Program-made: the position numbers and the translations under genes
Assembly (NCBI GenBank): GCA_913061095.1
Contig: CAJXVM010000011.1
Span: 62,001 to 126,000, forward strand
Source: an uncultured Ignavibacteria bacterium
GTDB taxonomy: Bacteria; Bacteroidota; Ignavibacteria; SZUA-365
Reading direction: 5' to 3'
Length of the DNA: 64,000 bases
The notes under the pieces: generated by a model
What the model was told of the DNA's origin: nothing
Databases searched by the model: none
Seen by the model: only the letters and a program-made list of their open reading frames with translations
Part shown: in pieces, positions 1-64,000 of the stretch
How the letters are laid out: the number at the start of each line of letters is the position of its first letter
Position numbering within the stretch: the stretch's first letter is position 1

Positions 1-180
1 AGAGAACTACTGAAATACAAGACAGGGTACAAGACTTGAGACGGAGAATGAACATGATAATCTCCTTCTGTAATCCAGGCAATGACGCAATAGTCCCACC
101 GCTGCTGCGATGGAGTTTCCGGGCTGATCGCTGTAATCGGAAATGGACACCAAATATTACGAAAATTCTCTCCAGAAAGG

Positions 181-261
181 CAATGCGTAGTTCCACCCAT
201 TTTGGGTGCGTGCGGCACACACGCACCTCTGTCAATGAAAAATGGGTGGAACTACGTATTG
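181..261. repeat. Long nested inverted repeat upstream of receiver gene
   Basis: Two 23-base arms (181-203 and 239-261) are reverse complements except for one G/T position; the inner 18 bases of each arm (186-203, 239-256) match perfectly. Between them lies a second 8-bp hairpin (205-212 with 220-227, 7-base loop). The structure could form a large cruciform. It covers the farthest-upstream possible start of the receiver ORF (TTG at 202), which argues against that start. No T-run follows, so it is not an obvious terminator. It may be a small non-autonomous mobile element or REP-like repeat. Bases 1-180 hold no convincing gene. Confidence 0.75.
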
Positions 262-318
262 AATCCATTCGAAACCATGCGTTCCTTTCTGCTGACAACG
301 CACAACCCGGACAACGTC

Positions 319-693
319 ATGCGCATTCTCATCGTCGACGATCAGCCGAAAGTCCGTGCAATGCTGCGCGCGCTGCTGGCTGGCATGGATCTCGAGTTCG
401 ATGAGGCATCAAATGGATCGGAGGCTGTCGAGCGATATGCCTGCGTGTCCAGTGATCTCGTACTCATGGATGTGCGCATGCCGGTGCTGGATGGCATCGC
501 AGCCACCAGACGCATCCTGGCATCGGATACCGGCGCGCATATCGTCGTGGTTACGGATTATGACGACGAGGACTGCAGGCGCGAGGCCATGGCGGCCGGG
601 AGCAGGGCTTTTTTCTGGAAAGGGGATCCCATGGCCCTCCGTGCCTATGTCCGGCAGCTTGCCGCAGACGGATTCCCTGACTCGATCAACTGA
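319..693 (+). CDS. Stand-alone response regulator receiver domain protein
   Basis: A 124-residue single-domain receiver of the CheY type, probably relaying phosphate from a histidine kinase. The start is placed at ATG 319 because the receiver fold begins directly there (MRILIVDD). The frame is open further upstream (ATG 277, TTG 202), but that stretch encodes nothing domain-like and overlaps an inverted repeat. Visible signature residues are the acidic pair D7-D8, phospho-acceptor D51 in LMDVRMP, switch threonine T79 in VVVTD, and K101 in FFWKGD. There is no output domain. A TPR histidine kinase with its own NarL-type regulator lies 2.5 kb downstream, so its partner kinase cannot be assigned from position alone. 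No good ribosome binding site is visible before either ATG. Confidence 0.85.
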   Translation: MRILIVDDQPKVRAMLRALLAGMDLEFDEASNGSEAVERYACVSSDLVLMDVRMPVLDGIAATRRILASDTGAHIVVVTDYDDEDCRREAMAAGSRAFFWKGDPMALRAYVRQLAADGFPDSIN

Positions 694-758
694 ACAGGAC
701 ATACGACGCATATCTCCAGAATACATGAAATCTCTTCACAGACTATCGAGGTAACAAA

Positions 759-3104
759 ATGAAACAGGTATTGTTGTTTTCACTTCTGACTGCATGTTCA
801 CTATTGATGGCGAGGGGACTCGAAGCACAGAGTCTGAGGATGATTACTGATGTCTATCCGGCCAGCACGGCCAATGATCTCACCGTCTGGTCCCGCACGG
901 TCTTCGACAGCAAGATTTTTTTCGCGGGGAATGATGGCGGTTCCGCAAAGCTGTACACGATGGATGCGAGTGGCGCAAACGGTTTTCTCCCCCAGCTTAC
1001 ACTGACTCCCGGCGCGTCATTGAACCACAAGCTGCACAATGCCGGGAATTACCTGGTGTTCTGGGGAGATGACGGCAAGAAGGGCGCGGAGCCATGGAGC
1101 AGCGACGGGACGGCAGGCGGCTCCGTCATGCTCGCAAATCTCGATAAAAAAGACGGTTCGCAGCTCTTCCATTCCATCGTCAGTATCGGTTCACAGACAT
1201 ATTTCGGATGCTTCGAGTCGTACAGCACCCTGCCTCTGAAAAGTGATCTGGGACTATATGAGACTGACGGGACGCCGCAGGGAACGAATGAGATATTCGA
1301 TGACCTGTACGTCAACAAGCTCATCGGTCTGAACGGGCAGCTTGTCATCGACGGATCGGACAACACCTCCGTCGGACGCGAGCTCTGGCTCTATGATGGC
1401 AGTACCGTCACCCCGATCGGCGTCCTCTCTCCTGGATCGGTCGCCGGTGATGACGATTTCCCGTATGCGCAGTGGTACAGCCGGCATGTCTACAAAAGAC
1501 ATGAACCCGTCGCCGCCGCGAACTGTGCATTCTTCAATACATGGAGCGACGGCGAGGGTAATGAGCTCTGGTGCACCGACGGAAACGCGCTGCGTCAGAT
1601 CACCGGAATCGGCAATGGAACATACTCCACGTATCCGGTTCAGATGACCGTGATGGATGGTACGCTGTACTTCGTCGGATTGGACGCCATGCATGGCGCC
1701 GAACTCTGGAGTTTCCCTCTCGGAGATCCAATGAATGCCGGCACTGCCTCGATTGTGCAGGATCTTACGGGCGATGCCACGCGCTCTGAGCCCTGCTGGC
1801 TCACGGTGTATAACGGCGAGCTGTACTTCAGTGCATACACCGAGACGACCGGCAGGGAGCTGTTCCGATATGACGGTTCATCCATCACACTCGTCGCCGA
1901 CATCAATCCCGGTCCGGCAAGTTCGAATCCCAAGTATGCTCCGGATGAGGTAAGCCCTTTCTGGTTCGAAATGTGGGAAGATGACCCGAGCGGGCTTTCC
2001 CTTACTGTATTCAATGGCAAACTTTTCTTCGCGGCGGACGACGGCATGAACGGTATTGAGCTCTGGTCCTATGACGGAACGTCGGCAAATCTCGAATGGG
2101 ATGTTCATGCAGGTGCCGGCAGTTCCGATCCGCGCTTTCTCACAGTACTCAACGGCAAGCTCTATTTCACCGCATACACGCCGCAGTACGGACGCGCGTG
2201 GTACGAGTTCGATCCCGGCGGCAGCAGTGTCAACGAGCCGCCGGTGGCAACGGCTTCGACGACTTCCATTTCCGGCCTGACGGTGGTGTTCAGTTCGTCC
2301 GGATCCTACGATTCGGATGGGACAATCGTCAGCTATTCCTGGGATTTTGGTGACGGCACAGGATCCTCGACGCAGGCGAATCCCGTTTATACCTATGGCA
2401 CGGCGGGAACATACACGGCCACATTGACCGTGACCGACAACGGCAGTGCGACGGGAACGGACGTGGTGACAATCACGGTAAGCACGCCCCAGAGCGGCAC
2501 CATGTATATCGCATCACAATCCGTCACGCGCGTCTATCTGCCGGGAAACAAGATCGCGGCAGAAGACCTCGTCGTGATCAGGGAGTATCCGGGAGGACAA
2601 CCGGTGGAGGGTGCGGTCGTGACAGCGTCCTACTACTCTGCGTCGACGGGAACGACCTCCGGCACGACCAATGCGAGCGGAGAAGTGACACTGACGAGTT
2701 CATGGGACCGAAATCCCAATGGATCCTGGTGCTTCGATATCACGGATGTGCAGAAATCAGGGTATACGTATGACGAAAGCAAAAACTCCGTCGCGACGGT
2801 GGCCTGTGAGGCCTCTCCGAAGAGAGGCGCCATGCATCCCGCCTCCTGTCTCCTCTATGAGAACTACCCGAATCCATTCCGTCACTCGACGAGCATCGCG
2901 TTCCGGCTCAGTATGGAGGGCAGGATACGTGTCATCGTTACAGATCTCCTCGGTCGCGAGATTGCCCGTCCGGCAGATGGGATTTTCAGGAAAGGCACAC
3001 ATACATTGATGTTCGACGCGACATCACTCCCGTCGGGAATGTATCTCTATCGTCTCGAGACGGAGGCGGAGACCCTCCAGCGCCACATGGTTCTACTGCG
3101 GTAG
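759..3104 (+). CDS. T9SS-exported surface protein: ELWxxDGT repeats, PKD domain, sorting domain
   Basis: A 781-residue exported protein. Residues 1-24 form a signal peptide ending GLEAQ. The first half has repeated ELW-x-x-DGT-type motifs (ELWLYDG, ELWCTDG, ELWSYDGT, ELFRYDG, EPWSSDGT), a known repeat that probably folds as a beta-propeller. A PKD domain follows at about residues 490-576 (SYDSDGTIVSYSWDFGDG), then an Ig-like region with an EGAVVTASYYS stretch. The last 85 residues are a type A T9SS (Por) sorting domain: ENYPNPF followed by a beta-sandwich ending PSGMYLYRLE..MVLLR. It should be moved through the outer membrane by the type IX system, then cleaved and anchored or released. Ligand unknown. 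A hairpin terminator follows the stop codon. Confidence 0.9.
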   Translation: MKQVLLFSLLTACSLLMARGLEAQSLRMITDVYPASTANDLTVWSRTVFDSKIFFAGNDGGSAKLYTMDASGANGFLPQLTLTPGASLNHKLHNAGNYLVFWGDDGKKGAEPWSSDGTAGGSVMLANLDKKDGSQLFHSIVSIGSQTYFGCFESYSTLPLKSDLGLYETDGTPQGTNEIFDDLYVNKLIGLNGQLVIDGSDNTSVGRELWLYDGSTVTPIGVLSPGSVAGDDDFPYAQWYSRHVYKRHEPVAAANCAFFNTWSDGEGNELWCTDGNALRQITGIGNGTYSTYPVQMTVMDGTLYFVGLDAMHGAELWSFPLGDPMNAGTASIVQDLTGDATRSEPCWLTVYNGELYFSAYTETTGRELFRYDGSSITLVADINPGPASSNPKYAPDEVSPFWFEMWEDDPSGLSLTVFNGKLFFAADDGMNGIELWSYDGTSANLEWDVHAGAGSSDPRFLTVLNGKLYFTAYTPQYGRAWYEFDPGGSSVNEPPVATASTTSISGLTVVFSSSGSYDSDGTIVSYSWDFGDGTGSSTQANPVYTYGTAGTYTATLTVTDNGSATGTDVVTITVSTPQSGTMYIASQSVTRVYLPGNKIAAEDLVVIREYPGGQPVEGAVVTASYYSASTGTTSGTTNASGEVTLTSSWDRNPNGSWCFDITDVQKSGYTYDESKNSVATVACEASPKRGAMHPASCLLYENYPNPFRHSTSIAFRLSMEGRIRVIVTDLLGREIARPADGIFRKGTHTLMFDATSLPSGMYLYRLETEAETLQRHMVLLR

Positions 3105-3119
3105 ATCCATCCGATTCCG

Positions 3120-3150
3120 GCGGACAGGTTTCGCGATGAAGCCTGTCCGC
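3120..3150 (+). terminator. Hairpin terminator after T9SS protein gene
   Basis: A 12-bp stem (3120-3131 with 3139-3150, one G-T pair) and a 7-base loop lie 16 bases after the stop codon. The following sequence is T-rich but has no clean T-run, so termination strength is uncertain. Confidence 0.5.
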
Positions 3151-3156
3151 TATTGT

Positions 3157-3185
3157 TGGATATTTTCATCGCTTATACTTATTAT
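3157..3185 (+). promoter_or_regulatory. Possible promoter for the TPR histidine kinase operon
   Basis: TTGGAT (3157-3162) and TATTAT (3180-3185) are separated by 17 bases in an AT-rich stretch about 45 bases before the kinase start at 3231. This resembles a housekeeping -35/-10 pair, although FCB-group promoters can differ. Confidence 0.35.
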
Positions 3186-3230
3186 ATATGGAATTCCAGA
3201 ACATTCTCCTATCGAAACGGACAATGTGTC

Positions 3231-5996
3231 ATGAAACCACGGCACGCACTCACCGCGCTCCTGTGCGCCGCAATCGTATGCGGTGTATGCAGTGCCTTGC
3301 AGGCGCAGCAAAAGGAAATCGATCGATTGAACGTCGATCTGGAAAACACGAAAGAGGATACGGCCAAGGTCAACCTCCTGAACGCACTCGCAATGGCCTA
3401 CGTGAACCGGGATGCGGACACGGCCTCCTCGTATGCGCATCGGGCGCAGAAACTGGCGGAAGCGATCGACTACCCACAGGGCATTGCACGAAGCCTCAAT
3501 CATCTCGGCCTCCTTCGCTCACGGCAGGGAGCAGCAGCGGAAGCACTTGCACTATACAGGCAAAGCCTCGCGCTATCTGTCGACCGTGGAGAAAAGAATG
3601 ATATCGCAGTGTCCCATTCCCGCATCGCGACGGTGTACACGGAACAGGGCAGATATGCAAAAGCGACGGAGCATTACACGAGCAGCCTAAGGATTTGGAA
3701 GGACCTTGGCAAGCAGCGAAGTATCGCAAACTGCCTGAACAACCTGGGTAACATCAACTACTTAACGCACTCACCGCGAAAGGCGGAGAAATATTACCGA
3801 CAGAGCCTCCGCATATTTGAGGAACTGAATGACTTACCTGGCCTTTCTGTTACCCATGGCAGTCTCGGAATTCTTACCCAGCATTTTGGTCGAACCGAGG
3901 AAGCCATTAAACATTTCCGGGAGAGTCTTCGGATTTCCGAGATGCTGGGCGATCAGCACAGAAGAGCTAAGAATCTCTTAAATATCGGCGTTCTGCTTGA
4001 TCGGTCCGGATCTCTTGCGGAATCCCTCAAGCGCTATCAGGAAAGTCTGCATATATATGAGAATCTTGGGAACAAACGTGCTGCAGTGCTGTGCCGTATG
4101 AACATAGGTGCGGTACTGCAGAAACAGGGGCGATATGCAATGGCTCTCGATCATTTCATGCAAAGTCTCGACATTATGCAATCCCTGGGAGACAGACCGA
4201 GTATTGCCATGTGTTACTGGAATATTGGAGTTATTTTTGGTCACAAGGGGAAGCATACCGAGGCACTCAGGCACTTCCAGAAATCCCGATCGATGTACGA
4301 GGAAATTGAGGACAAACGTGGAATGGCCCGGTCCCTGCTGAAAATTGCGGAAATGAACCGCAAACTGCGCAAATCACCGGAAGTCGTACTGAAATCCCTT
4401 CAGAGCTGCCTCAACATCTTCGAGGAACTCGAAAATCAGAGCGGCATTGCTGATGTCACGCATGAAATTGGTATCCTTTATCGCGAATGTGGGATGTACT
4501 GGGAGGCAATTCCCTATCACGAGCGCAGCATCAAGTTAATGAACGAGCTCGGTGAGAGGGAGAAACTCGCGTACGCACTGTGTGATCTCGGCTGGGACTA
4601 CCACTTTCTCGGCGATTATTCCACGGCACTTGCGAAAATGGAACAGGGGCTGGAACTCGCCGAAGAACTGCATGCCACCGAAGCCACTTCCTGCGTTCTC
4701 AGTCGTGTGCACAAGCTGTACGCAGAGTCCGGTGATTTCCAGCGAGCATATGAGTATCATCAACGCCGAATTCGCCACCGTGACAGTATCCGGACAACTC
4801 AGGAAAAACTGCAGCTGCGCGAACTCATGGAAAAATATGAGTCCGAACAACGACAGCGCGAGATCGAACGGCTGGAAAAGGAAAAAGCCCTTCAATCCCT
4901 CGAACTGCTTCAGAGGAGCGAAGCCCTCCGACGCGCGCAGCAGGAGACGGAAATTCATCATCTCGAATCCCGGATGGCCGCCGCACAACTGCAGAGCAAG
5001 GAAGCCGAGGGATTGCGGCAGCAACAGCAGATCGATTTACTGGAAAAGGATCGCAAACTGCAGGCTGCCAGTCTCGAGCAGGAAACACTGCTGCGCAACG
5101 CGCTTATCGGCACTGCCCTGCTCCTGCTGATAATAGGTCTGCTTGTATTCCGGCGCATGCGCGATCGTCGACGGACCATGGAGTTGAAAGCACAGGTGGC
5201 GGAGACACACGCGCAGACAGCGGATATGGAGAAACTTCGCATTCAGGCCGAAGCCGAGCGAAAGGAGAAAGAATCACAGCGCATGTTTGCGAGAGGATTA
5301 CTCGAAGCACAGGAAGCGGAGCGAAAGCGTCTGGCCGGCGAGCTGCATGACAGCCTCGGACAGGATCTCATCGTCGTGAAAAACCGGCTCCTGCTTCTTC
5401 GGGAGACAGCGCCGGTCGACGGGGATCTCGATGAGGCCATCGCGGGAGTGGGGGAAACGCTCGAGGACGTGCGCCGGCTCTCGCGCGACCTTCGTCCCTA
5501 TCAGCTCGATCGCTACGGCATCGGCAAAGCCCTGCACGCACTCATCGATCGCGCCGATGAATCATCTCGTGTACGTTTCACGGCTGAAATTGACGAGGTG
5601 GACGGCATCTGGAGCAAGGATACGGAGGTCTGCATCTATCGTATCGTTCAGGAGGGGATCAGCAACATCCTTAAACATGCGCAGGCGGAACATGCCCACA
5701 TCCGACTGCTGATGCGTGACGACGGAATCTCCCTGTTGATGGAAGACAATGGTACAGGTCTCCCGAAGGCACTTATCGATGGGTCGCTTCCAACAGGATT
5801 CGGTCTCAAGGGGATGGCCGAGAGATCGGAAATCCTCGGTGGCGAAATGAACATTACGTCCTCTCCCGGAAACGGCACAAGGATTGAAATGCGTTTACCG
5901 CTTCCTGTCACCGCCACAGAGACGACACATGAGGATGGAAATGTCACGTCTTCATCCGAGGCATCCACCACAACGGCACCGTTGGAACAAGCATGA
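3231..5996 (+). CDS. TPR-domain sensor histidine kinase (NarX/HisKA_3 type)
   Basis: A 921-residue membrane sensor kinase. The start at ATG 3231 gives a clean signal peptide (MKPRHALTALLCAAIVCG...LQA). About a dozen TPR units of the NLG/NIG..YxxALxHxxxSL type run from residue 35 to about 530, then a long Glu/Arg-rich coiled coil to about 620. One membrane helix follows (about 624-643, ALIGTALLLLIIGLLVF). The TPRs therefore probably lie outside the inner membrane, an unusual sensor. The cytoplasmic part has a HisKA_3 box with phospho-acceptor H706 (ELHDSLGQ) and an HATPase_c domain (N box NILKHA, then DNGTG and GFGLKGM). It overlaps the downstream response regulator gene by 4 bases, so the two form a two-component pair. 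The signal is unknown, possibly a protein or peptide. Confidence 0.93.
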   Translation: MKPRHALTALLCAAIVCGVCSALQAQQKEIDRLNVDLENTKEDTAKVNLLNALAMAYVNRDADTASSYAHRAQKLAEAIDYPQGIARSLNHLGLLRSRQGAAAEALALYRQSLALSVDRGEKNDIAVSHSRIATVYTEQGRYAKATEHYTSSLRIWKDLGKQRSIANCLNNLGNINYLTHSPRKAEKYYRQSLRIFEELNDLPGLSVTHGSLGILTQHFGRTEEAIKHFRESLRISEMLGDQHRRAKNLLNIGVLLDRSGSLAESLKRYQESLHIYENLGNKRAAVLCRMNIGAVLQKQGRYAMALDHFMQSLDIMQSLGDRPSIAMCYWNIGVIFGHKGKHTEALRHFQKSRSMYEEIEDKRGMARSLLKIAEMNRKLRKSPEVVLKSLQSCLNIFEELENQSGIADVTHEIGILYRECGMYWEAIPYHERSIKLMNELGEREKLAYALCDLGWDYHFLGDYSTALAKMEQGLELAEELHATEATSCVLSRVHKLYAESGDFQRAYEYHQRRIRHRDSIRTTQEKLQLRELMEKYESEQRQREIERLEKEKALQSLELLQRSEALRRAQQETEIHHLESRMAAAQLQSKEAEGLRQQQQIDLLEKDRKLQAASLEQETLLRNALIGTALLLLIIGLLVFRRMRDRRRTMELKAQVAETHAQTADMEKLRIQAEAERKEKESQRMFARGLLEAQEAERKRLAGELHDSLGQDLIVVKNRLLLLRETAPVDGDLDEAIAGVGETLEDVRRLSRDLRPYQLDRYGIGKALHALIDRADESSRVRFTAEIDEVDGIWSKDTEVCIYRIVQEGISNILKHAQAEHAHIRLLMRDDGISLLMEDNGTGLPKALIDGSLPTGFGLKGMAERSEILGGEMNITSSPGNGTRIEMRLPLPVTATETTHEDGNVTSSSEASTTTAPLEQA

Positions 5997-6646
5997 GTGA
6001 CCCTCTCACCATCCTGATCGCGGATGATCACCCCGTCTTCCGCACGGGACTGCGGCAGATTATCGTGCGTGATTCGACGCTGCGTGTGGTCGGCGAGGCG
6101 GCCGACGGAAACGAAGCGCTCGAGGCGATTCGTTCTCTGAAACCGGCGATCACGCTGCTTGATCTGCACATGCCCAACATGGGGGGACTCGACGTCGCCG
6201 CGACGGTGAACCGCGAACGCCTTCCGGTCACCCTGCTCGTCCTGACCATGTATGACGACGAAGACATGTTCAACGAGGCCATGGAATACGGCGTGCGGGG
6301 GTATATTCTCAAAGACAGCGCCGCGCTGGATATCGTACGTGGTATCCACGCTGTCGCTGAGGGGGCATTTTACATCAGTCCCGCCCTCTCCGCCGGCACG
6401 GCAAGAGAGAATCACGAGGATGAATCGGGTTTCGAGCAGCGCCTGCACCTGGATGCACTCACACTCGCCGAACGGCGTATTCTCCACCTCATCGGGGAGA
6501 GCAACAAATCGACGGAGATCGCGGAAACGCTTTCCGTCAGTGTTCGGACCGTCGAGCGGCATCGTGAAAACATCTGCCACAAGCTGGGGCTCTCGGGTGC
6601 TTACGCCCTGCTGCGGTTTGCGCTCGAGCACAGAGCGGTGATTTAA
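5993..6646 (+). CDS. NarL/FixJ-family response regulator
   Basis: A 217-residue transcription factor, surely the partner of the upstream TPR kinase because its ATG overlaps the kinase stop (ATGA). The receiver domain carries D11-D12, phospho-acceptor D57 (LLDLHMP), T85 and K107. A linker leads to a LuxR-type helix-turn-helix at about residues 152-215 (LTLAERRILHLIGESNKS, then SVRTVERHRENICHKLGL). Phosphorylation is expected to cause dimerisation and DNA binding. Target genes cannot be read from the sequence; the T9SS protein gene upstream is one candidate by proximity. Confidence 0.95.
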   Translation: MSDPLTILIADDHPVFRTGLRQIIVRDSTLRVVGEAADGNEALEAIRSLKPAITLLDLHMPNMGGLDVAATVNRERLPVTLLVLTMYDDEDMFNEAMEYGVRGYILKDSAALDIVRGIHAVAEGAFYISPALSAGTARENHEDESGFEQRLHLDALTLAERRILHLIGESNKSTEIAETLSVSVRTVERHRENICHKLGLSGAYALLRFALEHRAVI

Positions 6647-6905
6647 TTTCGCATGAAAATGACGGACCATTCCGCGCACGGCGTGCCAGCCGACAGCGTG
6701 AAAACGAGCACCGTAGCCGTGTGCATGGATTGCCCGTGCGTGCGCGTGGCGGGCGCATCCTCGGCTGCGATTCCGGAACGGATTGAGATTTTTCCCGTCC
6801 CCGTTCGTGAAGAGGCGACCGTGCTGCTGAGATGGTGTCACCACGCGTGGGATGACATTTCCGGTATTGCGGTAGAACCGCCCGAAGATGCCGCATCCGA
6901 CGGGA
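6647..6905. other. Intergenic stretch with a doubtful small ORF
   Basis: A 100-codon frame (6653-6955, plus strand) starts 6 bases after the regulator stop. It has no recognisable fold, is Cys/His-scattered, and its 3' part overlaps the convergent gene on the other strand. A short stretch, IEIFPVPVREEATVLL, faintly resembles the start of a T9SS sorting domain, so it could be a relic. I do not call it a gene. Confidence 0.3.
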
Positions 6906-7391
6906 TTACGGAAGTAATTCTTCAGGGGAGACTGCGTCGAAGGGTTTCTGGCTGAAGGATTCCTCCAGGCGAACGATCCTGTCATCGATATCCCTGTAGA
7001 GCGGAGGTGCCTGGAGCGGCTCGCCGCCGTACTTTTGAAGTTCTTCTCTCAGAAATCCGATGTATGCCAGCCCGATCGCTTTGAGCTTGCGCAGCATGCC
7101 GTGCTTCATATCGCCGAGCTGGATCTCATTCTGGTCCGCGGCTGTCCGCAGGAGTTCATCAAAAAACTGCCGGAACTTCCCCGTCCATTTGTACGTGTGA
7201 CGATACACTTCAAGCTGCGAGCTGTCGGCCGCGAGCCACGACAGCTCGGGATGATCTTCAACAAGGTTCATCTTGATCCGCAGGCGTTTTTCCTCATGGC
7301 GCAGCGCCTTATGGAGAAACTCGGCCACCGGGATCCCGAGGTGGATGTCTCTGTGAACATGGTCTTCCGCGAACTCGTTTTCCAATCGCAT
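6906..7391 (-). CDS. Hypothetical protein, charged alpha-helical
   Basis: A 161-residue protein I do not recognise. It is rich in Lys, Glu, Arg and Leu with a helical pattern throughout (for example KLKAIGLAYIGFLREELQKY), has no signal peptide or membrane segment, and is probably cytoplasmic. The amino-acid composition is protein-like and clearly better than the overlapping plus-strand frame. The start is the first ATG of the frame; no convincing ribosome binding site precedes it. It converges with the response regulator gene, with about 260 bases between the stop codons. It may belong to the edge of the AT-rich accessory island to its right. Confidence 0.6.
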   Translation of the reverse strand: MRLENEFAEDHVHRDIHLGIPVAEFLHKALRHEEKRLRIKMNLVEDHPELSWLAADSSQLEVYRHTYKWTGKFRQFFDELLRTAADQNEIQLGDMKHGMLRKLKAIGLAYIGFLREELQKYGGEPLQAPPLYRDIDDRIVRLEESFSQKPFDAVSPEELLP

Positions 7392-7599
7392 GGCAGCATC
7401 TGGTGTTTATGGGACATGTCAGCGCATGAAGAATCCCGGCCGGTGCCGGGAGTGCACAATAAGATACAGCAATCACCAACACGATCGTAGCCCGGTCACC
7501 AGGATTCCACCTGACTGGCCTGCATCACGGAAACGCTCATGGCGCGCCGATCCTGCCCTCCCCTGGGGTGCACTGCTGCTGCAGGCGTTCCATCCCCGT

Positions 7600-7709
7600 G
7601 CGGTAAAAAAACGGCGCGAAGCATCCACGGGAAACTCTGTCTTGGTACACTGCCAGGGCGGAGTCAGTCCAAGGGCGACGGTAAACAGGGCTTCGGTAGG
7701 AGAAGTCAT
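7600..7709 (-). pseudogene. Possible relic of an ISL3-type transposase N-terminus
   Basis: The minus-strand frame from 7709 begins MTSPTEALFTVALGLTPPWQ and continues KTEFPVDASRR. This resembles the first 30 residues of ISL3-family transposases (ALGLxxPWxVxxxxFDxxAKRL) from memory; then the similarity dissolves. The rest of the 7392-7820 gap shows no convincing gene in any frame, and I see no terminal repeats. It marks the left side of the AT-rich island. A chance match is possible. Confidence 0.25.
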
Positions 7710-7820
7710 CGGTGTTCAGGTGCTGTGAAACATCTCCTGAACCTACAGAAATCAGCGGTATCACGCTATGCGTACCCACTCAAAACAGCGAAGAGCAATA
7801 TTTTTCATACCTACCTCCAA

Positions 7821-8898
7821 TTATTTAAGGATTCCGTGAATCACTATTGTTCTTTGGATAGTATCATTCAGTATGCCAATAATAAACACCTCATCCTTGA
7901 ATACACGAATGTTCGTAATGAAATATGCCGGATTTGATATCTCCTTAATATTCCACCAATCAGTTCCGTTATAATGGTACACGTTCCCCATTGCCGTTCC
8001 CATGAATACATCATTCATTGTTCTTCCATCAACAGCTCTGGTATTTGCGTCGTCAGGGGTTGAGAACCAGAATTCGCGCTCATTGCCATTCATACGAAAT
8101 ATGTTATAACCGAGAATATATATATTTATCCGGCCCTACCCACATTCTCCCACCCCATTCCCTATTATTTGTCGAGGAGTCTATTATAGACCAATTATTT
8201 ATCCCGCCTCTATAAAGATAATATGTAGTTCCTCCCGCATCATGTGACAAATATGTCATAAATACGGTTTCACCTTCTCGATCGACCGCAATATCTATTC
8301 CACCGTAGACATCTTTATGACCATATGCAGATGTAATTGGGATACTATCTTGTTCCCACTTGTTGTGACTGAAGTGCGCCACATACCCTTTTTCTCCACC
8401 TATCCAAGCATCATTTATTGACGTACTATAGACAGAGGTTATCTCTTTGGGCAGTTGAAGATTGTGCCAGGTCCATTTCCCTTTTTCATAGGAGACTACT
8501 AGGTCTCTTGCACCGCGCCGTGCAGGCGATATAAGCGAGCCAACTGCCCAGAAGCTACCATCCCTATTATCATAAATCCGTCGCGGAACTCCAACTGAGG
8601 GCAATCGTGCCTCATCATGAAATGGATAAGGCATCCATGTTTCGCCATCATAGTGCCAAAAATATCCATATTGCCCACCCGAACAATATCCTGCAATGAA
8701 GACATTATCTGTACCCCTAGCCGCGATCTCGGACATTAATGTCTGTCTCGCATCTTGATATTGAATTGTATCAACATTCCATATGTAATCCCTTCTACCT
8801 GGAGGGTCCGGTTCAACTATTTCGCTCTCACTGCAACTGATTAGGCCAAGCACGAGAATAACTATGTTTGTCCGAAGTAATGGATGACGAGACCCCAT
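7821..8898 (-). pseudogene. Frameshifted lipoprotein gene in AT-rich island
   Basis: An ATG at 8898 opens a lipoprotein signal peptide (MGSRHPLLRTNIVILVLGL, lipobox ISC). The protein has repeated short motifs such as FWHYDGETWMPY, VSYEKGKWTW and NVYHYNGTDWWNI, the style of a beta-propeller surface protein. The frame stops at 8104, but homologous-looking text continues in another frame to a stop at 7821. The switch lies at a run of five AT units (8116-8125). Removing or adding bases there would restore one protein of about 350 residues. It is either a decayed gene, a phase-variable gene, or a sequence error in the dinucleotide run. The region is much more AT-rich than its surroundings. Confidence 0.55.
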
Positions 8899-9621
8899 TC
8901 TTTGGTCCAGTCCGAATGTTAGTTTTGTCTGCAATTGAGGGCTCCCCTTAAACTGTACCAGCGATAAATATTTCGTATCTGGATAATTCTTAATAGCTTT
9001 TGCGTATTTAATGTCGGCACTGCAGAAATACATAAATGTTCTATTAATCAGTACAGGGTGTTGTTTTATATGTGCTGTAAAATCATTGACAAAGGATACT
9101 GGATCTTTTGCGTTATCCATTATCTCAGACATTTTTCTACATGCTTCTATTTCCTCATTAGTCGGTTCTCTGATGTCGATAGGGAAGTTAGCATCCGCCT
9201 TCTCCCACCCACCATCCGAGTAATAATCTACAACAACACGTCCAAGAACTGATCCAGTGCGATATCCATCGCAGCCTGACTGACCGCCTAGCACACCGTC
9301 AATTGATATAACGCCAAAACGATGATTCCCACCAGGCTCAACAACGTTGACGTGAAATAGGTTCGATGTGTCTTGAATTGGACGGTAGGTTGACTTGATT
9401 ATGCTCCCTGACTGGAATCTGTATTCCGCATAGTAATTATCAAAACTTCCCACAACGTGAATCGGTTTATCACTGTGGTTCTCAATGGCAATAACATATC
9501 CCAACCTATCTAAGCCACTGAAAGGATTATCAATATTTACAGTAATTTTGATTGGTTGCGCAGTGGCACCCAATGACGTAATAATAATTATTATTAACGT
9601 CCTCATAGCTTGCTTAATCAT
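8104..9621 (-). CDS. Unrecognised exported protein fused in frame to a lipoprotein
   Basis: The open frame encodes 505 residues. Residues 1-22 form a signal peptide (MRTLIIIIITSLGATAQ). Residues 23-241 are an unrecognised secreted region with Tyr- and Gly-rich beta-type sequence (VVVDYYSDGGWE, HVVGSFDNYYAEY). At residue 242 a second start-like Met begins a complete lipoprotein signal peptide (see 7821..8898). A lipobox in the middle of a protein makes no functional sense, so the first gene has probably lost its own stop codon by deletion, or two genes have been joined. The second half ends early at a frameshift. AT-rich composition, neighbouring IS element and integrase remnant indicate acquired DNA. 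Function unknown. Confidence 0.5.
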   Translation of the reverse strand: MIKQAMRTLIIIIITSLGATAQPIKITVNIDNPFSGLDRLGYVIAIENHSDKPIHVVGSFDNYYAEYRFQSGSIIKSTYRPIQDTSNLFHVNVVEPGGNHRFGVISIDGVLGGQSGCDGYRTGSVLGRVVVDYYSDGGWEKADANFPIDIREPTNEEIEACRKMSEIMDNAKDPVSFVNDFTAHIKQHPVLINRTFMYFCSADIKYAKAIKNYPDTKYLSLVQFKGSPQLQTKLTFGLDQRMGSRHPLLRTNIVILVLGLISCSESEIVEPDPPGRRDYIWNVDTIQYQDARQTLMSEIAARGTDNVFIAGYCSGGQYGYFWHYDGETWMPYPFHDEARLPSVGVPRRIYDNRDGSFWAVGSLISPARRGARDLVVSYEKGKWTWHNLQLPKEITSVYSTSINDAWIGGEKGYVAHFSHNKWEQDSIPITSAYGHKDVYGGIDIAVDREGETVFMTYLSHDAGGTTYYLYRGGINNWSIIDSSTNNREWGGRMWVGPDKYIYSRL

Positions 9622-9734
9622 AATGACCTCAGTTACGGCAGTATGTCGGTTTAGTTGCGTATTGCTCTAGCTGCGATTTGTGGGTATCACAAAACTCGAT
9701 CTGGTCTGACCCCAATGTTCGTCACTGAGGTATG

Positions 9735-10622
9735 TTAGTTTAATCGACACTGTTCTATTTGGGATTTCTCGACAAACATCTTCCGTCTCTCTACTAATTC
9801 TTCAAACGGAACGATCGCACCTGGCGCCGGTGGACGGTATCCAAGCCCGCTATGTGGGCGGATTTCGTTGTACTCGCGTCTCCATCTTTCGATGAGCACC
9901 GTGGCTTCGAGCAACGTATCGAATTGTTCCCGCGAAAGCAATTCCCTTCGCAGCGTTCCATTGAAAGATTCATTGTATCCATTTTCCCACGGACTACCTG
10001 GTTCTATGAACATGGTGCGAACTCCGATCCGCGCCAACCAGTCCCGGACGCGAGGGGTGGTGAATTCCGAACCGTTATCACTGCGGATATGCGCCGGGAG
10101 GCCGCGACGAATGAACAGATTGATCAAACATTCAACGACATCCTCCCAGCTCAGTCGCATACCAACAACAATGGCCAACGACTCCCGGGTAAACTCGTCG
10201 ATGACTGTCAGCATGCGGAACTTCCGCCCGTTGGAAAGACGATCCTCCACGAAGTCATAGCTCCAGACATGGTTTCGATGTGTCGGTCGCAGACGCACGC
10301 ACGATCCGTCATTGAGCCATAGGTGCCTACGTTTCCGCTGCTTTCGCGGCACCTTCAGACCTTCTTCCCGCCAGATGCGGGCTACACGCTTGTGATTGAC
10401 CTTCCACCCCGTCTCACGCAGCATCGCCGTCACCATTCGATACCCATAGGCGCCATAGGTGTGCGCTGTTTCGATTACGGCTTTACGGAGTGACTCCTCG
10501 TCCGGTCTGCGGCGCGGCACATAGCGATATGTGCTTCGGGGAATCTGAAGGACACAACAGGCCCGATGTTCGGTTACATCGCAGATGCACTTTATGTCAT
10601 CGACTAAATGCTTCCGCTTCAC
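9735..10622 (-). CDS. IS3-family transposase OrfB, catalytic DDE subunit
   Basis: A 295-residue rve-type integrase-fold transposase. The catalytic triad is D123 (SYDFVEDR), D182 (IRSDNGSEF) and E218 (ENGYNESFNG), with the 35-residue D-E spacing typical of IS3. An HTH_21-like N-terminal part precedes it (AYGYRMVTAMLRE). Its frame is -1 relative to orfA and overlaps it by 4 bases, so the active protein is expected to be an OrfAB fusion made by frameshifting at the A7 run. The stop codon lies inside the left terminal repeat region. Confidence 0.95.
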   Translation of the reverse strand: MKRKHLVDDIKCICDVTEHRACCVLQIPRSTYRYVPRRRPDEESLRKAVIETAHTYGAYGYRMVTAMLRETGWKVNHKRVARIWREEGLKVPRKQRKRRHLWLNDGSCVRLRPTHRNHVWSYDFVEDRLSNGRKFRMLTVIDEFTRESLAIVVGMRLSWEDVVECLINLFIRRGLPAHIRSDNGSEFTTPRVRDWLARIGVRTMFIEPGSPWENGYNESFNGTLRRELLSREQFDTLLEATVLIERWRREYNEIRPHSGLGYRPPAPGAIVPFEELVERRKMFVEKSQIEQCRLN

Positions 10623-10915
10623 CGGGCTGAGTATTTTTTTGAGGCCAACGCCATTCCTTCCTGAAGGATCCGTATGTCAAGCTCCTTCTCTGCCACCAGG
10701 TGCTTCAGACGGGCGTTCTCTTGCTCGAGTTCCTTGAGCCGCTTCGCCTGGTCTGTCCGCATACCCCCGTATTCGTTGCGCCACCGGTAGTACGTCTGTT
10801 CTGTCACCTCGATCTGACGAACCGCCTCACTTATGGATGACCCCTCTGCCACGAGAACCTCTACCTGACGGAGCTTCTGGATGATCTGTTCGACACTGTG
10901 CTTCTTTCCGGCCAT
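10619..10915 (-). CDS. IS3-family transposase OrfA, DNA-binding subunit
   Basis: A 98-residue HTH_Tnp_1 protein: helix-turn-helix at about residues 8-50 (VEQIIQKLRQVEVLVAEG, then EQTYYRWRNEYGG), followed by a leucine-zipper-like coiled coil (LKELEQENARLKHLVAEK) that mediates multimerisation. It binds the element's terminal repeats. Its last codons contain the slippery run used to shift into orfB. Confidence 0.95.
   Translation of the reverse strand: MAGKKHSVEQIIQKLRQVEVLVAEGSSISEAVRQIEVTEQTYYRWRNEYGGMRTDQAKRLKELEQENARLKHLVAEKELDIRILQEGMALASKKYSAR
10634..10640 (-). promoter_or_regulatory. Programmed -1 frameshift slippery heptamer A_AAA_AAA
   Basis: Seven A residues on the minus strand, in the correct phase within orfA (tcA AAA AAA tac) for a -1 slip into orfB, as is known for IS3-family elements. 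The phase and direction match the orfA/orfB frame relation. Confidence 0.7.
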
Positions 10916-10988
10916 TTTTGTCTCCTTTCCAACTGAATGTACTCAAAGACTAACATACCTGCTTGTACAATTTTTTGGGGCTAGATCA

Positions 10989-11318
10989 CGCAAGGTCCCT
11001 CTTTATGATTCCCTCGCTCGAGAGCTGGAGGGCTTCCCCCATCGCGGCCGGTACGTCATGGCATCGGAATACAATGAGCTTTCCGACGAGCGGATCCTTT
11101 CACAGAAATTCCTGAAGTACCGACGTAGGCACCCCAACCTCCCGCCTATCTCCTTCCATGGACTGCGGCATTCTTTCGCAACCAACCTCGCCATGCAGGG
11201 AGTCCCTATCGCCGTATTGCAGAAACTACTCGGGCACCAGAATATCGAGACGACGATGCTCTACACGCACGTTCAGGAAGACCATGTGCTCGATGTTGCC
11301 CGACGTGCCTCCCTTTGA
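10989..11318 (+). pseudogene. C-terminal remnant of a tyrosine recombinase (integrase)
   Basis: About 108 codons of phage-type integrase remain: the RSRKVPL beta-hairpin, the box II HGLRHSFATN with catalytic His and Arg, LLGHQ with the second His, and TMLYTHV with the nucleophile Tyr. The N-terminal arm-binding and core-binding domains and the first catalytic Arg are missing. The IS element replaces everything before the hairpin, and the missing part is not found on the other side of the IS, so a deletion accompanied or followed the insertion. It lies 150 bases from tRNA-Lys, a common integration site. Confidence 0.85.
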
Positions 11319-11403
11319 CTACCAAAATCGCTACCAAGAATACTACCAAAACTTGCTCCAGCATGCCGCAGAACGCCCTTTGAGCTGCTTCGGGCGAGGA
11401 CAT

Positions 11404-11441
11404 AAAAAAACGGCGTGAACCTTGATTTCACGCCGTTTTTT
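11404..11441 (-). terminator. Bidirectional rho-independent terminator
   Basis: A 9-bp GC-rich stem (11411-11419 with 11427-11435, 7-base loop) is flanked by an A7 run on one side and T6 on the other. It can end tRNA-Lys transcription on the minus strand and integrase-side transcription on the plus strand. Confidence 0.85.
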
Positions 11442-11467
11442 CAGTGTTTTAAGGCCCTTCGGCCTCG

Positions 11468-11540
<73 letters not shown>

Positions 11541-11649
11541 ACTACAAAAGTAGTGCACGCATGAGTTTTTTCAAAATTTGAGATCGTTTTTCTGGATAGA
11601 TATTTAAGATGGTGCGTTCGCGGGTAAAAAACAAATGTGATTACACGTC

Positions 11650-13542
11650 CTATTTCGCTTCCGCAACGTTCTGCAGCATACGGTTGAACAACGCGTCCGA
11701 GCTGCGGGCGAAATGTCCCGGCTCGTTCATCATGCGATCGATCTCGGCGAGATTTGGTTCGTGGTCGGCTGTGATCTTCGTACGGTAATAGCCCGAGGTC
11801 TCGATCATCCAGCTGTATGACTGGCCGGGCACCGATTTCTGCTCCGGAACACGGAAATCGACATCGGCCCACTGGCCGGTGTCAAGGGCACAGTAGTCTC
11901 CGTCCTCTTCGAGGAGCTTCTCGAGACAATCCGCGCCGTCGTGCCGAACGGCTGCAACAGGACGATAACGCTCGGCGGCAACGTCATCATGCAAACGGTC
12001 GTCCATGGCAACACGGCTCACAAGCCAGATGCCCGCGGGCGCTTCCAATCGCAGACGCAATGGACCGGAATTCACCTCGGCAATCCCAATACGCAGCGCG
12101 ACGTGACGATACGCACCGACGCCGACTTCCCATACGTACGCGGAATGCCGCCATTGCGTGCCATCCCAGACCTTCACCTGAAGCATGCCCTCACGTTCCA
12201 TGACTGTCCGCAGACGGGCGCGTTCTTCCGCGCTGGCGTTGCAGAGGTCGTAATATGACTGGAGCTGACTGCCGAACAGTGCGAAAAATCCGTACTGCAC
12301 GTGCGCACCCCAGTCGGTGTTGCGCACGCGGAGGATGAGCGTGACGGAATCACGGTCGGCGGGACGCGCGAACGTGCATTCCATCCATCGCCGCTCGCCC
12401 CAGCTTCCCCGATCCGGCTGAGGCAGCACGGTCCAGCAGCTCTCGTCGGCGTCCCGCACGAGAGGAAGGATGTCCTCGCCACGGTCGCTGCGGGCAGACA
12501 GCGGCGGATGTGGGACGGCGGCCAGCAGGCGGCCTTCTTCGGTAGCATACAACTCCGTTCCTTCCGCATGCGCAACGCGCATCAACGCGAGATGATCGAT
12601 GGAATCCACTTCTTGCAGGAGATCCGCGAGACGCAGCCGCACACGGCCATCAACGGGCCGGGTGTGTTCGAGCCGTGCAACATCACGGCGCTGCGCGGAG
12701 CGGAAAAACGAACCGCTCAGGCATTCCATTTCCACGCGCCAGTCACCACCGGTACAGCCGAATACAAACGGACAGCCGCTTGACCATTCCCAGTCGTTCG
12801 ATCTGTCATCATCACGTCGCGAACTCGAACTGCTGGATCCACCGCCCGAGGACAGACTGCTGACAGCGGCTGCCCCAACGAGGACGGTCAGGTCCACGGC
12901 GGCGCCGACCAGCGCCCCGATGGTGCGCCCGGTCGAGGAGTGTTTTGTACGCTGGATATGATGGATATCACCACCGCGAAGTTCTACCATGCCGGAGGTG
13001 GTCAGGAGACGCACGGATTCCTGCGTTTCCAGCCGGGAGTACCGGAGCTGTTCACTCACGGGAGGCGGGAACCAGCGTCCGCCATCACACCAGCTGATCC
13101 CCTTGACGGCGGGCCAACGCATGGTGACAACGTCATCGCTGTCCGGCAACCGGTAATACATGCCAAGCTTGTACGCACCGAGAAAAATGGCGTCAAGAGA
13201 ATCTCCGACTGCGCGGTGGAGTACAATGGGATCGTTGATGCGGAGTTGCTGCCGGTTTTCGCAATCAATGACGGGACCACGATTCGCCCACACGACGAGT
13301 GAATCCCGATGCGGCACCGGCTGCCCCATGTAGAGACCGCTGAGCATTCGACCATCCTGCAGCGAAAGGATCGTGCTGTCACCGATGTTCATGTCATCGA
13401 GCTCCTGCCGCGACGCTCCGACGAATTCCCCCTCCCCGAAATTGTCGATTGCCGATCCGATGTGATACCCGAGCAAAGTGCAGCCCGACAGCGAGAGCAG
13501 GCAGAGCAATCCGATGGCACAGATGAACTGAATGCGTTTCAT
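11650..13542 (-). CDS. Large hypothetical lipoprotein
   Basis: A 630-residue lipoprotein I do not recognise. The signal peptide MKRIQFICAIGLLCLLSLSGC ends in an ideal lipobox (LSGC). The first 200 residues are beta-rich (LSLQDGRMLSGLYMGQ) and may form an SH3-like or LSm-type fold. At about 205-225 a hydrophobic, glycine-containing stretch (GRTIGALVGAAVDLTVLVG) could be a membrane-associated hairpin, followed by a Ser-rich spacer. The C-terminal half has beta-sandwich-type sequence with many Arg and Asp. It is anchored in an envelope membrane. The two TSP3-repeat genes end 120 bases upstream on the same strand, so all three may be co-transcribed. Confidence 0.75.
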   Translation of the reverse strand: MKRIQFICAIGLLCLLSLSGCTLLGYHIGSAIDNFGEGEFVGASRQELDDMNIGDSTILSLQDGRMLSGLYMGQPVPHRDSLVVWANRGPVIDCENRQQLRINDPIVLHRAVGDSLDAIFLGAYKLGMYYRLPDSDDVVTMRWPAVKGISWCDGGRWFPPPVSEQLRYSRLETQESVRLLTTSGMVELRGGDIHHIQRTKHSSTGRTIGALVGAAVDLTVLVGAAAVSSLSSGGGSSSSSSRRDDDRSNDWEWSSGCPFVFGCTGGDWRVEMECLSGSFFRSAQRRDVARLEHTRPVDGRVRLRLADLLQEVDSIDHLALMRVAHAEGTELYATEEGRLLAAVPHPPLSARSDRGEDILPLVRDADESCWTVLPQPDRGSWGERRWMECTFARPADRDSVTLILRVRNTDWGAHVQYGFFALFGSQLQSYYDLCNASAEERARLRTVMEREGMLQVKVWDGTQWRHSAYVWEVGVGAYRHVALRIGIAEVNSGPLRLRLEAPAGIWLVSRVAMDDRLHDDVAAERYRPVAAVRHDGADCLEKLLEEDGDYCALDTGQWADVDFRVPEQKSVPGQSYSWMIETSGYYRTKITADHEPNLAEIDRMMNEPGHFARSSDALFNRMLQNVAEAK

Positions 13543-13662
13543 GACAAATCCTCCGTTGTAGACTGACTCTGCGGGAAGAATACGTCAGTCCCCTCCCCCG
13601 GTTGTCATGGAAATGTCAAATGAATAGGAAAAGCTGTCTGCGGTGCTGACTGGTGGCGTGGT

Positions 13663-15198
13663 TCACCGCTCCCTGCGGTCGGGACAGCCGTCCTCGTCCT
13701 GGAAACCGTTGCGGGTTTCGGGCATGCGGGGACATTTATCCACCCCGTCACGGAATCCGTCGCCATCGGTGTCGGGATTTTCGGGATTGGTGTTTGTGAC
13801 GCGCAGCTCTTCGAAATCCGTCAGCCCGTCATCATCCATGTCCGGATCCTCGGGATCGGTGCGCTCGATGCTGCGCTCCTCGAAATCGGTGAGTCCGTCA
13901 CCGTCGGAATCGGCGGCGGAGGCATCGGTCGTGGCGCGAAAAACCTCGTCGTAATCGCCGATCCCGTCTCCATCAGTGTCGGGCAGGAGAGGATCGGTGC
14001 CCTGCGTATTGAATTCCTCCCCGTCGGTGAGTCCGTCACTGTCGGTATCCACGCGGTTCGGATTGGTCCCGAGCAGAACCTCCTGCCCGTCAAAAAGCCC
14101 ATCTCCGTCCGTGTCAGCTCTCAGCGGATCGATGGAGAAACGCTGCACCTCCTCGGCATCATTGAGACCATCGCCATCAGTATCGGTTGTGTCTGCACGT
14201 GTTCCGTATTTGATGGCTTCCTCGAAATCCGTCAGGCCGTCACCGTCGGTGTCCATACGGCGCGGATCCGATTTCGCATGTGTCACCTCGTACCAGTCCG
14301 TGACCTTGTCGCCATCGGTGTCCATGTCGTAGGGATTGATGCCGAGACGTTCCTCTTCGTCATTGCTGAGTCCGTCATTGTCAATGTCATTGTCCGGAAA
14401 CAGGAATACCTTGACGCCGGCAGTCAGGGAGAAATAAAAGTCGCTGGCCGTTTCGGCGGCGTTGGGATTGCGGCCCTGGTTCTGCTCGGCGTAGTAACGG
14501 TCACGGACTTCTCCGGAAGGGAATGCGTCCAGATCACCGATCATGGTCAGGTTGGCGCGGATCTCGGTATTGAATGCCAGACGCCGGCCGAGCATCAGGT
14601 CGACTCCGATGCCACCGGGGAACACCCAGGCCTCCTGCCGCGGCGTTTCGGGAGCATAGCGCACACCGCCGAGAGAGAAGTCCTCGGGCGTGTACCACAG
14701 CCTGCCAACACCGCCATACAGATAGGGATTGACGAAACGCCCGGGCAGAAGATCGAGGAAGAGCAGTCCGCTGAAGGCCTGGAATTCCGTGGTGCGGTCC
14801 ACCTGGTTCGGCGCCTCTTCACCGAACTGCAGCTGATAGGCCGTGCCGGTATTGCGCCGCCAGCGCCGGCTGTAATTCAGCACTCCAATCTCTCCCTGTA
14901 TACCGAAACGGAGATAGGAACCGATCGCATAGGTGGCCTGGCCCCAGAACATCTCTCCCACGCTGTGATCGGTGAACTCGCCGTTGATCTTTGCCAGACC
15001 GCCGCCCGCGGTGACGCTGAGCATACCCTCCTGGTAACGGGGACGGCCCTGGTAAATGACATCCTGCGCGGTGAGCGGGATTTGAGGGATGCAGAGCGCC
15101 ATCAACAAAAAGCCGAGAAAGATGTGACGATGCCCTCGGCCGCTGGCTGTTGGCCGTTGGCCGCCGACGAAACTTCCCTGGATGGAATTCTTCTGCAT
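13663..15198 (-). CDS. Outer-membrane beta-barrel protein with thrombospondin type 3 repeats
   Basis: A 511-residue protein. After a signal peptide (about residues 1-45, ending IPLTAQ) comes an OmpA-like beta-barrel region to about residue 245 (alternating aromatic strands such as [15 protein letters not shown]). Then 11 or so Asp-rich calcium-binding TSP3 repeats of the form [12 protein letters not shown] run to the end, closing with [20 protein letters not shown]. Unlike its upstream neighbour it lacks a C-terminal OmpA peptidoglycan-binding domain. Its ATG overlaps the neighbour's TGA (TGATG), so translation is coupled and the two proteins are paralogues made together. A shorter signal peptide may start at an internal Met. 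Confidence 0.88.
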
Positions 15199-17909
15199 CA
15201 GCGCGTCCCTCCTGCGCGATCGCCGAGTTTGAGAACGTGTATCTCAACGCGCCGATTGAATGCGCGGCCAATGTCGGTAGTGTTGTTCATGATGGGCATG
15301 CTTTCCCCGAATCCCTTTGCCTTGAGACGGCGGGGCGCGACACCCTGCTGCACAAAGAAATTCTTGACAGCCAGCGCGCGACGCATGGAAAGATTCTGAT
15401 TGTATGCTTCGGTACCCTCCGCGTCGGTATGCCCGCGGATCTCGACGATCATGTCGGGATAGGCACGGAAAATCCCGACCTTCTCCATCAGTTCGGCCAC
15501 ATATTCCCGGCGGATGATGGCACGATCATATTCGAAGTGGATGTCCGTCAGGTTGAATGTCTTGCCTTCCTCCAGCACGTCAACATCGAAGGTCGGCAGC
15601 GGATTGACCAGATCCGCCGCGGCAAAATCGTAGGAGTCGTACATGCCGCGGCCTCGCGCGGAAGTGTCCACCACCCCGAACGGCACGATGTGCTGCACTG
15701 CGCGTGGGACATACCCGCCGTAGCGCGCAAGCAGTTGTTCAGGAGCAGGACCGTACACCGTTCCATAATCGATGCGCCAGGGACCGCTTCCCGCTCCGGC
15801 CGAAACACCTTTGCCCCTGCCGCGCAGACGCTCGTCACGAGGGCCGGCATATCCTTCCGTTCCGCTGCCGTACACCGTGGTATAGTCGATTCCACCGGAA
15901 CCTTCACCGGTGGAGACACCCGTTCCGCCACGGCCGCTGGCATCGCCCGAGGCCGCATCACCTGCGTCCCCGTCACTGCGCACAACGCCGCGATCCACCC
16001 CGCCCGCACCTTCGCCGGTGGAAACGCCCGTGCCGCGTCCCCCACGGTCATCACCGTCACCATAGCTGTCACCCACGTCTCCATCGCTCCGCACGGCACC
16101 GCGATCCGGTACACCGGTATCTTCACCGGTAGGAACACCCTTGCCGCGCCCGCCGCGATCATCGGCGTCACCAGAGGTGTCACCCGTCTCGCCCCCGCTG
16201 CGCGCCAGATCACGGTTCGGATCACCGCTACCTTCACCGGTCGGAACACCCTTGCCGCGCCCGCTGCGGCCATCATCGCCGGAACCGCCGTCACCGGATC
16301 CGCCGTCACCGGATCCGCCGCTTCGCGCCAGATCACGGTTCGGATCGCCGCTACCCTCACCCGTCGGAACGCCTTTACCGCGCCCGCTGCGGCCGGTGGG
16401 ATCATCGGCGGATGCAAGCGACGGGTCGTTCTCGAGCGCGATCCCGTCGGGACAGCCGTCCTCGTCGTCGATGCCGTTGTACGTCTCCGGAATCAGCGGA
16501 CACTGATCCACATTATCGAAGATGCCGTCACCGTCGGTGTCGCGGTCCAGTGGATTGGTCTTTGTCTCCACGATCTCCCGATCGTCGGAAATGGTGTCGC
16601 CGTCGGTGTCGCGCGCGTTCGGATTGGTGTGGTGATAGGCGATTTCCTCGTAGTCGCTCAGATCGTCGCCATCGGAGTCGCCGCGCTCCGGATTAGTGCG
16701 GTACGTGGCGACCTCGTTGTAATCGAACACGCCGTCCTGATCCGTGTCGGGACGCAGCGGATCGGTGTGATGGACGCGCACTTCCACGTAATCGTTCAGT
16801 CCGTCATAATCGGAATCCACGCGTGTCGGATCGGTGCCGATGCGCACTTCCTCACCGTCCATCAACCCGTCACCGTCGGTGTCGGGCCGCAGCGGATTGG
16901 TGCCTGAACGGTAGGCCTCCTCGAAGTCACTTAGATTGTCACCATCGGTGTCATCGCTGTATGGCAGCGTACGGAAGACGGTGACTTCCTCATAATCCCC
17001 CACGCCGTCGCCGTCGGTGTCGAGCCGCATCGGATCGGCCTGGAAATGTTCGTTCTCCTCGAAATCCGAAAGTCCGTCATCGTCGGAATCGGGTTCGTAG
17101 ATGTCACTGCCGAGATTCTCCTCATAAGTATTCGGCAGCAGGTCGCCGTCGTAGTCATCATTGCGGAAAAGGAACCACTTCAATCCCACCGTTGCGATGA
17201 AGAGATTGTCGTTGATTTCCTCCGGTTGATACGGTCGGCTCCCTCCATCCCTGATGTACTCGATGGTGAGAATTTTCTCATCGTAGGCGTCGATATCGCC
17301 CTTGAAGTTCATCTGATAGCGGAGTTCGGCGCTGACGGCTACCTGGGGACTGACGAAAACGTCGAGTCCGGCGCCAAACGGCACCGACACCGTGCCCGGC
17401 AGGTCGGCCTTGGGACGCACGGTGACGACGTCGCCACCGTGATCTTCGGCATCATACACGGTGATCCCGGCTCCGATGAGGAAATAGAGGTCAAAAATCG
17501 ATATCTGAAGCGGCGCGTATTCCAGCATCAGGTGAAACGACGTGTACTCGGTTTCCCGCTCACCCTCTTCGGGACCGAACTGGTAGTCATACAGCTCCGC
17601 GTCGACAATGGTGGGTTCGCGCAGAAACGACATTTTCCCATAATCCACACTGATGCCTGCAGACAGAAAGGTGCGCACCGTGTACATCCCGCTCAGGGAA
17701 AGCTGGCGCGAGTCATCACGCGGCGTGAACTGCCCGAGATAGCGGTTGAAGCCACCACCGACGCGAAACGAAAGCAGCCCCTGGGAATAGCGCGTGCGGT
17801 ATTCCTCGTCGAGCATACCCATATCCTGGGCGGGCAGCGCCGTCGTGAACGCCAGAAAGAGAAGTACGTGAATCAGGTATGTAAGGAATCCACTATGCGC
17901 GGATCGCAT
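15198..17909 (-). CDS. OmpA-family outer-membrane protein with TSP3 repeats and Gly-rich repeats
   Basis: A 903-residue protein. The start at ATG 17909 gives a signal peptide ([20 protein letters not shown]) and is preceded by AAGGA; the frame is open 690 bases further but that part reads through intergenic repeats. Order: beta-barrel (about 30-240), some 11 TSP3 calcium-binding repeats (DTDGDG), a Gly/Asp/Arg-rich repeat region (about 500-710), then an OmpA peptidoglycan-binding domain ([38 protein letters not shown]) in the last 120 residues. It should link the outer membrane to peptidoglycan. The downstream paralogue overlaps by one base. A TACATTTG element at about 17953-17960 (minus strand) resembles a Bacteroidota -7 box, but no clear -33 box is seen. 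Confidence 0.9.
15779..16405 (-). repeat. Degenerate in-frame repeats coding Gly-rich segment of OmpA protein
   Basis: Six or seven imperfect units share the peptide [18 protein letters not shown] and its variants, separated by [11 protein letters not shown]-type spacers. Two units (near 16210-16260 and 16330-16385) are almost identical in DNA, suggesting recent duplication; those nearer the 3' end diverge. Unit number may vary between strains. Confidence 0.8.
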
Positions 17910-18061
17910 GGAACAACATCCTTGCTCGTTTTCCGTATTGGATGCAACACACAAATGTAAGAAGAGATGCAGTAGGAACCTAGATCCTTGGGGGAGGAAC
18001 GAACAGGATCGGGGAGGAACGAATCCGTGGTGTAACTGTGAATCAGGCAGGCTGCTGGATT

Positions 18062-18171
18062 GTAGCGCCGAGCCAACGGCTCGGCGTATCGAACGGCTCG
18101 GCGTATCGAACGGCTCGGCGTATCGAACGGCTCGGCATATCCAACGGCTCGGCATATCCAACGGCTCGGCG
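18062..18171. repeat. 17-bp tandem repeat grown from a REP-like palindrome
   Basis: The first copy (18066-18086) is a 9-bp-stem hairpin, CGCCGAGCC-AAC-GGCTCGGCG. From 18075 the unit AACGGCTCGGCGTATCG repeats five times with period 17, plus a 12-base partial copy; units four and five share the variant AACGGCTCGGCATATCC. The array ends 3 bases before the stop codon of the RNA methyltransferase gene. The same palindrome core occurs at 46253 and 61328. Confidence 0.9.
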
Positions 18172-18174
18172 GGA

Positions 18175-18951
18175 TCAGGTGCGCCAGGCGTAGGACAGGA
18201 TGGCGTGCGCGATGGCGACGTTGAGGGATTCCGTTCCGGAGCCCGGAATCGTGACATGGCGGGATGGCTGCGCGAGCAGCTCCGACGGCAATCCGTGCGC
18301 CTCGCTGCCGAGGATGGCGAGCAGCATCTCTCCTCGTAAATCCCCGGGTTCACTCCCTCCCTGAGCCACCGTCGCGGCCAGCGTCCTTTCCGAGAGGCGG
18401 GCCGCCTTGCTGAGCCATGACTCCTCGCGGTATATCCCGATATGAAGCCGAAGCACCGATCCCATGCTGGCACGCACGACCTTGGGATTGAACGGTTCGA
18501 CGCTGTCAGCCGAAAGCAGCAGCGACGCGCCGCCGAACCACTCGGTGGTGCGAAGAACCGTGCCGAGATTCCCGGGATCGGACACGCCATGAAGAGCAAA
18601 CAGCGGCAGTCCGGGATCGGCGGCCTCGAGCGCTTCCATGGGATCAGTGCCGGGCAGACCGATCACCGCAGCGATCCCCTGCGGAGTGCGTGTGTCGGTG
18701 ATTTTCTGCATGAGACGCGCCCCGGCCCGCAGAACAGGCACGCCGCGCGATGCGCAGAGGGATCGCAGTGCCTCCTCCCTGTCGAAACGATCGTCCTCAA
18801 TGACGACCAGCTCGGGATGCGATCCCCCCTGCAGAACATCCGTGACCAGACGCTCACCTTCGAGCAGCATGCGCCCCTCCGCCTCCCGGTACTTCTTTAT
18901 CCGGAGACGGGCGATGTCTTTCGCCTGCTGCTGTGACAGCGTTTCGTTCAT
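18175..18951 (-). CDS. SpoU/TrmH-family RNA 2'-O-methyltransferase
   Basis: A 258-residue SPOUT-fold enzyme expected to transfer a methyl group from S-adenosylmethionine to a ribose 2'-OH of rRNA or tRNA. The N-terminal substrate-binding part (KYREAEGRMLLEGERLV) is followed by the three SpoU motifs: NLGTVLRT (motif 1), ILGSEAHGL (motif 2) and SLNVAIAHAI (motif 3), which build the trefoil knot. The start is ATG 18951, where the family fold begins, 4 bases after the upstream lipoprotein gene. It is the last gene of a likely operon with the 5'-nucleotidase and cytochrome-like lipoprotein. Exact RNA target unknown; RlmB- or TsnR-like are both possible. Confidence 0.92.
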   Translation of the reverse strand: MNETLSQQQAKDIARLRIKKYREAEGRMLLEGERLVTDVLQGGSHPELVVIEDDRFDREEALRSLCASRGVPVLRAGARLMQKITDTRTPQGIAAVIGLPGTDPMEALEAADPGLPLFALHGVSDPGNLGTVLRTTEWFGGASLLLSADSVEPFNPKVVRASMGSVLRLHIGIYREESWLSKAARLSERTLAATVAQGGSEPGDLRGEMLLAILGSEAHGLPSELLAQPSRHVTIPGSGTESLNVAIAHAILSYAWRT

Positions 18952-18955
18952 GGCG

Positions 18956-19354
18956 TCAGTTGTTCTTCGCTCCCTCGTTGATCCATGTGCGGATTCCTTC
19001 GAGCTGATTCTCGTTGATGAGAATGGGTACGTCAATGGGATGCGGCAGACGGCCGTCGATTTTCTGCATCAGCAGGCTGCTCGCCGCGTCGCCGGCGATG
19101 ATGATTCCCGGCCGCTCGGTCAATGCGTTGTAGGATGTCAGGCTCAGGTTGCCGGCGCGGGTCTGATCTTCATGACAGCCGTAATTCGCACAGCGCAGAT
19201 TAAAGTACGGCTGCACGTGCTCTGCGTAGCTGACATTCTCCTCGGGGAAGACGACCTCGTCTCCCGGACCGAGCCCCTCATCGTCACACGACGGCATGGT
19301 GGCGATGAACATCACGGTGAGGAATGCAAGCAGTATTCCAAGTGGCTTTTTCAT
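18956..19354 (-). CDS. Cytochrome c-like lipoprotein with CX4CH motif
   Basis: A 132-residue exported protein. The signal peptide MKKPLGILLAFLTVMFIATM ends at a plausible lipobox cysteine (C23, MPSC). The mature part holds a single haem-type motif C55-ANYG-C60-H61, a CX4CH spacing instead of the usual CXXCH, within the sequence style of planctomycete-type cytochrome c domains (AEHVQPYFNLRC, later SSLLMQKIDG and IRTWINEGA). It is probably a periplasmic electron-transfer or metal-binding lipoprotein; covalent haem attachment at this motif is not certain. Its ATG overlaps the stop of the 5'-nucleotidase gene (ATGA), so the two are translationally coupled. Confidence 0.75.
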   Translation of the reverse strand: MKKPLGILLAFLTVMFIATMPSCDDEGLGPGDEVVFPEENVSYAEHVQPYFNLRCANYGCHEDQTRAGNLSLTSYNALTERPGIIIAGDAASSLLMQKIDGRLPHPIDVPILINENQLEGIRTWINEGAKNN

Positions 19355-20877
19355 GGACGTTCTCCGATGAGCGTGATGCGTCCTTCGACGCGGGAATCGA
19401 TGCGCTGCTGCCGGCGCACGTAATCAATAAAGACGTCGCGGTCGACATGGGCAGGATACACGGATCGCACGTCGACGCCGGCCTCGGGCAGACCGAAAAC
19501 ATCGTGCAGATGTCCGGCCACGTAATTGTTCGTGACGACGGTGTAGGTCTTTTCCGGATCGATCGCTGTGCCGCCGACCGTGGCTTCCAGGCGTTCGCCC
19601 TCCGGTGCGCTGTAATCCCAGCTGTAGCGCAGGCCGCTGACCTGGCAGAATTCCCCGGTGACTTCCGCCTGATGGCGCAGCATGCCACGCAGCTGTTCGC
19701 CGCTGATCTCGAACGTGACGAATTCATTTCCGAAGGGAGCGATTTCCCAGATGTCGCGCAGGGTGATCGGTCCCGCGGGAAGATCCTTGCGAATGCCGCC
19801 GGAGTTCTGAAACGCGATATCCGCTTGTGCGAAATCGCGCATGACGTCCGTCATCCAGTTTCCGACGTTACTCTCCCCCGTGTGGCTGCGTTCCCAGGCA
19901 GTTGCCAGCGTGCCGATCACCTCCCCGAAACCGGAATCCACAATCGCTTCCAGTTCGGCGACCTTCGCCGCGACGACCGGATCAGGCGTGACGGCGTCCA
20001 CGCGCGCCGGCAGCAATTCCCCGTGCGAACGCACGACCGTGCCCGTTTCGGTATCAATCTGCAGCGCGAGCCGTCCCAGCCATCGCCCTTTCGAGCCCGC
20101 CTGCGCGATCAGCGCGCCGTTGATGAGGCGCGGCACAAACAGCGCGGAATGGGAGTGTCCGCCGATGATGACATCGATGCCATCCACGGCTTCGGCGAGC
20201 AGTGAATCCTGCTCGAAGCCCATGTGGCTGAGCAGGATGAAAAAGCGCGTGCCGAAATTCCGCTGCAGTTCGCCCATGGTCTGCCGCACCGTCATGGCAG
20301 GATCGAGCACGTCGAGATCCCGCACGTTTTCACGCAGGGTCAGCGTTTCGAGATCTGGCGGCGCGAGTCCGATGATGCCGATGCGCAGATCGCCGCGCCG
20401 CAGCAGGCGATAGCGCGGCACAAACGGCGCGCCGATGCTTTTGTCCCACAGGTTCGCGGAGATCACCGGGAAGCTCACTGTCGGCAGAAGTGCGCGAAGG
20501 TTGTCCGCGCCGTAATCGAATTCATGATTGCCGAGCGTGAAGGCGTCCGGCTGGATGAGTTCGAGCAGCTCGAACTGCGAGCGGCCTTTCGTGATCGATG
20601 AGATCGGTGTGCCCTGGAAATCGTCGCCGGCGTGCAGCAGCAGCGCGTGTCGGGCCGCCGCCCGTTCCCGGTCGATCATCGCCTTGAGTACCGCGGCGCC
20701 GCCGGCAGGCACGCGCATGCGTTCATCGTTCTCCCCGTTCACCGTCAGGGTTGTGGGCGTATTCTGGGCGTGAAAATCGTTGTAATGCAGGATGGTGAGA
20801 TCCAGCAGTTCCTGGGCCCTGGCGGTACCGGCCAGCAGGAGGATGACGATGAGGATGAATCGAATGCGCCGTAGCAT
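19351..20877 (-). CDS. Periplasmic 5'-nucleotidase / UshA-like metallophosphoesterase
   Basis: A 508-residue enzyme that hydrolyses nucleotides or nucleotide sugars outside the cytoplasm. The start at ATG 20877 gives a signal peptide (LRRIRFILIVILLLAGTARA). The N-terminal calcineurin-like domain has the two-metal ligands: LHYNDFHAQ, GDDFQGTP, GNHEFDYG, LLSHMGF and IGGHSHSAL. The C-terminal 5_nucleotid_C domain follows (NVGNWMTDVM, FQNSGGIRKDL, APFGNE). Length fits the family. It heads a three-gene operon with the cytochrome-like lipoprotein and the RNA methyltransferase. Substrate range cannot be read from the sequence. Confidence 0.93.
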   Translation of the reverse strand: MLRRIRFILIVILLLAGTARAQELLDLTILHYNDFHAQNTPTTLTVNGENDERMRVPAGGAAVLKAMIDRERAAARHALLLHAGDDFQGTPISSITKGRSQFELLELIQPDAFTLGNHEFDYGADNLRALLPTVSFPVISANLWDKSIGAPFVPRYRLLRRGDLRIGIIGLAPPDLETLTLRENVRDLDVLDPAMTVRQTMGELQRNFGTRFFILLSHMGFEQDSLLAEAVDGIDVIIGGHSHSALFVPRLINGALIAQAGSKGRWLGRLALQIDTETGTVVRSHGELLPARVDAVTPDPVVAAKVAELEAIVDSGFGEVIGTLATAWERSHTGESNVGNWMTDVMRDFAQADIAFQNSGGIRKDLPAGPITLRDIWEIAPFGNEFVTFEISGEQLRGMLRHQAEVTGEFCQVSGLRYSWDYSAPEGERLEATVGGTAIDPEKTYTVVTNNYVAGHLHDVFGLPEAGVDVRSVYPAHVDRDVFIDYVRRQQRIDSRVEGRITLIGERP

Positions 20878-21076
20878 GGTTATTTGTTTCTGGTTTTTTG
20901 GCTTTGTTGTAGGACGGATTGCGTGCTGTCCCGGCAAATGTCATGCGTGATGGATACGTAAGGGACATTCGGGACTATCCTGCCGTCGTCGGAACAGGCA
21001 GGCAATCCGTCATTCTTTTGCGATTTGCTGCCAGTTGTGCAGGCTATCGGTCATTCACAGTTTACGAAAACGCATG

Positions 21077-21104
21077 AAAAAAACCCGGCGGGGACCGGGT
21101 TTTT
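21077..21104 (-). terminator. Rho-independent terminator of tRNA-Glu
   Basis: An 8-bp stem (21081-21088 with 21095-21102, loop CGGGGA) lies just downstream of tRNA-Glu on the minus strand, followed there by a T-run (complement of the A-run at 21077-21083). Confidence 0.8.
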
Positions 21105-21109
21105 CACTG

Positions 21110-21181
21110 TAGCGCGTACGGGAATCGAACCCGTGTTTCAGCCTTGAGAGGGCCGTGTCCTAACCGCTAGACGAACGCGCC
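21110..21181 (-). tRNA. tRNA-Glu(CTC)
   Basis: A 72-base cloverleaf: acceptor GGCGCGT/ACGCGCT, D arm GTCT..GGAC, anticodon stem CGGCC/GGCTG with loop CTCTCAA (anticodon CTC), T arm ACGGG-TTCGATT-CCCGT, discriminator A. CCA is not encoded. Confidence 0.95.
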
Positions 21182-21241
21182 AGGTTTCAGCCTATAAATA
21201 TAGGAGCCCTGCCCGTGGAATGCAAGAGAGTACGGGCGCCA

Positions 21242-21904
21242 TCAATCGCAGGAGCATGCGAGATTTCCGCTGCGGGCTTTTTCGAAGGATTCACGTCCCT
21301 CGGAGAATGCGAACCAGGCGATGCCGAGTGAACCGAGGATGTCGAACCAGGCGATGCCGAACAGTTCGTAGAGCCCGCTCGAGGCGAGCAGAATGATCGA
21401 GAGGTAATAGCAGGTGCGTGTGCAGTTGGCGTCCGCGATGATCGCGTCGGACTTCAGCGCGTGGCCCACGGCGAGCTTGGCTTTCAGCAGGGCATACATC
21501 GTGGCGATGGACAGCGCGGAGACGATGACGCCCACGATGGTGGTTTCCGGCGCGCTCCCCTCGATCACGCGAAGCACGGAGCCGATGAGAAGCCCTGCAG
21601 TCAGTACATAAAATGCCGAGCCGGTAATGCGCAGCGCCGTGCGCTCGAAGCTGTCGCGCCGGTCGACGGTCCCGTGGCGTTTCATGCGCAGGATCATGTG
21701 CAGGATGCCGAGTCCCGATATCACCTCGACGAAGCTGTCCGCACCAAAGCCGAACAGCGCCAGTGACTCGTCGTCCATGCCGAAATACATCGACACGGCG
21801 CCCTCGATGAGATTGTACACAATGGTGATGACGCTCAGCAGCAGTGCGCGGTTGAGCAGTCTGCGTTCGTCGGTTCCGTCGACAATGGAGATTATTGATG
21901 CCAT
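21242..21904 (-). CDS. Cation diffusion facilitator-like membrane protein
   Basis: A 220-residue integral membrane protein with six predicted helices, resembling the transmembrane domain of CDF metal exporters: helix 1 LLLSVITIVYNLIEGAVSM, helix 2 region DESLALFGFGADSFVEVISG with acidic residues at the usual metal positions, and the later SDAIIADANCTRTC loop. It lacks the C-terminal cytoplasmic metallochaperone-like domain. The tail is Cys-rich (NLACSCD), perhaps a metal-sensing element. It is transcribed away from the ABC exporter genes, with 78 bases between the two starts. The transported metal is unknown, and transport itself is inferred. Confidence 0.75.
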   Translation of the reverse strand: MASIISIVDGTDERRLLNRALLLSVITIVYNLIEGAVSMYFGMDDESLALFGFGADSFVEVISGLGILHMILRMKRHGTVDRRDSFERTALRITGSAFYVLTAGLLIGSVLRVIEGSAPETTIVGVIVSALSIATMYALLKAKLAVGHALKSDAIIADANCTRTCYYLSIILLASSGLYELFGIAWFDILGSLGIAWFAFSEGRESFEKARSGNLACSCD

Positions 21905-21982
21905 ATATACGAAACGCGTGCAACGTTATGTTCATTCCCGCGTATGACATATCTTCCGGGATATCATCCAGTACGGGACGTC

Positions 21983-22915
21983 ATGGCAATCATCGAAGCG
22001 GAACGCATTACCAAGGTATTCAATCCACGCAGCCGGAAGGGTGCTGTCACAGCGCTGTCGGATCTTTCGCTCGACGTGCGCGAGGGGGAAATTTTCGGCC
22101 TGCTGGGCCCGAACGGCGCGGGGAAAACCACCTTCATCAAGGTCCTCCTGCAGATCGTCTATCCCACCTCCGGTTCGGCACGCATGCTCGCCGCGCCCAT
22201 CGGCGACGCGCGGGCGAAGGCGCGGGTCGGCTACCTGCCCGAGAATCACCGCTACCCCGACTTCCTCACCGGCGCACAGGTGCTGCGGTATTTCGGGAAG
22301 CTGAGCGGCATGGAAGGCGCGACACTGGATCAGCGCGTCGACGACCGCCTGCGTCTCGTGGGCATGCACGAGTGGCACGCGACGAAAATCCGCAAGTATT
22401 CGAAAGGCATGATGCAGCGCATCGGACTGGCGCAGGCGCTGATCAACGATCCGCAGCTGGTCATGCTCGATGAGCCAACCGACGGTGTGGATCCGCTGGG
22501 ACGAAAGGAAATCCGGGATCTGCTCGTCCGGCTTCGCAACGAGGGGAAAACCGTCTTCCTGAACTCCCACCTGTTATCCGAGGTGGAGATGATCTGCGAC
22601 CGTGTCGCCATCCTCAACAAGGGACGCCTGGTCCGCATGGGGTCGGTATCCGAATTGACCATGCAGGAAAACCTGTACCGGATCGAAATCCACGGCACGG
22701 TGCCGCAGGAACTCGTCACGCAGTGGGAGGCGACGCGCATGAACGTGCAGCAGGAATCCGGGGCGCTCACCGTCGCGCTCGCGGACGTGAACGAACTCAA
22801 CGGCTTCATCGACCGGCTCCGCGGAAGCGGGGTCCTTATCAGCGCGATCACACAGAAACGGCAGAGCCTCGAAGACATGTTCATCGACGTCATTTCGCGG
22901 GAGGAAACGGCATGA
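21983..22915 (+). CDS. ABC transporter ATP-binding protein
   Basis: A 310-residue nucleotide-binding subunit of an ABC-2-type transporter. Walker A is GPNGAGKTT, the Q-loop region GYLPENH, the signature YSKGMMQRIGLAQAL (a KGM variant of LSGGQ common in this class), Walker B LVMLDEPTDGVDP, and the H-loop FLNSHLLSE. A C-terminal extension of about 80 residues follows, as in the CcmA/NatA-type family. The start at ATG 21983 is where homology begins; an earlier ATG at 21944 adds only 13 odd residues. Its stop overlaps the permease start (ATGA). Substrate unknown. Confidence 0.93.
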   Translation: MAIIEAERITKVFNPRSRKGAVTALSDLSLDVREGEIFGLLGPNGAGKTTFIKVLLQIVYPTSGSARMLAAPIGDARAKARVGYLPENHRYPDFLTGAQVLRYFGKLSGMEGATLDQRVDDRLRLVGMHEWHATKIRKYSKGMMQRIGLAQALINDPQLVMLDEPTDGVDPLGRKEIRDLLVRLRNEGKTVFLNSHLLSEVEMICDRVAILNKGRLVRMGSVSELTMQENLYRIEIHGTVPQELVTQWEATRMNVQQESGALTVALADVNELNGFIDRLRGSGVLISAITQKRQSLEDMFIDVISREETA

Positions 22916-23730
22916 AACTTCTGGCCATCATCGAATACACGTTCCGCGAAGGACTCGCCCGCAAAACCATCATCGGGTTTTTCATTATTTCATCCTTCTT
23001 TCTCCTGCTCGCCCTGCTCGGCGCCATATTCATGCCGTCGACCATCGACATCGGCAACGCACAGACCGGGCAGGAAACGGTCAACATCATGAACAACGAA
23101 GAGGTCGTTCGCGGCGTGCAGGCATTTCTGACCGGTTTCATCAATTTCGCCGCCCTCGTGCTCTCGATCTTCGCCACCGCGAGCATCCTGCCGAACACGA
23201 TGGAAAAAGGCAGTATCGATCTCCTGCTCTCCAAACCCGTCTCCCGCGACCACATCCTCTTCGGGAAATTCATCGGCAGCCTCCTGATCGTCATCGTGAA
23301 CGTCGCGTATTATATCATCGGCATTTGGCTGATTTTCGGCATCCGCACCGGTTTCTGGAATACCGGTTTCCTCGCCGTCACGCTCTCCATCACGTTCACG
23401 TTTCTCGTGCTCTACACGCCGATGATGGTGATCGGCATCGCCTCGCGCAGTTCGGCACTGACCATCATCCTCCTCTACATCTACCTGTTCCTCGTCTCGC
23501 CCATTCTCGAGGCACGCCAGATCATCGCCGACCTGGTGAAGAATGACATTGTCAAACAGATACTCGACATCATCTACTATCCCCTCCCGAAACCCGACGC
23601 GCTCGGCATGCTCAGCCGGAACCTCGTCATCGACCAGCCGATCGACTGGATGCCGGTCTGGACAAGCGCCCTTTTCGCCCTGGCGATGTACGCACTGGCC
23701 ATGCTGATCTTCCGTCGAAAAGACTTCTGA
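22912..23730 (+). CDS. ABC-2-type transporter permease
   Basis: A 272-residue membrane subunit with about six helices (IIGFFIISSFFLLLALLGAIF, AALVLSIFATASILPN, LLIVIVNVAYYIIGIWLIFG, TLSITFTFLVLYTPMMVIG and others). It resembles NosY-type permeases: the DLLLSKPVSRDHILFGKFIG segment between helices is characteristic. The start is fixed by the 4-base overlap with the ATPase gene; the longer open frame upstream is only the ATPase gene read in another frame. Together they form a two-gene exporter, probably working as a dimer of each subunit. Confidence 0.9.
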   Translation: MKLLAIIEYTFREGLARKTIIGFFIISSFFLLLALLGAIFMPSTIDIGNAQTGQETVNIMNNEEVVRGVQAFLTGFINFAALVLSIFATASILPNTMEKGSIDLLLSKPVSRDHILFGKFIGSLLIVIVNVAYYIIGIWLIFGIRTGFWNTGFLAVTLSITFTFLVLYTPMMVIGIASRSSALTIILLYIYLFLVSPILEARQIIADLVKNDIVKQILDIIYYPLPKPDALGMLSRNLVIDQPIDWMPVWTSALFALAMYALAMLIFRRKDF

Positions 23731-23745
23731 AAACGCATTTTTTCC

Positions 23746-23774
23746 TTGCGTCAAGCCTGTTTCGCGGTTATTTT
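23746..23774 (+). promoter_or_regulatory. Candidate promoter of the cold-shock gene with long leader
   Basis: TTGCGT (23746-23751) and TATTTT (23769-23774) are 17 bases apart. Transcription would start near 23781, leaving a leader of about 145 bases before the cold-shock ORF, the sort of long 5' leader known from cspA-type genes where it works as an RNA thermosensor. Confidence 0.35.
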
Positions 23775-23926
23775 AGGTCAAAAATCTATCCCCATAAGCC
23801 ATGCATCCAGTTTTACTCCTCTGCGAGACTGCAGGTCAGTTCGTGTACGCGTGATGTCGTTTCAACGATGTCGCGGCGTTCGCTGATGTCTTGGCATTTG
23901 TTTCACCCGGCTTTTCAGGAGGCACT

Positions 23927-24166
23927 ATGGAACAGGGCGTCGTAAAGTGGTTCAACAACGCCAAAGGCTTCGGGTTCATCAAGCCCGAGGAAGGCGGTGA
24001 CGTGTTCGTCCACTACAAGTCCATCGAAGGCGAAGGCTACAAGAAGCTCAAAGGCGGTGAAATCGTTGAATACGAGGCACAGCTCGGTCCCAAGGGCATG
24101 CAGGCCACCCTCGTCCGCCGCATCAATGAGCCCGAGCCCGAACCCGTCGAACCATCACTGTACTGA
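23927..24166 (+). CDS. Cold-shock domain protein (CspA family)
   Basis: A 79-residue single-stranded nucleic-acid binding protein with an OB fold. RNP1 is KGFGFI and RNP2 is VFVHY, with the usual GVVKWFNNAKGFGF opening. A short acidic tail (EPEPEPVEP) extends past the domain. ATG 23927 is set by a perfect AGGAGG 4 bases upstream and by the fold; the frame's earlier start at 23891 adds unrelated residues. It acts as an RNA chaperone during cold shock or growth transitions. A strong terminator follows. Confidence 0.95.
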   Translation: MEQGVVKWFNNAKGFGFIKPEEGGDVFVHYKSIEGEGYKKLKGGEIVEYEAQLGPKGMQATLVRRINEPEPEPVEPSLY

Positions 24167-24201
24167 CAAAAATCCACTCGCCTGATCCATCCACGTGTCT
24201 G

Positions 24202-24227
24202 CCTCTCCCGCCGGGAGAGGTTTTTTT
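24202..24227 (+). terminator. Strong rho-independent terminator after cold-shock gene
   Basis: A perfect 8-bp stem, CCTCTCCC-GCC-GGGAGAGG (24202-24220), is followed by T7. Confidence 0.95.
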
Positions 24228-24301
24228 ATCGTTATTTTTGCCGTAGATTTCTTTTCAGGCCTGATTTGACGGGCCAATTGCCCCGTACAGGACAGATTGC
24301 A

Positions 24302-24916
24302 ATGTTTACCACGCTGGCAAACAAGCTTTCCCTTTTCCGCATCCTCCTGTCGCCGGTGTTTTTCCTGATGATCATTTCGGAAGAACCCCTGATGCGACAG
24401 CTCTCCGTCGTGGTGTTTTTCATCGCCGCGATCACGGACTGGTATGACGGAGAAATCGCGCGCCGGAGCAACACGGTCACGAATCTGGGGAAATTCCTTG
24501 ATCCGCTGGCCGACAAATTCCTCACTTCCGCAGCGTTCATTGCCTTCGCGGTGCTCGATCTCGTTCCCTGGTGGATGGTCATCGTCATCGTTTTCCGTGA
24601 TCTGCTCATCACCGTCCTCCGCTCGATCGCGGAGAGCCGCAGCATCCACATCGTGACATCGAAGGCCGCGCAGACCAAGACCTTCATCCAGATGACCGTG
24701 CTCTATTACCTGCTGCTGCTCGTCGTCGGGCAGGATGTGCAGTGGATCAATGCGCTGGCAGGCGATCTGATCGTCATGCTCCTGCATCCGACGGTGACCT
24801 ATATTCTCATGCTAGCCGTGACCGTGCTGACCGTGTACACGGGCGTGCAGTATCTGATCGAAAACCGGCGCTTCCTCGCCGGACTCCTCGGCAAACACAA
24901 GCAACTCGCCGGCTGA
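24302..24916 (+). CDS. pgsA: CDP-diacylglycerol-glycerol-3-phosphate 3-phosphatidyltransferase
   Basis: A 204-residue integral membrane enzyme that makes phosphatidylglycerophosphate from CDP-diacylglycerol and glycerol 3-phosphate. It carries the full CDP-alcohol phosphotransferase motif, DG-x2-AR-x8-G-x3-D-x3-D, seen as WYDGEIARRSN, then LGKFLDPLADK, and the family's opening NKLSLFRILLSPVFF. About five membrane helices. ATG 24302 is chosen because the family starts there. The next gene, pgpA, starts 3 bases after the stop and performs the following step, so the pair encodes phosphatidylglycerol synthesis. Confidence 0.93.
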   Translation: MFTTLANKLSLFRILLSPVFFLMIISEEPLMRQLSVVVFFIAAITDWYDGEIARRSNTVTNLGKFLDPLADKFLTSAAFIAFAVLDLVPWWMVIVIVFRDLLITVLRSIAESRSIHIVTSKAAQTKTFIQMTVLYYLLLLVVGQDVQWINALAGDLIVMLLHPTVTYILMLAVTVLTVYTGVQYLIENRRFLAGLLGKHKQLAG

Positions 24917-24918
24917 CC

Positions 24919-25401
24919 ATGATCCCACGTCTCCAGACCGCAGCTTCCGCCCTCCTCAGCGGGTATTATCACGTCCTCGGCAGTTTCGCCTTTACCGGAC
25001 ACGCTCCGTTCGCATCGGGCACGGTCGGTTCGGCAGCGGCACTGGCCGTCTACTGGTTCCTGCCGTTCACCGAAAACGGAACGCTCCTGCTGCTTTTCGC
25101 GCTGGGATTCCTTTTTCTCGGCCTTCCCGCGGCGAAAGCGCTCGAGAAACGCTATGGCGATGATCCTTCCGTGGTCGTGCTCGACGAGGCCGTCGGCATG
25201 TGGATCGCCGTGGCCTATCTGCCGAAAATCTGGTACATCGCCGTAGGCGCCTTCCTTGTTTTCCGCCTCTTCGACATCGTCAAACCCGCACCCGCGCGGC
25301 AGTTCGATCGCATGGGCGGGGCCGGCGGCATCATGATGGATGACGTCATCGCCGGGATCTATGCCAATCTCGTCATGCAGGTTGTCTGGGCGCTGCTTTA
25401 G
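24919..25401 (+). CDS. pgpA: Phosphatidylglycerophosphatase A
   Basis: A 160-residue membrane phosphatase that removes the terminal phosphate from phosphatidylglycerophosphate to give phosphatidylglycerol. Family hallmarks are GHAPFASGTVGS near the N-terminus, VVVLDEAVGMWIA in the middle, and RLFDIVKPAP..MMDDVIAGIYANL at the end, with about four membrane helices. ATG 24919 follows pgsA by 2 bases (stop to start), so the genes are co-transcribed; the longer frame upstream is pgsA read out of frame. Confidence 0.93.
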   Translation: MIPRLQTAASALLSGYYHVLGSFAFTGHAPFASGTVGSAAALAVYWFLPFTENGTLLLLFALGFLFLGLPAAKALEKRYGDDPSVVVLDEAVGMWIAVAYLPKIWYIAVGAFLVFRLFDIVKPAPARQFDRMGGAGGIMMDDVIAGIYANLVMQVVWALL

Positions 25402-25465
25402 GCATGGAGATTCCGTCCTCGCTTATCTATATTAGGGGATTACAATCAGAAAGGACTCGACAGCG

Positions 25466-26218
25466 ATGAAGCAGACCCTCATACTGATGCTGATACTCCT
25501 CTTCGCGGCAGGACCGGCCATCGCGCAGGATGAGGACGACTATCGGCCGAACCGTCGGCAGCGCGGCGGCGGCATCGTCGGTGGAGGCGGAGGCGTCACT
25601 CCCACATGGTTTTTCCTGAATACACAAAATCTCAACACCGCACTCGCCGAGAAGGGATTCCCGCAGCTCAGCGAGGACGGGCTGTTCATGTTCGGCGGAC
25701 ACGGATACGCGTATATCCTGCTCATTCCCAACCTGCGCCTCGGCGGGATGGGATTCGGCGGTACACTCGAGGAACGGCGCGATTTTGGCGGACTCTATCA
25801 ATCCACCCGCCTCGAAGTCGGCGCCGGCGGCGTCACAATCGAATACGTCATTCCTTTCGGCCGCTTCCACGTGGCGCTCGGAGGCATGATCGGCGGCGGA
25901 TCCTACACGCTGACCATGACACAGGCGGAAAACACGGATAAAACCTGGGGCGGGCTCTTTCCCTCCGACCTGGGCTCGAATCCCCGGGGACGCCACGAGC
26001 TGGAGCGCAGCTTCCTCGCATGGCAGCCGGGGCTGACGCTCGAATACGAAGTACATCCCTTCGTCATCCTCGGCCTGACCGGCGGCTGGTATGGCAGCAG
26101 CGGCGGCGAGTGGCGGCTTGACGACCAGTTCGACATGACGGAAATGCCGGATTTCGACTTCGATGGCGGCTTCGTGCGTCTCGGACTCACTGTTGGACTC
26201 TTCCTGGGAGAGAATTGA
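25466..26218 (+). CDS. Hypothetical outer-membrane/exported Gly-rich protein
   Basis: A 250-residue exported protein that I do not recognise by name. Signal peptide MKQTLILMLILLFAAGPAIAQ, then a charged segment, a GGGIVGGGGGV linker, and about 190 residues of alternating Gly/aromatic strands (FMFGGHGYAYILLIPNLRLG, FHVALGGMIGGGSYTL, FVILGLTGGWYG, FVRLGLTVGLFLG). The final aromatic or hydrophobic strand suggests a small outer-membrane beta-barrel. AAAGGA lies 10 bases before the ATG. It sits between pgpA and ispE on the same strand; ispE starts 3 bases after its stop. Confidence 0.8.
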   Translation: MKQTLILMLILLFAAGPAIAQDEDDYRPNRRQRGGGIVGGGGGVTPTWFFLNTQNLNTALAEKGFPQLSEDGLFMFGGHGYAYILLIPNLRLGGMGFGGTLEERRDFGGLYQSTRLEVGAGGVTIEYVIPFGRFHVALGGMIGGGSYTLTMTQAENTDKTWGGLFPSDLGSNPRGRHELERSFLAWQPGLTLEYEVHPFVILGLTGGWYGSSGGEWRLDDQFDMTEMPDFDFDGGFVRLGLTVGLFLGEN

Positions 26219-26221
26219 CGC

Positions 26222-27085
26222 ATGACGGTCCGTTCATACGCCAAGATCAATCTCGGTCTCCGCATCCTGGGGAAGCGTTCCGATGGCTTTCATGAGCTGC
26301 AGACGGTCTTTCACCGTGTGAACCTCTATGACACCATCCGCTTCGAGCGGACGGAGAACGGTGTGTCGCTCGACACCGACCACGCCGATATCCCGCGCGA
26401 TCGCTCCAATCTCTGCATCCGCGCCGCGGAAACGGTACTGCGCGGCACTTCCGATGCCGGCGTGCACATGGATTTGCAGAAATGCATTCCGGCGGGGGCC
26501 GGACTCGGCGGAGGAAGTTCCAATGCCGCAACGGTGCTCCGCATACTGCCGCCTCTGCTCGGACTCGACATCCCCGCGGAGGAACTTCACGAAATGGCCG
26601 CCACACTGGGATCCGATGTCCCGTTTTTCCTGCATGAAGGCAGCGCGCTCGCACGCGGACGCGGTGAGGTGCTTGACCATTTCTCCTGGAGCTGCCCGTG
26701 GTGGATCCTGCTCGTCGTGCCCGACGTGCATGTCTCTACAGCGTGGGCGTACGCGCGGCTGCGGCTGCAGCGCTATCAGGATCAACTGGATATGCGATCC
26801 GCCCTGATGCGCGCGCATGACAGACCGGAGGCGCTGGAGACGCTCCTTCACAACGACTTCGAGGATGCCGTCATGGAGAAGCATCCCGTCATCCGCCGCG
26901 TGAAGGAGCGGCTGCGGGAAGGCGGTGCCTCCGGAGCGCTGATGAGCGGCAGCGGATCCTCCGTGTTCGGACTGTTCCGCGATGAACAGACGGCACTGCG
27001 CTGCGAGGGCGAATTCCCGGAACATTATGTCACCGCACTGACGGCACCGGGTTTTTCCCCTGACGGTTTTGACCGCGCGGCGTAA
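26222..27085 (+). CDS. ispE: 4-diphosphocytidyl-2-C-methyl-D-erythritol kinase
   Basis: A 287-residue GHMP-family kinase of the MEP isoprenoid pathway, phosphorylating the 2-hydroxyl of CDP-methylerythritol with ATP. Motif I is RSYAKINLGLRILGKRSDG, the ATP loop PAGAGLGGGSSNAA lies at about residues 90-105, the catalytic region reads LGSDVPFFL, and motif III is GALMSGSGSSVFGLF. Length matches the family. It shows that the organism uses the methylerythritol phosphate route. It overlaps nothing but follows the barrel protein by 3 bases. Confidence 0.95.
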   Translation: MTVRSYAKINLGLRILGKRSDGFHELQTVFHRVNLYDTIRFERTENGVSLDTDHADIPRDRSNLCIRAAETVLRGTSDAGVHMDLQKCIPAGAGLGGGSSNAATVLRILPPLLGLDIPAEELHEMAATLGSDVPFFLHEGSALARGRGEVLDHFSWSCPWWILLVVPDVHVSTAWAYARLRLQRYQDQLDMRSALMRAHDRPEALETLLHNDFEDAVMEKHPVIRRVKERLREGGASGALMSGSGSSVFGLFRDEQTALRCEGEFPEHYVTALTAPGFSPDGFDRAA

Positions 27086-27134
27086 CTTTCACGCCGTCTC
27101 CCGTGTTGATACTGAAAACACAAACGTGAGATTC

Positions 27135-28145
27135 ATGACAAGATATTCATCCCTCCTCATCGCTTTCGCCGCGTCTCTGCTCCTCGTCGCCTGCTCGGAC
27201 GACGATCCCTCCACAATGACGCATTATTTCAATCCCGTCTGGACACCCGACGGCAGCACGATCGTTGCCGGGTATGTGCAGGCTCCGACCGGACCGGTGA
27301 ATGGTCCCGACGGGGCGTTGGGCGCTCCCGGCAGCCTGGCCGTGCTCGACATGGACACCCGCGTCGAACGCATCATCAGCCTGCCCGCCGTATCCACCGT
27401 GCATACCCTCTACGCGTTCGACCCGTCCGGTGCGGCGCTGACATTCGTTGAGAATGGCGGCTTTTATTTCTACGATCTCACCGGACGCGAACTGCTCTTC
27501 CATCAACCCGCGGAGGGCGGGATTCCCGCCGTGATGGATTTCTCCAACACGGGGAATTCCTTTCTCTGGCTCGGATCAACGCCCGAGGGCTACACCGTGA
27601 ACACGACGGTATACGATGCCGCGACCTGGACGATCGACAACCAGATCACCATGTTCACCATCCCGAATGATTCGCCGGTGCTGGCGCTGACGCACACATC
27701 GCAGCGCTCGTTTGCCGTGCGCCTGGAAAACGGCACGGTGAAGGAGTACGATTTCAACGGATCGGAACTGAACACATTCGCCACCGCACCATTCGAATCG
27801 AACAATCCCTGGCATTATCGGCTGATGTTTTACTCACGGAATGACGAGCGCTATCTCTTCGTACGCGACGATGAGGGGATCAGACGGCTGGATCTTGCGA
27901 GCGGCATTCCGCGGCTGCTCGTGGAGGGCGGCGCGATTGACATGGACATCTCCGCCGTGCGGAATTCCATGGTATACGAAACCACCACCGGTGACACATG
28001 GATCGCCACGGTAGAGGGGAATCCGCTCACGCGCATTGCACCGATGAATGTCATGCCGCGGATTTCCCCGGCGAACAACGGCATCGCCATGGTGGAGCGC
28101 ACCGACGTCTATACTGACTCGCTGCACGTGCTGCGCCTGCGCTAG
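27135..28145 (+). CDS. Beta-propeller lipoprotein
   Basis: A 336-residue lipoprotein. ATG 27135 gives a classic lipoprotein signal peptide (MTRYSSLLIAFAASLLLVAC, lipobox LVAC); the open frame further upstream overlaps ispE and has no signal. The mature protein shows TolB/WD40-like blades (NPVWTPDGSTIVAGY, LAVLDMDTRVERI, ALTFVENGGFYFYDLTGREL, RYLFVRDDEGIRRLDL). A role in surface binding or assembly is inferred only from the fold. Its stop codon overlaps that of the convergent metallopeptidase gene (28142-28145, CTAG serves both strands). Confidence 0.78.
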   Translation: MTRYSSLLIAFAASLLLVACSDDDPSTMTHYFNPVWTPDGSTIVAGYVQAPTGPVNGPDGALGAPGSLAVLDMDTRVERIISLPAVSTVHTLYAFDPSGAALTFVENGGFYFYDLTGRELLFHQPAEGGIPAVMDFSNTGNSFLWLGSTPEGYTVNTTVYDAATWTIDNQITMFTIPNDSPVLALTHTSQRSFAVRLENGTVKEYDFNGSELNTFATAPFESNNPWHYRLMFYSRNDERYLFVRDDEGIRRLDLASGIPRLLVEGGAIDMDISAVRNSMVYETTTGDTWIATVEGNPLTRIAPMNVMPRISPANNGIAMVERTDVYTDSLHVLRLR

Positions 28146-30580
28146 GGAAACTGCGCTCGCTTCCACAGGCAGCGATTGATCCATTCCTCCGTCTCGAGGC
28201 GGTCCATTTTACAGTCCGTGATTTCCAGAGCCGAACGGAACATGCGTTCGGCTCGTTCATATGCAGTCACTCGTGACGCCTGGCGGTACCAGATCCGGCC
28301 GATGAGCATGCGCAATTCGCGATGCATGCGCGCAGCCGGGAATTGCTCCGCCGCGCGCAGCACTGTCGCGCGTCCTGCGCTGTCGACGGCAGTGTACCGC
28401 GCCCACTCCTCGAACAGCGCGCCGTTGGCATGGTCATGGCCGAGGCGCTCGCGCAGCAGCCCGGAGCGCATCTCCCGGAGGGAATCCTCATTCTCCTCGC
28501 GCTGCAGAGCTGCGAGCATGATGCCGCGAAGAACGGTATCGCCCGGACAGCAGCGGAGGATACGCCGCATGCGTTCGGTCATGCCGGTGGTCCAGCCGGG
28601 CAGCCGCTCTCGCAGCAGGCGCGAGAATGCCTGGTCCGCCGCCGCGGAATCCCCTTCCGCCCACGCCGCGGCGCCGAGCCAGAGCTGCAGCGGGTATACG
28701 CTGTATGCACGGTTCCCGTCACCAAGCCAGCGTCGGGATGCCTGACGCACGGAATCCATCATCCCCAGCTGATACAGCGACGAAACGATACCGAATACCG
28801 CGCGGGCATTCGGCGCCATGCGCTCGATATCACGATAGAGAGTGAGAGCGCGCGCGGCGTCGCGACGCGCGAGCGCGGCAGCTGCGTCACGTGTGCGCTC
28901 GGTAACGACCCGCGGGCACACGGCGGTGAACAGTGAGGGACGCCGAAATGCATACGCCGTGGCGATGCTGTCGGGTCGTGCCCGCGTAACCGTACCGAGG
29001 AAGACGCGCCAGCGCCGATCGATTTCGCCATACGTCATCCCCGTCACGCCTTCGATGTCATCCGCGGCGTAGGCACGCCTGATCACGTCCATTCCGAGCG
29101 TGTCGATCATCCAGCGCGTCACCGATCCCGCCGCGACATAGCTCACCGACGAACTGCCGGTCACAAAGCCCATCGTGCTGAGGCAGCGCTCCGCGGTCGG
29201 CAGGAGATCCTGCGCCTTCATCGCCGCCGCGTGCTGATGCAGCGTGCGGTTTCCCCACGACCACTCCACAGCCATGGCGAGTCCCTCTGTGAGTCCGAGC
29301 ACACGCAGGAAGGGCGCGCGATTGATATACGGTCCGAAACTCCCCGCCACGACATGCACAAGTTCATGTTTCAGTGACGCCTGCCAGGAGCCCTCGGAGA
29401 TGTGGATCTCCCTCCGCCACGGCCGCGCAAGCTCCGAGCTTTCCGTACCGAGCAGACGTTTTTTCGTATTACTGTCCGGGTAAAGGTACGATGTCAGCGT
29501 CCCTTCCCAGCGCACGTCGAGTGCGGCGCACACGCGTTCGAGCTGAAAGCGATGCTCGTCGGCGATGAGACGAATCTCCTCCTGCGACAGCGACGCCGAA
29601 TCGTACACGATCAGCACATCCCCCGCCCTGTGCGCCGCGCCAAGCTCCGCGCGCAGATGTGGATAGCTGTTCGTGAAACCGAGTTCGTCGCTGAAAAAGA
29701 AAAAGACAAGAGCTGTGATGAGGGAAACGAGAAACAGTGTTCCGTGCGCGGACGCCGCGCCACGCCGGAGGCCGGCCGCGGGTGTGGAAGCTTTGAACGA
29801 TGCAGTCGCGGGCGCGGAAGCTGTGGGTGAGGCAGCTGCGGGTGAAACGGCCGAGTGCAAAGCGGTGCCGGTGCGCGCGCGTCTCCGCAGTACCGACGCG
29901 ACCGCGAGCAGCATGCCGGCGTAGGCAAGCGTCGATGCGCGATACATCAGCAGCGTGAGGAAGGGCGGCTGTGTCTGATCCCACGACAGCCCCAGAAACA
30001 TCCCGAACACGTGATTGTACGCATAGATCTGAGGTCGCATGAAAATCTGCAGGACGGGCTGCACGAGCAGGAGCAGCAGCACAAGATAGTACGTCACGCC
30101 CGCGCTCCGGCCGAAGAGCGCGCGCAGGAACAGGACGAGCGCCGCGGAGAACAGCACCGTTCCGAACGGAATGAGCAGCCAGAACAGCGCTCCCTCGAAC
30201 ATGGCGCAGTTGCGCACGAACGCGGCGTTCCCCGTGAGCACCGCCATGGGTGGCAGCAACAGCAGGGCGCCCGTCGCGGACAGGCGCAGCCAGTCGCGCA
30301 GCATGCCCGCGAAGCGATCACCCCCTCCGTCAGCCGGTGCTGCCTGCACATGCTTCGCGTCCGGAGGACGTGTCAGGCGCAGCGGCAGGATTCCACCTAT
30401 CCAGGCGGCAATGAGTCCGAACAGCAGCGCGGATTCGTAACCCAGCGTGTTCAGACGGCTGACCTGCGTCATCGCCACGGCGGCGAGAATGTACAGAGCG
30501 CCGGTCAGCAGCGTCACCCGCCGTCGCAGCAGGACGGGCAGGGCATCGACAGCGGGACGACCGCGGGATGAAGCGTTCAC
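28142..30580 (-). CDS. Multi-pass membrane protein with gluzincin metallopeptidase domain
   Basis: An 812-residue protein. The first 230 residues have about seven membrane helices (TLLTGALYILAAVAM, YYLVLLLLLVQPVLQIF and others), then a Pro/Ala/Ser-rich linker and one further helix (LFLVSLITALVFFFF). The external part has a zinc peptidase core: H405-ELV-H409 in KHELVHVVAG, and E432 in LTEGLA 23 residues later, the gluzincin/peptidase-MA arrangement. A helical, TPR-like C-terminal half follows (ARALTLYRDIERMAPNARA). All three metal ligands and the catalytic Glu are present, so it is probably active. It overlaps the upstream glycosyltransferase gene by 4 bases (ATGA). Substrate unknown. Confidence 0.8.
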   Translation of the reverse strand: MNASSRGRPAVDALPVLLRRRVTLLTGALYILAAVAMTQVSRLNTLGYESALLFGLIAAWIGGILPLRLTRPPDAKHVQAAPADGGGDRFAGMLRDWLRLSATGALLLLPPMAVLTGNAAFVRNCAMFEGALFWLLIPFGTVLFSAALVLFLRALFGRSAGVTYYLVLLLLLVQPVLQIFMRPQIYAYNHVFGMFLGLSWDQTQPPFLTLLMYRASTLAYAGMLLAVASVLRRRARTGTALHSAVSPAAASPTASAPATASFKASTPAAGLRRGAASAHGTLFLVSLITALVFFFFSDELGFTNSYPHLRAELGAAHRAGDVLIVYDSASLSQEEIRLIADEHRFQLERVCAALDVRWEGTLTSYLYPDSNTKKRLLGTESSELARPWRREIHISEGSWQASLKHELVHVVAGSFGPYINRAPFLRVLGLTEGLAMAVEWSWGNRTLHQHAAAMKAQDLLPTAERCLSTMGFVTGSSSVSYVAAGSVTRWMIDTLGMDVIRRAYAADDIEGVTGMTYGEIDRRWRVFLGTVTRARPDSIATAYAFRRPSLFTAVCPRVVTERTRDAAAALARRDAARALTLYRDIERMAPNARAVFGIVSSLYQLGMMDSVRQASRRWLGDGNRAYSVYPLQLWLGAAAWAEGDSAAADQAFSRLLRERLPGWTTGMTERMRRILRCCPGDTVLRGIMLAALQREENEDSLREMRSGLLRERLGHDHANGALFEEWARYTAVDSAGRATVLRAAEQFPAARMHRELRMLIGRIWYRQASRVTAYERAERMFRSALEITDCKMDRLETEEWINRCLWKRAQFP

Positions 30581-32343
30581 GGGATATGCACCTCCTCCCC
30601 CGCCGCGACATAGTAGCGCGGTGTTGTCAGACGGATCGTGACACCCTGCGGCGTGACATCCTCAGGACGGCGGTACATGCCCTGTGTGATTTCATCGCGC
30701 TCGATGATCATGAGCACACGTCCCCTCGCGTCATACTGCGCGGCCCGTTCACGAATGGCGTCCGCACCCAGCGCATGGGGTTCATACCGTTCATAACGCA
30801 GGTGTTCTTCCAGGTTCCAGCCGATGTCGGCGCCGCCGAGATACCAGGTCAGCTGCGGATTGTCGCCGTTGCCAACGAGCATGACATGTTCCGCGTCGGA
30901 GGCGCGTGCAGCCGCTGCCGCGTGTGCTGCTCCGTCACGGTGCACATCGGGATCGACGAACCAGATATCCCACATCGTCACGACGGCAAGCAGCGCAACC
31001 GCCGTCATCATCGATGGCAGTGACAGCCAGGCGCGCAGCCGCCCGTGGCGATACAACAGCCACACGAGCAGTAATCCCAGCAGTCCCGCTCCGCCGAGCA
31101 GCAGCAGCGGCATCAGGGCACCGGAGGGAAACGGCGTTCCCGTCACCATGCGCAGGAGATCCTTTACGGCAACGCGCCAGTCATGCGAGAGTGACCACAC
31201 CAGGGTCAGCACAGCGACGACCGACACGGCAAGCACGGTGAAACGCGTCCTCCGGCGCACGATTGCAACGCCGCGGACGCCCGCGAAAAACAGCATGGGC
31301 AGCATGGGGATCAGGTACACCGCGAAGCTCGACCCCATCATCCACAGCACGATGAGAGTCAGCAGCACGTACGCCGCCGGCAGCGTGCATTCTATGCGGC
31401 GCCGCACGAACAGTGCATCCCACAGAAACACCGCAGCGAAAGGGAAAAATACCGACAGGTGCACGGTGAGCTGGTTGAGATAAAACAGACCGCCCGTATC
31501 CTTGACGCTCCCTTCGATTCCGCTCCACGTGGCACCCAGCGGCAGCGACGACGAGAAAAACCACAGCGGATCCCCGTCACCGTGTACGGTCGTCATCCAC
31601 CACGTCCAGGGCAGCCACAATGGCAGCGATACCAGTGTCATCACGATGGCCGTGCGCAACGCCCGCCTGCGGATGTGCGGCGCGAGGACCATGCCCGACA
31701 GCGCCACGGCGGCAGGAACGATGAGTGCAAACCCGAATTTTGTCATCAGCGCGGCACCCAGCGCGAGTCCAGCCAGCACGGCATGGCCGGTGCGGCCATC
31801 TTGTATCGCCCGCATCGCGAACAACAGCGCGGCGATCATGCACAGCGTGAGCAGGAGATCCAGCTGTCCCTGGCGGGAAAAAAATGTCGGCAGCGGTGCG
31901 AAAGCGAAAAGTCCGGCGGTGACCAGCGCACGCCCGGGAGGCAGCGCCGCTCGGGCGAAGCGATAGATCAGGGGCACCAGCACGGCGGCGGCGAGCGCCG
32001 ACGGCAGCCGGTACACCCAGAGCGCATCGCCGAAGAGCAGCACCGATGCGGTGGAAAGCCAGACGTATAGCGGCGGGTGGACGGAATAGTACAACCCGCT
32101 GAGCATTTCTCCGCTCTGATCCCACACCGCGCCGAAGCGCAGCACACATTGTGTGCGCAATGCGTAAATCGCTTCGTCCCATTGCTGCATCTCACTGAAA
32201 GACAGCCCGATCAGCCGGTACAGCGCCATGAAGGCGAGAATCGGCACGCGCCAGCGGACGACGGCGCGCAACAGGGCACGCCAGCGCGTCGGTGACGCTT
32301 CCCGCACAGGCTTTTCAGTATCGATATAGGTGATCTGCGGCAT
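30577..32343 (-). CDS. ArnT/PMT-like membrane glycosyltransferase (GT-C fold)
   Basis: A 588-residue integral membrane protein with 10-13 helices and the conserved first loop of GT-C enzymes: QQWDEAIYA (catalytic acidic residues) then YSVHPPLYVWLS. These are family hallmarks of PMT/ArnT glycosyltransferases that use lipid-linked sugars on the periplasmic face. The C-terminal soluble part (ARASDAEHVMLVGNGDNPQ) is typical of the class. The acceptor, either lipid A or secreted protein, cannot be told. Translational coupling to the membrane metallopeptidase downstream suggests a joint job in processing envelope or secreted proteins. Confidence 0.85.
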   Translation of the reverse strand: MPQITYIDTEKPVREASPTRWRALLRAVVRWRVPILAFMALYRLIGLSFSEMQQWDEAIYALRTQCVLRFGAVWDQSGEMLSGLYYSVHPPLYVWLSTASVLLFGDALWVYRLPSALAAAVLVPLIYRFARAALPPGRALVTAGLFAFAPLPTFFSRQGQLDLLLTLCMIAALLFAMRAIQDGRTGHAVLAGLALGAALMTKFGFALIVPAAVALSGMVLAPHIRRRALRTAIVMTLVSLPLWLPWTWWMTTVHGDGDPLWFFSSSLPLGATWSGIEGSVKDTGGLFYLNQLTVHLSVFFPFAAVFLWDALFVRRRIECTLPAAYVLLTLIVLWMMGSSFAVYLIPMLPMLFFAGVRGVAIVRRRTRFTVLAVSVVAVLTLVWSLSHDWRVAVKDLLRMVTGTPFPSGALMPLLLLGGAGLLGLLLVWLLYRHGRLRAWLSLPSMMTAVALLAVVTMWDIWFVDPDVHRDGAAHAAAAARASDAEHVMLVGNGDNPQLTWYLGGADIGWNLEEHLRYERYEPHALGADAIRERAAQYDARGRVLMIIERDEITQGMYRRPEDVTPQGVTIRLTTPRYYVAAGEEVHIP

Positions 32344-32480
32344 GATGGAATATCACAATTTCACGGAAATCCACCACAAGCGCAAGAAACGATCACGAAC
32401 GCACCGCGCGCATCCAGTCGACGGATCACGTCGGCATCCCTCTCTCCTGCGCGAGGTCCCACGCGGCAGAGCCGACAATA

Positions 32481-32525
32481 TTTTGACACTCGCTGGGTTC
32501 CCCCATTGATTTTATTGTGTCAAAA
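32481..32525. promoter_or_regulatory. Inverted TTTTGACAC/GTGTCAAAA pair upstream of plsY
   Basis: Perfect 9-base half-sites at 32481-32489 and 32517-32525 are separated by 27 bases, about 50 bases before plsY. The left half contains TTGACA and could also serve as a -35 box, but I see no clear -10 box. The same TTTTGAC half-site recurs near 39500 after the sigma-54 activator gene. Confidence 0.4.
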
Positions 32526-32572
32526 CGATATGTTACAGTATTGTATCTGAACGATCCTTTTCGGTGATATCC

Positions 32573-33274
32573 ATGTATTTACTCAGTCTGATCATCATTC
32601 TCAGTTACATCGTCGGGTCCATTCCGACCGGACTGCTTGTCGGACGCTGGTTCAAGGGAATCGACATCCGCAGGCACGGCAGCGGCAATATCGGCAGCAC
32701 GAATGTCATGCGCACGCTGGGATGGAAGCTGGGACTGCTCGTCCAGACCGGTGATATCGCAAAAGGCCTCTTCGCCGTTCTGGTCATCGCGCGCCTGCAT
32801 TACGGTGATTTCCCCTTCACCAACCGCACACCGTTCGACGACATCACCATCGTGCAGATCATCGCTGGCGCGGCCGCGGTCATCGGACACATTTTCTCCG
32901 TCTTCCTGAATTTCCGCGGCGGCAAGGGCATCAACACCGCGGCAGGCATGCTCGTCGGCATCGCGCCGATCGACATTTCCATCGCGGTGATCGTTTTCGT
33001 GATCGTGCTGCTCTCCACGGGCTACGTCTCCCTCGGATCACTCAGCGCGGCCACGGCCTTCCCCACGACCATGTTTATTCGCTTCAACGTATTCAACGTC
33101 GATATACCGAGCTACCATACACTGATTCTTTTCAGTATCGCGACGACATTGCTGCTGTACTACGCCCATCGCTCGAACATTCGCCGGCTGCTCGCCGGAC
33201 AGGAAAACCGCTTCAACCGCGTGAAGCTGTTCGGAAAAAAGATGGGCAGTTCCATGAAGACATTCCTGTTCTGA
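32573..33274 (+). CDS. plsY: Acyl-phosphate glycerol-3-phosphate acyltransferase
   Basis: A 233-residue membrane enzyme that transfers an acyl chain from acyl phosphate to glycerol 3-phosphate, the first step of phospholipid synthesis. The three PlsY motifs are visible: GSIPTGLLVGR..RRHGSGNIGSTNVMR, then FLNFRGGKGINTAAG, and the later LLLYYAHRSNIRRLLAGQENR. About five to seven membrane helices. ATG 32573 is preferred over GTG 32564, three codons upstream. gpsA, which makes its substrate glycerol 3-phosphate, follows on the same strand. Confidence 0.95.
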   Translation: MYLLSLIIILSYIVGSIPTGLLVGRWFKGIDIRRHGSGNIGSTNVMRTLGWKLGLLVQTGDIAKGLFAVLVIARLHYGDFPFTNRTPFDDITIVQIIAGAAAVIGHIFSVFLNFRGGKGINTAAGMLVGIAPIDISIAVIVFVIVLLSTGYVSLGSLSAATAFPTTMFIRFNVFNVDIPSYHTLILFSIATTLLLYYAHRSNIRRLLAGQENRFNRVKLFGKKMGSSMKTFLF

Positions 33275-33349
33275 CAGACGGCGGCCGCATTGGATTTCGT
33301 GCGGGTCCGTCCGGGCCCGCGCGTTTTGTTTTGTCCACCGGGGTGCAGT

Positions 33350-34351
33350 ATGAACATCGGTATTCTTGGTGCGGGGAGCTGGGGAACCACCCTCGCCGCG
33401 CTTCTCTGTGAAAACGCGCATACGGTCACGCTATGGTCGCACGAACCGCGTGATGTGGAGAACATGCGCTCGACACGACGCAACAGCGTGTACCTCCCCG
33501 ACTTCATTCTGCCGGATGCACTGCAGGTGACCGGCGACATCACGGAAGCATCGGCGGAGCGCGACATGCTCGTCATCGCGACGCCCTCGCAGTTCGTGCG
33601 CTCCGTCCTGCAACGCCTCGACGAGCGGCTCGTCCGCCCGGCACTCCTCGTCAATGTCGCCAAGGGCATTGAAAACGGCAGCCTCCTGCGCATGTCTGAA
33701 GTGGTGCGCGCGGTTTTTCCGTCCTCCGAACCCGGACACTACGCCGTGCTCTCCGGTCCCAGCCACGCCGAGGAGGTCTGCCAGAAGCGCCCGACCACCG
33801 TGGTCGCCGCGGCGGAAGATCAGCAGACCACCGACACGGTCATCCGGACATTCATGACAGACAGTTTCCGCGTGTACGGCAGCACGGATGTCACGGGCGT
33901 CGAACTGGGCGGGTCGCTGAAAAACGTCATCGCCATCGGCGCGGGCATCTGCGACGGATCGCAGTTCGGCGACAACACCAAGGCCGCCCTGATCACGCGT
34001 GGCATCGCGGAAATGCGCCGCCTCGGCGCCGCCATGGAGGCGGATCCGCATACGTTTGCCGGACTCTCGGGCCTGGGCGATCTCATCGTCACCACGATGA
34101 GCCGTCACAGCCGCAACCGTTTTGTCGGCGAGCAGATCGGAAAAGGCCGGAAAGTGAAAGACGTTCTCGCGGCGATGTCCATGGTCGCGGAAGGTGTGGC
34201 GACCACCCGGTCGGCGCACGAGCTGGCGCAGCGTGTCGGTGCGGAAATGCCCATCACGCATCAGATGTTCGAAATCCTCTTCAATGACAAGGATCCGATC
34301 AAAGCGACCCGGGAGCTCATGACGCGGGAAGCCAAGGACGAGGTGTGGTAG
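33350..34351 (+). CDS. gpsA: Glycerol-3-phosphate dehydrogenase [NAD(P)+]
   Basis: A 333-residue cytoplasmic enzyme that reduces dihydroxyacetone phosphate to glycerol 3-phosphate for phospholipid synthesis. The Rossmann motif is MNIGILGAGSWGTTLA, the active-site region includes NVAKGIENG (catalytic Lys) and GGSLKNVIAIGAG, and the substrate loop is GDNTKAALITRG. ATG 33350 begins exactly at the Rossmann fold; the longer frame upstream is not conserved-looking. It forms a natural unit with plsY. The giant regulator gene begins 2 bases after, or overlapping, its stop. Confidence 0.96.
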   Translation: MNIGILGAGSWGTTLAALLCENAHTVTLWSHEPRDVENMRSTRRNSVYLPDFILPDALQVTGDITEASAERDMLVIATPSQFVRSVLQRLDERLVRPALLVNVAKGIENGSLLRMSEVVRAVFPSSEPGHYAVLSGPSHAEEVCQKRPTTVVAAAEDQQTTDTVIRTFMTDSFRVYGSTDVTGVELGGSLKNVIAIGAGICDGSQFGDNTKAALITRGIAEMRRLGAAMEADPHTFAGLSGLGDLIVTTMSRHSRNRFVGEQIGKGRKVKDVLAAMSMVAEGVATTRSAHELAQRVGAEMPITHQMFEILFNDKDPIKATRELMTREAKDEVW

Positions 34352-34353
34352 TG

Positions 34354-37300
34354 ATGGATATTGAAGGATATCAGATCGAGAATGCCGTCGGCGAAGGCGG
34401 CAGCGGCGTGGTGTACCGCTCCGTGCGCGAAAGCGACAGACAGCCGAGCGCACTGAAAGTGCTGCGGGGGGTGGATCCTGACATGCGCGACCGGATGCAG
34501 GCGGAATTCCGGCTGCTCAGCCGCCTCGACCACCCCCTTCTCGCGACGGTGCACGACTTCGGCTATACCGGTGATGGCAGGCCGTATTTCGCCATGGACT
34601 GGGTGGATGGACGCCCGCTCTCCGCGACTGACGTGAGAGGCGAGGATGGCAATTTCGATGCCCGGCGCTTCGCCGAACTGGTATACTACATCACCGCCGC
34701 GCTCGAGTACATCCACAGCCGCCATGTCGCCCATGGCGATCTCAAACCCGCAAACATCCTTCTTCCCGATGACGGGAATCCCGACAACCTGCGCCTGATG
34801 GATTTCGGCATCAGCGCGCTGACCGGCGGCGGCAGTGATGACATGGATGCCGGCGGCGGACTCAGCGGCACGATCGAATACATGGCACCGGAAATCATTC
34901 GCGGAGGCACTCCCGATGTTTCCGCCGACCTCTACGCTCTCGGATGCGTGCTCTACGAAATCACCGCCGGGAGGCCGCCCTTTACCGGCGACTCGGCGGT
35001 CGGCGTGCTCAAACAGCACCTCGATGCCGACCTCCCCTCCCTGCCCGAGGACGTCGGCTCCCCCTTCGCGCTCTGGATCACCACGCTGCTGCAGAAACAG
35101 CCGCAGCTGCGCTACCGTTCGGCATGGCAGCTGCACGCACATGCCGCGGAATATCTCGACCGCAAGCCCCTCATCCGCGAAGAGGAAAGCGGACAGAAAC
35201 TGCACCTGCTCGACATTCCGCGCGAGCAGGAGCGCGCCCGCGCGCTGGATGCCTGGAAACAGTCGCGCGAGGCATCGGCGGTGCTTTCGGTCGAGGGACC
35301 GCTCGGCGCCGGCAAGACACGGCTGCTGCGTGACATCGTCACCGATATCCAGTTCGACGGCGGCCGCGTGCTGCGCCTGGAGGTGCGTCCCGGCATGGGG
35401 AACTTCGAGCCCCTGCTGCGCCTGTTCGACCGCACCGTGCCGCGCGGCGCGGATGCACCCGACGACGCGGCGCGCGCACAGCTCGCCATCATTGCAGCCG
35501 CCTTTCCCGGCACGCTTCACGATGTGGAGCCGGCACCGGCAGACGACCTCGACGACGAAAGCCGCCGGCTGCGCATCTATCACGCCGCGGCCGCACTGCT
35601 CTGCGACGTGATCGCGCCCGACCTGCTGGTGATGGACGATCTGCATCTCGCCGATGCGTTCACACGGGATTTCATTCCGTCGCTGCTCGCTTATTTTGAG
35701 GCATACGAACAGGCGGGGATGCTGGTGCTCGCCGGACAGGACAGCACGCATCCCGACGTCCTGCGTCCGGAGGAACACCCGCGATGGCATCGTCTTGACC
35801 TGCCGGTGCTTGCAACAACCGCCATCGCGGAAAACCTTGGCAGCCTGCTCGGCAGCGTCTCTCCGTCATTCGTGGAGGTGATCGCACGGCAGAGCAAGGG
35901 ACTGCCCGGTCGTATTGAGGATCTGCTGAATTTCTGCGTCTCCGAACAGCTGCTCGAACCGACCCCGCACGGCTGGATCGTGCACGAGCGGGAAAACCTC
36001 GGGGGGCTCTTTCCCGAATCCATGGCGCAGATGTACGCCCGTGCGTTGGAACGACTCGGCGACGACACCCGCGGCGTCCTGCGCCTGCTCGCCACCGCCG
36101 TCGTGCCGCTTTCGATGGATGCCCTCACTGCCGTCACCGGACGTGAGGATGACGTCCTTCATGCGTCGCTTGCCGAACTGCGCCGCGCCGATCTGGTGGA
36201 ATCCGCTTACGAAGGATATTACATCGCCCACGACGCAGTGCGCGAAGCCGTGCGTACGAGTGATGACGATGCCGTCGGCGCAGCAAACGCCGATGCGCGA
36301 AACATTCATGCCGCGCTGCACGACGCTTTGCTCGAGTGGTTCCGTGCGCATCCGCCCGAGGTGGATGCGCCGGTGGTGCTCGCCCATCACGCGCTGCATT
36401 CCTCCGAGCCGGCACAGGCCCTCGCACCGCTGCTGGACGCGGCCGCCTACCGTGAGGGACGCTACGATTACGCCGGAGCAGAACGGCATCTGCGCGATAC
36501 ACTGCCGCTGCTTCCCGCCGATGACAACGAGCGGCGATTCACCGTGCTCGAGGGACTCAGCCGCCTGAACAACATTCTCGGCCGGCGTGCCGACGAGGAG
36601 GAATTCCTCGAGGAGATGCTGCTGCTCGCCGCGCAGTCGAATTCTCCCGCGCGCCTGGGCGCCGTGTACCAGAACCAGACCGAGTACTATCTCTCCACCG
36701 CGGAGTTCGACCGCGCCCGCCGCAGCGCCGAGAAGGCGCTCGGCTACTTCTCCGAGGCGGAGGATCCGCGTGGGCAGGCGTACTGTCACCAGAAAATCGG
36801 CTTCGCCGAATACCGCACGCAGCCCGGCGAGCAGGTGCTCGAGCACTATCGCCGCGCACTGGAGCTTTACGCGCAGCAGCAGGCCAACATCGAAGAGGGA
36901 AGCATCCTCATCGACATCGGACTGGTGTACTATTCCATTCTCGAGAATCCGGAGAAGGCGCTGGAGCATTTCCGCGAAGCGGAGCAGCGCTTCGATCGGG
37001 CGGGATACACGCGTGGGCTCATCCGCGCCCGCGGCAACATGGGTGCGCAGTTCTACGCGCTGGGACGCTACGCCGACGCACTCGAGGCCCACGGACGCGC
37101 CAACGAACTTGCGCGTATGCTGGGCGACCGGCGACTGCTGGCCACGAGCTACGGTGCGATGGGACAGTGCGAAATCGCCCTCTGCCGCTACACGCCCGCC
37201 CTTCTGCATCTCGAGGAGGAACTGCGCATCGCCCGCGAGATCAGCGACCGTTACCTGCAGGAAATGTGCCGCGAAAATCTCGGCGAGCTCTACAGTACGC

Positions 37301-39489
37301 TCGGCGCGCACGACCGCGCGATCGCGGATTACGAAGCAGCGATGGAACTGGCCGAAGCCTCCGGCAGCAGCGCCGGCGTCGCGGCCGATCATATCGACAT
37401 CGCCGGCAGCCTGATCGAGACGCGCGACTTCGCCGATGCGGAGAAGCATCTGCGAAAGGCAGAGAGCCTGCTCGAGAAGGCGCAGGACGTCAACATTTCA
37501 CTGCTCCTGCATTACCGCCGGGGCATGCTGCATCTTGTGCGCGCGAAAGACGAGGATTTCGAACCCGCGCTCGCGGCGTTCAACCGCCTCGGGGATCTCG
37601 CCGACCGGCACGGCTTCGATTCCTTCCGCATCCTGGCGCGGTCCTACGCCGGACTGACGCAGCTGCGCCTCGGCCGCACGAACGTGGCCCGCGAGCTTTC
37701 CGCTGACGCCGTGCAGCTGCTCGAGGAGAAAGGCCCCCTCTACGGCGGTGCGCATGACATTCTGTACAATCACGCCGTGATCCTCCGCGCCGCGCGCGAG
37801 TCCGCCGACGCCGACGTGTTCATCGAGCGCGCGCATGCCGAGCTGATGTCCTGCGCCGAAAGCATCACCGACGCACAGCTCTACCGCAGTTATCTCGAGC
37901 AGGTGCGCGTCAACGCGGAGATCGTGCGCGAATACGCCGTGACGCATCGCAGCGAATCCCCGCAGGCCCTGACCGCCGTGCGCGAGCAGAACCTGCGCAC
38001 GCTTTACGACGTGGCGCGGAAGATCAACTCGGTGCTGGATCTCGACCAGCTGCTCGACAATATCATGGACAGTGCGTTGGAGACCATGAACGGCGAGCGC
38101 GGGATGATATTCCTCATCGAACACGAGCAGCTCGTGCTCAAGGTTTCGCGCAACGTGGAGAAGGAAACCATCAGGGATGCGACGGAAATCAGTCTGAGCA
38201 TCCTGCGCGACGTGCTGCACGCCGGCAAGCCGATCATCGTCAGCGATACTTCGCAGGACGATGAATTCAAGCGGCGTGACTCGGTGGTGAACTTCAACAT
38301 TCATTCGCTGATCTGCGTCCCGATGAAATCCCGCGATGAAATCGTGGGCACTGTGTACGTTGACTCGCGCTCTGACGCCCTGAAGGCGATGTCCTTTTCG
38401 GAAATCGACGCCGAATTTCTCGAAGCCTTCGCGAACCTTGCGACCATCGCCATCGAAAACGCGCGCCTGCATCACAAGCTCAAGCAGGAGAACCTCTACC
38501 TGCGCCGCGAAGTGGAGCAGCGCTTCGGCTTCGAAAACATCATCGGCAGCAGCAAGCCCATGGAGAAGCTCTTTGCCGAAACGCAGGCGGCCATCGACAG
38601 CGAGGGCAGCGTGCTCATCTACGGCGAGAGCGGCACCGGCAAGGAGCTGATCGCGAAAGCCATCCACTACAACGGCAGCCGCGGGAAACACCGCTTCGTG
38701 GCGGTGGACTGCGGCGCCCTGCCCGACACGCTGCTCGAGAGCGAGCTGTTCGGCTACAAGCGCGGCGCCTTCACCGGCGCGGTCGCCGACAAGCCGGGCC
38801 TCTTCGAAGAGGCGCATCAGGGCACACTTTTCCTCGATGAGATTTCAAACACCTCCCTCGCCTTCCAGGCCAAGCTGCTGCGCGTGCTGCAGGAAGGGGA
38901 ATTCCGCCGGGTGGGCGAGACGAAAACGCGCATGGTGAACGTACGCGTCATCTGCGCGACCAACCGTGACCTTCAGAAGGAAATCAAGGAAGAGCGCTTC
39001 CGGCAGGATCTTTTCTACCGCCTGAATGTGATTCCGATCACTGTGCCGCCGCTGCGCTCACGCATCAGCGACGTGCCGCAACTCGTGCAGCATTTCATTG
39101 AGAAGTACAACGAGCGGCATGCTTCTGCGGTGGAGGGTGTCTCGGGCGAACTGCTCGAGCATCTGCAGGCGCTGGAATGGAACGGCAACGTGCGCGAACT
39201 CGAGAATCTCATCAACCGCATGATCGCGCGCAGCAGCGAGGCGGTGCTGACCACGTCCATACTGCCGGCGGATTACGCGGGCGGCGCACGGCGAACGGAT
39301 ACCGGCGACGGCGATCTCGAACTGTCCCTGAAAGCCCCGCGGCGGCTCAATACACTCAAGGAGATCGAGAAAGAGCATATCACCTTCGTGCTCAAGCACA
39401 CCGACGGCAACAAAACAGAAGCCGCCAAGGTACTCGGCCTAAAACGCACGACGCTTGTGGAAAAGATGAAGAAACTGGGGATGATGTAG
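34354..39489 (+). CDS. Giant fusion: Ser/Thr kinase - ATPase - TPR - GAF - sigma-54 activator
   Basis: A 1,711-residue cytoplasmic regulator. Residues 1-265: Ser/Thr kinase with glycine loop GEGGSGVVY, K35, catalytic loop H127-G-D129-LKPAN, DFG at 150 and APE in MAPEII, so probably active. About 285-620: AAA/NACHT-like ATPase, Walker A K321 (GPLGAGKTR), Walker B LLVMDDLH. About 690-1190: TPR array. About 1211-1385: GAF domain. About 1390-1630: sigma-54 AAA+ domain with Walker A K1430 (GESGTGKE) and loop GAFTGA at 1471-1476, which contacts sigma-54. C-terminus: Fis-type helix-turn-helix (NKTEAAKVLGLKRTTL). Similar multi-kinase proteins usually end in a histidine kinase; here the output is transcription. 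The start could also be GTG 34351. A sigma-54 promoter lies 100 bases beyond the stop. Confidence 0.93.
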   Translation: MDIEGYQIENAVGEGGSGVVYRSVRESDRQPSALKVLRGVDPDMRDRMQAEFRLLSRLDHPLLATVHDFGYTGDGRPYFAMDWVDGRPLSATDVRGEDGNFDARRFAELVYYITAALEYIHSRHVAHGDLKPANILLPDDGNPDNLRLMDFGISALTGGGSDDMDAGGGLSGTIEYMAPEIIRGGTPDVSADLYALGCVLYEITAGRPPFTGDSAVGVLKQHLDADLPSLPEDVGSPFALWITTLLQKQPQLRYRSAWQLHAHAAEYLDRKPLIREEESGQKLHLLDIPREQERARALDAWKQSREASAVLSVEGPLGAGKTRLLRDIVTDIQFDGGRVLRLEVRPGMGNFEPLLRLFDRTVPRGADAPDDAARAQLAIIAAAFPGTLHDVEPAPADDLDDESRRLRIYHAAAALLCDVIAPDLLVMDDLHLADAFTRDFIPSLLAYFEAYEQAGMLVLAGQDSTHPDVLRPEEHPRWHRLDLPVLATTAIAENLGSLLGSVSPSFVEVIARQSKGLPGRIEDLLNFCVSEQLLEPTPHGWIVHERENLGGLFPESMAQMYARALERLGDDTRGVLRLLATAVVPLSMDALTAVTGREDDVLHASLAELRRADLVESAYEGYYIAHDAVREAVRTSDDDAVGAANADARNIHAALHDALLEWFRAHPPEVDAPVVLAHHALHSSEPAQALAPLLDAAAYREGRYDYAGAERHLRDTLPLLPADDNERRFTVLEGLSRLNNILGRRADEEEFLEEMLLLAAQSNSPARLGAVYQNQTEYYLSTAEFDRARRSAEKALGYFSEAEDPRGQAYCHQKIGFAEYRTQPGEQVLEHYRRALELYAQQQANIEEGSILIDIGLVYYSILENPEKALEHFREAEQRFDRAGYTRGLIRARGNMGAQFYALGRYADALEAHGRANELARMLGDRRLLATSYGAMGQCEIALCRYTPALLHLEEELRIAREISDRYLQEMCRENLGELYSTLGAHDRAIADYEAAMELAEASGSSAGVAADHIDIAGSLIETRDFADAEKHLRKAESLLEKAQDVNISLLLHYRRGMLHLVRAKDEDFEPALAAFNRLGDLADRHGFDSFRILARSYAGLTQLRLGRTNVARELSADAVQLLEEKGPLYGGAHDILYNHAVILRAARESADADVFIERAHAELMSCAESITDAQLYRSYLEQVRVNAEIVREYAVTHRSESPQALTAVREQNLRTLYDVARKINSVLDLDQLLDNIMDSALETMNGERGMIFLIEHEQLVLKVSRNVEKETIRDATEISLSILRDVLHAGKPIIVSDTSQDDEFKRRDSVVNFNIHSLICVPMKSRDEIVGTVYVDSRSDALKAMSFSEIDAEFLEAFANLATIAIENARLHHKLKQENLYLRREVEQRFGFENIIGSSKPMEKLFAETQAAIDSEGSVLIYGESGTGKELIAKAIHYNGSRGKHRFVAVDCGALPDTLLESELFGYKRGAFTGAVADKPGLFEEAHQGTLFLDEISNTSLAFQAKLLRVLQEGEFRRVGETKTRMVNVRVICATNRDLQKEIKEERFRQDLFYRLNVIPITVPPLRSRISDVPQLVQHFIEKYNERHASAVEGVSGELLEHLQALEWNGNVRELENLINRMIARSSEAVLTTSILPADYAGGARRTDTGDGDLELSLKAPRRLNTLKEIEKEHITFVLKHTDGNKTEAAKVLGLKRTTLVEKMKKLGMM

Positions 39490-39498
39490 TTCGTCATT

Positions 39499-39529
39499 AT
39501 TTTGACACTGCGGAGCGATTTTGACGTCA
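39499..39529 (+). promoter_or_regulatory. Candidate activator-binding sites upstream of sigma-54 promoter
   Basis: ATTTTGAC occurs twice with a 19-base period (from 39499 and 39518); the second runs into the palindrome TGACGTCA (39522-39529). They lie about 60-90 bases upstream of the sigma-54 core, where enhancer sites for such activators are expected, and resemble the inverted sites at 32481-32525. Binding by the neighbouring Fis-type domain is inference. Confidence 0.35.
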
Positions 39530-39585
39530 GGATACCGCCGTTGTCACGAAATTGCCGGTATTGTGTCTTACAACCGGGCCAATTT

Positions 39586-39600
39586 TGGCACGAAAATCGC
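39586..39600 (+). promoter_or_regulatory. Sigma-54 (RpoN) promoter, -24/-12 elements
   Basis: TGGCACG (39586-39592), four bases, then TCGCA beginning at 39597. GG and GC are separated by exactly 10 bases, matching the consensus TGGCACG-N4-TTGCA at all but one base. Transcription should start near 39612, about 90 bases before the T9SS protein start at 39702. It is directly downstream of a sigma-54 activator gene. Confidence 0.75.
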
Positions 39601-39701
39601 ATCGTATTAATTGTATATTTAATGCGACTTTAATGCGGCAGCCGTTGCATTAGTGTTTTCCGATCTGTAACTTCGGAGTAATACTTCCGATACGCCTATT
39701 C

Positions 39702-41948
39702 GTGATACGCCATACATACATATTGCTGGTCCTGTTTTTTGCGGCATCGGGTGCGGTGTTCGCACAAACCAGTGCGCTGGAGGATCTGAAAGCCGAGATC
39801 AACCAGGACGGACATGTCGTGCTGACGTGGTCGACGCCGCCGGGGCAGCTGCCCTGGCAGTACCAGATCGCGCGCGGCAATCCGTTCCCCGACAGGATGA
39901 TCGCGCAGATCTACAATCCGACGACGGTGCAGTTCACCGATTATAATGTCGAGGCCGGCGCGACCTACACCTACGGCGTGGCCGCGATTTACTCGGACAA
40001 CAGCTATGTGTCGGCGAATGTTACGATCAAGGTCGTTCCGCCGGCGAACGGACTGAATTTTGTCTCGCGTCCGAGGACGACCGCCATCGTGGGCGAGGAA
40101 TATGTCTATGCTCCCTCGGTGGACGGAAACAACCCCGGGCAGATATCCTACATGCTGATCAACGAGCCCGACGGCATGGTCGTCAAGAACGTCGTCGGCG
40201 GATCGTACATTTCGTGGGTTCCCCAGCAGAAGGGCGAATACAGCATGACGCTGGTCGCGACGAACTGGGTCACGTTTGCACGCGCGATTCAGGAGTTTTC
40301 CATCACCGTCGCCGACGAGCCGGGTTCCATTCAGGGCATGGTCCGTACGCTGACCGGCGATCCCATGCCGGACGCGGAGCTGTCGTTCTGGCAGGTTGCG
40401 CAGAACGGCATGACGATGAAGTTCCACACGGTCAGCGCGGAAGACGGCAGCTTCGAACTCGCGCATGTGCAGCCCGGACGCATTTACGCGTACTGCAAGT
40501 CGCCGACCGACGATTACCAGTCTCAGTGGTATATAAACGGCAAGAGCCTGCGCGACGCGATCGAGCGCACCCTGCGCAGGGGTGAATCCCTTGCCTACGA
40601 GTTTTATCTCATTCCGGATGCCGGCTTCCCCGCTCCTGTGACGGGTCGCGTGACGGACGACCACGGTATCGGAATCGAAGGCGCTCATGTTTCCTTCATC
40701 CGCAAAGAGCATTTCATCCATATCGGCGACACGGCCGGCATCAACAGCACGAGTTTCGAGACACAGCTGAGCTGGCGCTCCTCAGTTGTTGACACCTTTG
40801 TCACTACGGAACTTGACGGACGCTTCCAGCTCAATCTACCGGCCGGCAGTGATTATTACACCTTCGTCGAGCACGACGGCTATCTCGGCACGTTTATCGG
40901 TGACGAGACCAACGCCATGCAGGCCCGGGCGCGGCGCATCCCCAACAACGGGACGGTGCTGAACTACACCCTGCCGGCCACGTCGCGCACGCCGCATCAG
41001 ATCTTCGGCCAGGTGCGCAGCCAGGCATCCGGCACAAGCAAGCAGGCGACGATCGTGCTGATCGATTCGGAGCTGAAGCGCGGCGCCGGCGGTGGACACA
41101 CGTACAAGACGTACAAGTCCATTGTCACCGATTCGCTCGGCGTCTTCCAGTTCCGCAATCTCGCCGAGTCCTCGAGCACCTCCCTGCTCGCCATTCCGAT
41201 GGATCCACGTCTCGCGCCGCAGTACTACCATGAAAACGGCGGCCGGATGAATTTCATCGAGAGCCAGGAGCTGCCGCCGAACGGGACGATACAGAACATC
41301 GACTTCGAACTGCAGGAGACTGTGCGCTCGGGTATCGGCAGCTTCTATGGCAAGGTCGTCCTGCGCCGCGGCATCGATCGCATTCCGCTGCCGGGTACAC
41401 TGGTCATCGCCGAACATGCAGAGACCGGGAGGATCGCCGGTTACGCGATCACCGACAGCACAGGCACATACTCGATCACAGGCATGGAGCCGGAACATTA
41501 CCTGCTGTATGCAGACAATCCCGCCTACAGCTACCGTGTAAACTACAGTACTGCGAAGCCCTCCGAGCCGATGCCGGTGTCGATGACGTATGTCAAATCG
41601 AGTGATATGAGCCGTATATCACAGGTGAATTTCTTCATCGACGATCTGAAGACGGGCACGGGCATTGAAACCAACGTGACACCGGAAACCGTTGCGCTGT
41701 ACCAGAACTACCCGAACCCCTTCAATCCGTCGACGACGATACACTACTCGGTACCGCGCCGTCAGCATGTGACACTGCGCGTGTACTCCGCTCTCGGAGA
41801 GGAAGTGGCCGTGCTTGTGAGCCAGGATGTCGATCCCGGTTTCCACGTCGTTGAATTCGACGCCTCCGATCTCCCCAGCGGCATCTACTTCTACCAGCTG
41901 CAGTCCGACGGTGCCCTGCTCAGCAAGCGAATGATGCTTGTGAAGTAA
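39702..41948 (+). CDS. T9SS-exported multidomain surface protein
   Basis: A 748-residue exported protein starting at GTG 39702, which gives a good signal peptide (IRHTYILLVLFFAASGAVFAQ). A fibronectin-type III-like domain follows (VVLTWSTPP..YTYGVAAIY, about 30-110), then a cadherin/Ig-like segment (PQQKGEYSMTLVATNW) and three or four carboxypeptidase-regulatory-like beta-sandwich domains (GSIQGMVRTLTGDPMPDAEL, TGRVTDDHGIGIEGAHVSF, YGKVVLRRGIDRIPLPGTL). The C-terminus is a textbook type A sorting domain: YQNYPNPFNPSTTIHYSVP up to LLSKRMMLVK. Probably an adhesin or surface-layer component. A sigma-54 promoter lies upstream, so expression should depend on the giant activator or a similar protein. 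A terminator follows. Confidence 0.92.
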   Translation: MIRHTYILLVLFFAASGAVFAQTSALEDLKAEINQDGHVVLTWSTPPGQLPWQYQIARGNPFPDRMIAQIYNPTTVQFTDYNVEAGATYTYGVAAIYSDNSYVSANVTIKVVPPANGLNFVSRPRTTAIVGEEYVYAPSVDGNNPGQISYMLINEPDGMVVKNVVGGSYISWVPQQKGEYSMTLVATNWVTFARAIQEFSITVADEPGSIQGMVRTLTGDPMPDAELSFWQVAQNGMTMKFHTVSAEDGSFELAHVQPGRIYAYCKSPTDDYQSQWYINGKSLRDAIERTLRRGESLAYEFYLIPDAGFPAPVTGRVTDDHGIGIEGAHVSFIRKEHFIHIGDTAGINSTSFETQLSWRSSVVDTFVTTELDGRFQLNLPAGSDYYTFVEHDGYLGTFIGDETNAMQARARRIPNNGTVLNYTLPATSRTPHQIFGQVRSQASGTSKQATIVLIDSELKRGAGGGHTYKTYKSIVTDSLGVFQFRNLAESSSTSLLAIPMDPRLAPQYYHENGGRMNFIESQELPPNGTIQNIDFELQETVRSGIGSFYGKVVLRRGIDRIPLPGTLVIAEHAETGRIAGYAITDSTGTYSITGMEPEHYLLYADNPAYSYRVNYSTAKPSEPMPVSMTYVKSSDMSRISQVNFFIDDLKTGTGIETNVTPETVALYQNYPNPFNPSTTIHYSVPRRQHVTLRVYSALGEEVAVLVSQDVDPGFHVVEFDASDLPSGIYFYQLQSDGALLSKRMMLVK

Positions 41949-41984
41949 CGGCGAAAGCCGAACGGTATTTACGATTATATTTAA

Positions 41985-42016
41985 CGCGCCCGGTACCGAA
42001 TGCCGGGTGCGTTTTT
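41985..42016 (+). terminator. Rho-independent terminator after T9SS protein gene
   Basis: A 9-bp stem with one G-T pair (41985-41993 with 42003-42011), then T5, 37 bases after the stop codon. Confidence 0.85.
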
Positions 42017-42020
42017 GGTT

Positions 42021-42235
42021 ATTGCAGATTTCAGATAGCAGATTGTGCTAGCCACACGCCCAGATCAGTGGCGGCGTTTGCGATATGTGCTAGCCACACG
42101 CCCAGATCAACGGCGGCGTTTGCGATATGCGATAGCCACACGCCAAGATCAACGGCGGCGTTTGCGATGTGCGATAGCCACACGCGTAAGCGTGTGGTTG
42201 CCGCAATCTGAAATCTTCAATCTGTAATCTGCAAT
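42021..42235. repeat. 42-bp tandem repeat island bounded by inverted ends
   Basis: Three 42-base units (42044-42085, 42086-42127, 42128-42169) start TGTGCTAGCCACACGCC or a close variant and contain GGCGGCGTTTGCGAT. A fourth unit breaks off into a perfect hairpin, CCACACGC-GTAA-GCGTGTGG (42178-42197). The whole block is framed by ATTGCAGATT (42021) and its complement AATCTGCAAT (ending 42235), each extended by imperfect copies of CAGATT. There are no unique spacers, so this is not a CRISPR array. It lies between convergent genes and contains no convincing gene. Confidence 0.85.
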
Positions 42236-42248
42236 ATCCACAATCCCC

Positions 42249-42974
42249 CTACACTGACAGCTTCCGCTTGCGGCGCACCGTGGCCAGCACGATGATCAGC
42301 ACAACCACCACGCCGATCACGCCCAGCACCCACCAGATATTCTGTCCCGAAGGCGCTTCGACGGTGGCGGCAAGTGCTTCTGAAGAGGCAAGCTCGGAAA
42401 GCTTGAAACTCCAGACAGCGGTGCTGCCACTGACCGAGTCTGCGTTGCTCTCAAGCACGGTTCCCGGGAAATGATACGTGTAGACGAAATCGAACTGATC
42501 GAGAAAGGCCTCGTCGGATCCGCTGTCGACGGGGATGCTCTGCTCGAAACGGTACACATCCCCCTCACGCATCCAGCGGAAAGTCACATCCTCGAAGCTC
42601 TTGCAGGCCGGGAGCGCCGTGATGTCATCGAAACGCAGCACAGCCTCGACGTGCCGGGTGGAATCCTCTTCGCGCGTGAAGACGCGGACGTCCTCAACCT
42701 CAATCCCCTCGGCGTCGTAGCGATGACGCACGGAATCCTCATTGAAGGTCAGCGTGCCGTCCTTGAGCCACACCAGCATGCTCTCCGACATCCAGTAATG
42801 GACTTCCATCCTCCCCGAACCGTCCTCGGCGAGCCAGGTTTCCTGCTCGTAATCGAGGCAGCCGGCAAGAATCAGCGTAAAAAACAGCACACCGAACAAT
42901 GTCGCGAATACACGGCGAGGGAGCCTCGTCTGAGGTAACACTGTTCGCATGTACATTGTGACCGGGCGTTTCAT
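42249..42974 (-). CDS. LppM-like membrane-anchored lipoprotein
   Basis: A 241-residue protein. ATG 42974 is chosen because a lipoprotein signal follows (RRVFATLFGVLFFTLILAGC, lipobox LAGC). The mature part opens DYEQETWLAEDGSGRMEVHY, the pattern of LppM/DUF3153-type lipoproteins, and a C-terminal helix (IWWVLGVIGVVVVLIIVLAT) followed by RRKRKLSV anchors it in the inner membrane. Having both a lipid anchor and a C-terminal helix is typical of this family. It follows the OmpA/PD40 lipoprotein gene by 10 bases on the same strand, so they form an operon. Function unknown. Confidence 0.78.
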   Translation of the reverse strand: MKRPVTMYMRTVLPQTRLPRRVFATLFGVLFFTLILAGCLDYEQETWLAEDGSGRMEVHYWMSESMLVWLKDGTLTFNEDSVRHRYDAEGIEVEDVRVFTREEDSTRHVEAVLRFDDITALPACKSFEDVTFRWMREGDVYRFEQSIPVDSGSDEAFLDQFDFVYTYHFPGTVLESNADSVSGSTAVWSFKLSELASSEALAATVEAPSGQNIWWVLGVIGVVVVLIIVLATVRRKRKLSV

Positions 42975-42984
42975 CGCGGACTCC

Positions 42985-45354
42985 TCACTTGATGGTTTCA
43001 ACAAGGATCTGCACGGTGCGACAGTAGAACCGCCCCTCCGGCAGCGCGTTGTCAAACAGCAGCTGTGACTCACCGACGCCCTCGGAACGGATTGCAGCAC
43101 CCGGCATCAGGTCTTTCAGCAGGTCGTGCACGGCCTCGGCGCGGCGCTCGGACAGCCCCTGATTGTACTCCTCGTCACCGATTTCATCGGTGTAGCCGCG
43201 CACGATGAATGTCGAGCGCGAAGACAGACGCTCCGCCGCACCGCGCAGGATGTGACGATTGACGCCGCCGAGCTTCGCGCGGTCATAATCAAAGAGAATC
43301 AGGCTGATGCGCTCCAGCGTGCGGTCGGGCAGCTGCTCGACGTTCTTCCGCTCAAGCGTCAGCACATTGATCGGAATGCTCTGCGCTTCGCTGCGCGCCT
43401 CCTGTCCGCTCTCATCCTTCGCATACAGCGTGAACACAAGGGAGTCGCCCTTCGGGAGACTGCCCTCGAGATCACGCCAGTTCCATCCGATGGAATCGGG
43501 GTAGGAGGCGTATCCGTCGCTGTCGCGCACCGTCCGTTCACCATCACGCACCTCGAAACGCCAGCGCGCAAGACCGCTCTCCGCGATAATCGACGGATAA
43601 AAATGCACCATGTCGGGCTTCGTCACACGCTCGATTTCACTCGAGGAGATCGGCGCGAGCAGGTCGGCGTCGTTCGAGGTCAGCTCCACCCGGCGGTTCT
43701 CCGCGCGTCCCTGCTCGGAGCGGCTGGTCGAGGGAGCGTCGGGCAGCCCCTGCGCACGCACGTCAAGTCGCGCGGCGTCAATCCCCCATACTTCCGTGAG
43801 GTAGGATGCGACGTTCTCTGCGCGTGTGCGGGCGACAGAGCGGGATTCGCGTCCATCAGTCGTGCCCGTCACGCGCAGCGTCGCCGAGGGACGCTGCACA
43901 AGGCGCTGCGCGATGATATCAAGCAGGTGGTAGTAGCGCTCGAGCGTGCCTTCGGGCAGTTTTCCCACGGAGAAATCCGCGGTCTCGGCACGCGTGAGAT
44001 GTGCATAGCGTTTCGGGATTTCCGGATCGTTTTTGTCAAAAAATACGTAGTTCAGCAGTGGCACGGTTTCGCGCGTGACGATTTCCTCGATCGTCAGTCC
44101 CTTGGTCGTCGATGTGCCGCGGATCAGGGAAAAATCCAGCACGTCAGCCCGGATACTTACCGACAGGTCTTCCGCGGGCGGTTCGTCACCGAGCAGGAAG
44201 TCGTGTGTGATCTCGTCGTAATCCGCGCGGCTGACCAGGTCGAAGCGTTCGCTGACGGGATCATACGTTCCCGAGGAGGCCGTCACCTCGTACACCTTGC
44301 CCGCGGGCAGGACGATGACGTATTCCCCCGTGTACGAATTGCTGTCATGTGTTGCCAGCAGCTCACCGGTATCCGCATCGCGCACGTCGAGCGTGGCAGC
44401 GAGCGGATCACGCGTGCTGCGCTCCCGCACGGTGCCGGAAAGCACAATCACGGCGCCCGGCGGAAAGGGATTCGGCGCGGCACGATAGAGATCGTAGCCG
44501 CCGTACCCGTCGTCGCGCCGGGAGGAAAAGTACACCGTGTTCCCCTCCGCGGCGAGTGTGAAAAACTCATCATTGTCTTCCGAGTTGAGCGGGATGCCGA
44601 GATTCACCGGCTCGGACCAGTTGATGCCGAGACGGCGCGTGACGAACATGTCGGTGCCGCCCATGCCGGGATGTCCGTCCGATGCGAAATACAGCGTGCT
44701 TCCGTCGGAGGCGATGTACGGCGATACTTCGTCGTCATCAGTGTTGACCTCCGCGCCGAGATTCACCGGCGTCATCCACATGCCGTCGGAGCCGAGTTCG
44801 GTCATCCAGATGTCGAGGCCTCCGAACCCGCCGTCGCGGTCGGAGACGAAGTACAAGACTTTTCCGTCGGGACTGATGGAAGGATGCGACTCCCAGGCGC
44901 CGGTGTTGACGGGATACCCGATACTCTGTCCGGCCCCCCATTCCTTGCCCTGAAGCCGAGCCATGTAGATATCAGATTTCCCGCGATTATCAACGCGGTC
45001 GGCCGCGGCGAAGAACAGCGTCTGTCCGTCGGCTGCGAGGCTCGGCGAGCCCTCGTTCGCTGATGTGTTCAGCGACCCCTGCACGGGCATCGGCCGCCGC
45101 CAGAAATCGCCTTCGAGCGTGCTTTCCCAGAAATCCCGCTCGAACGGTGAACTCGTGTTTCCGCGCGTGTATACCATGCGCAGGCCATTGGCCGTGATGC
45201 TGGGCGCAAATTCGTCCTCTTCGGTATTGACCGCAGCGCCGATGTTTGAGATGCGGACGGGATAACTGCGGATATAGTCCGGCGGAGCGGAGGAACATCC
45301 GGCGAGCACGCCCGCTGCAATGAGAATGAAAATGCTGATGCGTGTGGAGTGCAT
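42985..45354 (-). CDS. OmpA-family lipoprotein with PD40 beta-propeller
   Basis: A 789-residue lipoprotein (signal MHSTRISIFILIAAGVLAGC). Residues 45-300 are a PD40/TolB-like propeller with repeated blades (APSITANGLRMVYT, SPSLAADGQTLFFA, HPSISPDGKVLYFVSDRDGG, SPYIASDGSTLYFASDG). A CarboxypepD_reg-like domain follows (LSGTVRERSTRDPLAATL). Two OmpA-type domains then appear in tandem: a first one (LRVTGTTDGRESRSVARTRA..NRRVEL, about 480-570) and a C-terminal one (FDYDRAKLGG, VRGYTDEIGDEEYNQGLSE, CRTVQI). It resembles T9SS-linked PorE/OmpA proteins, which tie the secretion machinery to peptidoglycan; that link is inference. A clpP terminator lies just upstream of its start. Confidence 0.88.
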   Translation of the reverse strand: MHSTRISIFILIAAGVLAGCSSAPPDYIRSYPVRISNIGAAVNTEEDEFAPSITANGLRMVYTRGNTSSPFERDFWESTLEGDFWRRPMPVQGSLNTSANEGSPSLAADGQTLFFAAADRVDNRGKSDIYMARLQGKEWGAGQSIGYPVNTGAWESHPSISPDGKVLYFVSDRDGGFGGLDIWMTELGSDGMWMTPVNLGAEVNTDDDEVSPYIASDGSTLYFASDGHPGMGGTDMFVTRRLGINWSEPVNLGIPLNSEDNDEFFTLAAEGNTVYFSSRRDDGYGGYDLYRAAPNPFPPGAVIVLSGTVRERSTRDPLAATLDVRDADTGELLATHDSNSYTGEYVIVLPAGKVYEVTASSGTYDPVSERFDLVSRADYDEITHDFLLGDEPPAEDLSVSIRADVLDFSLIRGTSTTKGLTIEEIVTRETVPLLNYVFFDKNDPEIPKRYAHLTRAETADFSVGKLPEGTLERYYHLLDIIAQRLVQRPSATLRVTGTTDGRESRSVARTRAENVASYLTEVWGIDAARLDVRAQGLPDAPSTSRSEQGRAENRRVELTSNDADLLAPISSSEIERVTKPDMVHFYPSIIAESGLARWRFEVRDGERTVRDSDGYASYPDSIGWNWRDLEGSLPKGDSLVFTLYAKDESGQEARSEAQSIPINVLTLERKNVEQLPDRTLERISLILFDYDRAKLGGVNRHILRGAAERLSSRSTFIVRGYTDEIGDEEYNQGLSERRAEAVHDLLKDLMPGAAIRSEGVGESQLLFDNALPEGRFYCRTVQILVETIK

Positions 45355-45360
45355 AGGAAT

Positions 45361-45390
45361 AAAAAAAGGTGGACTGTGATTAGTCCACCT
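45361..45390 (-). terminator. Rho-independent terminator of clpP
   Basis: A perfect 9-bp stem (AGGTGGACT with AGTCCACCT, loop of 6 bases) is followed on the minus strand by T7. It lies 140 bases after the clpP stop and only 7 bases before the next gene's ATG, so that gene's leader begins inside or at the terminator. Confidence 0.85.
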
Positions 45391-45529
45391 AATATACGAT
45401 TTCCCGCTTACGCGTGCAGGATTGTTTTTTTGCGATGCCGTTCCTCCTGCGGAGGGAACTGGCGGCCAGGGCAGGCATTGACCTGCCGTACCGGGAATCG
45501 ATCACCCTGCCGGCATGTGTGCACGGACT

Positions 45530-46180
45530 CTACTCCGTCGATTCCGGTTTCGCCTTGCGCGTGAGGATGCTGTCGATAATGCCGTACTCGAGCGCCTCGT
45601 CGGGCATCATGTACTTGTCGCGGTCGGAATCCTGCGTGATTTCCTCAACCGTTTTTCCTGTGTGATGACCGATGATCTTGTAGAGCTGCTCGCGCGTGCG
45701 CATCATCTCGCGCGTGTAGATTTCGATGTCGGCCGCCTGTCCCTGCGTGCCGCCCATCGGCTGATGAATCATGATGCGGGAGTGCGGCAGCGCGATGCGC
45801 TTCTTCTCCGAACCGCCGGCGAGGATGATGGCGCCCATGCTCGCCGCCAGGCCGATGCAGATGGTCGAAACATCGGAGCGGATGTACTGCATGGTGTCGT
45901 AAATCGCGAGTCCGGCCGAGACGCTGCCGCCCGGACTGTTGATGTACAGGTAGATATCCTTTTCGGGATCCTCGGATTCGAGGAAGAGCAGCTGCGCCAC
46001 GATGAGGCTGGCGATATGGTCGTCGATCGGTGTTCCGAGGAAAACGATGCGTTCGCGCAGGAGGCGGGAAAAGATATCCCAGCTCCGCTCGCCGCGTCCC
46101 GTCTGTTCGACCACCACGGGGATCAACTGATCATACGGGGGGATGGATGTGCTGGACATGTCGGGATGCTTGTCGGTCAT
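45530..46180 (-). CDS. clpP: ATP-dependent Clp protease proteolytic subunit
   Basis: A 216-residue serine peptidase that forms the ClpXP/ClpAP degradation chamber. The catalytic triad is S114 (GLAASMGA), H139 (SRIMIHQP) and D188 (SDRDKYM), with the family stretch [23 protein letters not shown] 46180 is supported by AAGGAC nine bases upstream. It stands directly downstream of tig, the common tig-clpP arrangement for protein quality control, separated by a short REP-like palindrome. A terminator follows. Confidence 0.97.
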
Positions 46181-46252
46181 TGATTGTCCTTGTTCTCTAT
46201 GATTCAAACCTGTTGTCGGATCTGAAGCGACAGTTGGCGCGGGACGATGGTT

Positions 46253-46273
46253 GAGCCGTTGGCTCGGCCCTAC
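46253..46273. repeat. REP-like palindrome at the 3' end of tig
   Basis: GAGCCGTTGGCTCGGCCCTAC, the same core as copies at 18066 and 61328 (GAGCC-GTT-GGCTC). The tig stop codon TAG falls within the repeat's GTAGGG end, so the repeat supplies the stop. Confidence 0.75.
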
Positions 46274-47637
46274 GGTTTGATGTCGTCCTCTTCCTGTTCG
46301 TGTTCGTGGTCGTGCTCCTGCTCGTGCTCCTCCACATCGGCGAAGGTCATGGGACTCATGCCGGTCTTGGAGATGTCGTTGTCGTCGACCTCCTTGATTT
46401 CCGACTCTGCCCGCAGGAGATCCATGAGTTTTTCGACGAGGATGGTCTGCGTGTACTGCGGCGAGCTCTTGTAGAACTCGATCAGGCGCTCCTTGTCGAT
46501 GCCCATGGCGGCACTGTCGCGTTCGGCCTTCTCCTCAACATCGGCATCCTCCAGTTTGATTCCCTCCTGCTCGATGATGCTGTCGCGGAGGTACATCCAC
46601 TTGGCCGTGAATTCCGCTTCCTCGCGGCGGGACTCCCGGTACTGCTCGAGATCGAAATCCGGCGGAAATTCCTTGCCCGGCTGCCGCTCCTGCACCTGCT
46701 TGACCAGGTCGTCGAGCACCATGTTGACCATGCCCTCGGGCACGGCGAAGGGATTGCGCTTGACCAGCTCCGCGACGATGTCGTTGTCGAGCTGCTGCTG
46801 ATAGCGGTTCTCCCACATCTCCTCGAGCTTGGTGCGGATCAGCTGGCGCAGTTCCAGCACGGTTTTTGCCTCGCCGTTGGAGACGCGGTCGGCGAAGGCG
46901 TCGTCGACCTCGGGGAGGGTCACTTTCTCGACGGATTTCACCTTGATATGCGCGTGTTCGGTGTGCTCGTGATCGCCGTGTTCATGCGTGAGCTCGACGT
47001 CCTTCTCCTCGCCCGCTTTCATGTTGTACAGCTCGGCGATGAGGTCGCGGTTCATGTTCTCGTCGTCCAGCTCAACCTTCATGTTCTCGTTGCGCTGGCC
47101 GGGTTTGGGATTGCCGTTTTCGTCGAGCATCTGGATGTCGACGGTGACCAGGTGGTTCTCGTCGTCGGCCTGCTCCACGGTGTCGAGGATGCGCTGGGAC
47201 TTCTGCAGTCCCCGCAGCTCGTCGTCCACTTCGTCGTCGGTCACCTCATGCGTAAGGCGCTCGGCCTGGATGCCTTTGTAGTCCGACGCGGTCACCTCGG
47301 GTTCGGTGTCATAGGCGACCTTGATCGTGAGCTGTTCGCCCGGCTTGTAGTCGAGGTCGTGCAGCACCGGCTGTCCGATCGGCTTGATATCGCGCTCTTC
47401 GATAGCTTCGCGGAAGAACTCGTTCGAGAGCTTTTCGATCACCTGATGATCGATGGCCTCGCCGAAGCGCTTCTTGATGATCTGCAGCGGCACGCGTCCC
47501 CTGCGGAACCCGGGGATGACGATATTCTTCGCTTCCTCGCGGTACGCTTTCTCGAAGTGCGGGCGCAGCTCCTCGTAAGGGACGATGATTTCGATTTCGT
47601 GGGAGACGTCTGTTTTCGAATTGATAAGGACTTCCAA
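46270..47637 (-). CDS. tig: Trigger factor, ribosome-associated chaperone
   Basis: A 455-residue trigger factor. The N-terminal ribosome-binding domain carries the signature GFRRGRVP at about residue 43, followed by a divergent FKBP-like middle domain and the helical C-terminal chaperone arms. The start is a rare TTG at 47637: AAGGAG lies 6 bases upstream and the family begins [10 protein letters not shown]; no ATG fits, and the open frame upstream runs through tRNA-Leu. The middle domain has a His/Glu insert ([13 protein letters not shown]) and the tail is again His/Glu-rich ([17 protein letters not shown]), perhaps metal-binding. clpP follows downstream. Confidence 0.93.
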
Positions 47638-47671
47638 GAATGACTCCTTGCGTTTCGATTCTGTGATTGAG

Positions 47672-47755
47672 TGCGAATGGGGGGACTCGAACCCCCACGG
47701 GACTGAGCCCACTAGATCCTAAGTCTAGCGCGTATGCCAATTTCGCCACATTCGC
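47672..47755 (-). tRNA. tRNA-Leu(TAG)
   Basis: An 84-base class II tRNA: acceptor GCGAATG/CATTCGC, D arm GGC..GCATACGC-type, anticodon stem CTAGA/TCTAG with loop CTTAGGA (anticodon TAG), long variable arm GGGCTCAGTCCC, and T arm GGGGG-TTCGAGT-CCCCC. It lies 35 bases upstream of tig on the same strand. Confidence 0.95.
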
Positions 47756-47992
47756 GGGTGCGGGTAACTCGTTTCGTGGCTGTCTGTTACAGCGATACTC
47801 CGGGGAGATGATCGACTGCAATCCTGGAGGCGATCACAGGCCAAATTTGACTAAAACCAGGTGCGAGTCACCGCTTCAAACACGCTGGATTTTTGGTCTC
47901 GCATGCTTGACTAATTCGTCCGACTCAGGTTCAATCGGATCAGACGAATCAAGGTAAAATACGGGATTTTCGGGTGGAGACAAAGGAAGGAA

Positions 47993-48013
47993 TTATATCC
48001 TGGCATCACGCAT
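47993..48013 (-). pseudogene. Stub of a HEPN/DUF86 toxin gene
   Basis: On the minus strand an ATG at 48013 overlaps the end of the nucleotidyltransferase gene and reads MRDARI before a TAA stop at 47993. MRDxRL is the usual start of DUF86-type HEPN toxins, which normally sit exactly here behind an MNT antitoxin gene. Nothing HEPN-like follows in any frame up to tRNA-Leu, so the toxin body has been lost. The rest of 47756-47992 shows no gene. Confidence 0.45.
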
Positions 48014-48293
48014 AGACAGCCTCCCGTGTGATGCGAGGCTTGAGACGGGGTTTGATGCTTTCGAGCAGAACCAGGTCAACTTCTCGGCCGATTAATCTTT
48101 CAAGGTGGAACTTCAGGTCCATATACTTGTCGAAGGTCGGATGCTCCATATCCACGACGATATCGATATCGCTCTCCGAGGTATCATCTCCTCGCAGCAT
48201 CGAACCAAACAGTCCAATGCGTCTGACGGAAAACCTTTTCTCAAATTCCCCCTTGCTCGATCGCAAGAGGTCTAGTATTTGCGCTCTCTTCAT
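48006..48293 (-). CDS. Minimal nucleotidyltransferase (MNT) antitoxin-type protein
   Basis: A 95-residue protein with the MNT signature GLFGSMLRGD..SESDIDIVVD (GS-x-x-RG and D-x-D metal ligands) and the family's start MKRAQILDLLRSSKGEFEKR. MNT proteins usually neutralise a HEPN ribonuclease toxin encoded just downstream, by AMP transfer or by binding. Here only a six-codon stub of the partner remains, so this is an orphan. ATG 48293 fits the family; ATG 48296 and a longer frame to 48350 are possible. It stands among other broken genes between tRNA-Leu and a DUF4143 ATPase. Confidence 0.8.
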   Translation of the reverse strand: MKRAQILDLLRSSKGEFEKRFSVRRIGLFGSMLRGDDTSESDIDIVVDMEHPTFDKYMDLKFHLERLIGREVDLVLLESIKPRLKPRITREAVYA

Positions 48294-48374
48294 CATGTCT
48301 TCAGAAACCGAGAGGTTGTCGTTAGGAGAAAGATACAAGATGTTTTTCACACATCCGTCATCTCATCCCCGGAC

Positions 48375-48946
48375 TCAACGTCCTCCGGTCAGCGCGATCA
48401 TCCGTGTCGCCTGTGCGCCATTGGCGGAGACGGCTCGGAGCAGGTACACACCGGTTGGCAGTCGCAGCGCACCGAGGTCAATCAGTACCGGTGATGCGGT
48501 TTCTGCATATCGCGTCAGTCGCTCCCGTCCCAGCAGGTCATGCAGGGTGAGGCGGCAGCTTCCGCCCGCTTCCCCACCGATACGGACATGCAACCACGCT
48601 CCCGCTGCAACCGGCTGCGGCCAGGCGTCGAGGGTGAGCGCTCCCGGTGCGGCTGGCGACTCGATACCCGTGCTCTTGCGAATGACATACGTGATCGCGA
48701 CGTGACGATCCGTCGGTGTTGTGGCGAACAGCAGATCTGCGCCATGGGCTCCTGCATCCAGCAATGTGCTGTTCGGTTGTACGGAGATCTGTGTGGACTG
48801 GCTGCCGCTGGTCGGTTGCGCATCCAGCCACCATTCCGATGGCTGTGCCGTCCATGGCATGGCGCGTCCCCCACCCGTCCATAACTGCAGGTGCTGTTCT
48901 GCTGGTATCGCACTGCCGCGTTCGGCCTCAAAACGCAAGTGGTCAT
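48375..48946 (-). pseudogene. 5'-truncated T9SS-exported protein gene
   Basis: About 190 codons of the C-terminal part of an exported protein remain. It ends in a type IX sorting domain (LDAWPQPVAAGAWLHVRIG, LTLHDLLGRERL, PTGVYLLRAVSANGAQATRM), preceded by beta-rich sequence with LFATTPTDRHVAITYVI. There is no start codon with a signal peptide: the reading frame enters from within a nucleotidyltransferase gene fragment at about 48947, where an abrupt junction joins the two. It cannot be exported as it stands. Confidence 0.65.
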
Positions 48947-49114
48947 CTCCGGCCGATTCCTGGCCTGTACGTCGACTTCAATGGATGTCCGCAGGGCTTC
49001 TGGAGCATCTGGATAACTCCCGAGGATCGCCTGCGAACCGAAGATGAGCAATTCCGTATCACCGGAGACATCGCACGCCGCACGAATCGCATGTTCGAGC
49101 TGGTCATACCTCAT
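48947..49114 (-). pseudogene. 3'-truncated nucleotidyltransferase gene (AbiEii/DUF6036-like)
   Basis: The ATG at 49114 overlaps the stop of the upstream regulator gene (ATGA). It encodes 56 residues, MRYDQLEHAIRAACDVSGDT followed by LLIFGSQAILGSYPDAPEAL and SIEVDVQARNRPE, the N-terminus of a nucleotidyltransferase-fold protein with its GSQAIL motif and a D-x-D-like EVDV. The text then switches abruptly into the remnant of a T9SS protein gene. The original gene was probably the second member of a regulator/nucleotidyltransferase pair, cut by deletion. Confidence 0.65.
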
Positions 49115-50034
49115 GGCGCGAGCTCCGTCTTTTCATCAAGAAAGCGCAGTTCTGCATCGGTCAGGACAGAATAAAAGGGTATGCTTCGACGCAGTCGCAA
49201 CGCGCGTTGGCTGTCCGAGGTCAGGAGATCTTTCAACTGCGCTGTCGAGTATGACTCGAGAAGCTGCCTCCATTCCTTGAGGTCCCGGTCCGCCATTCCC
49301 TGTCCTTCCTTCAACAGGCGGTCCAGGTATCGGAGCGCACGTTTTCTCAGTGTTGGATCACGTTCCAGCATGCCGGCGAGCACACGCGCCACCCTGTGCG
49401 ATTGCTTCTCGGAATCGGCCCGGGTGCGTAGTTGCAGAGAATGATCGGTTCCGACGTTCTCCCCGGATGTCCACAGCACGATCGCATCCACGGGGATTTC
49501 AGGCCGATCAGCGCGTGTATACACATGGAGTTCCACGACGATATTCCACTCTTTCTCGATGTTCATCACCCTGCTGCGAATCTCGTCCGAAATCCGACTC
49601 ACAGCCGTTACCGAGACAACGAGATCGATATCCACGGTACGGTTGCTTCCTGCCGGCCAACTCCGGATCCATGCCTCGCGTGTTTCCGGCAGTTCTATCA
49701 CTGAACGCAGAGAATGCAGCAGATCCTGATACTGTTCATGTTCCCGTTCAAACAGCTCGCGAAGAAGAGGGAGGAAAGGATTCCCCTGCACGAGTCCGAA
49801 CTTGATTGCGCGACCGCTCCCCACCTTGATGACGACACCGGCCTGTTCAAGGGATTCCAAAGCTTTCCTGGCACCGGGATGTGAAAGACCGGCGATCCTG
49901 GCGGCATCCGTCACGCTGACCACGTCGCCAAGATCAAACAACAAAACCCGCAGCAAGCGGATGTGCGCAGGTGCCGCAAGGATGTCGTCAAGCGGATATC
50001 GGAGGATATTTTTCGAAATTCTCGGCGGACGCAT
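49111..50034 (-). CDS. Winged-helix regulator with nucleotidyltransferase-like domain
   Basis: A 307-residue protein. Residues 15-95 form a winged helix-turn-helix (HIRLLRVLLFDLGDVVSVTD, then GLSHPGARKALESLEQAG). The middle (about 130-200) looks like a degenerate nucleotidyltransferase fold (RTVDIDLVVSVTAVS with a D-x-D, then ELHVYTRADRPEIPVDAI). The C-terminal 100 residues are helical and charged. The downstream gene, now truncated, was a nucleotidyltransferase whose ATG overlaps this stop. A 28-base palindrome 26 bases before the start is probably its autoregulatory operator. The arrangement resembles AbiE-type or similar antitoxin/toxin pairs, with this gene as the DNA-binding partner; that function is inference. 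Confidence 0.72.
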   Translation of the reverse strand: MRPPRISKNILRYPLDDILAAPAHIRLLRVLLFDLGDVVSVTDAARIAGLSHPGARKALESLEQAGVVIKVGSGRAIKFGLVQGNPFLPLLRELFEREHEQYQDLLHSLRSVIELPETREAWIRSWPAGSNRTVDIDLVVSVTAVSRISDEIRSRVMNIEKEWNIVVELHVYTRADRPEIPVDAIVLWTSGENVGTDHSLQLRTRADSEKQSHRVARVLAGMLERDPTLRKRALRYLDRLLKEGQGMADRDLKEWRQLLESYSTAQLKDLLTSDSQRALRLRRSIPFYSVLTDAELRFLDEKTELAP

Positions 50035-50059
50035 CAGACATCATCAGATCATTTAAGAT

Positions 50060-50087
50060 ACTATAGTTACTAATAAGTAAATATAGT
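50060..50087 (-). promoter_or_regulatory. Operator-like 28-bp palindrome upstream of winged-helix gene
   Basis: ACTATAGTTACT-AATA-AGTAAATATAGT: 11 of 12 arm positions pair, with a 4-base AATA centre. It lies 26-53 bases before the regulator's ATG in an AT-rich promoter region. The position suits autorepression by the winged-helix protein. The rest of 50088-50269 shows no gene. Confidence 0.65.
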
Positions 50088-50269
50088 TTCATTGCTTGAG
50101 AATGTCAATCCCGATCCTGTGATCACGCGAGTTCCCGGTAAACCGCATCCACTTGACGAACCTTCCCCTTTTTAGTCAAGTTCGCCGGAAATCCGGCTAC
50201 ATGAAAGTTTAATCAACGACTGTTTGCAGGTCATTGGGCGATGGTTCCTATATCCATGATGCTCCCGGC

Positions 50270-51508
50270 TTACATCTCCCAGAGCATCCGGATTGGCACG
50301 GCGAACAATCGCTCACCAAATGCGGCGATCTGTTCACCGTCATACAGAATTACTCCGGCGGTGAATCGATCTCCATTCGCTGCCTCAAGTTTCTTCAGTC
50401 CGCGGAAGTCCCTTGCGGCGACCGACGCGGCAGCTTTCACTTCGATCCCGACCACGGACGCATAGCTCTGCTCCATGACGATGTCGACCTCCACCCCGTC
50501 TTTTGTCCTGAAATGCGTAAAGGCCACCGGCGCTTCATACCAGCTGGCCTGCCGTTGCAGTTCCTGGAACACAAAGGTCTCCAGCAGCTGTCCGTAAAGC
50601 ACACGATCGCGCTGCAGCGTATCAACCGTCGCCCCCAGCAGGGATGACGCGAGGCCGGTATCGGTGACATGCAGCTTCGGGGTCTTGATCAGCCGCCGCA
50701 GGTGATTCACATGCCAGGGCGAAAGATGCTCGATGAGAAAGATGCGCTCCAGCAATGTCACGTAATCCTGTATCGTCGGCCTGCTGAGGTGAAATGCGCT
50801 GGCGATTTCGGAGATATTGACAAGATGCGCCGTTTGTCCCGCCGCGAGACGCAGGAGACGTGGGAGAGCATCAAGAGAGCTGATTCGCGCCAGTGCGCGC
50901 ACATCTCGCTGCACGATTGTCTCGACAAAATTCCTGTACCAGGCATGTTTCCGATGGTACGATGGCCTGTCGATCGCCGCGGGGAAACCGCCGGACACGA
51001 TGCGCTCCGCAAGACCGCTGCCCAATCGGTCGCAACGAACTGACAATGTGAAATCAGCGCTGAAAACCTGGTCCAGGAACTGCGAGGGTCGCTGAAGCAA
51101 CTCGTCCTGCGAGAGTGGATGCAGTCGCAGGATCTCCATGCGACCCGCGAGGGAATCGGAAAGATCGGGGAGGAGAAGGATGTTTGTCGAACCGGTAAGG
51201 ATAAACCGGCCCGGCATGCGTTCACGGTCTATCTCGGATTTGAGCGGAAAGAAAATCTCCGGCACACGCTGCACCTCATCAATGATGACGCGCTCCGGCA
51301 GATTCAGCACAAAACCTGTTGGATCGTGCTGAGCGGCCTCACGCACCACCTCATCATCAAACGTGACGTACGTGTAGCCTTTCTCGGAAGCAATCATTCT
51401 TGCAAGTGTGGTTTTACCGCATTGCCGGGGTCCATGCAGCAAAATCACGGGCGAATCCGCCAACGCTTCCTCTACCCTCCTCATCGCAAATCGGCGGAGT
51501 AACTCCAT
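50270..51508 (-). CDS. AAA ATPase with DUF4143 domain
   Basis: A 412-residue protein of the common AAA_14/DUF4143 family. Walker A is GPRQCGKTT (K32), Walker B RVIIDEVQRVP, sensor region RFILTGSTN. The middle has a winged helix (ISEIASAFHLSRPTIQDYVTLL), and the DUF4143 C-terminal part has a nuclease-like core (FRTKDGVEVDIVME..VVGIEVKA) reminiscent of the PD-(D/E)XK fold: D, then E-x-K. ATG 51508 starts at the family's N-terminus. Such genes are scattered in accessory regions; their function is not settled, with defence or toxin-like roles proposed. A winged-helix regulator gene lies 235 bases downstream on the same strand. Confidence 0.88.
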   Translation of the reverse strand: MELLRRFAMRRVEEALADSPVILLHGPRQCGKTTLARMIASEKGYTYVTFDDEVVREAAQHDPTGFVLNLPERVIIDEVQRVPEIFFPLKSEIDRERMPGRFILTGSTNILLLPDLSDSLAGRMEILRLHPLSQDELLQRPSQFLDQVFSADFTLSVRCDRLGSGLAERIVSGGFPAAIDRPSYHRKHAWYRNFVETIVQRDVRALARISSLDALPRLLRLAAGQTAHLVNISEIASAFHLSRPTIQDYVTLLERIFLIEHLSPWHVNHLRRLIKTPKLHVTDTGLASSLLGATVDTLQRDRVLYGQLLETFVFQELQRQASWYEAPVAFTHFRTKDGVEVDIVMEQSYASVVGIEVKAAASVAARDFRGLKKLEAANGDRFTAGVILYDGEQIAAFGERLFAVPIRMLWEM

Positions 51509-51620
51509 GTCTATCCGGCAGCCGTGAATCCAACAGTCATAGATACAAAATACTGCGGCCAAATGAAAGGTTGCGGTGCGTCTGATTGCAATGTTACACA
51601 GCGTCCAAATGCAAATTGAT

Positions 51621-52023
51621 TCACAGATGCAGCAGATGCTTTACAAAAATGCGATCATTGATGGAGATGACTGCCGTGTAGCTCCCCTGGCAGCACGGCA
51701 GTGAGATCGATGCTCCCGGAGATGCTTCCGTCAGTATGTACGGTGACCGCCTTCTCCTTGACGAACGTGCCATCGGAGACATACAGTCTGAGTCTGCCTT
51801 GCGTTGCGCTGCGGATAATTTGCAGCCGTCCGGTCAGCTCGGCGCGACGGCCATGGAGTCGATACGCGAGATGAGCGTCTCCTCGCACTGGCAGATTTCC
51901 ACCACGAATCCGTCCTGCGTCACCGTGTCCGGACAGCCTCGCGGAAGTGATACACACCCGGGCGGAGGAATCCCACGCTGCCGGGACCCTCTCCTCATGG
52001 CGCACACTCAGAGAATCAGGCAA
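51621..52023 (-). pseudogene. Remnant of a T9SS-exported protein, frameshifted
   Basis: The minus-strand frame from 52023 encodes beta-rich sequence (RLRLYVSDGTFVKEKAVTVH) and then stops at 51655. Dropping one base from the GGGG run (complement of 51684-51687) restores LPGSYTAVISINDRIFVKHL and the stop at 51621, an ending typical of sorting domains. The N-terminal part and signal peptide are missing. This is a degraded 3' end of a surface protein gene. Sequence 52024-52254 shows no gene. Confidence 0.55.
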
Positions 52024-52254
52024 TACATCAGCAGGATCATTCTACCCGCACGTCATTGTCTCCGCATATATTGCATGTGTTCAGCAGGGAAAAACAGCCA
52101 CCATGACCATTCAGGAGAAATTGCATTGTCCGATTGGAAGCAAGACGAATTGCATATGATCGCCGAGACAGACGACCTCCATATCGCCCCCTTCCGGGAG
52201 GATGGGCAGGCATGAAGCAGACACATGTTTCACAACTGACAGGAGACAACGACC

Positions 52255-52761
52255 ATGGAATATATTGCAGGAATGATCACGATCATGCTTTTTACCGCGA
52301 TGGTATTCTCCGGCTCGGAGGATGGATCCGCAGGCGGGGAGTCCAACGGTGACGAAAAGGAACAGGTGGTATTCAGGGAGGAAGAACAGAAATCCTTCAA
52401 AGGTCCGGAGGAATGGTTCACCGGCGACGTGCAGGTGGATTTGATGTTTCCGGACAACGAAACTGCGCACTATTCCGGAGCGCGGGTGACCTTCCAGCCC
52501 GGCGCCAGAACGGCCTGGCATCTGCATCCCGCGGGACAGCATCTGGTCGTCACTGCGGGTGTCGGACTCACCGGCACGCGCGACGGAACGATTTTGCAAT
52601 TCAATGCCGGTGATGTCATCTGGTGTCCGGCCGGAATCGACCACTGGCACGGCGCCACGCCGGACTCACCAATGACGCACGTGGCTCTCACGGGCGTTCT
52701 CCAAGGTGAAAATGTTATCTGGAAGGAAAAGGTCACTGATGAACAGTATTCGGGAAGATGA
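52255..52761 (+). CDS. Exported cupin-domain protein (hydroxynitrile-lyase/YgiW-type cupin fold)
   Basis: A 168-residue protein. A short hydrophobic N-terminus (MEYIAGMITIMLFTAMVFSG) looks like a signal peptide or anchor, then an acidic linker and a single cupin barrel: motif 1 ARTAWHLHPAGQHLVVTAGVG, motif 2 FNAGDVIWCPAGIDHWHGA. The metal ligands H-x-H and the later His are present. The sequence style matches the small cupins that include bacterial (R)-hydroxynitrile lyases and carboxymuconolactone-linked cupins. It may bind Mn or Fe and handle a small organic molecule. AGGAG lies 9 bases before the ATG. It opens the redox/detoxification cluster and is convergent with the AraC regulator gene. 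Confidence 0.82.
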   Translation: MEYIAGMITIMLFTAMVFSGSEDGSAGGESNGDEKEQVVFREEEQKSFKGPEEWFTGDVQVDLMFPDNETAHYSGARVTFQPGARTAWHLHPAGQHLVVTAGVGLTGTRDGTILQFNAGDVIWCPAGIDHWHGATPDSPMTHVALTGVLQGENVIWKEKVTDEQYSGR

Positions 52762-52837
52762 CAAGGAGAACTGTCGAATAGAGACCTGCATCCTGACGGT
52801 GCCTTTTACATTGCGGCCGGACTGGCCGTGGATTCCA

Positions 52838-53743
52838 TCAGCCGGGATGCCCGGCCTGTCGCATCGAGGAAATGTCCTTGACGGGAGGAGCGCCGAACAG
52901 CCGGCTGTACTCACGGCTGAATTGCGAGGGACTCTCGTACCCCACCTGAAAGGCGGCGCTTGCGGCATCGATCCGGTCGATGAGCATGAGCCTTCGTGCT
53001 TCCTGGAGCCGAAGCCGCTTCTGATACTGAAGCGGACTCGAGGCGGTCATTGTTCGGAAGTGATGGTGGAAGGTCGACGAACTCATCCCTGCCCGCCGGG
53101 CGAGATCCTCAACCCGCAGCGGGTGCAGGTAGTTTTCCTTCAGCCACTCGATGGCGTGGGCCACCTGCTGACTCTGACTTCCCGCCGAGGCAATCTGCCG
53201 CAACCGAGCGCCCTGATCCCCGACGAGCAGCCGATAGATGATCTCACGCTGAATCGTCGGTGCGAGGATAGGAATTGCTTCTTCATCGTCCAGAAGTCCG
53301 ACGAGACGTCTGAATGCGTCGATGAGGGCAGGTGTCATTTCGCCGGTGGTCATTCCGCGCCCTGACTTCTGCGCTCGCGGAGCGGGGAGATTGCTGTCGA
53401 CCATCATCCGGGAGACTTCGCGCAGATCGAGGACGAGTGTGAACCCGAGGTACGGTCTCTCCTTGCTCGCCTCATGGACCTGCACCACCGTGGGCAGGTG
53501 CACTGATGTCAGCAGGTAGTGCTGCGGATCGTACGCAAATACGTCCTCGCCCAGGAGCACCCGTTTCGCTCCCTGGGCGATGACGCAGACACTGGGCTCA
53601 TGCATTCCGACGACAGCTTCGACCGGACTGTGCAGACGATACAGAGACAGCCCCGCGACGGCAGTCGACGGATCGCTGCGTCCTTCGGTCAACCGCGCGA
53701 TACTGTTTTTCAGTTCGAGCTGTGTCTGTTCCATACGCTGCAT
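52838..53743 (-). CDS. AraC-family regulator (YqhC-like)
   Basis: A 301-residue transcription regulator. The N-terminal AraC_N (cupin-like) domain spans about 20-180 (GMHEPSVCVIAQGAKRVLLG, DPQHYLLTSVHLP) and two helix-turn-helix motifs lie at about 195-290 (LRVEDLARRAGMSSSTFHHH, AASAAFQVGYESPSQFSREY). The stop of the upstream alcohol dehydrogenase gene and this ATG share a base (TAATG), so they are translationally coupled. In Escherichia coli the AraC_N-type regulator YqhC controls the dehydrogenase YqhD, and this pairing suggests the same partnership: reactive aldehydes sensed and reduced. Confidence 0.9.
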   Translation of the reverse strand: MQRMEQTQLELKNSIARLTEGRSDPSTAVAGLSLYRLHSPVEAVVGMHEPSVCVIAQGAKRVLLGEDVFAYDPQHYLLTSVHLPTVVQVHEASKERPYLGFTLVLDLREVSRMMVDSNLPAPRAQKSGRGMTTGEMTPALIDAFRRLVGLLDDEEAIPILAPTIQREIIYRLLVGDQGARLRQIASAGSQSQQVAHAIEWLKENYLHPLRVEDLARRAGMSSSTFHHHFRTMTASSPLQYQKRLRLQEARRLMLIDRIDAASAAFQVGYESPSQFSREYSRLFGAPPVKDISSMRQAGHPG

Positions 53744-54930
53744 TACAGGGCTCCCCGCAGCACCTCGATGATATCCTCCCTGCTCATCGGCGGTCGTGCC
53801 GGCAGGTTGCCCTTGCCGTCATTGATGATCCGAAGGGTGTCTTCCGCATACCTCTCGATCAGTTCGTCACCGATACCGAGTTCGGAAAGATGTGTCGGAC
53901 ATCCAATAGAGCGGAGGAATGCCTCGAAACGATCGATTCCCTCGCGAGCGGCATCCTCGTCCGTCTTCCCGTTGCGCTCGACGCCGAGTACGCGTTCGGC
54001 GAACCGGGCGAAGCGTTCGGGACGTTTCCTGGCCGCGAACCGCATCCATGAAGGATTCACGACCGCGAGACCTGCGGCGTGAGCAACGTCGTGATGCGCC
54101 GAGAGTGTATGCTCGATCATGTGGACCGGGTAGCCGGCACTGGTGCCGACCTGCACCCAGCCGTTGAGCGCGACCACGGAGGCCCACTGCACCTGCGCCC
54201 GTGCTTCGAGGTCATTGCCGTCCGCGACCGCCTTCGGTCCCCATTCCATCGCAGTCTGGATCACGCCCTCCGCGAAGCGATCCTGCAGTGGTGTTCCGTC
54301 GACACCGTTGAAATATCCTTCGGTCACGTGCGTGATCAGATCACAGACGCCGTACGCCGTCTGATCCTTCGGCACGGTCACGGTCAGTTCGGGATCCACG
54401 ATCGCCACCTTCGGAAACAGCACGGGCGCGTTCACAAACGATTTCTCAGTCGTCTCCTCGTTTGTGATCACGGCACCATTGTTCATCTCCGATCCCGTGG
54501 CAGCGAGCGTCGGCACGGTGATGATCGGCAATGCCTTCGTCGGTGGGATGAACGTGCCTTCGCTGCTGAAGAACATGTCCCATGGCTCGCCCTCGTAAAA
54601 CACCATCGCCGCCATCGCTTTCGCGGCATCCATGGTGCTGCCGCCTCCAAGCGCGACCACGACGTCACAGCCCTCGTCACGCGCAATCTGCGCTCCGCGC
54701 AGCACGGTAGAGAGCCGTGGGTTCGGCTCGACCCCGGCGCACTCCACCGCGGAGACTCCCGCGGCCTTCAGGCTCTCGAGCGCGCGGTCGAACGTGCCGT
54801 TTCTTTTCACGCTGCCCCCGCCCGTGACGAGAAGGGCTTTCTTCCCATACGTACCTGCCTCGGTGCCCAGTTCGGAGAGTTTCCCCGCGCCAAAATTGAT
54901 CCGTGTTGGATTCTGGAAATTGAATTGCAT
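53743..54930 (-). CDS. Iron-type alcohol dehydrogenase (YqhD/BdhA-like aldehyde reductase)
   Basis: A 395-residue group III dehydrogenase, NADPH-dependent by resemblance. The nucleotide-binding loop is VVALGGGSTMDAAKAM, followed by PTLAATGSEMNN. Metal ligands are D and H in GVCDLITHVTE, then H in PVHMIEHTLSAHHDVAH. This matches YqhD/BdhA enzymes that reduce aldehydes such as methylglyoxal, acrolein or butanal to alcohols. It is upstream of, and coupled to, an AraC regulator. The promoter lies in the 54931-55300 region, which otherwise contains no gene. Confidence 0.94.
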   Translation of the reverse strand: MQFNFQNPTRINFGAGKLSELGTEAGTYGKKALLVTGGGSVKRNGTFDRALESLKAAGVSAVECAGVEPNPRLSTVLRGAQIARDEGCDVVVALGGGSTMDAAKAMAAMVFYEGEPWDMFFSSEGTFIPPTKALPIITVPTLAATGSEMNNGAVITNEETTEKSFVNAPVLFPKVAIVDPELTVTVPKDQTAYGVCDLITHVTEGYFNGVDGTPLQDRFAEGVIQTAMEWGPKAVADGNDLEARAQVQWASVVALNGWVQVGTSAGYPVHMIEHTLSAHHDVAHAAGLAVVNPSWMRFAARKRPERFARFAERVLGVERNGKTDEDAAREGIDRFEAFLRSIGCPTHLSELGIGDELIERYAEDTLRIINDGKGNLPARPPMSREDIIEVLRGAL

Positions 54931-55308
54931 TACATGCTCCGTTCTCGTGTTGTGGTTGCGTTTTCACCTATCGAAGTGTTCAGGCAGTGCGGCATCAGAG
55001 CCAGGATCGCTGCCGGATTAACATCACCCTCAATATACTCCAGGGGTGCGATTTCGCTGTAGCGCAATCCTGTCGCATTATTGCCTGATCCTGCGAATAC
55101 GTGGAGAAAAGACGACCATTCCCGGCTGCACATGGCCCGTACAGCCGACACCGGCAACAAGATAATCCATTTCATTTCAACATGATACAGGGTGTGCCCG
55201 TTTCGGGATTCTCTCTCGGCTGCCGGTGGTTACCAGACAGGACTGCTCAAAAGTCCTGCAGTCAATCTGTTACTGAGTGGCAGAGCTGGTCGAGATGGGA
55301 GATCCGGT

Positions 55309-55345
55309 TTGACAGGGAATGGCTGAATTCATACATTCGTATGAA
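55309..55345 (+). promoter_or_regulatory. Promoter with overlapping operator for TetR gene
   Basis: TTGACA (55309-55314), 17 bases, TACATT (55332-55337) forms a good promoter. A perfect 7-bp palindrome, TTCATAC-ATTC-GTATGAA (55328-55345), overlaps the -10 box and the probable start of transcription, a classical TetR operator position. A matching half-site TTCATACAT lies at 56057-56065 before the next gene. The remaining stretch 54931-55308 shows no gene. Confidence 0.7.
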
Positions 55346-55391
55346 AGAATATGAATTGCCGGCAGTTGGCTCCTCTGAGGACCGCGACCTG

Positions 55392-56027
55392 ATGAAAAGC
55401 ACAAAGGATAAGATCATGGATACCGCGGAGCGGTGCTTTGCCCGTCAGGGCATCGCGTCGGCGTCCATTCGCACGATCATCCGGAAGGCCGGTGTCAATC
55501 TGGGCGCCGTCACATATCATTTCGGGACAAAGGACAATCTGGTCATCGAAATCTTCAACAGACGCATGCTTCCCATGACACGGGAGCGGCTGGCGATGCT
55601 CCGGCAGGCCAAAGAGGAATCGGGCGACCATCCGCTTCCCCTCCGCAGGGTGATGGAGGCCATCGTCATCCCCCAGGAGAAACTCACGAGGAAGCATCCG
55701 CAGTTCATCAAGTTTCTCGTTCAGATGAAGCACTATCCGAATGCGAAGTTTTTTCGACTGATCAATACCGAGTATGACCTGATCTACGAGGAACTCCACC
55801 GCTCCCTGCGAGCCGCCCTCCCCCCGATGTCCGATATGGAATTCTATCTGAAGCTGCACTTCGTCATCCATTTGATGGACAGCATCCCGCAACATGACTA
55901 CCATCTCAGGCAGCTGATTCCCGGTGATTTGGACAGCGAAGGAATCACCAGCGTGCTCATCGCTTTTCTGGAAGGGGGACTGACGAATATGCGTGTGCAG
56001 TCGAAGTCCGACGACGTGGCATCATGA
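55392..56027 (+). CDS. TetR/AcrR-family transcriptional repressor
   Basis: A 211-residue repressor. The N-terminal helix-turn-helix is standard: KIMDTAERCFARQGIASASI, then IIRKAGVNLGAVTYHFGTKD. The C-terminal ligand-binding domain is helical (MLPMTRERLAMLRQ, FIKFLVQMKHYP). ATG 55392, with GAGGA ten bases upstream, is preferred over ATG 55341: the latter lies inside the operator and at the predicted transcription start. A promoter/operator directly upstream suggests autorepression, and a matching half-site before the SDR gene suggests control of the whole cluster (SDR, nitroreductase, DUF169). The inducing ligand is unknown. Confidence 0.88.
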   Translation: MKSTKDKIMDTAERCFARQGIASASIRTIIRKAGVNLGAVTYHFGTKDNLVIEIFNRRMLPMTRERLAMLRQAKEESGDHPLPLRRVMEAIVIPQEKLTRKHPQFIKFLVQMKHYPNAKFFRLINTEYDLIYEELHRSLRAALPPMSDMEFYLKLHFVIHLMDSIPQHDYHLRQLIPGDLDSEGITSVLIAFLEGGLTNMRVQSKSDDVAS

Positions 56028-56100
56028 CCTCAAACCTTCGAACATATAAAGTAGATTTCATACATCAACGGCCCAAGGAAGCGAAAGAGGAGGTTGTATC

Positions 56101-57066
56101 ATGAGATGTTTCGTCACAGGAGGTTCAGGATTCGTCGGCAGTAATCTTATCGCGCTGCTCATCAAGGAAGGATACGATGTTGTCGCCATGGCGAGGTCGG
56201 AGGACGCGTCAAACAAAATCAAATCTCTTGGCGCAACACCCGTTTCAGCCGATATGAGTGAGGCTGATCGCCTGGTTGATGATCTGCGGGGCTGTACAGC
56301 GGTTTTTCACCTGGCGTCCGCCTCGGAATTCTGGAGAGGATATGAATATGCGTACGAGATCAACGTCCGTGGGACGGAAAAACTGGTCGACGCGGCGAAA
56401 AAAGCGGGAGTGCAGCGCTTCATCTATATCAGTACAGCCGCAATCATTCTTCAGGGAAAACCCGTGTATGATGCGGATGAGCGCCTGTCTCTTCCCCACC
56501 TGCCCCGCGGGGCGTATCGCAGGACCAAGTACCAGGCAGAGCAAGTCGTCCTCAACAGCAACGCGGAGGACTTCCAAACAGTGATCGTGCGGCCTCCGCT
56601 GGTGTGGGGAAAAGGAAGCGTCGTAAAATTCCTTGTGGAAGCGAGCAGGGAGGACAAACTGATGTGGTTCAATCACGGAAAGTACAAAGTCCCCATCATT
56701 CACGTAAAAAATCTCTGCCATGCGATTCTCCTGGCATATCGACAGGGGAAACCCGGTGAGATGTATTATGTGATCGACAGTGAGCATGTTGTGTTCAGAG
56801 ACTTCCTGACACGCATCCTGGCGACGCAGGGACTTACACCACCCACAAAGAACATGAACCGCTCCGTGGCGCTGGCGATGGGAAACCTCGTTCCCGTCAT
56901 CTGGAAGATATTGCGGAAGAAAAGCCCTCCCCCAATGAGTGCGGAAATGATTCACATGCAGGCGACGGAGTATACCGTCTCCGACGCAAAGGCCAGAGAA
57001 GAACTGGGATATGAAGACGTCATCACATATGAGGAAGGATTGGAAGAATTGAAATCCGGCTTCTAG
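56101..57066 (+). CDS. NAD-dependent epimerase/dehydratase (extended SDR, 3-beta-HSD-like)
   Basis: A 321-residue Rossmann-fold oxidoreductase. The nucleotide motif is TGGSGFVGSNL (residues 6-16), the catalytic pair is in YRRTK (Tyr-x3-Lys), and FIYISTAAI marks the catalytic Ser/Thr strand. It resembles extended SDRs that act on sugars, dihydroflavonols or steroids; the substrate cannot be told. A strong AGGAGG lies 7 bases before ATG 56101. It follows the TetR gene by 73 bases, with an operator half-site in between, and precedes a nitroreductase gene. Confidence 0.9.
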   Translation: MRCFVTGGSGFVGSNLIALLIKEGYDVVAMARSEDASNKIKSLGATPVSADMSEADRLVDDLRGCTAVFHLASASEFWRGYEYAYEINVRGTEKLVDAAKKAGVQRFIYISTAAIILQGKPVYDADERLSLPHLPRGAYRRTKYQAEQVVLNSNAEDFQTVIVRPPLVWGKGSVVKFLVEASREDKLMWFNHGKYKVPIIHVKNLCHAILLAYRQGKPGEMYYVIDSEHVVFRDFLTRILATQGLTPPTKNMNRSVALAMGNLVPVIWKILRKKSPPPMSAEMIHMQATEYTVSDAKAREELGYEDVITYEEGLEELKSGF

Positions 57067-57207
57067 CCGTACATTGCATACACGAGTGAAAGCGGGAAAT
57101 GGCAGTCCTTCTTGATGCGGGGACTGATGTTGCCGCTGATCACCGCTGATCAATGGCGCAGGCTATACCATCCCTGCTCACAGATTGTCGAATACAAGGA
57201 GTCAAGC

Positions 57208-57771
57208 ATGGAAATTTTACAGCATATCAAATCCCGGCGGACGGTCCGCCGTTTCAAACCCGATCCCATCCCCCAGACCGTTCTCGATGAGATGTTCGAG
57301 GCGGCCATGTGGGCTCCGTCGCCGGCCAATTCGCAGCCGTGGGACTTTTACGTCATCGGCCCCGAGGCCCGTGGGAAAATCCTCGGTCTGCTCCAGGCCA
57401 AGGCGAAAGAATTTTTCGCGGATCCCGACCTGCCCGAGCCGAAACGAAAGGCCCTTGAAGCCCTGCAGGCGGATTTCGGCGGTGCGCCTTACATGGTCGC
57501 GGTCGTCAGCCGCGGCGGATCCGAACCCATGGAGCAGATCGAGTACCCGCTGAGCGCCGCAACAGCCGTGCAGAACCTGTGCCTCGCGGCCTCGGCACAC
57601 GACATCGGATCGATCTGGCTTTCTGTCGGATCGGCCCCCCCGGTTCGCCCCATTCTCGGGATCAAGGAAGGTGAATCCGTCGTGGCGCTCCTGGCCCTCG
57701 GCTACCCGGAAGACGTGCCTCCCGCTCCGCCCCGCGAGGACTACCGAACACATATGAAGGAGATTCCGTGA
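57208..57771 (+). CDS. Nitroreductase-family FMN oxidoreductase
   Basis: A 187-residue flavoenzyme. The family opening KSRRTVRRFKPDPIP includes the FMN-contacting Arg residues; WAPSPANSQPWDFYVI is the conserved FMN-binding stretch, and ALGYPEDVPPAPPR with the C-terminal segment is also typical. It probably reduces nitro, quinone or related electrophilic substrates with NAD(P)H. ATG 57208 has AAGGAG upstream. The DUF169 gene's GTG overlaps its stop, so the two are coupled. Confidence 0.92.
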   Translation: MEILQHIKSRRTVRRFKPDPIPQTVLDEMFEAAMWAPSPANSQPWDFYVIGPEARGKILGLLQAKAKEFFADPDLPEPKRKALEALQADFGGAPYMVAVVSRGGSEPMEQIEYPLSAATAVQNLCLAASAHDIGSIWLSVGSAPPVRPILGIKEGESVVALLALGYPEDVPPAPPREDYRTHMKEIP

Positions 57772-58532
57772 TACAGGAAAAAAGCATGTCGAACCGGCTG
57801 CCTGAAGCCCTGGATCTGAAGTACACGCCCATTGCCGTCATTCTGACCGACACAAAACCCGAGCGCGCCGCGCAGTTCAAGGAAGGCGGCTGGGGCTGCG
57901 CGGCCGCCATGCTGAAAGCAGCCACCAGAGGCCGGACAGTCGTGTTCGATCGGAAGACCAGCGGTTGTCCGGGAGGGGGAACGGGACTCGGTTTCGGAAA
58001 CTGCTATACCGGTTTCCCGATCGACCGGCTCCTTTCGACCGGAGGGAAGGCCGAACTGCCCGACGGCGGCGTGTTCGACATGGGCGAAGGCGAACGCTTT
58101 TTCGACAGTCCCGAGGCAGCCGCCCGCTGGGCGGATGCACTTCCATATCGCGAGGTGCCTACCGAATACATCGTCTGCAAACCGCTCGATCAGGTCGCGG
58201 ACGATGAAGATATTTCACTGGTCATGATGCTCGTCAATCCTGATCAGCTATCCGCGCTGGTGACCCTGGCGGGATTTCGGCGCGGAGCGATCAACGCCAC
58301 CGTTTCTCCATGGGGAGCCGCCTGTCAGTCGATCCTATTCGCCCATGCGGAGTCCGAGAAGGAGCACCCGAGCGGTGTCATCGGCTTCTTCGACATTTCC
58401 CAGCGCGGCAAAATTGACAGAGAATTCATCTCGTATACCGTGCCGTATTCCATGTATCAGGAAATGGAGTCAAGCGTCGACGACAGCTTTCTGCGCGCCC
58501 CCATGTGGCAGAAGCTTCGTGATCGATGGTAG
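57768..58532 (+). CDS. DUF169-family protein (ArCR-type)
   Basis: A 254-residue cytoplasmic protein of the DUF169 family. Conserved elements are KYTPIAVILTD near the start, GWGCAAAML, SGCPGGGTGLGFG and CYTGFP with several cysteines that could bind an iron-sulfur cluster, and GFFDISQRGKI near the end. Its biochemical role is not established. The GTG at 57768 is supported by AAGGAG 6 bases upstream, located within the nitroreductase gene, whose stop it overlaps. An ATG at 57786 is a second possibility. Confidence 0.82.
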   Translation: MIQEKSMSNRLPEALDLKYTPIAVILTDTKPERAAQFKEGGWGCAAAMLKAATRGRTVVFDRKTSGCPGGGTGLGFGNCYTGFPIDRLLSTGGKAELPDGGVFDMGEGERFFDSPEAAARWADALPYREVPTEYIVCKPLDQVADDEDISLVMMLVNPDQLSALVTLAGFRRGAINATVSPWGAACQSILFAHAESEKEHPSGVIGFFDISQRGKIDREFISYTVPYSMYQEMESSVDDSFLRAPMWQKLRDRW

Positions 58533-58549
58533 ACATGAGGCTGTCCATG

Positions 58550-59938
58550 TCAGGATGAGGGAAACGCTTCGGGATCCCTCCCGCTGCCCGTATCGTGTGC
58601 ACGCCGCATATTCCGGACCAGCCTGAACAGGTACAGCATTGAAAACAGGCCCGACACGACATTCGCGATGAACGCCGCCCAGAACACCCCCGGGAGGTCA
58701 AACAGCCGGGCACCGATCCACGCGAGAGGCAGATACAACACCACCATGCGCAGGATGGAGAAGCCGGCTGACGGATATGGCCTGTTGAGCCCGTTGAAGG
58801 TCGAGGTACTCAGCAGCACGAGTCCCTGGAATCCGTAACTCGCCGACACGATGAGAAAGTACATCTTCGTGATGTCGATGACGGTGCGATCCGTCGAGAA
58901 GAGAGACGCCACGACCTCCCCCGCCGCCAGGAGCAGGAGAAACACCACGGCGCCCCAGAAGAGAGAAAATTTCGTTGAAATCGTAAGTGCGTCGAGGATG
59001 CGCTGGTATTTATGCCTGCTGATGTTCTGTCCGGCGAAAATGACCAGCACGGAGCCGAGCGCATTGATGAGCATGATCGCGAACATCTCCACACGGGAGG
59101 CTACGCCGAACGCCGCGACGGCTTCCTTCCCGAAGGAGGCAAGAATCCTCGTAATCACACCGATCGACAGTGGCGTAATGAGCAGAGTCAGTGTGGCCGG
59201 ACCGGCAATGTGAAGGATGTTCCTCCATGTCTGCCCGATCTCCCCGATCCGTCCGAGAGCGAATGTGATGAGTTTCTCACGCCTGGTGAGGACGACCATG
59301 ACGATCGTGAAGCTCACGCTTCGGGCGAGCACGGTCGCCAGCGCCGCTCCCTGTATCCCCATATACGGAACAGGACCGTATCCGAATATCAGGATTGGAT
59401 CGAGAACCGCATTGAGCACCCCGGAGGTCACCATGATCATTCCCGGCGTGAAGGTATCCCCGGTCGCACGTATGATATTGTTGCCGATCATGGGGAAAAG
59501 GACGAACGGGACACCGAGATACCAGATCCGCATGTATTCCTCGACATACCCGAGCACGACGGGACCGGCTCCCATGGCGGCGAACAGCGGCCGGATGGTA
59601 AGCTGACCGGCAATGACGAACAGCATGACCACGGTGAATCCCAGCAGCAGGGCGCGTCCCCCCATCTGCTGAACACGTCTGCGTTCGGTCTTGATGATGT
59701 GACGGGAAATCAGCGAACTGGTTCCGATCCCGATACCCAGTGAGATGCTGTTCAGCACCATCACGACCGGGAAACTGAAACTCATCGCCGCAAGCTGATG
59801 CACGCCCAGCTTCCCCACGAAGTAGGTATCGACGAGATTAAAGACGACGATCCCCATCATCCCCAGAAGCATGGGCCAGGTAAGGGATGTCAGCTGGCGC
59901 CGGATGTCTCCTTCAGTGAGGTTTTTCTGTTTGCCCAA
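58550..59938 (-). CDS. MATE-family multidrug efflux protein
   Basis: A 462-residue integral membrane antiporter with 12 helices in two symmetrical halves. Opening ILTSLTWPMLLGMMGIVVFN is family typical, as are LGVHQLAAMSFSFPVVMVLN and FTPGMIMVTSGVLNAVLDPI. It should export cationic or aromatic compounds using Na+ or H+. It converges on the DUF169 gene with only 17 bases between the stops. Together with the reductases next door it fits a detoxification cluster. Confidence 0.93.
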   Translation of the reverse strand: MGKQKNLTEGDIRRQLTSLTWPMLLGMMGIVVFNLVDTYFVGKLGVHQLAAMSFSFPVVMVLNSISLGIGIGTSSLISRHIIKTERRRVQQMGGRALLLGFTVVMLFVIAGQLTIRPLFAAMGAGPVVLGYVEEYMRIWYLGVPFVLFPMIGNNIIRATGDTFTPGMIMVTSGVLNAVLDPILIFGYGPVPYMGIQGAALATVLARSVSFTIVMVVLTRREKLITFALGRIGEIGQTWRNILHIAGPATLTLLITPLSIGVITRILASFGKEAVAAFGVASRVEMFAIMLINALGSVLVIFAGQNISRHKYQRILDALTISTKFSLFWGAVVFLLLLAAGEVVASLFSTDRTVIDITKMYFLIVSASYGFQGLVLLSTSTFNGLNRPYPSAGFSILRMVVLYLPLAWIGARLFDLPGVFWAAFIANVVSGLFSMLYLFRLVRNMRRAHDTGSGRDPEAFPSS

Positions 59939-60132
59939 TGCAGCGTGTACCGGTAATGGTGTGTCGGTTTAGTTGCCGGTTTTTTCATTGTACGGCGTTC
60001 CCCATTCCCGCGCAACGCATGAGATCGAGGGAGTCCGGCGTACGGGACTGCCGGGCAGATCCACACCCTCCATGCCGATGAAACTCTGCCGGTGACATTG
60101 GATTTCAGCGCAGGATGCGGTAGAATTGCAGT

Positions 60133-61074
60133 ATGCTTCGCCTGCTCAATACCGCCGAACAACTGATGGATTTCACCTTCCGCCTTGAGGGAACACACGG
60201 CGGAATCACGCTCGGAGAGGCCTTCGAACGGCTGCTCTCGGAAGTCGAGGTGCAGGATGAACCGGAGTGGTGTCCGCAAAAGTCGCCCACGACGGAGAAG
60301 CGCAGTATCCTCACGCCCGATCAGCAGTTCTATTATCGGCCCCATCTCTTCGAAACCATGGAAGTGGAACTGGAAAAGGCGCATCAGCTGCAGTATGCCC
60401 TGCTCCCGCGCGAACTGCCTGCGCATGCCCCCTGCCGGCTCAGCGCCGTGCTGGAATCCTATTGCCATCTGAGCGGCGACCTGTTCGGATGGCACGAGCT
60501 TGGAGGAGAGCGGCTGATGCTGTGGCTGGTGGACATGTCTGGACACGGCGTGCGGGCGGGCATCCTCTCCGCGCTGATCCGCATTCTCATCGACGACATG
60601 CGGGATGAAACGGATCCCGGCACGCTGGTGACGCAGCTGAACAGGCGCATGATCGCCAGCCTGCGCGTGAGCGACGATGTGATGTACGCGACGGGAGCGT
60701 TTCTGTTGCTCGGGCCCGGGTCGCTGCGGTACCTCGTCGCCGCGCATCCGCCCGTGCTGCAGCGCAACGGAGCCCATACACTGGGACGGCTGGAATCCAC
60801 CGGCCGTCCGGTGGGTGTCTTCCCGTCGACCGTGTACGAGACACGCCGCGCGCCGCTCCACAGCGAAAACATACTGCTGCTCTACACCGACGGCATTCTG
60901 GAGGCCGGGAACGAGAGCGGTGAGGAGTTCGGCCAGGAGCGGCTCGAACACGCCTTTCTCTCTTCGAACGGCGATGTCTCCGGCGTCACACGCCACATCT
61001 ATGACACGGTTTCGGCATATCAGGACATGAACTACATCGACGACGATGTGACGTTCCTCGCGGTGGAGTGCTGA
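60133..61074 (+). CDS. SpoIIE/RsbU-type PP2C serine phosphatase
   Basis: A 313-residue protein. The first 80 residues are helical (a signalling or coiled-coil region), and the rest is a SpoIIE/PPM phosphatase: ESYCHLSGDLFGWHE with metal ligands, LVDMSGHGVRAGIL (DxxGHG variant), AAHPPVLQRNG, LLLYTDGILEAGN, and the terminal DDDVTFLAVE Asp pair. Such enzymes dephosphorylate anti-sigma-factor antagonists in partner-switching pathways. No antagonist or anti-sigma gene lies nearby. A 74-residue membrane protein gene starts 2 bases after its stop, suggesting an anchored partner. Confidence 0.9.
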   Translation: MLRLLNTAEQLMDFTFRLEGTHGGITLGEAFERLLSEVEVQDEPEWCPQKSPTTEKRSILTPDQQFYYRPHLFETMEVELEKAHQLQYALLPRELPAHAPCRLSAVLESYCHLSGDLFGWHELGGERLMLWLVDMSGHGVRAGILSALIRILIDDMRDETDPGTLVTQLNRRMIASLRVSDDVMYATGAFLLLGPGSLRYLVAAHPPVLQRNGAHTLGRLESTGRPVGVFPSTVYETRRAPLHSENILLLYTDGILEAGNESGEEFGQERLEHAFLSSNGDVSGVTRHIYDTVSAYQDMNYIDDDVTFLAVEC

Positions 61075-61075
61075 C

Positions 61076-61300
61076 GTGACCGTCCGAGACCGCATGTACC
61101 GCTTCAGCCGCACACTCTCCTCCCGCTTCCTGTTTCTGGGGATATACTATACTGCGTTTTTCTTCCTGTTTTTCGTGCTGAGCAGTGAAACGATTTTCAC
61201 CTTCAGCGAACACCTCATGTGGATGCAGGCGCTGTCGGCCGTGGCCATGGGCGTCGGATTCTCTGTCATGCATTGGTGGATGTTCCGGAAACGGCGATAA
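61076..61300 (+). CDS. Small two-helix membrane protein
   Basis: A 74-residue protein starting at GTG 61076, one base after the phosphatase stop. It has two hydrophobic helices (FLFLGIYYTAFFFLFFVL and AVAMGVGFSVMHWWMF) and basic ends (RDRMYRFSR, RKRR), with a positive-inside pattern putting both ends in the cytoplasm. I do not recognise the family. The tight spacing to the SpoIIE-type phosphatase suggests translation coupling and a physical link. Confidence 0.7.
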   Translation: MTVRDRMYRFSRTLSSRFLFLGIYYTAFFFLFFVLSSETIFTFSEHLMWMQALSAVAMGVGFSVMHWWMFRKRR

Positions 61301-61327
61301 GGGGACGTCCGATCCGAGCGCACGTCC

Positions 61328-61352
61328 GGGCGAGCCGTTGGCTCGCCCCTAC
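61328..61352. repeat. REP-like palindrome copy
   Basis: GGGCGAGCC-GTT-GGCTCGCCC (61328-61348) with a 9-bp stem, followed by CTAC. Same core as at 18066 and 46253. It lies 27 bases after a stop codon, again at a gene's 3' end. Confidence 0.8.
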
Positions 61353-61477
61353 AATCCAGCACCCATTGACGTACCCTGCATCCGATCCGCATCCTGCTTC
61401 CTGATCGTGCTCCTGCTCGTGCCCCTGCTCGAGCTTCCATTCTATCTTTCCATTGTTGTATTCCCGATATTATGTAG

Positions 61478-62830
61478 ATGCCTGAATCCACAGCCATACC
61501 CACCTACCGCGGGATATTCAAATTCTGGCTGCCGCTGCTCGCGACGTGGCTGATGATGTCGGTCGAGGGACCCTTTCTCGCGGCGGTGATTGCGCGCCTC
61601 GCGGATGCGAAGTTCAACCTCGCGGCGTATGGCGTGGCCTTCTCCTTCGCGCTCATCGTGGAGGCCCCGATCATCATGATGATGAGCGCATCCACCGCGC
61701 TGGTCACCAACCGCTACTCCTTCCTGAAACTGCGCAACTTCACACTGCTGCTCAACGGCGGGATCACGCTGGTGATGATCATCCTCATCCTGCCGCCGGT
61801 GTTTCCGCTCATCGCGGAGGATCTCATCGGGCTCCCCCCGGAGGTCGCCCGTCTGACGCATCTTGCCACAGCGCTGCTGCTGCCATGGCCCGGCGCCATC
61901 GGCTTCCGGCGCTTCTATCAGGGACTGCTGATCAGCAACGACCTCACGCGCCGCGTGGCATACGGCACCATCATCCGCCTCGTGTCGATGGCCGTGAGCG
62001 CACTCATCGCGGCGCTCGCGACCGATCTCCCCGGCGCGGCGGTGGGCGCGGTCGCGCTGTCGGTCGGTGTCACGCTCGAGGCAATCGCCAGCCGTGTCAT
62101 GGCGCATGGTACGATTCACAAGCATCTCGCCAACCGTGACGGGTCGGACGAGGAGATGACGTACCGTTCCATCTTCACCTTCTACTATCCCCTCGCACTG
62201 ACTTCCCTGCTCGCGCTGGGCGTGCATCCGATGATCACGTTTTTCCTCGGACAGTCGCGCATGGCACTCGAATCGCTGGCCGTCATGCCGGTGATTAATT
62301 CACTGGTGTTCATCTTCCGCAGCTTCGGGCTGTCTTATCAGGAGGTCGCCATCGCGAAGTTCGGCAGGGACTTCCGTGGCTACCTGCCCGTGCGAAATTT
62401 TGCGGCAGGACTCGGTGCAAGCGCCGCAATCGGCCTCGCTCTCATTGCCTTCACACCACTGGCCGATCTGTGGTTCCGCGACGTGTCGGGACTCACCCCC
62501 GATCTCGCGTCCTTCGCCATGCTGCCCACGCAGCTGCTGGTGCTGATTCCCGCCGCCTCGGTGCTGCTCTCTTTCCAGCGCGCCACGCTGGTGACCGCCA
62601 AGCGCACCGGTCCGATCACCGTCGCGACGGGACTCGAGGTCAGCACCATCATCGTCATGCTCATCATCGGTATTGCCGGACTGAACCTCGTCGGCGCCGT
62701 CGCCGCGGCGATCGCGCTCTTCACCGGTCGCCTCGTCGCCAACGGCTGGCTGTGGCGTCCCCTCGTGCGCGCTGTGCGCGAAAAACGTGTTGCATTCAAT
62801 CATCATGGAGAAGAGGGATCTCATGGATGA
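61478..62830 (+). CDS. MATE/ANKH-like multi-pass membrane transporter
   Basis: A 450-residue integral membrane protein with about 12 helices. The overall style (FWLPLLATWLMMSVEGPFLA, FRRFYQGLLISNDLTRRVAY, TLVTAKRTGPITVATGLEVS) belongs to the MOP/MATE superfamily and most resembles ANKH-like bacterial proteins rather than drug-exporting MATEs. Human ANKH exports ATP or pyrophosphate; the bacterial substrate is unknown. It ends with an 8-base overlap into gatB. The leader (61353-61477) shows no other gene. Confidence 0.8.
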   Translation: MPESTAIPTYRGIFKFWLPLLATWLMMSVEGPFLAAVIARLADAKFNLAAYGVAFSFALIVEAPIIMMMSASTALVTNRYSFLKLRNFTLLLNGGITLVMIILILPPVFPLIAEDLIGLPPEVARLTHLATALLLPWPGAIGFRRFYQGLLISNDLTRRVAYGTIIRLVSMAVSALIAALATDLPGAAVGAVALSVGVTLEAIASRVMAHGTIHKHLANRDGSDEEMTYRSIFTFYYPLALTSLLALGVHPMITFFLGQSRMALESLAVMPVINSLVFIFRSFGLSYQEVAIAKFGRDFRGYLPVRNFAAGLGASAAIGLALIAFTPLADLWFRDVSGLTPDLASFAMLPTQLLVLIPAASVLLSFQRATLVTAKRTGPITVATGLEVSTIIVMLIIGIAGLNLVGAVAAAIALFTGRLVANGWLWRPLVRAVREKRVAFNHHGEEGSHG

Positions 62831-64000
62831 ACCGAATGCAGTACCTGTCATCGGCCTCGAAATCCACGCGCAGGTGCTGACGCGCAGCAAGGCGTTCTGC
62901 GGCTGCAGCACGGCGGTTGCGGATGCGCCGAACGCGCACACCTGTCCCGTCTGTCTCGGTCACCCCGGCGCACTGCCGGTTCTCAACGCGGCCGTGCTCC
63001 GGGCTGCCGTCCTTCTCGGACGCGCGCTCGGCAGCGACATTCATCCCCGATCGGCATTCGCGCGCAAACACTATTTCTATCCCGACCTCCCGAAGGGATA
63101 TCAGATCACACAGCACCGCGAGCCCGTCTGCACGGGCGGCACGATGGCTTTTGTGGGATCGGACGGCACGGAGCACGACATCCGCCTCGAGCGCATCCAT
63201 ATGGAGGAGGACGCCGCGCGCCTGCTGCATCGCGGCGACGCGTCACTCGCCGACTACAATCGCGCCGGCATCCCCCTGCTTGAGATCGTCACCACACCGG
63301 CGTTCACCTCCGCAGCAGATGCCGCCGCGTTCATGCGCGAACTGCGGCGCGTGCTCGTGTACTGCGGGATCTGCGACGGCAGCATGGAGCGCGGTTCGCT
63401 GCGATGCGACGCAAACGTCTCCCTGCGCCGGACCGACGGCAGCCCCGGCACGCGCACGGAGATCAAGAACATGAATTCCTTCCGCGCGGTGGAGCGGGCG
63501 CTGAACTGGGAAATTGCGCGGCAGCGCGCGCTGCTGAAAGGCGGCAAGGCGGTGGCGTCTGCCACACTGCTCTGGGACGAAGACGCCGGCGAGGCGCGCA
63601 TCATGCGCGGCAAGGAGAGCAGCGCGGACTACCACTACATGCCCGAACCGGACCTCCCGCCGGCGGTTGTCACGCAGGAACATATCGATGCGGCGGATGC
63701 GTCCATTCCCGAGCTTCCCCTCGCACGCCAGCGGCGCTTCCTCGAGAAGTACGCACTCCCCGCACTCGATGCGGAAGTGCTCACCGCCGAACGCTCCATC
63801 GCCGATTATTTCGAAGATGTCGTGCGTCATCTGACGGCTGCCCGGACTGACAGCGACGCCGGAGCCGTTGAGACCGGCATGCGGACCGTGCCCGCGAAAT
63901 TCGCGTCAAACTGGATCATGGGCGAAGTGCTGCGCGGGATGCGCGAAGCGGGACTTTCGTCACCGCCGGTGGAGGCTGCGCGTCTCGCGGAACTGCTTCG
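62823..64000 (+). CDS. gatB: Aspartyl/glutamyl-tRNA amidotransferase subunit B (partial)
   Basis: The first 392 residues of GatB, running off the window. It converts Glu-tRNA(Gln) or Asp-tRNA(Asn) to the amidated form as part of GatCAB. Hallmarks are VIGLEIHAQVLT, the zinc-type cysteines FCGCSTAV..TCPVCLGHPGALP, KHYFYPDLPKGYQI, and MERGSLRCDANVSLR. The C-terminal YqeY-like part is mostly beyond the end. ATG 62823 overlaps the stop of the transporter gene by 8 bases. The organism therefore probably makes Gln-tRNA or Asn-tRNA indirectly. Confidence 0.96.
   Translation, partial: MDEPNAVPVIGLEIHAQVLTRSKAFCGCSTAVADAPNAHTCPVCLGHPGALPVLNAAVLRAAVLLGRALGSDIHPRSAFARKHYFYPDLPKGYQITQHREPVCTGGTMAFVGSDGTEHDIRLERIHMEEDAARLLHRGDASLADYNRAGIPLLEIVTTPAFTSAADAAAFMRELRRVLVYCGICDGSMERGSLRCDANVSLRRTDGSPGTRTEIKNMNSFRAVERALNWEIARQRALLKGGKAVASATLLWDEDAGEARIMRGKESSADYHYMPEPDLPPAVVTQEHIDAADASIPELPLARQRRFLEKYALPALDAEVLTAERSIADYFEDVVRHLTAARTDSDAGAVETGMRTVPAKFASNWIMGEVLRGMREAGLSSPPVEAARLAELL

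Follow-up and report, generated by a model that had tools for sequence, protein, structure and literature searches.

Does a sigma-54 activator control the T9SS surface protein encoded by the very next gene? This question is raised by a locus within a stretch of 64,000 nucleotides (hereafter the window) of contig C11 of a draft genome of 4.61 Mb. The preliminary description placed a TGGCACG-N4-TCGCA element, with a 10-base GG-to-GC spacing, 97 bases after the activator stop codon and about 100 bases before a T9SS-exported protein, and saw in the two genes a self-contained signal-to-surface switch. A motif search of the window indeed identified TGGCACGAAAATCGCA at 39586-39601 on the + strand (TGGCACG-AAAA-TCGCA), with GG at 39587-39588, GC at 39599-39600 and the 10-base spacer that is correct for a -24/-12 site. 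This element is separated by 96 nt from the activator stop codon, which ends at 39489, and by 100 bases from the GTG codon at 39702 that starts the surface ORF, so that the geometry first described stands. Compared with the TGGCAC-N5-TTGC context of sigma-54-dependent promoters, it carries a single mismatch, in the -12 half (TCGCA for TTGCW). For the exact string, 0.00 occurrences are expected in the window, but the string was picked post hoc. The genome encodes one RpoN (9.2e-59) and 13 full enhancer-binding proteins (EBPs). On the basis of the motif and of its conservation, described below, we assign a sigma-54 promoter to 39586-39601, with a predicted transcription start at ~39612.

The activator gene (34345-39489, + strand, starting at GTG 34345 or ATG 34354) encodes a 1714-aa protein that comprises, in order, Ser/Thr kinase, AAA_16, TPR, GAF, sigma-54 AAA+ and HTH_8 parts, all four of the following domains lying on the + strand. 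The kinase domain (34369-35118; PF00069, 1.7e-41) has intact Lys, HGD and DFG motifs, which are kept by every relative having the kinase region. It is followed by a GAF sensor domain (38038-38454; PF01590, 2.3e-20), a sigma-54 interaction AAA+ ATPase (38539-39039; PF00158, 9.1e-70) with Walker A (GESGTGKE) and Walker B motifs and the GAFTGA loop, and a Fis-type HTH (39352-39477; HTH_8), the recognition region of which is nearly invariant within the order. The AAA+ domain, together with the HTH and its predicted binding sites in the ~80-150 bp upstream range, identifies the protein as a sigma-54 EBP. It scored below the cut-offs of the NifA model TIGR01817 (391 versus 528.85) and of the PrsR/PEP-CTERM regulator model TIGR02915 (310 versus 502.6), and a domain search detected neither a receiver domain nor the HisKA/HATPase domains of HstK dual kinases. 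The activator gene begins before gpsA ends (34351), in a plsY-gpsA-activator run (region 32564-34354 of the window), and the glycerophospholipid genes and the activator may be co-transcribed. The plsY-gpsA pair also precedes the activator in seven relatives.

The downstream gene (39702-41948, + strand) encodes a 748-aa protein in which, according to a domain search and a structure model, a signal peptide is followed by a string of Fn3/Ig-like and CarboxypepD_reg beta-sandwiches. It ends in a T9SS type A C-terminal sorting domain (41709-41936, + strand; PF18962; TIGR04183, Por_Secre_tail, 35.7 bits for a cut-off of 23) that is conserved in the relatives. SprA, the T9SS translocon, is encoded in the genome (SprA_N, 1.4e-52), and the product thus has the sequence attributes of a type A cargo, in line with the T9SS export proposed at the outset. 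Its GTG start is matched by GTG or TTG starts in most relatives. The model of the surface protein (mean pLDDT 79) is a beta-sandwich string, and a structure search with it returned only Ig/Fn3/CnaB-like strings (pilin, S-layer, adhesin-like and TIE protein chains) with a global TM below 0.2; such poor global matches do not point to a specific function, and that the protein is most likely an adhesin or a surface-layer protein is a plain guess from the modelled fold.

The gap between the two genes was compared among relatives. When the activator was used to search 148 other genomes, orthologues of ~47-77% identity were found in the genus, the family and the order, and the contigs of 13 relatives reach the activator/surface-gene junction, yielding, with the window, 14 orthologous gaps. 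Loss of the -24/-12 elements from relatives that keep both genes was looked for, but activator, -24/-12 site and adjoining surface homologue are retained in all 13, and the site always lies ~95-125 nt after the activator stop codon. GG-N10-GC is found at the same place in 13 of the 14 gaps, the exception being G012 (TGGCAC...TTTCA), and the strict sigma-54 motif in 9 of 14 (0.1 in shuffles). Linkage, UAS and promoter persist even where activator identity falls to 47%. Within the order, synteny extends over the entire block plsY-gpsA-activator-surface-lipoprotein-ompA-clpP-tig, and therefore the adjacency there counts as one observation rather than 13. Two further records were noted. L175 (PABJ01000031.1, the same contig as G012:C32) has the activator and surface gene of the order and is filed as Ectothiorhodospiraceae; it is the most distant named relative, with 30% in the surface protein, and probably a mislabelled MAG. 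At L065 (G015:C6), the gene after a paralogous activator encodes an Fn3-like surface protein, 25% identical, and the gap contains TGGTACG-TATC-TTGTA; here the activator-surface pair seems, from its sequence, to have been duplicated whole.

Outside the -24/-12 site, the gaps align poorly apart from three blocks: a sigma-A-like element, to which we return, and two putative UAS. Soon after the activator stop codon lies UAS1, a 16-bp palindrome (39492-39507, + strand; CGTCATTATTTTGACA, family consensus YGTCRRNATNYYGACR) that is found in 14/14 gaps versus 0.05 expected in shuffles. UAS2 (39525-39540, + strand; CGTCAGGATACCGCCG, aligned block CGTC....AT...G.C) is a weaker copy 33 bp downstream, about three helical turns away. 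UAS2 is mostly the weaker site across the gaps, although G008 and G011 each contain a further complete match to the UAS pattern. Reckoned from the predicted start at ~39612, the two centers are located at about -112 and -79, in the usual range for EBPs.

The linkage also occurs outside the order. A profile search with the surface protein detected homologues in 73 of the 294 genomes of the class. The named close relatives recovered with the profile are all metagenome-assembled genomes (MAGs), nearly all of them labelled Bacteroidetes/Bacteroidota, and one Chlorobiota. Many of the distant homologues are 5-7 kb away from the top EBP hit of the activator search, and we examined 38 distant loci with a surface homologue near an EBP. 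In 29 of them, a GAF-EBP, a Ser/Thr kinase with a hydrophobic segment and PEGA repeats, an optional kelch-propeller protein with a T9SS tail, a small TPR-like membrane protein and the surface homologue are encoded on one strand. The activator of the window therefore unites functions that are encoded separately in these split clusters, and adds AAA_16/TPR parts that were not found there. Searches with the neighbor genes of the window did not find plsY, gpsA or clpP in the 38 distant loci, indicating that the EBP-surface linkage is not an inherited neighborhood. Shared synteny, real within the order, therefore does not by itself account for the linkage, given these non-syntenic clusters, and EBP, surface gene and sigma-54 sites stay together in distant families as well as in the 13 relatives. 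The sequence [TC]GG[CT]A[CT]-N5-TTG precedes the surface homologue in 23 of 28 distant gaps, versus 0.16 expected, the other five having looser sigma-54 sites, judged by eye. Sigma-54 sites occur before the first surface gene of the split clusters and again before the surface homologue, and in several clusters the first of these two sites touches or runs into the stop codon of the kinase gene.

Other features of the split clusters were recorded. The kelch-propeller protein with a T9SS tail comes directly after the PEGA kinase, for example at L131 4930-6249 and L141 5381-6658. Just 5' of the surface gene is encoded an exported, conserved TPR-like membrane protein of 240-325 aa, which has no Pfam match and carries the motif PGW[DE]Q...GR...KGY.LLGAG (L131 6249-7142, L150 9230-10069 and equivalents). 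At L152 (G274:C295), the GAF-EBP and part of the kinase share one 781-aa open frame, possibly as an independent fusion or through a deletion.

The distant gaps also bear on which protein binds the palindromes. TGCA-N5-TGCA palindromes are present in 23/28 of them (0.9 expected), mostly as two copies 20-21 bp apart, and family f13, with AT-rich genomes, has CGAAAA-N-TTTTCG-like palindromes instead. The type of palindrome follows the recognition region of the adjoining EBP: LGLKRTTLVEKMKKLG pairs with the UAS YGTCRRNATNYYGACR, LGVSLRWLQYRLKEW with TGCA-N5-TGCA and LGVSVRWVQMKLKEI with the f13 palindrome CGAAAA-N-TTTTCG, the last pairing being taken by eye from five loci. This covariation in three groups marks the palindrome as the EBP's own site and provides the best evidence for its predicted binding by the adjoining EBP. 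In a tree of EBP domains, the 14 fused proteins form one group (98%), which joins paralogues and the EBPs of the split clusters (97%) and is separate from most of the genome's remaining EBPs; the branches are long, and two of those remaining EBPs sit inside the fused/cluster group.

The third conserved block raises the question of whether sigma-54 acts alone. A sigma-A-like promoter (39645-39673, + strand; TTGCAT-N17-TAACTT) is located 45 bp past the sigma-54 site and still ahead of the start codon; its -10 resembles the Bacteroidota TAnnTTTG box consensus (PMC9723704). The pattern TTGC[AG]-N18-TAnnTT occurs in 14/14 orthologous gaps versus 0.13 expected; elsewhere in the window it is rare (2 of 28 upstream regions, 0.3 expected), and the call thus rests on conservation. 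Sigma-54 is probably not the sole promoter of the surface gene, as read from these patterns, and since the sigma-A-like promoter is equally conserved, the proposed "switch" may mean a "boost" over a basal level. What was called a self-contained switch therefore holds for the wiring and fails for the activator's own transcription, given the overlap with gpsA, and the second promoter further tempers the term. One may go further and propose that the surface gene is driven mainly by the sigma-A-like promoter, with a sigma-54 contribution that is minor or condition-specific. The -35/-10 pair is present in every orthologous gap, is the nearest to the start codon and would give a 5' leader of usual length. 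However, this leaves the joint conservation of UAS pair, -24/-12 site and activator unexplained, and the distant clusters have sigma-54 sites without an obvious sigma-A site; we consider this proposal unlikely.

A hairpin, TTAATGCGGC-AGCC-GTTGCATTAG (39630-39653, + strand), is located in the predicted sigma-54 leader and overlaps the sigma-A-like -35. Terminator-like, with a weak T run (TGTTTT) and 18 nt beyond the predicted sigma-54 start, it could mean that RNA from this start stops at the hairpin, as a small RNA or attenuated leader, and is not the transcript of the surface gene. Yet the hairpin, also found in G004, is changed or missing in most relatives while the surface gene always adjoins, and in the distant clusters the sigma-54 sites lie 20-190 nt ahead of surface ORFs, which makes such an RNA very improbable as the product of the site; a terminator or attenuator role of the hairpin would concern this genome and G004 and not be general. 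Finally, that the -24/-12 match arose by chance between two unrelated neighbor genes is scarcely credible and was rejected: the relaxed motif TGGCAYN5TNGCW is not enriched in pattern searches of the genome (28 occurrences versus 48 for the reversed control), so that the motif alone is not above chance, but its position and sequence are conserved in 13/13 relatives and recur in non-syntenic clusters.

Does the activator have other targets? The UAS pattern has 24 matches in the genome, and searching the relatives for UAS and promoter at the spacing of the locus gave chance-level extra matches and no second recurring locus. At the pattern-search sensitivity used, no regulon beyond the neighbor gene was found. 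A distinct locus of the genome, G000:C3:99403-99418 (L091, L013), comprises an EBP gene (350-aa open frame), tandem 18-bp palindromes CCTGCGGATTCCCGCAGG 22 bp apart, a sigma-54 site TGGCACAGTTCTTGCT and etfBA, and is a probable EBP-regulated electron-transfer flavoprotein operon; the layout of EBP, UAS pair, sigma-54 site and target thus also exists elsewhere in the genome.

Taken together, these results make it highly likely, as far as sequence comparison can tell, that the locus encodes a dedicated kinase-EBP/sigma-54 circuit controlling a T9SS surface protein. Its regulatory anatomy (promoter, UAS pair, linkage and domains) is well supported at the sequence level, and the activator very probably turns on the surface gene through the paired sites and the predicted sigma-54 promoter; EBP-UAS binding, the transcription start and kinase control of the EBP we infer. 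The activator, whose gene would be expressed last in the plsY-gpsA run, as the overlapping frames suggest, would sense a signal through its kinase, TPR/AAA and GAF parts. Its sigma-54 AAA+ domain would assemble on the helically phased UAS1 and UAS2, loop to the closed complex of RNA polymerase and sigma-54 at 39586-39601 and melt the DNA. The resulting transcript, from ~39612, would encode the Sec- and T9SS-exported beta-sandwich string, the sigma-A-like promoter supplying a basal level and the sigma-54 site an inducible boost. Whether this extends to a class-wide, hitherto undescribed Bacteroidota/Chlorobiota system is a closer call, which we lean slightly towards: a Ser/Thr kinase, not a histidine kinase, would control a sigma-54 activator of T9SS surface proteins, fused to it in this order and as a membrane PEGA kinase with a separate GAF-EBP elsewhere, with site and helix co-evolving.

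The circuit is compact, with one sensor-activator and one surface target, and its predicted elements lend themselves to base-by-base testing. Through both gene fusion and gene order, the split and fused versions tie a Ser/Thr kinase to a sigma-54 activator, and the three helix/UAS pairs constitute a natural experiment on EBP binding specificity. To our knowledge, little is known of the regulation of T9SS cargo genes beyond PorXY-SigP and the F. psychrophilum transcriptome, and searches of the open-access literature turned up no description of a Ser/Thr kinase placed before an EBP with a local T9SS target.

Several known systems share parts of this design. Sigma-54 control of tagged surface proteins is established in Proteobacteria for the PrsK/PrsR/PEP-CTERM regulon (PMC1569441), and an RpoN-dependent PEP-CTERM gene is known (PMC9850573). 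As here, the sigma-54 activator has an upstream motif of its own, -24/-12 sites precede genes for C-terminally tagged surface proteins, and kinase and TPR partners are involved (PMC1569441). PrsR, by contrast, belongs to the response regulators, works with a histidine kinase and has many scattered PEP-CTERM targets, whereas in the window the kinase is of the Ser/Thr type and the EBP of the GAF type, sorting is by T9SS and the target lies next to the activator. Comparable in promoter layout is remFG-sprCDBF of Flavobacterium psychrophilum, which encodes the T9SS adhesin SprB: a sigma-54 promoter comes first, followed by one of another class, and mutagenesis showed that both contribute (PMC9723704). 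The likeness is one of promoter layout, for a T9SS-exported surface adhesin in Bacteroidota; no adjacent activator gene is described there, and the promoter in second place belongs to the SM5 type (TAnnTTGY) (PMC9723704), as opposed to TAnnTTT-like in the window. EBPs of the NifA/NorR/FhlA type have the same GAF, AAA+ (GAFTGA) and Fis HTH order and a UAS upstream of -24/-12, but the GAF-EBP of the window is fused to a 1200-residue kinase-AAA-TPR part and scores below the NifA cut-off. HstK-type dual kinases of cyanobacteria and kinase plus MalT-like proteins likewise begin with a Ser/Thr kinase in a long protein with AAA/TPR-like or GAF parts; the C-terminus of HstK, however, is a histidine kinase, and that of the activator a sigma-54 activator with an HTH (PMC1262709). 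GAF-EBPs, kinases joined to TPR or GAF parts, and the control of tagged surface proteins by sigma-54 are thus already known, and it is their combination that appears new.
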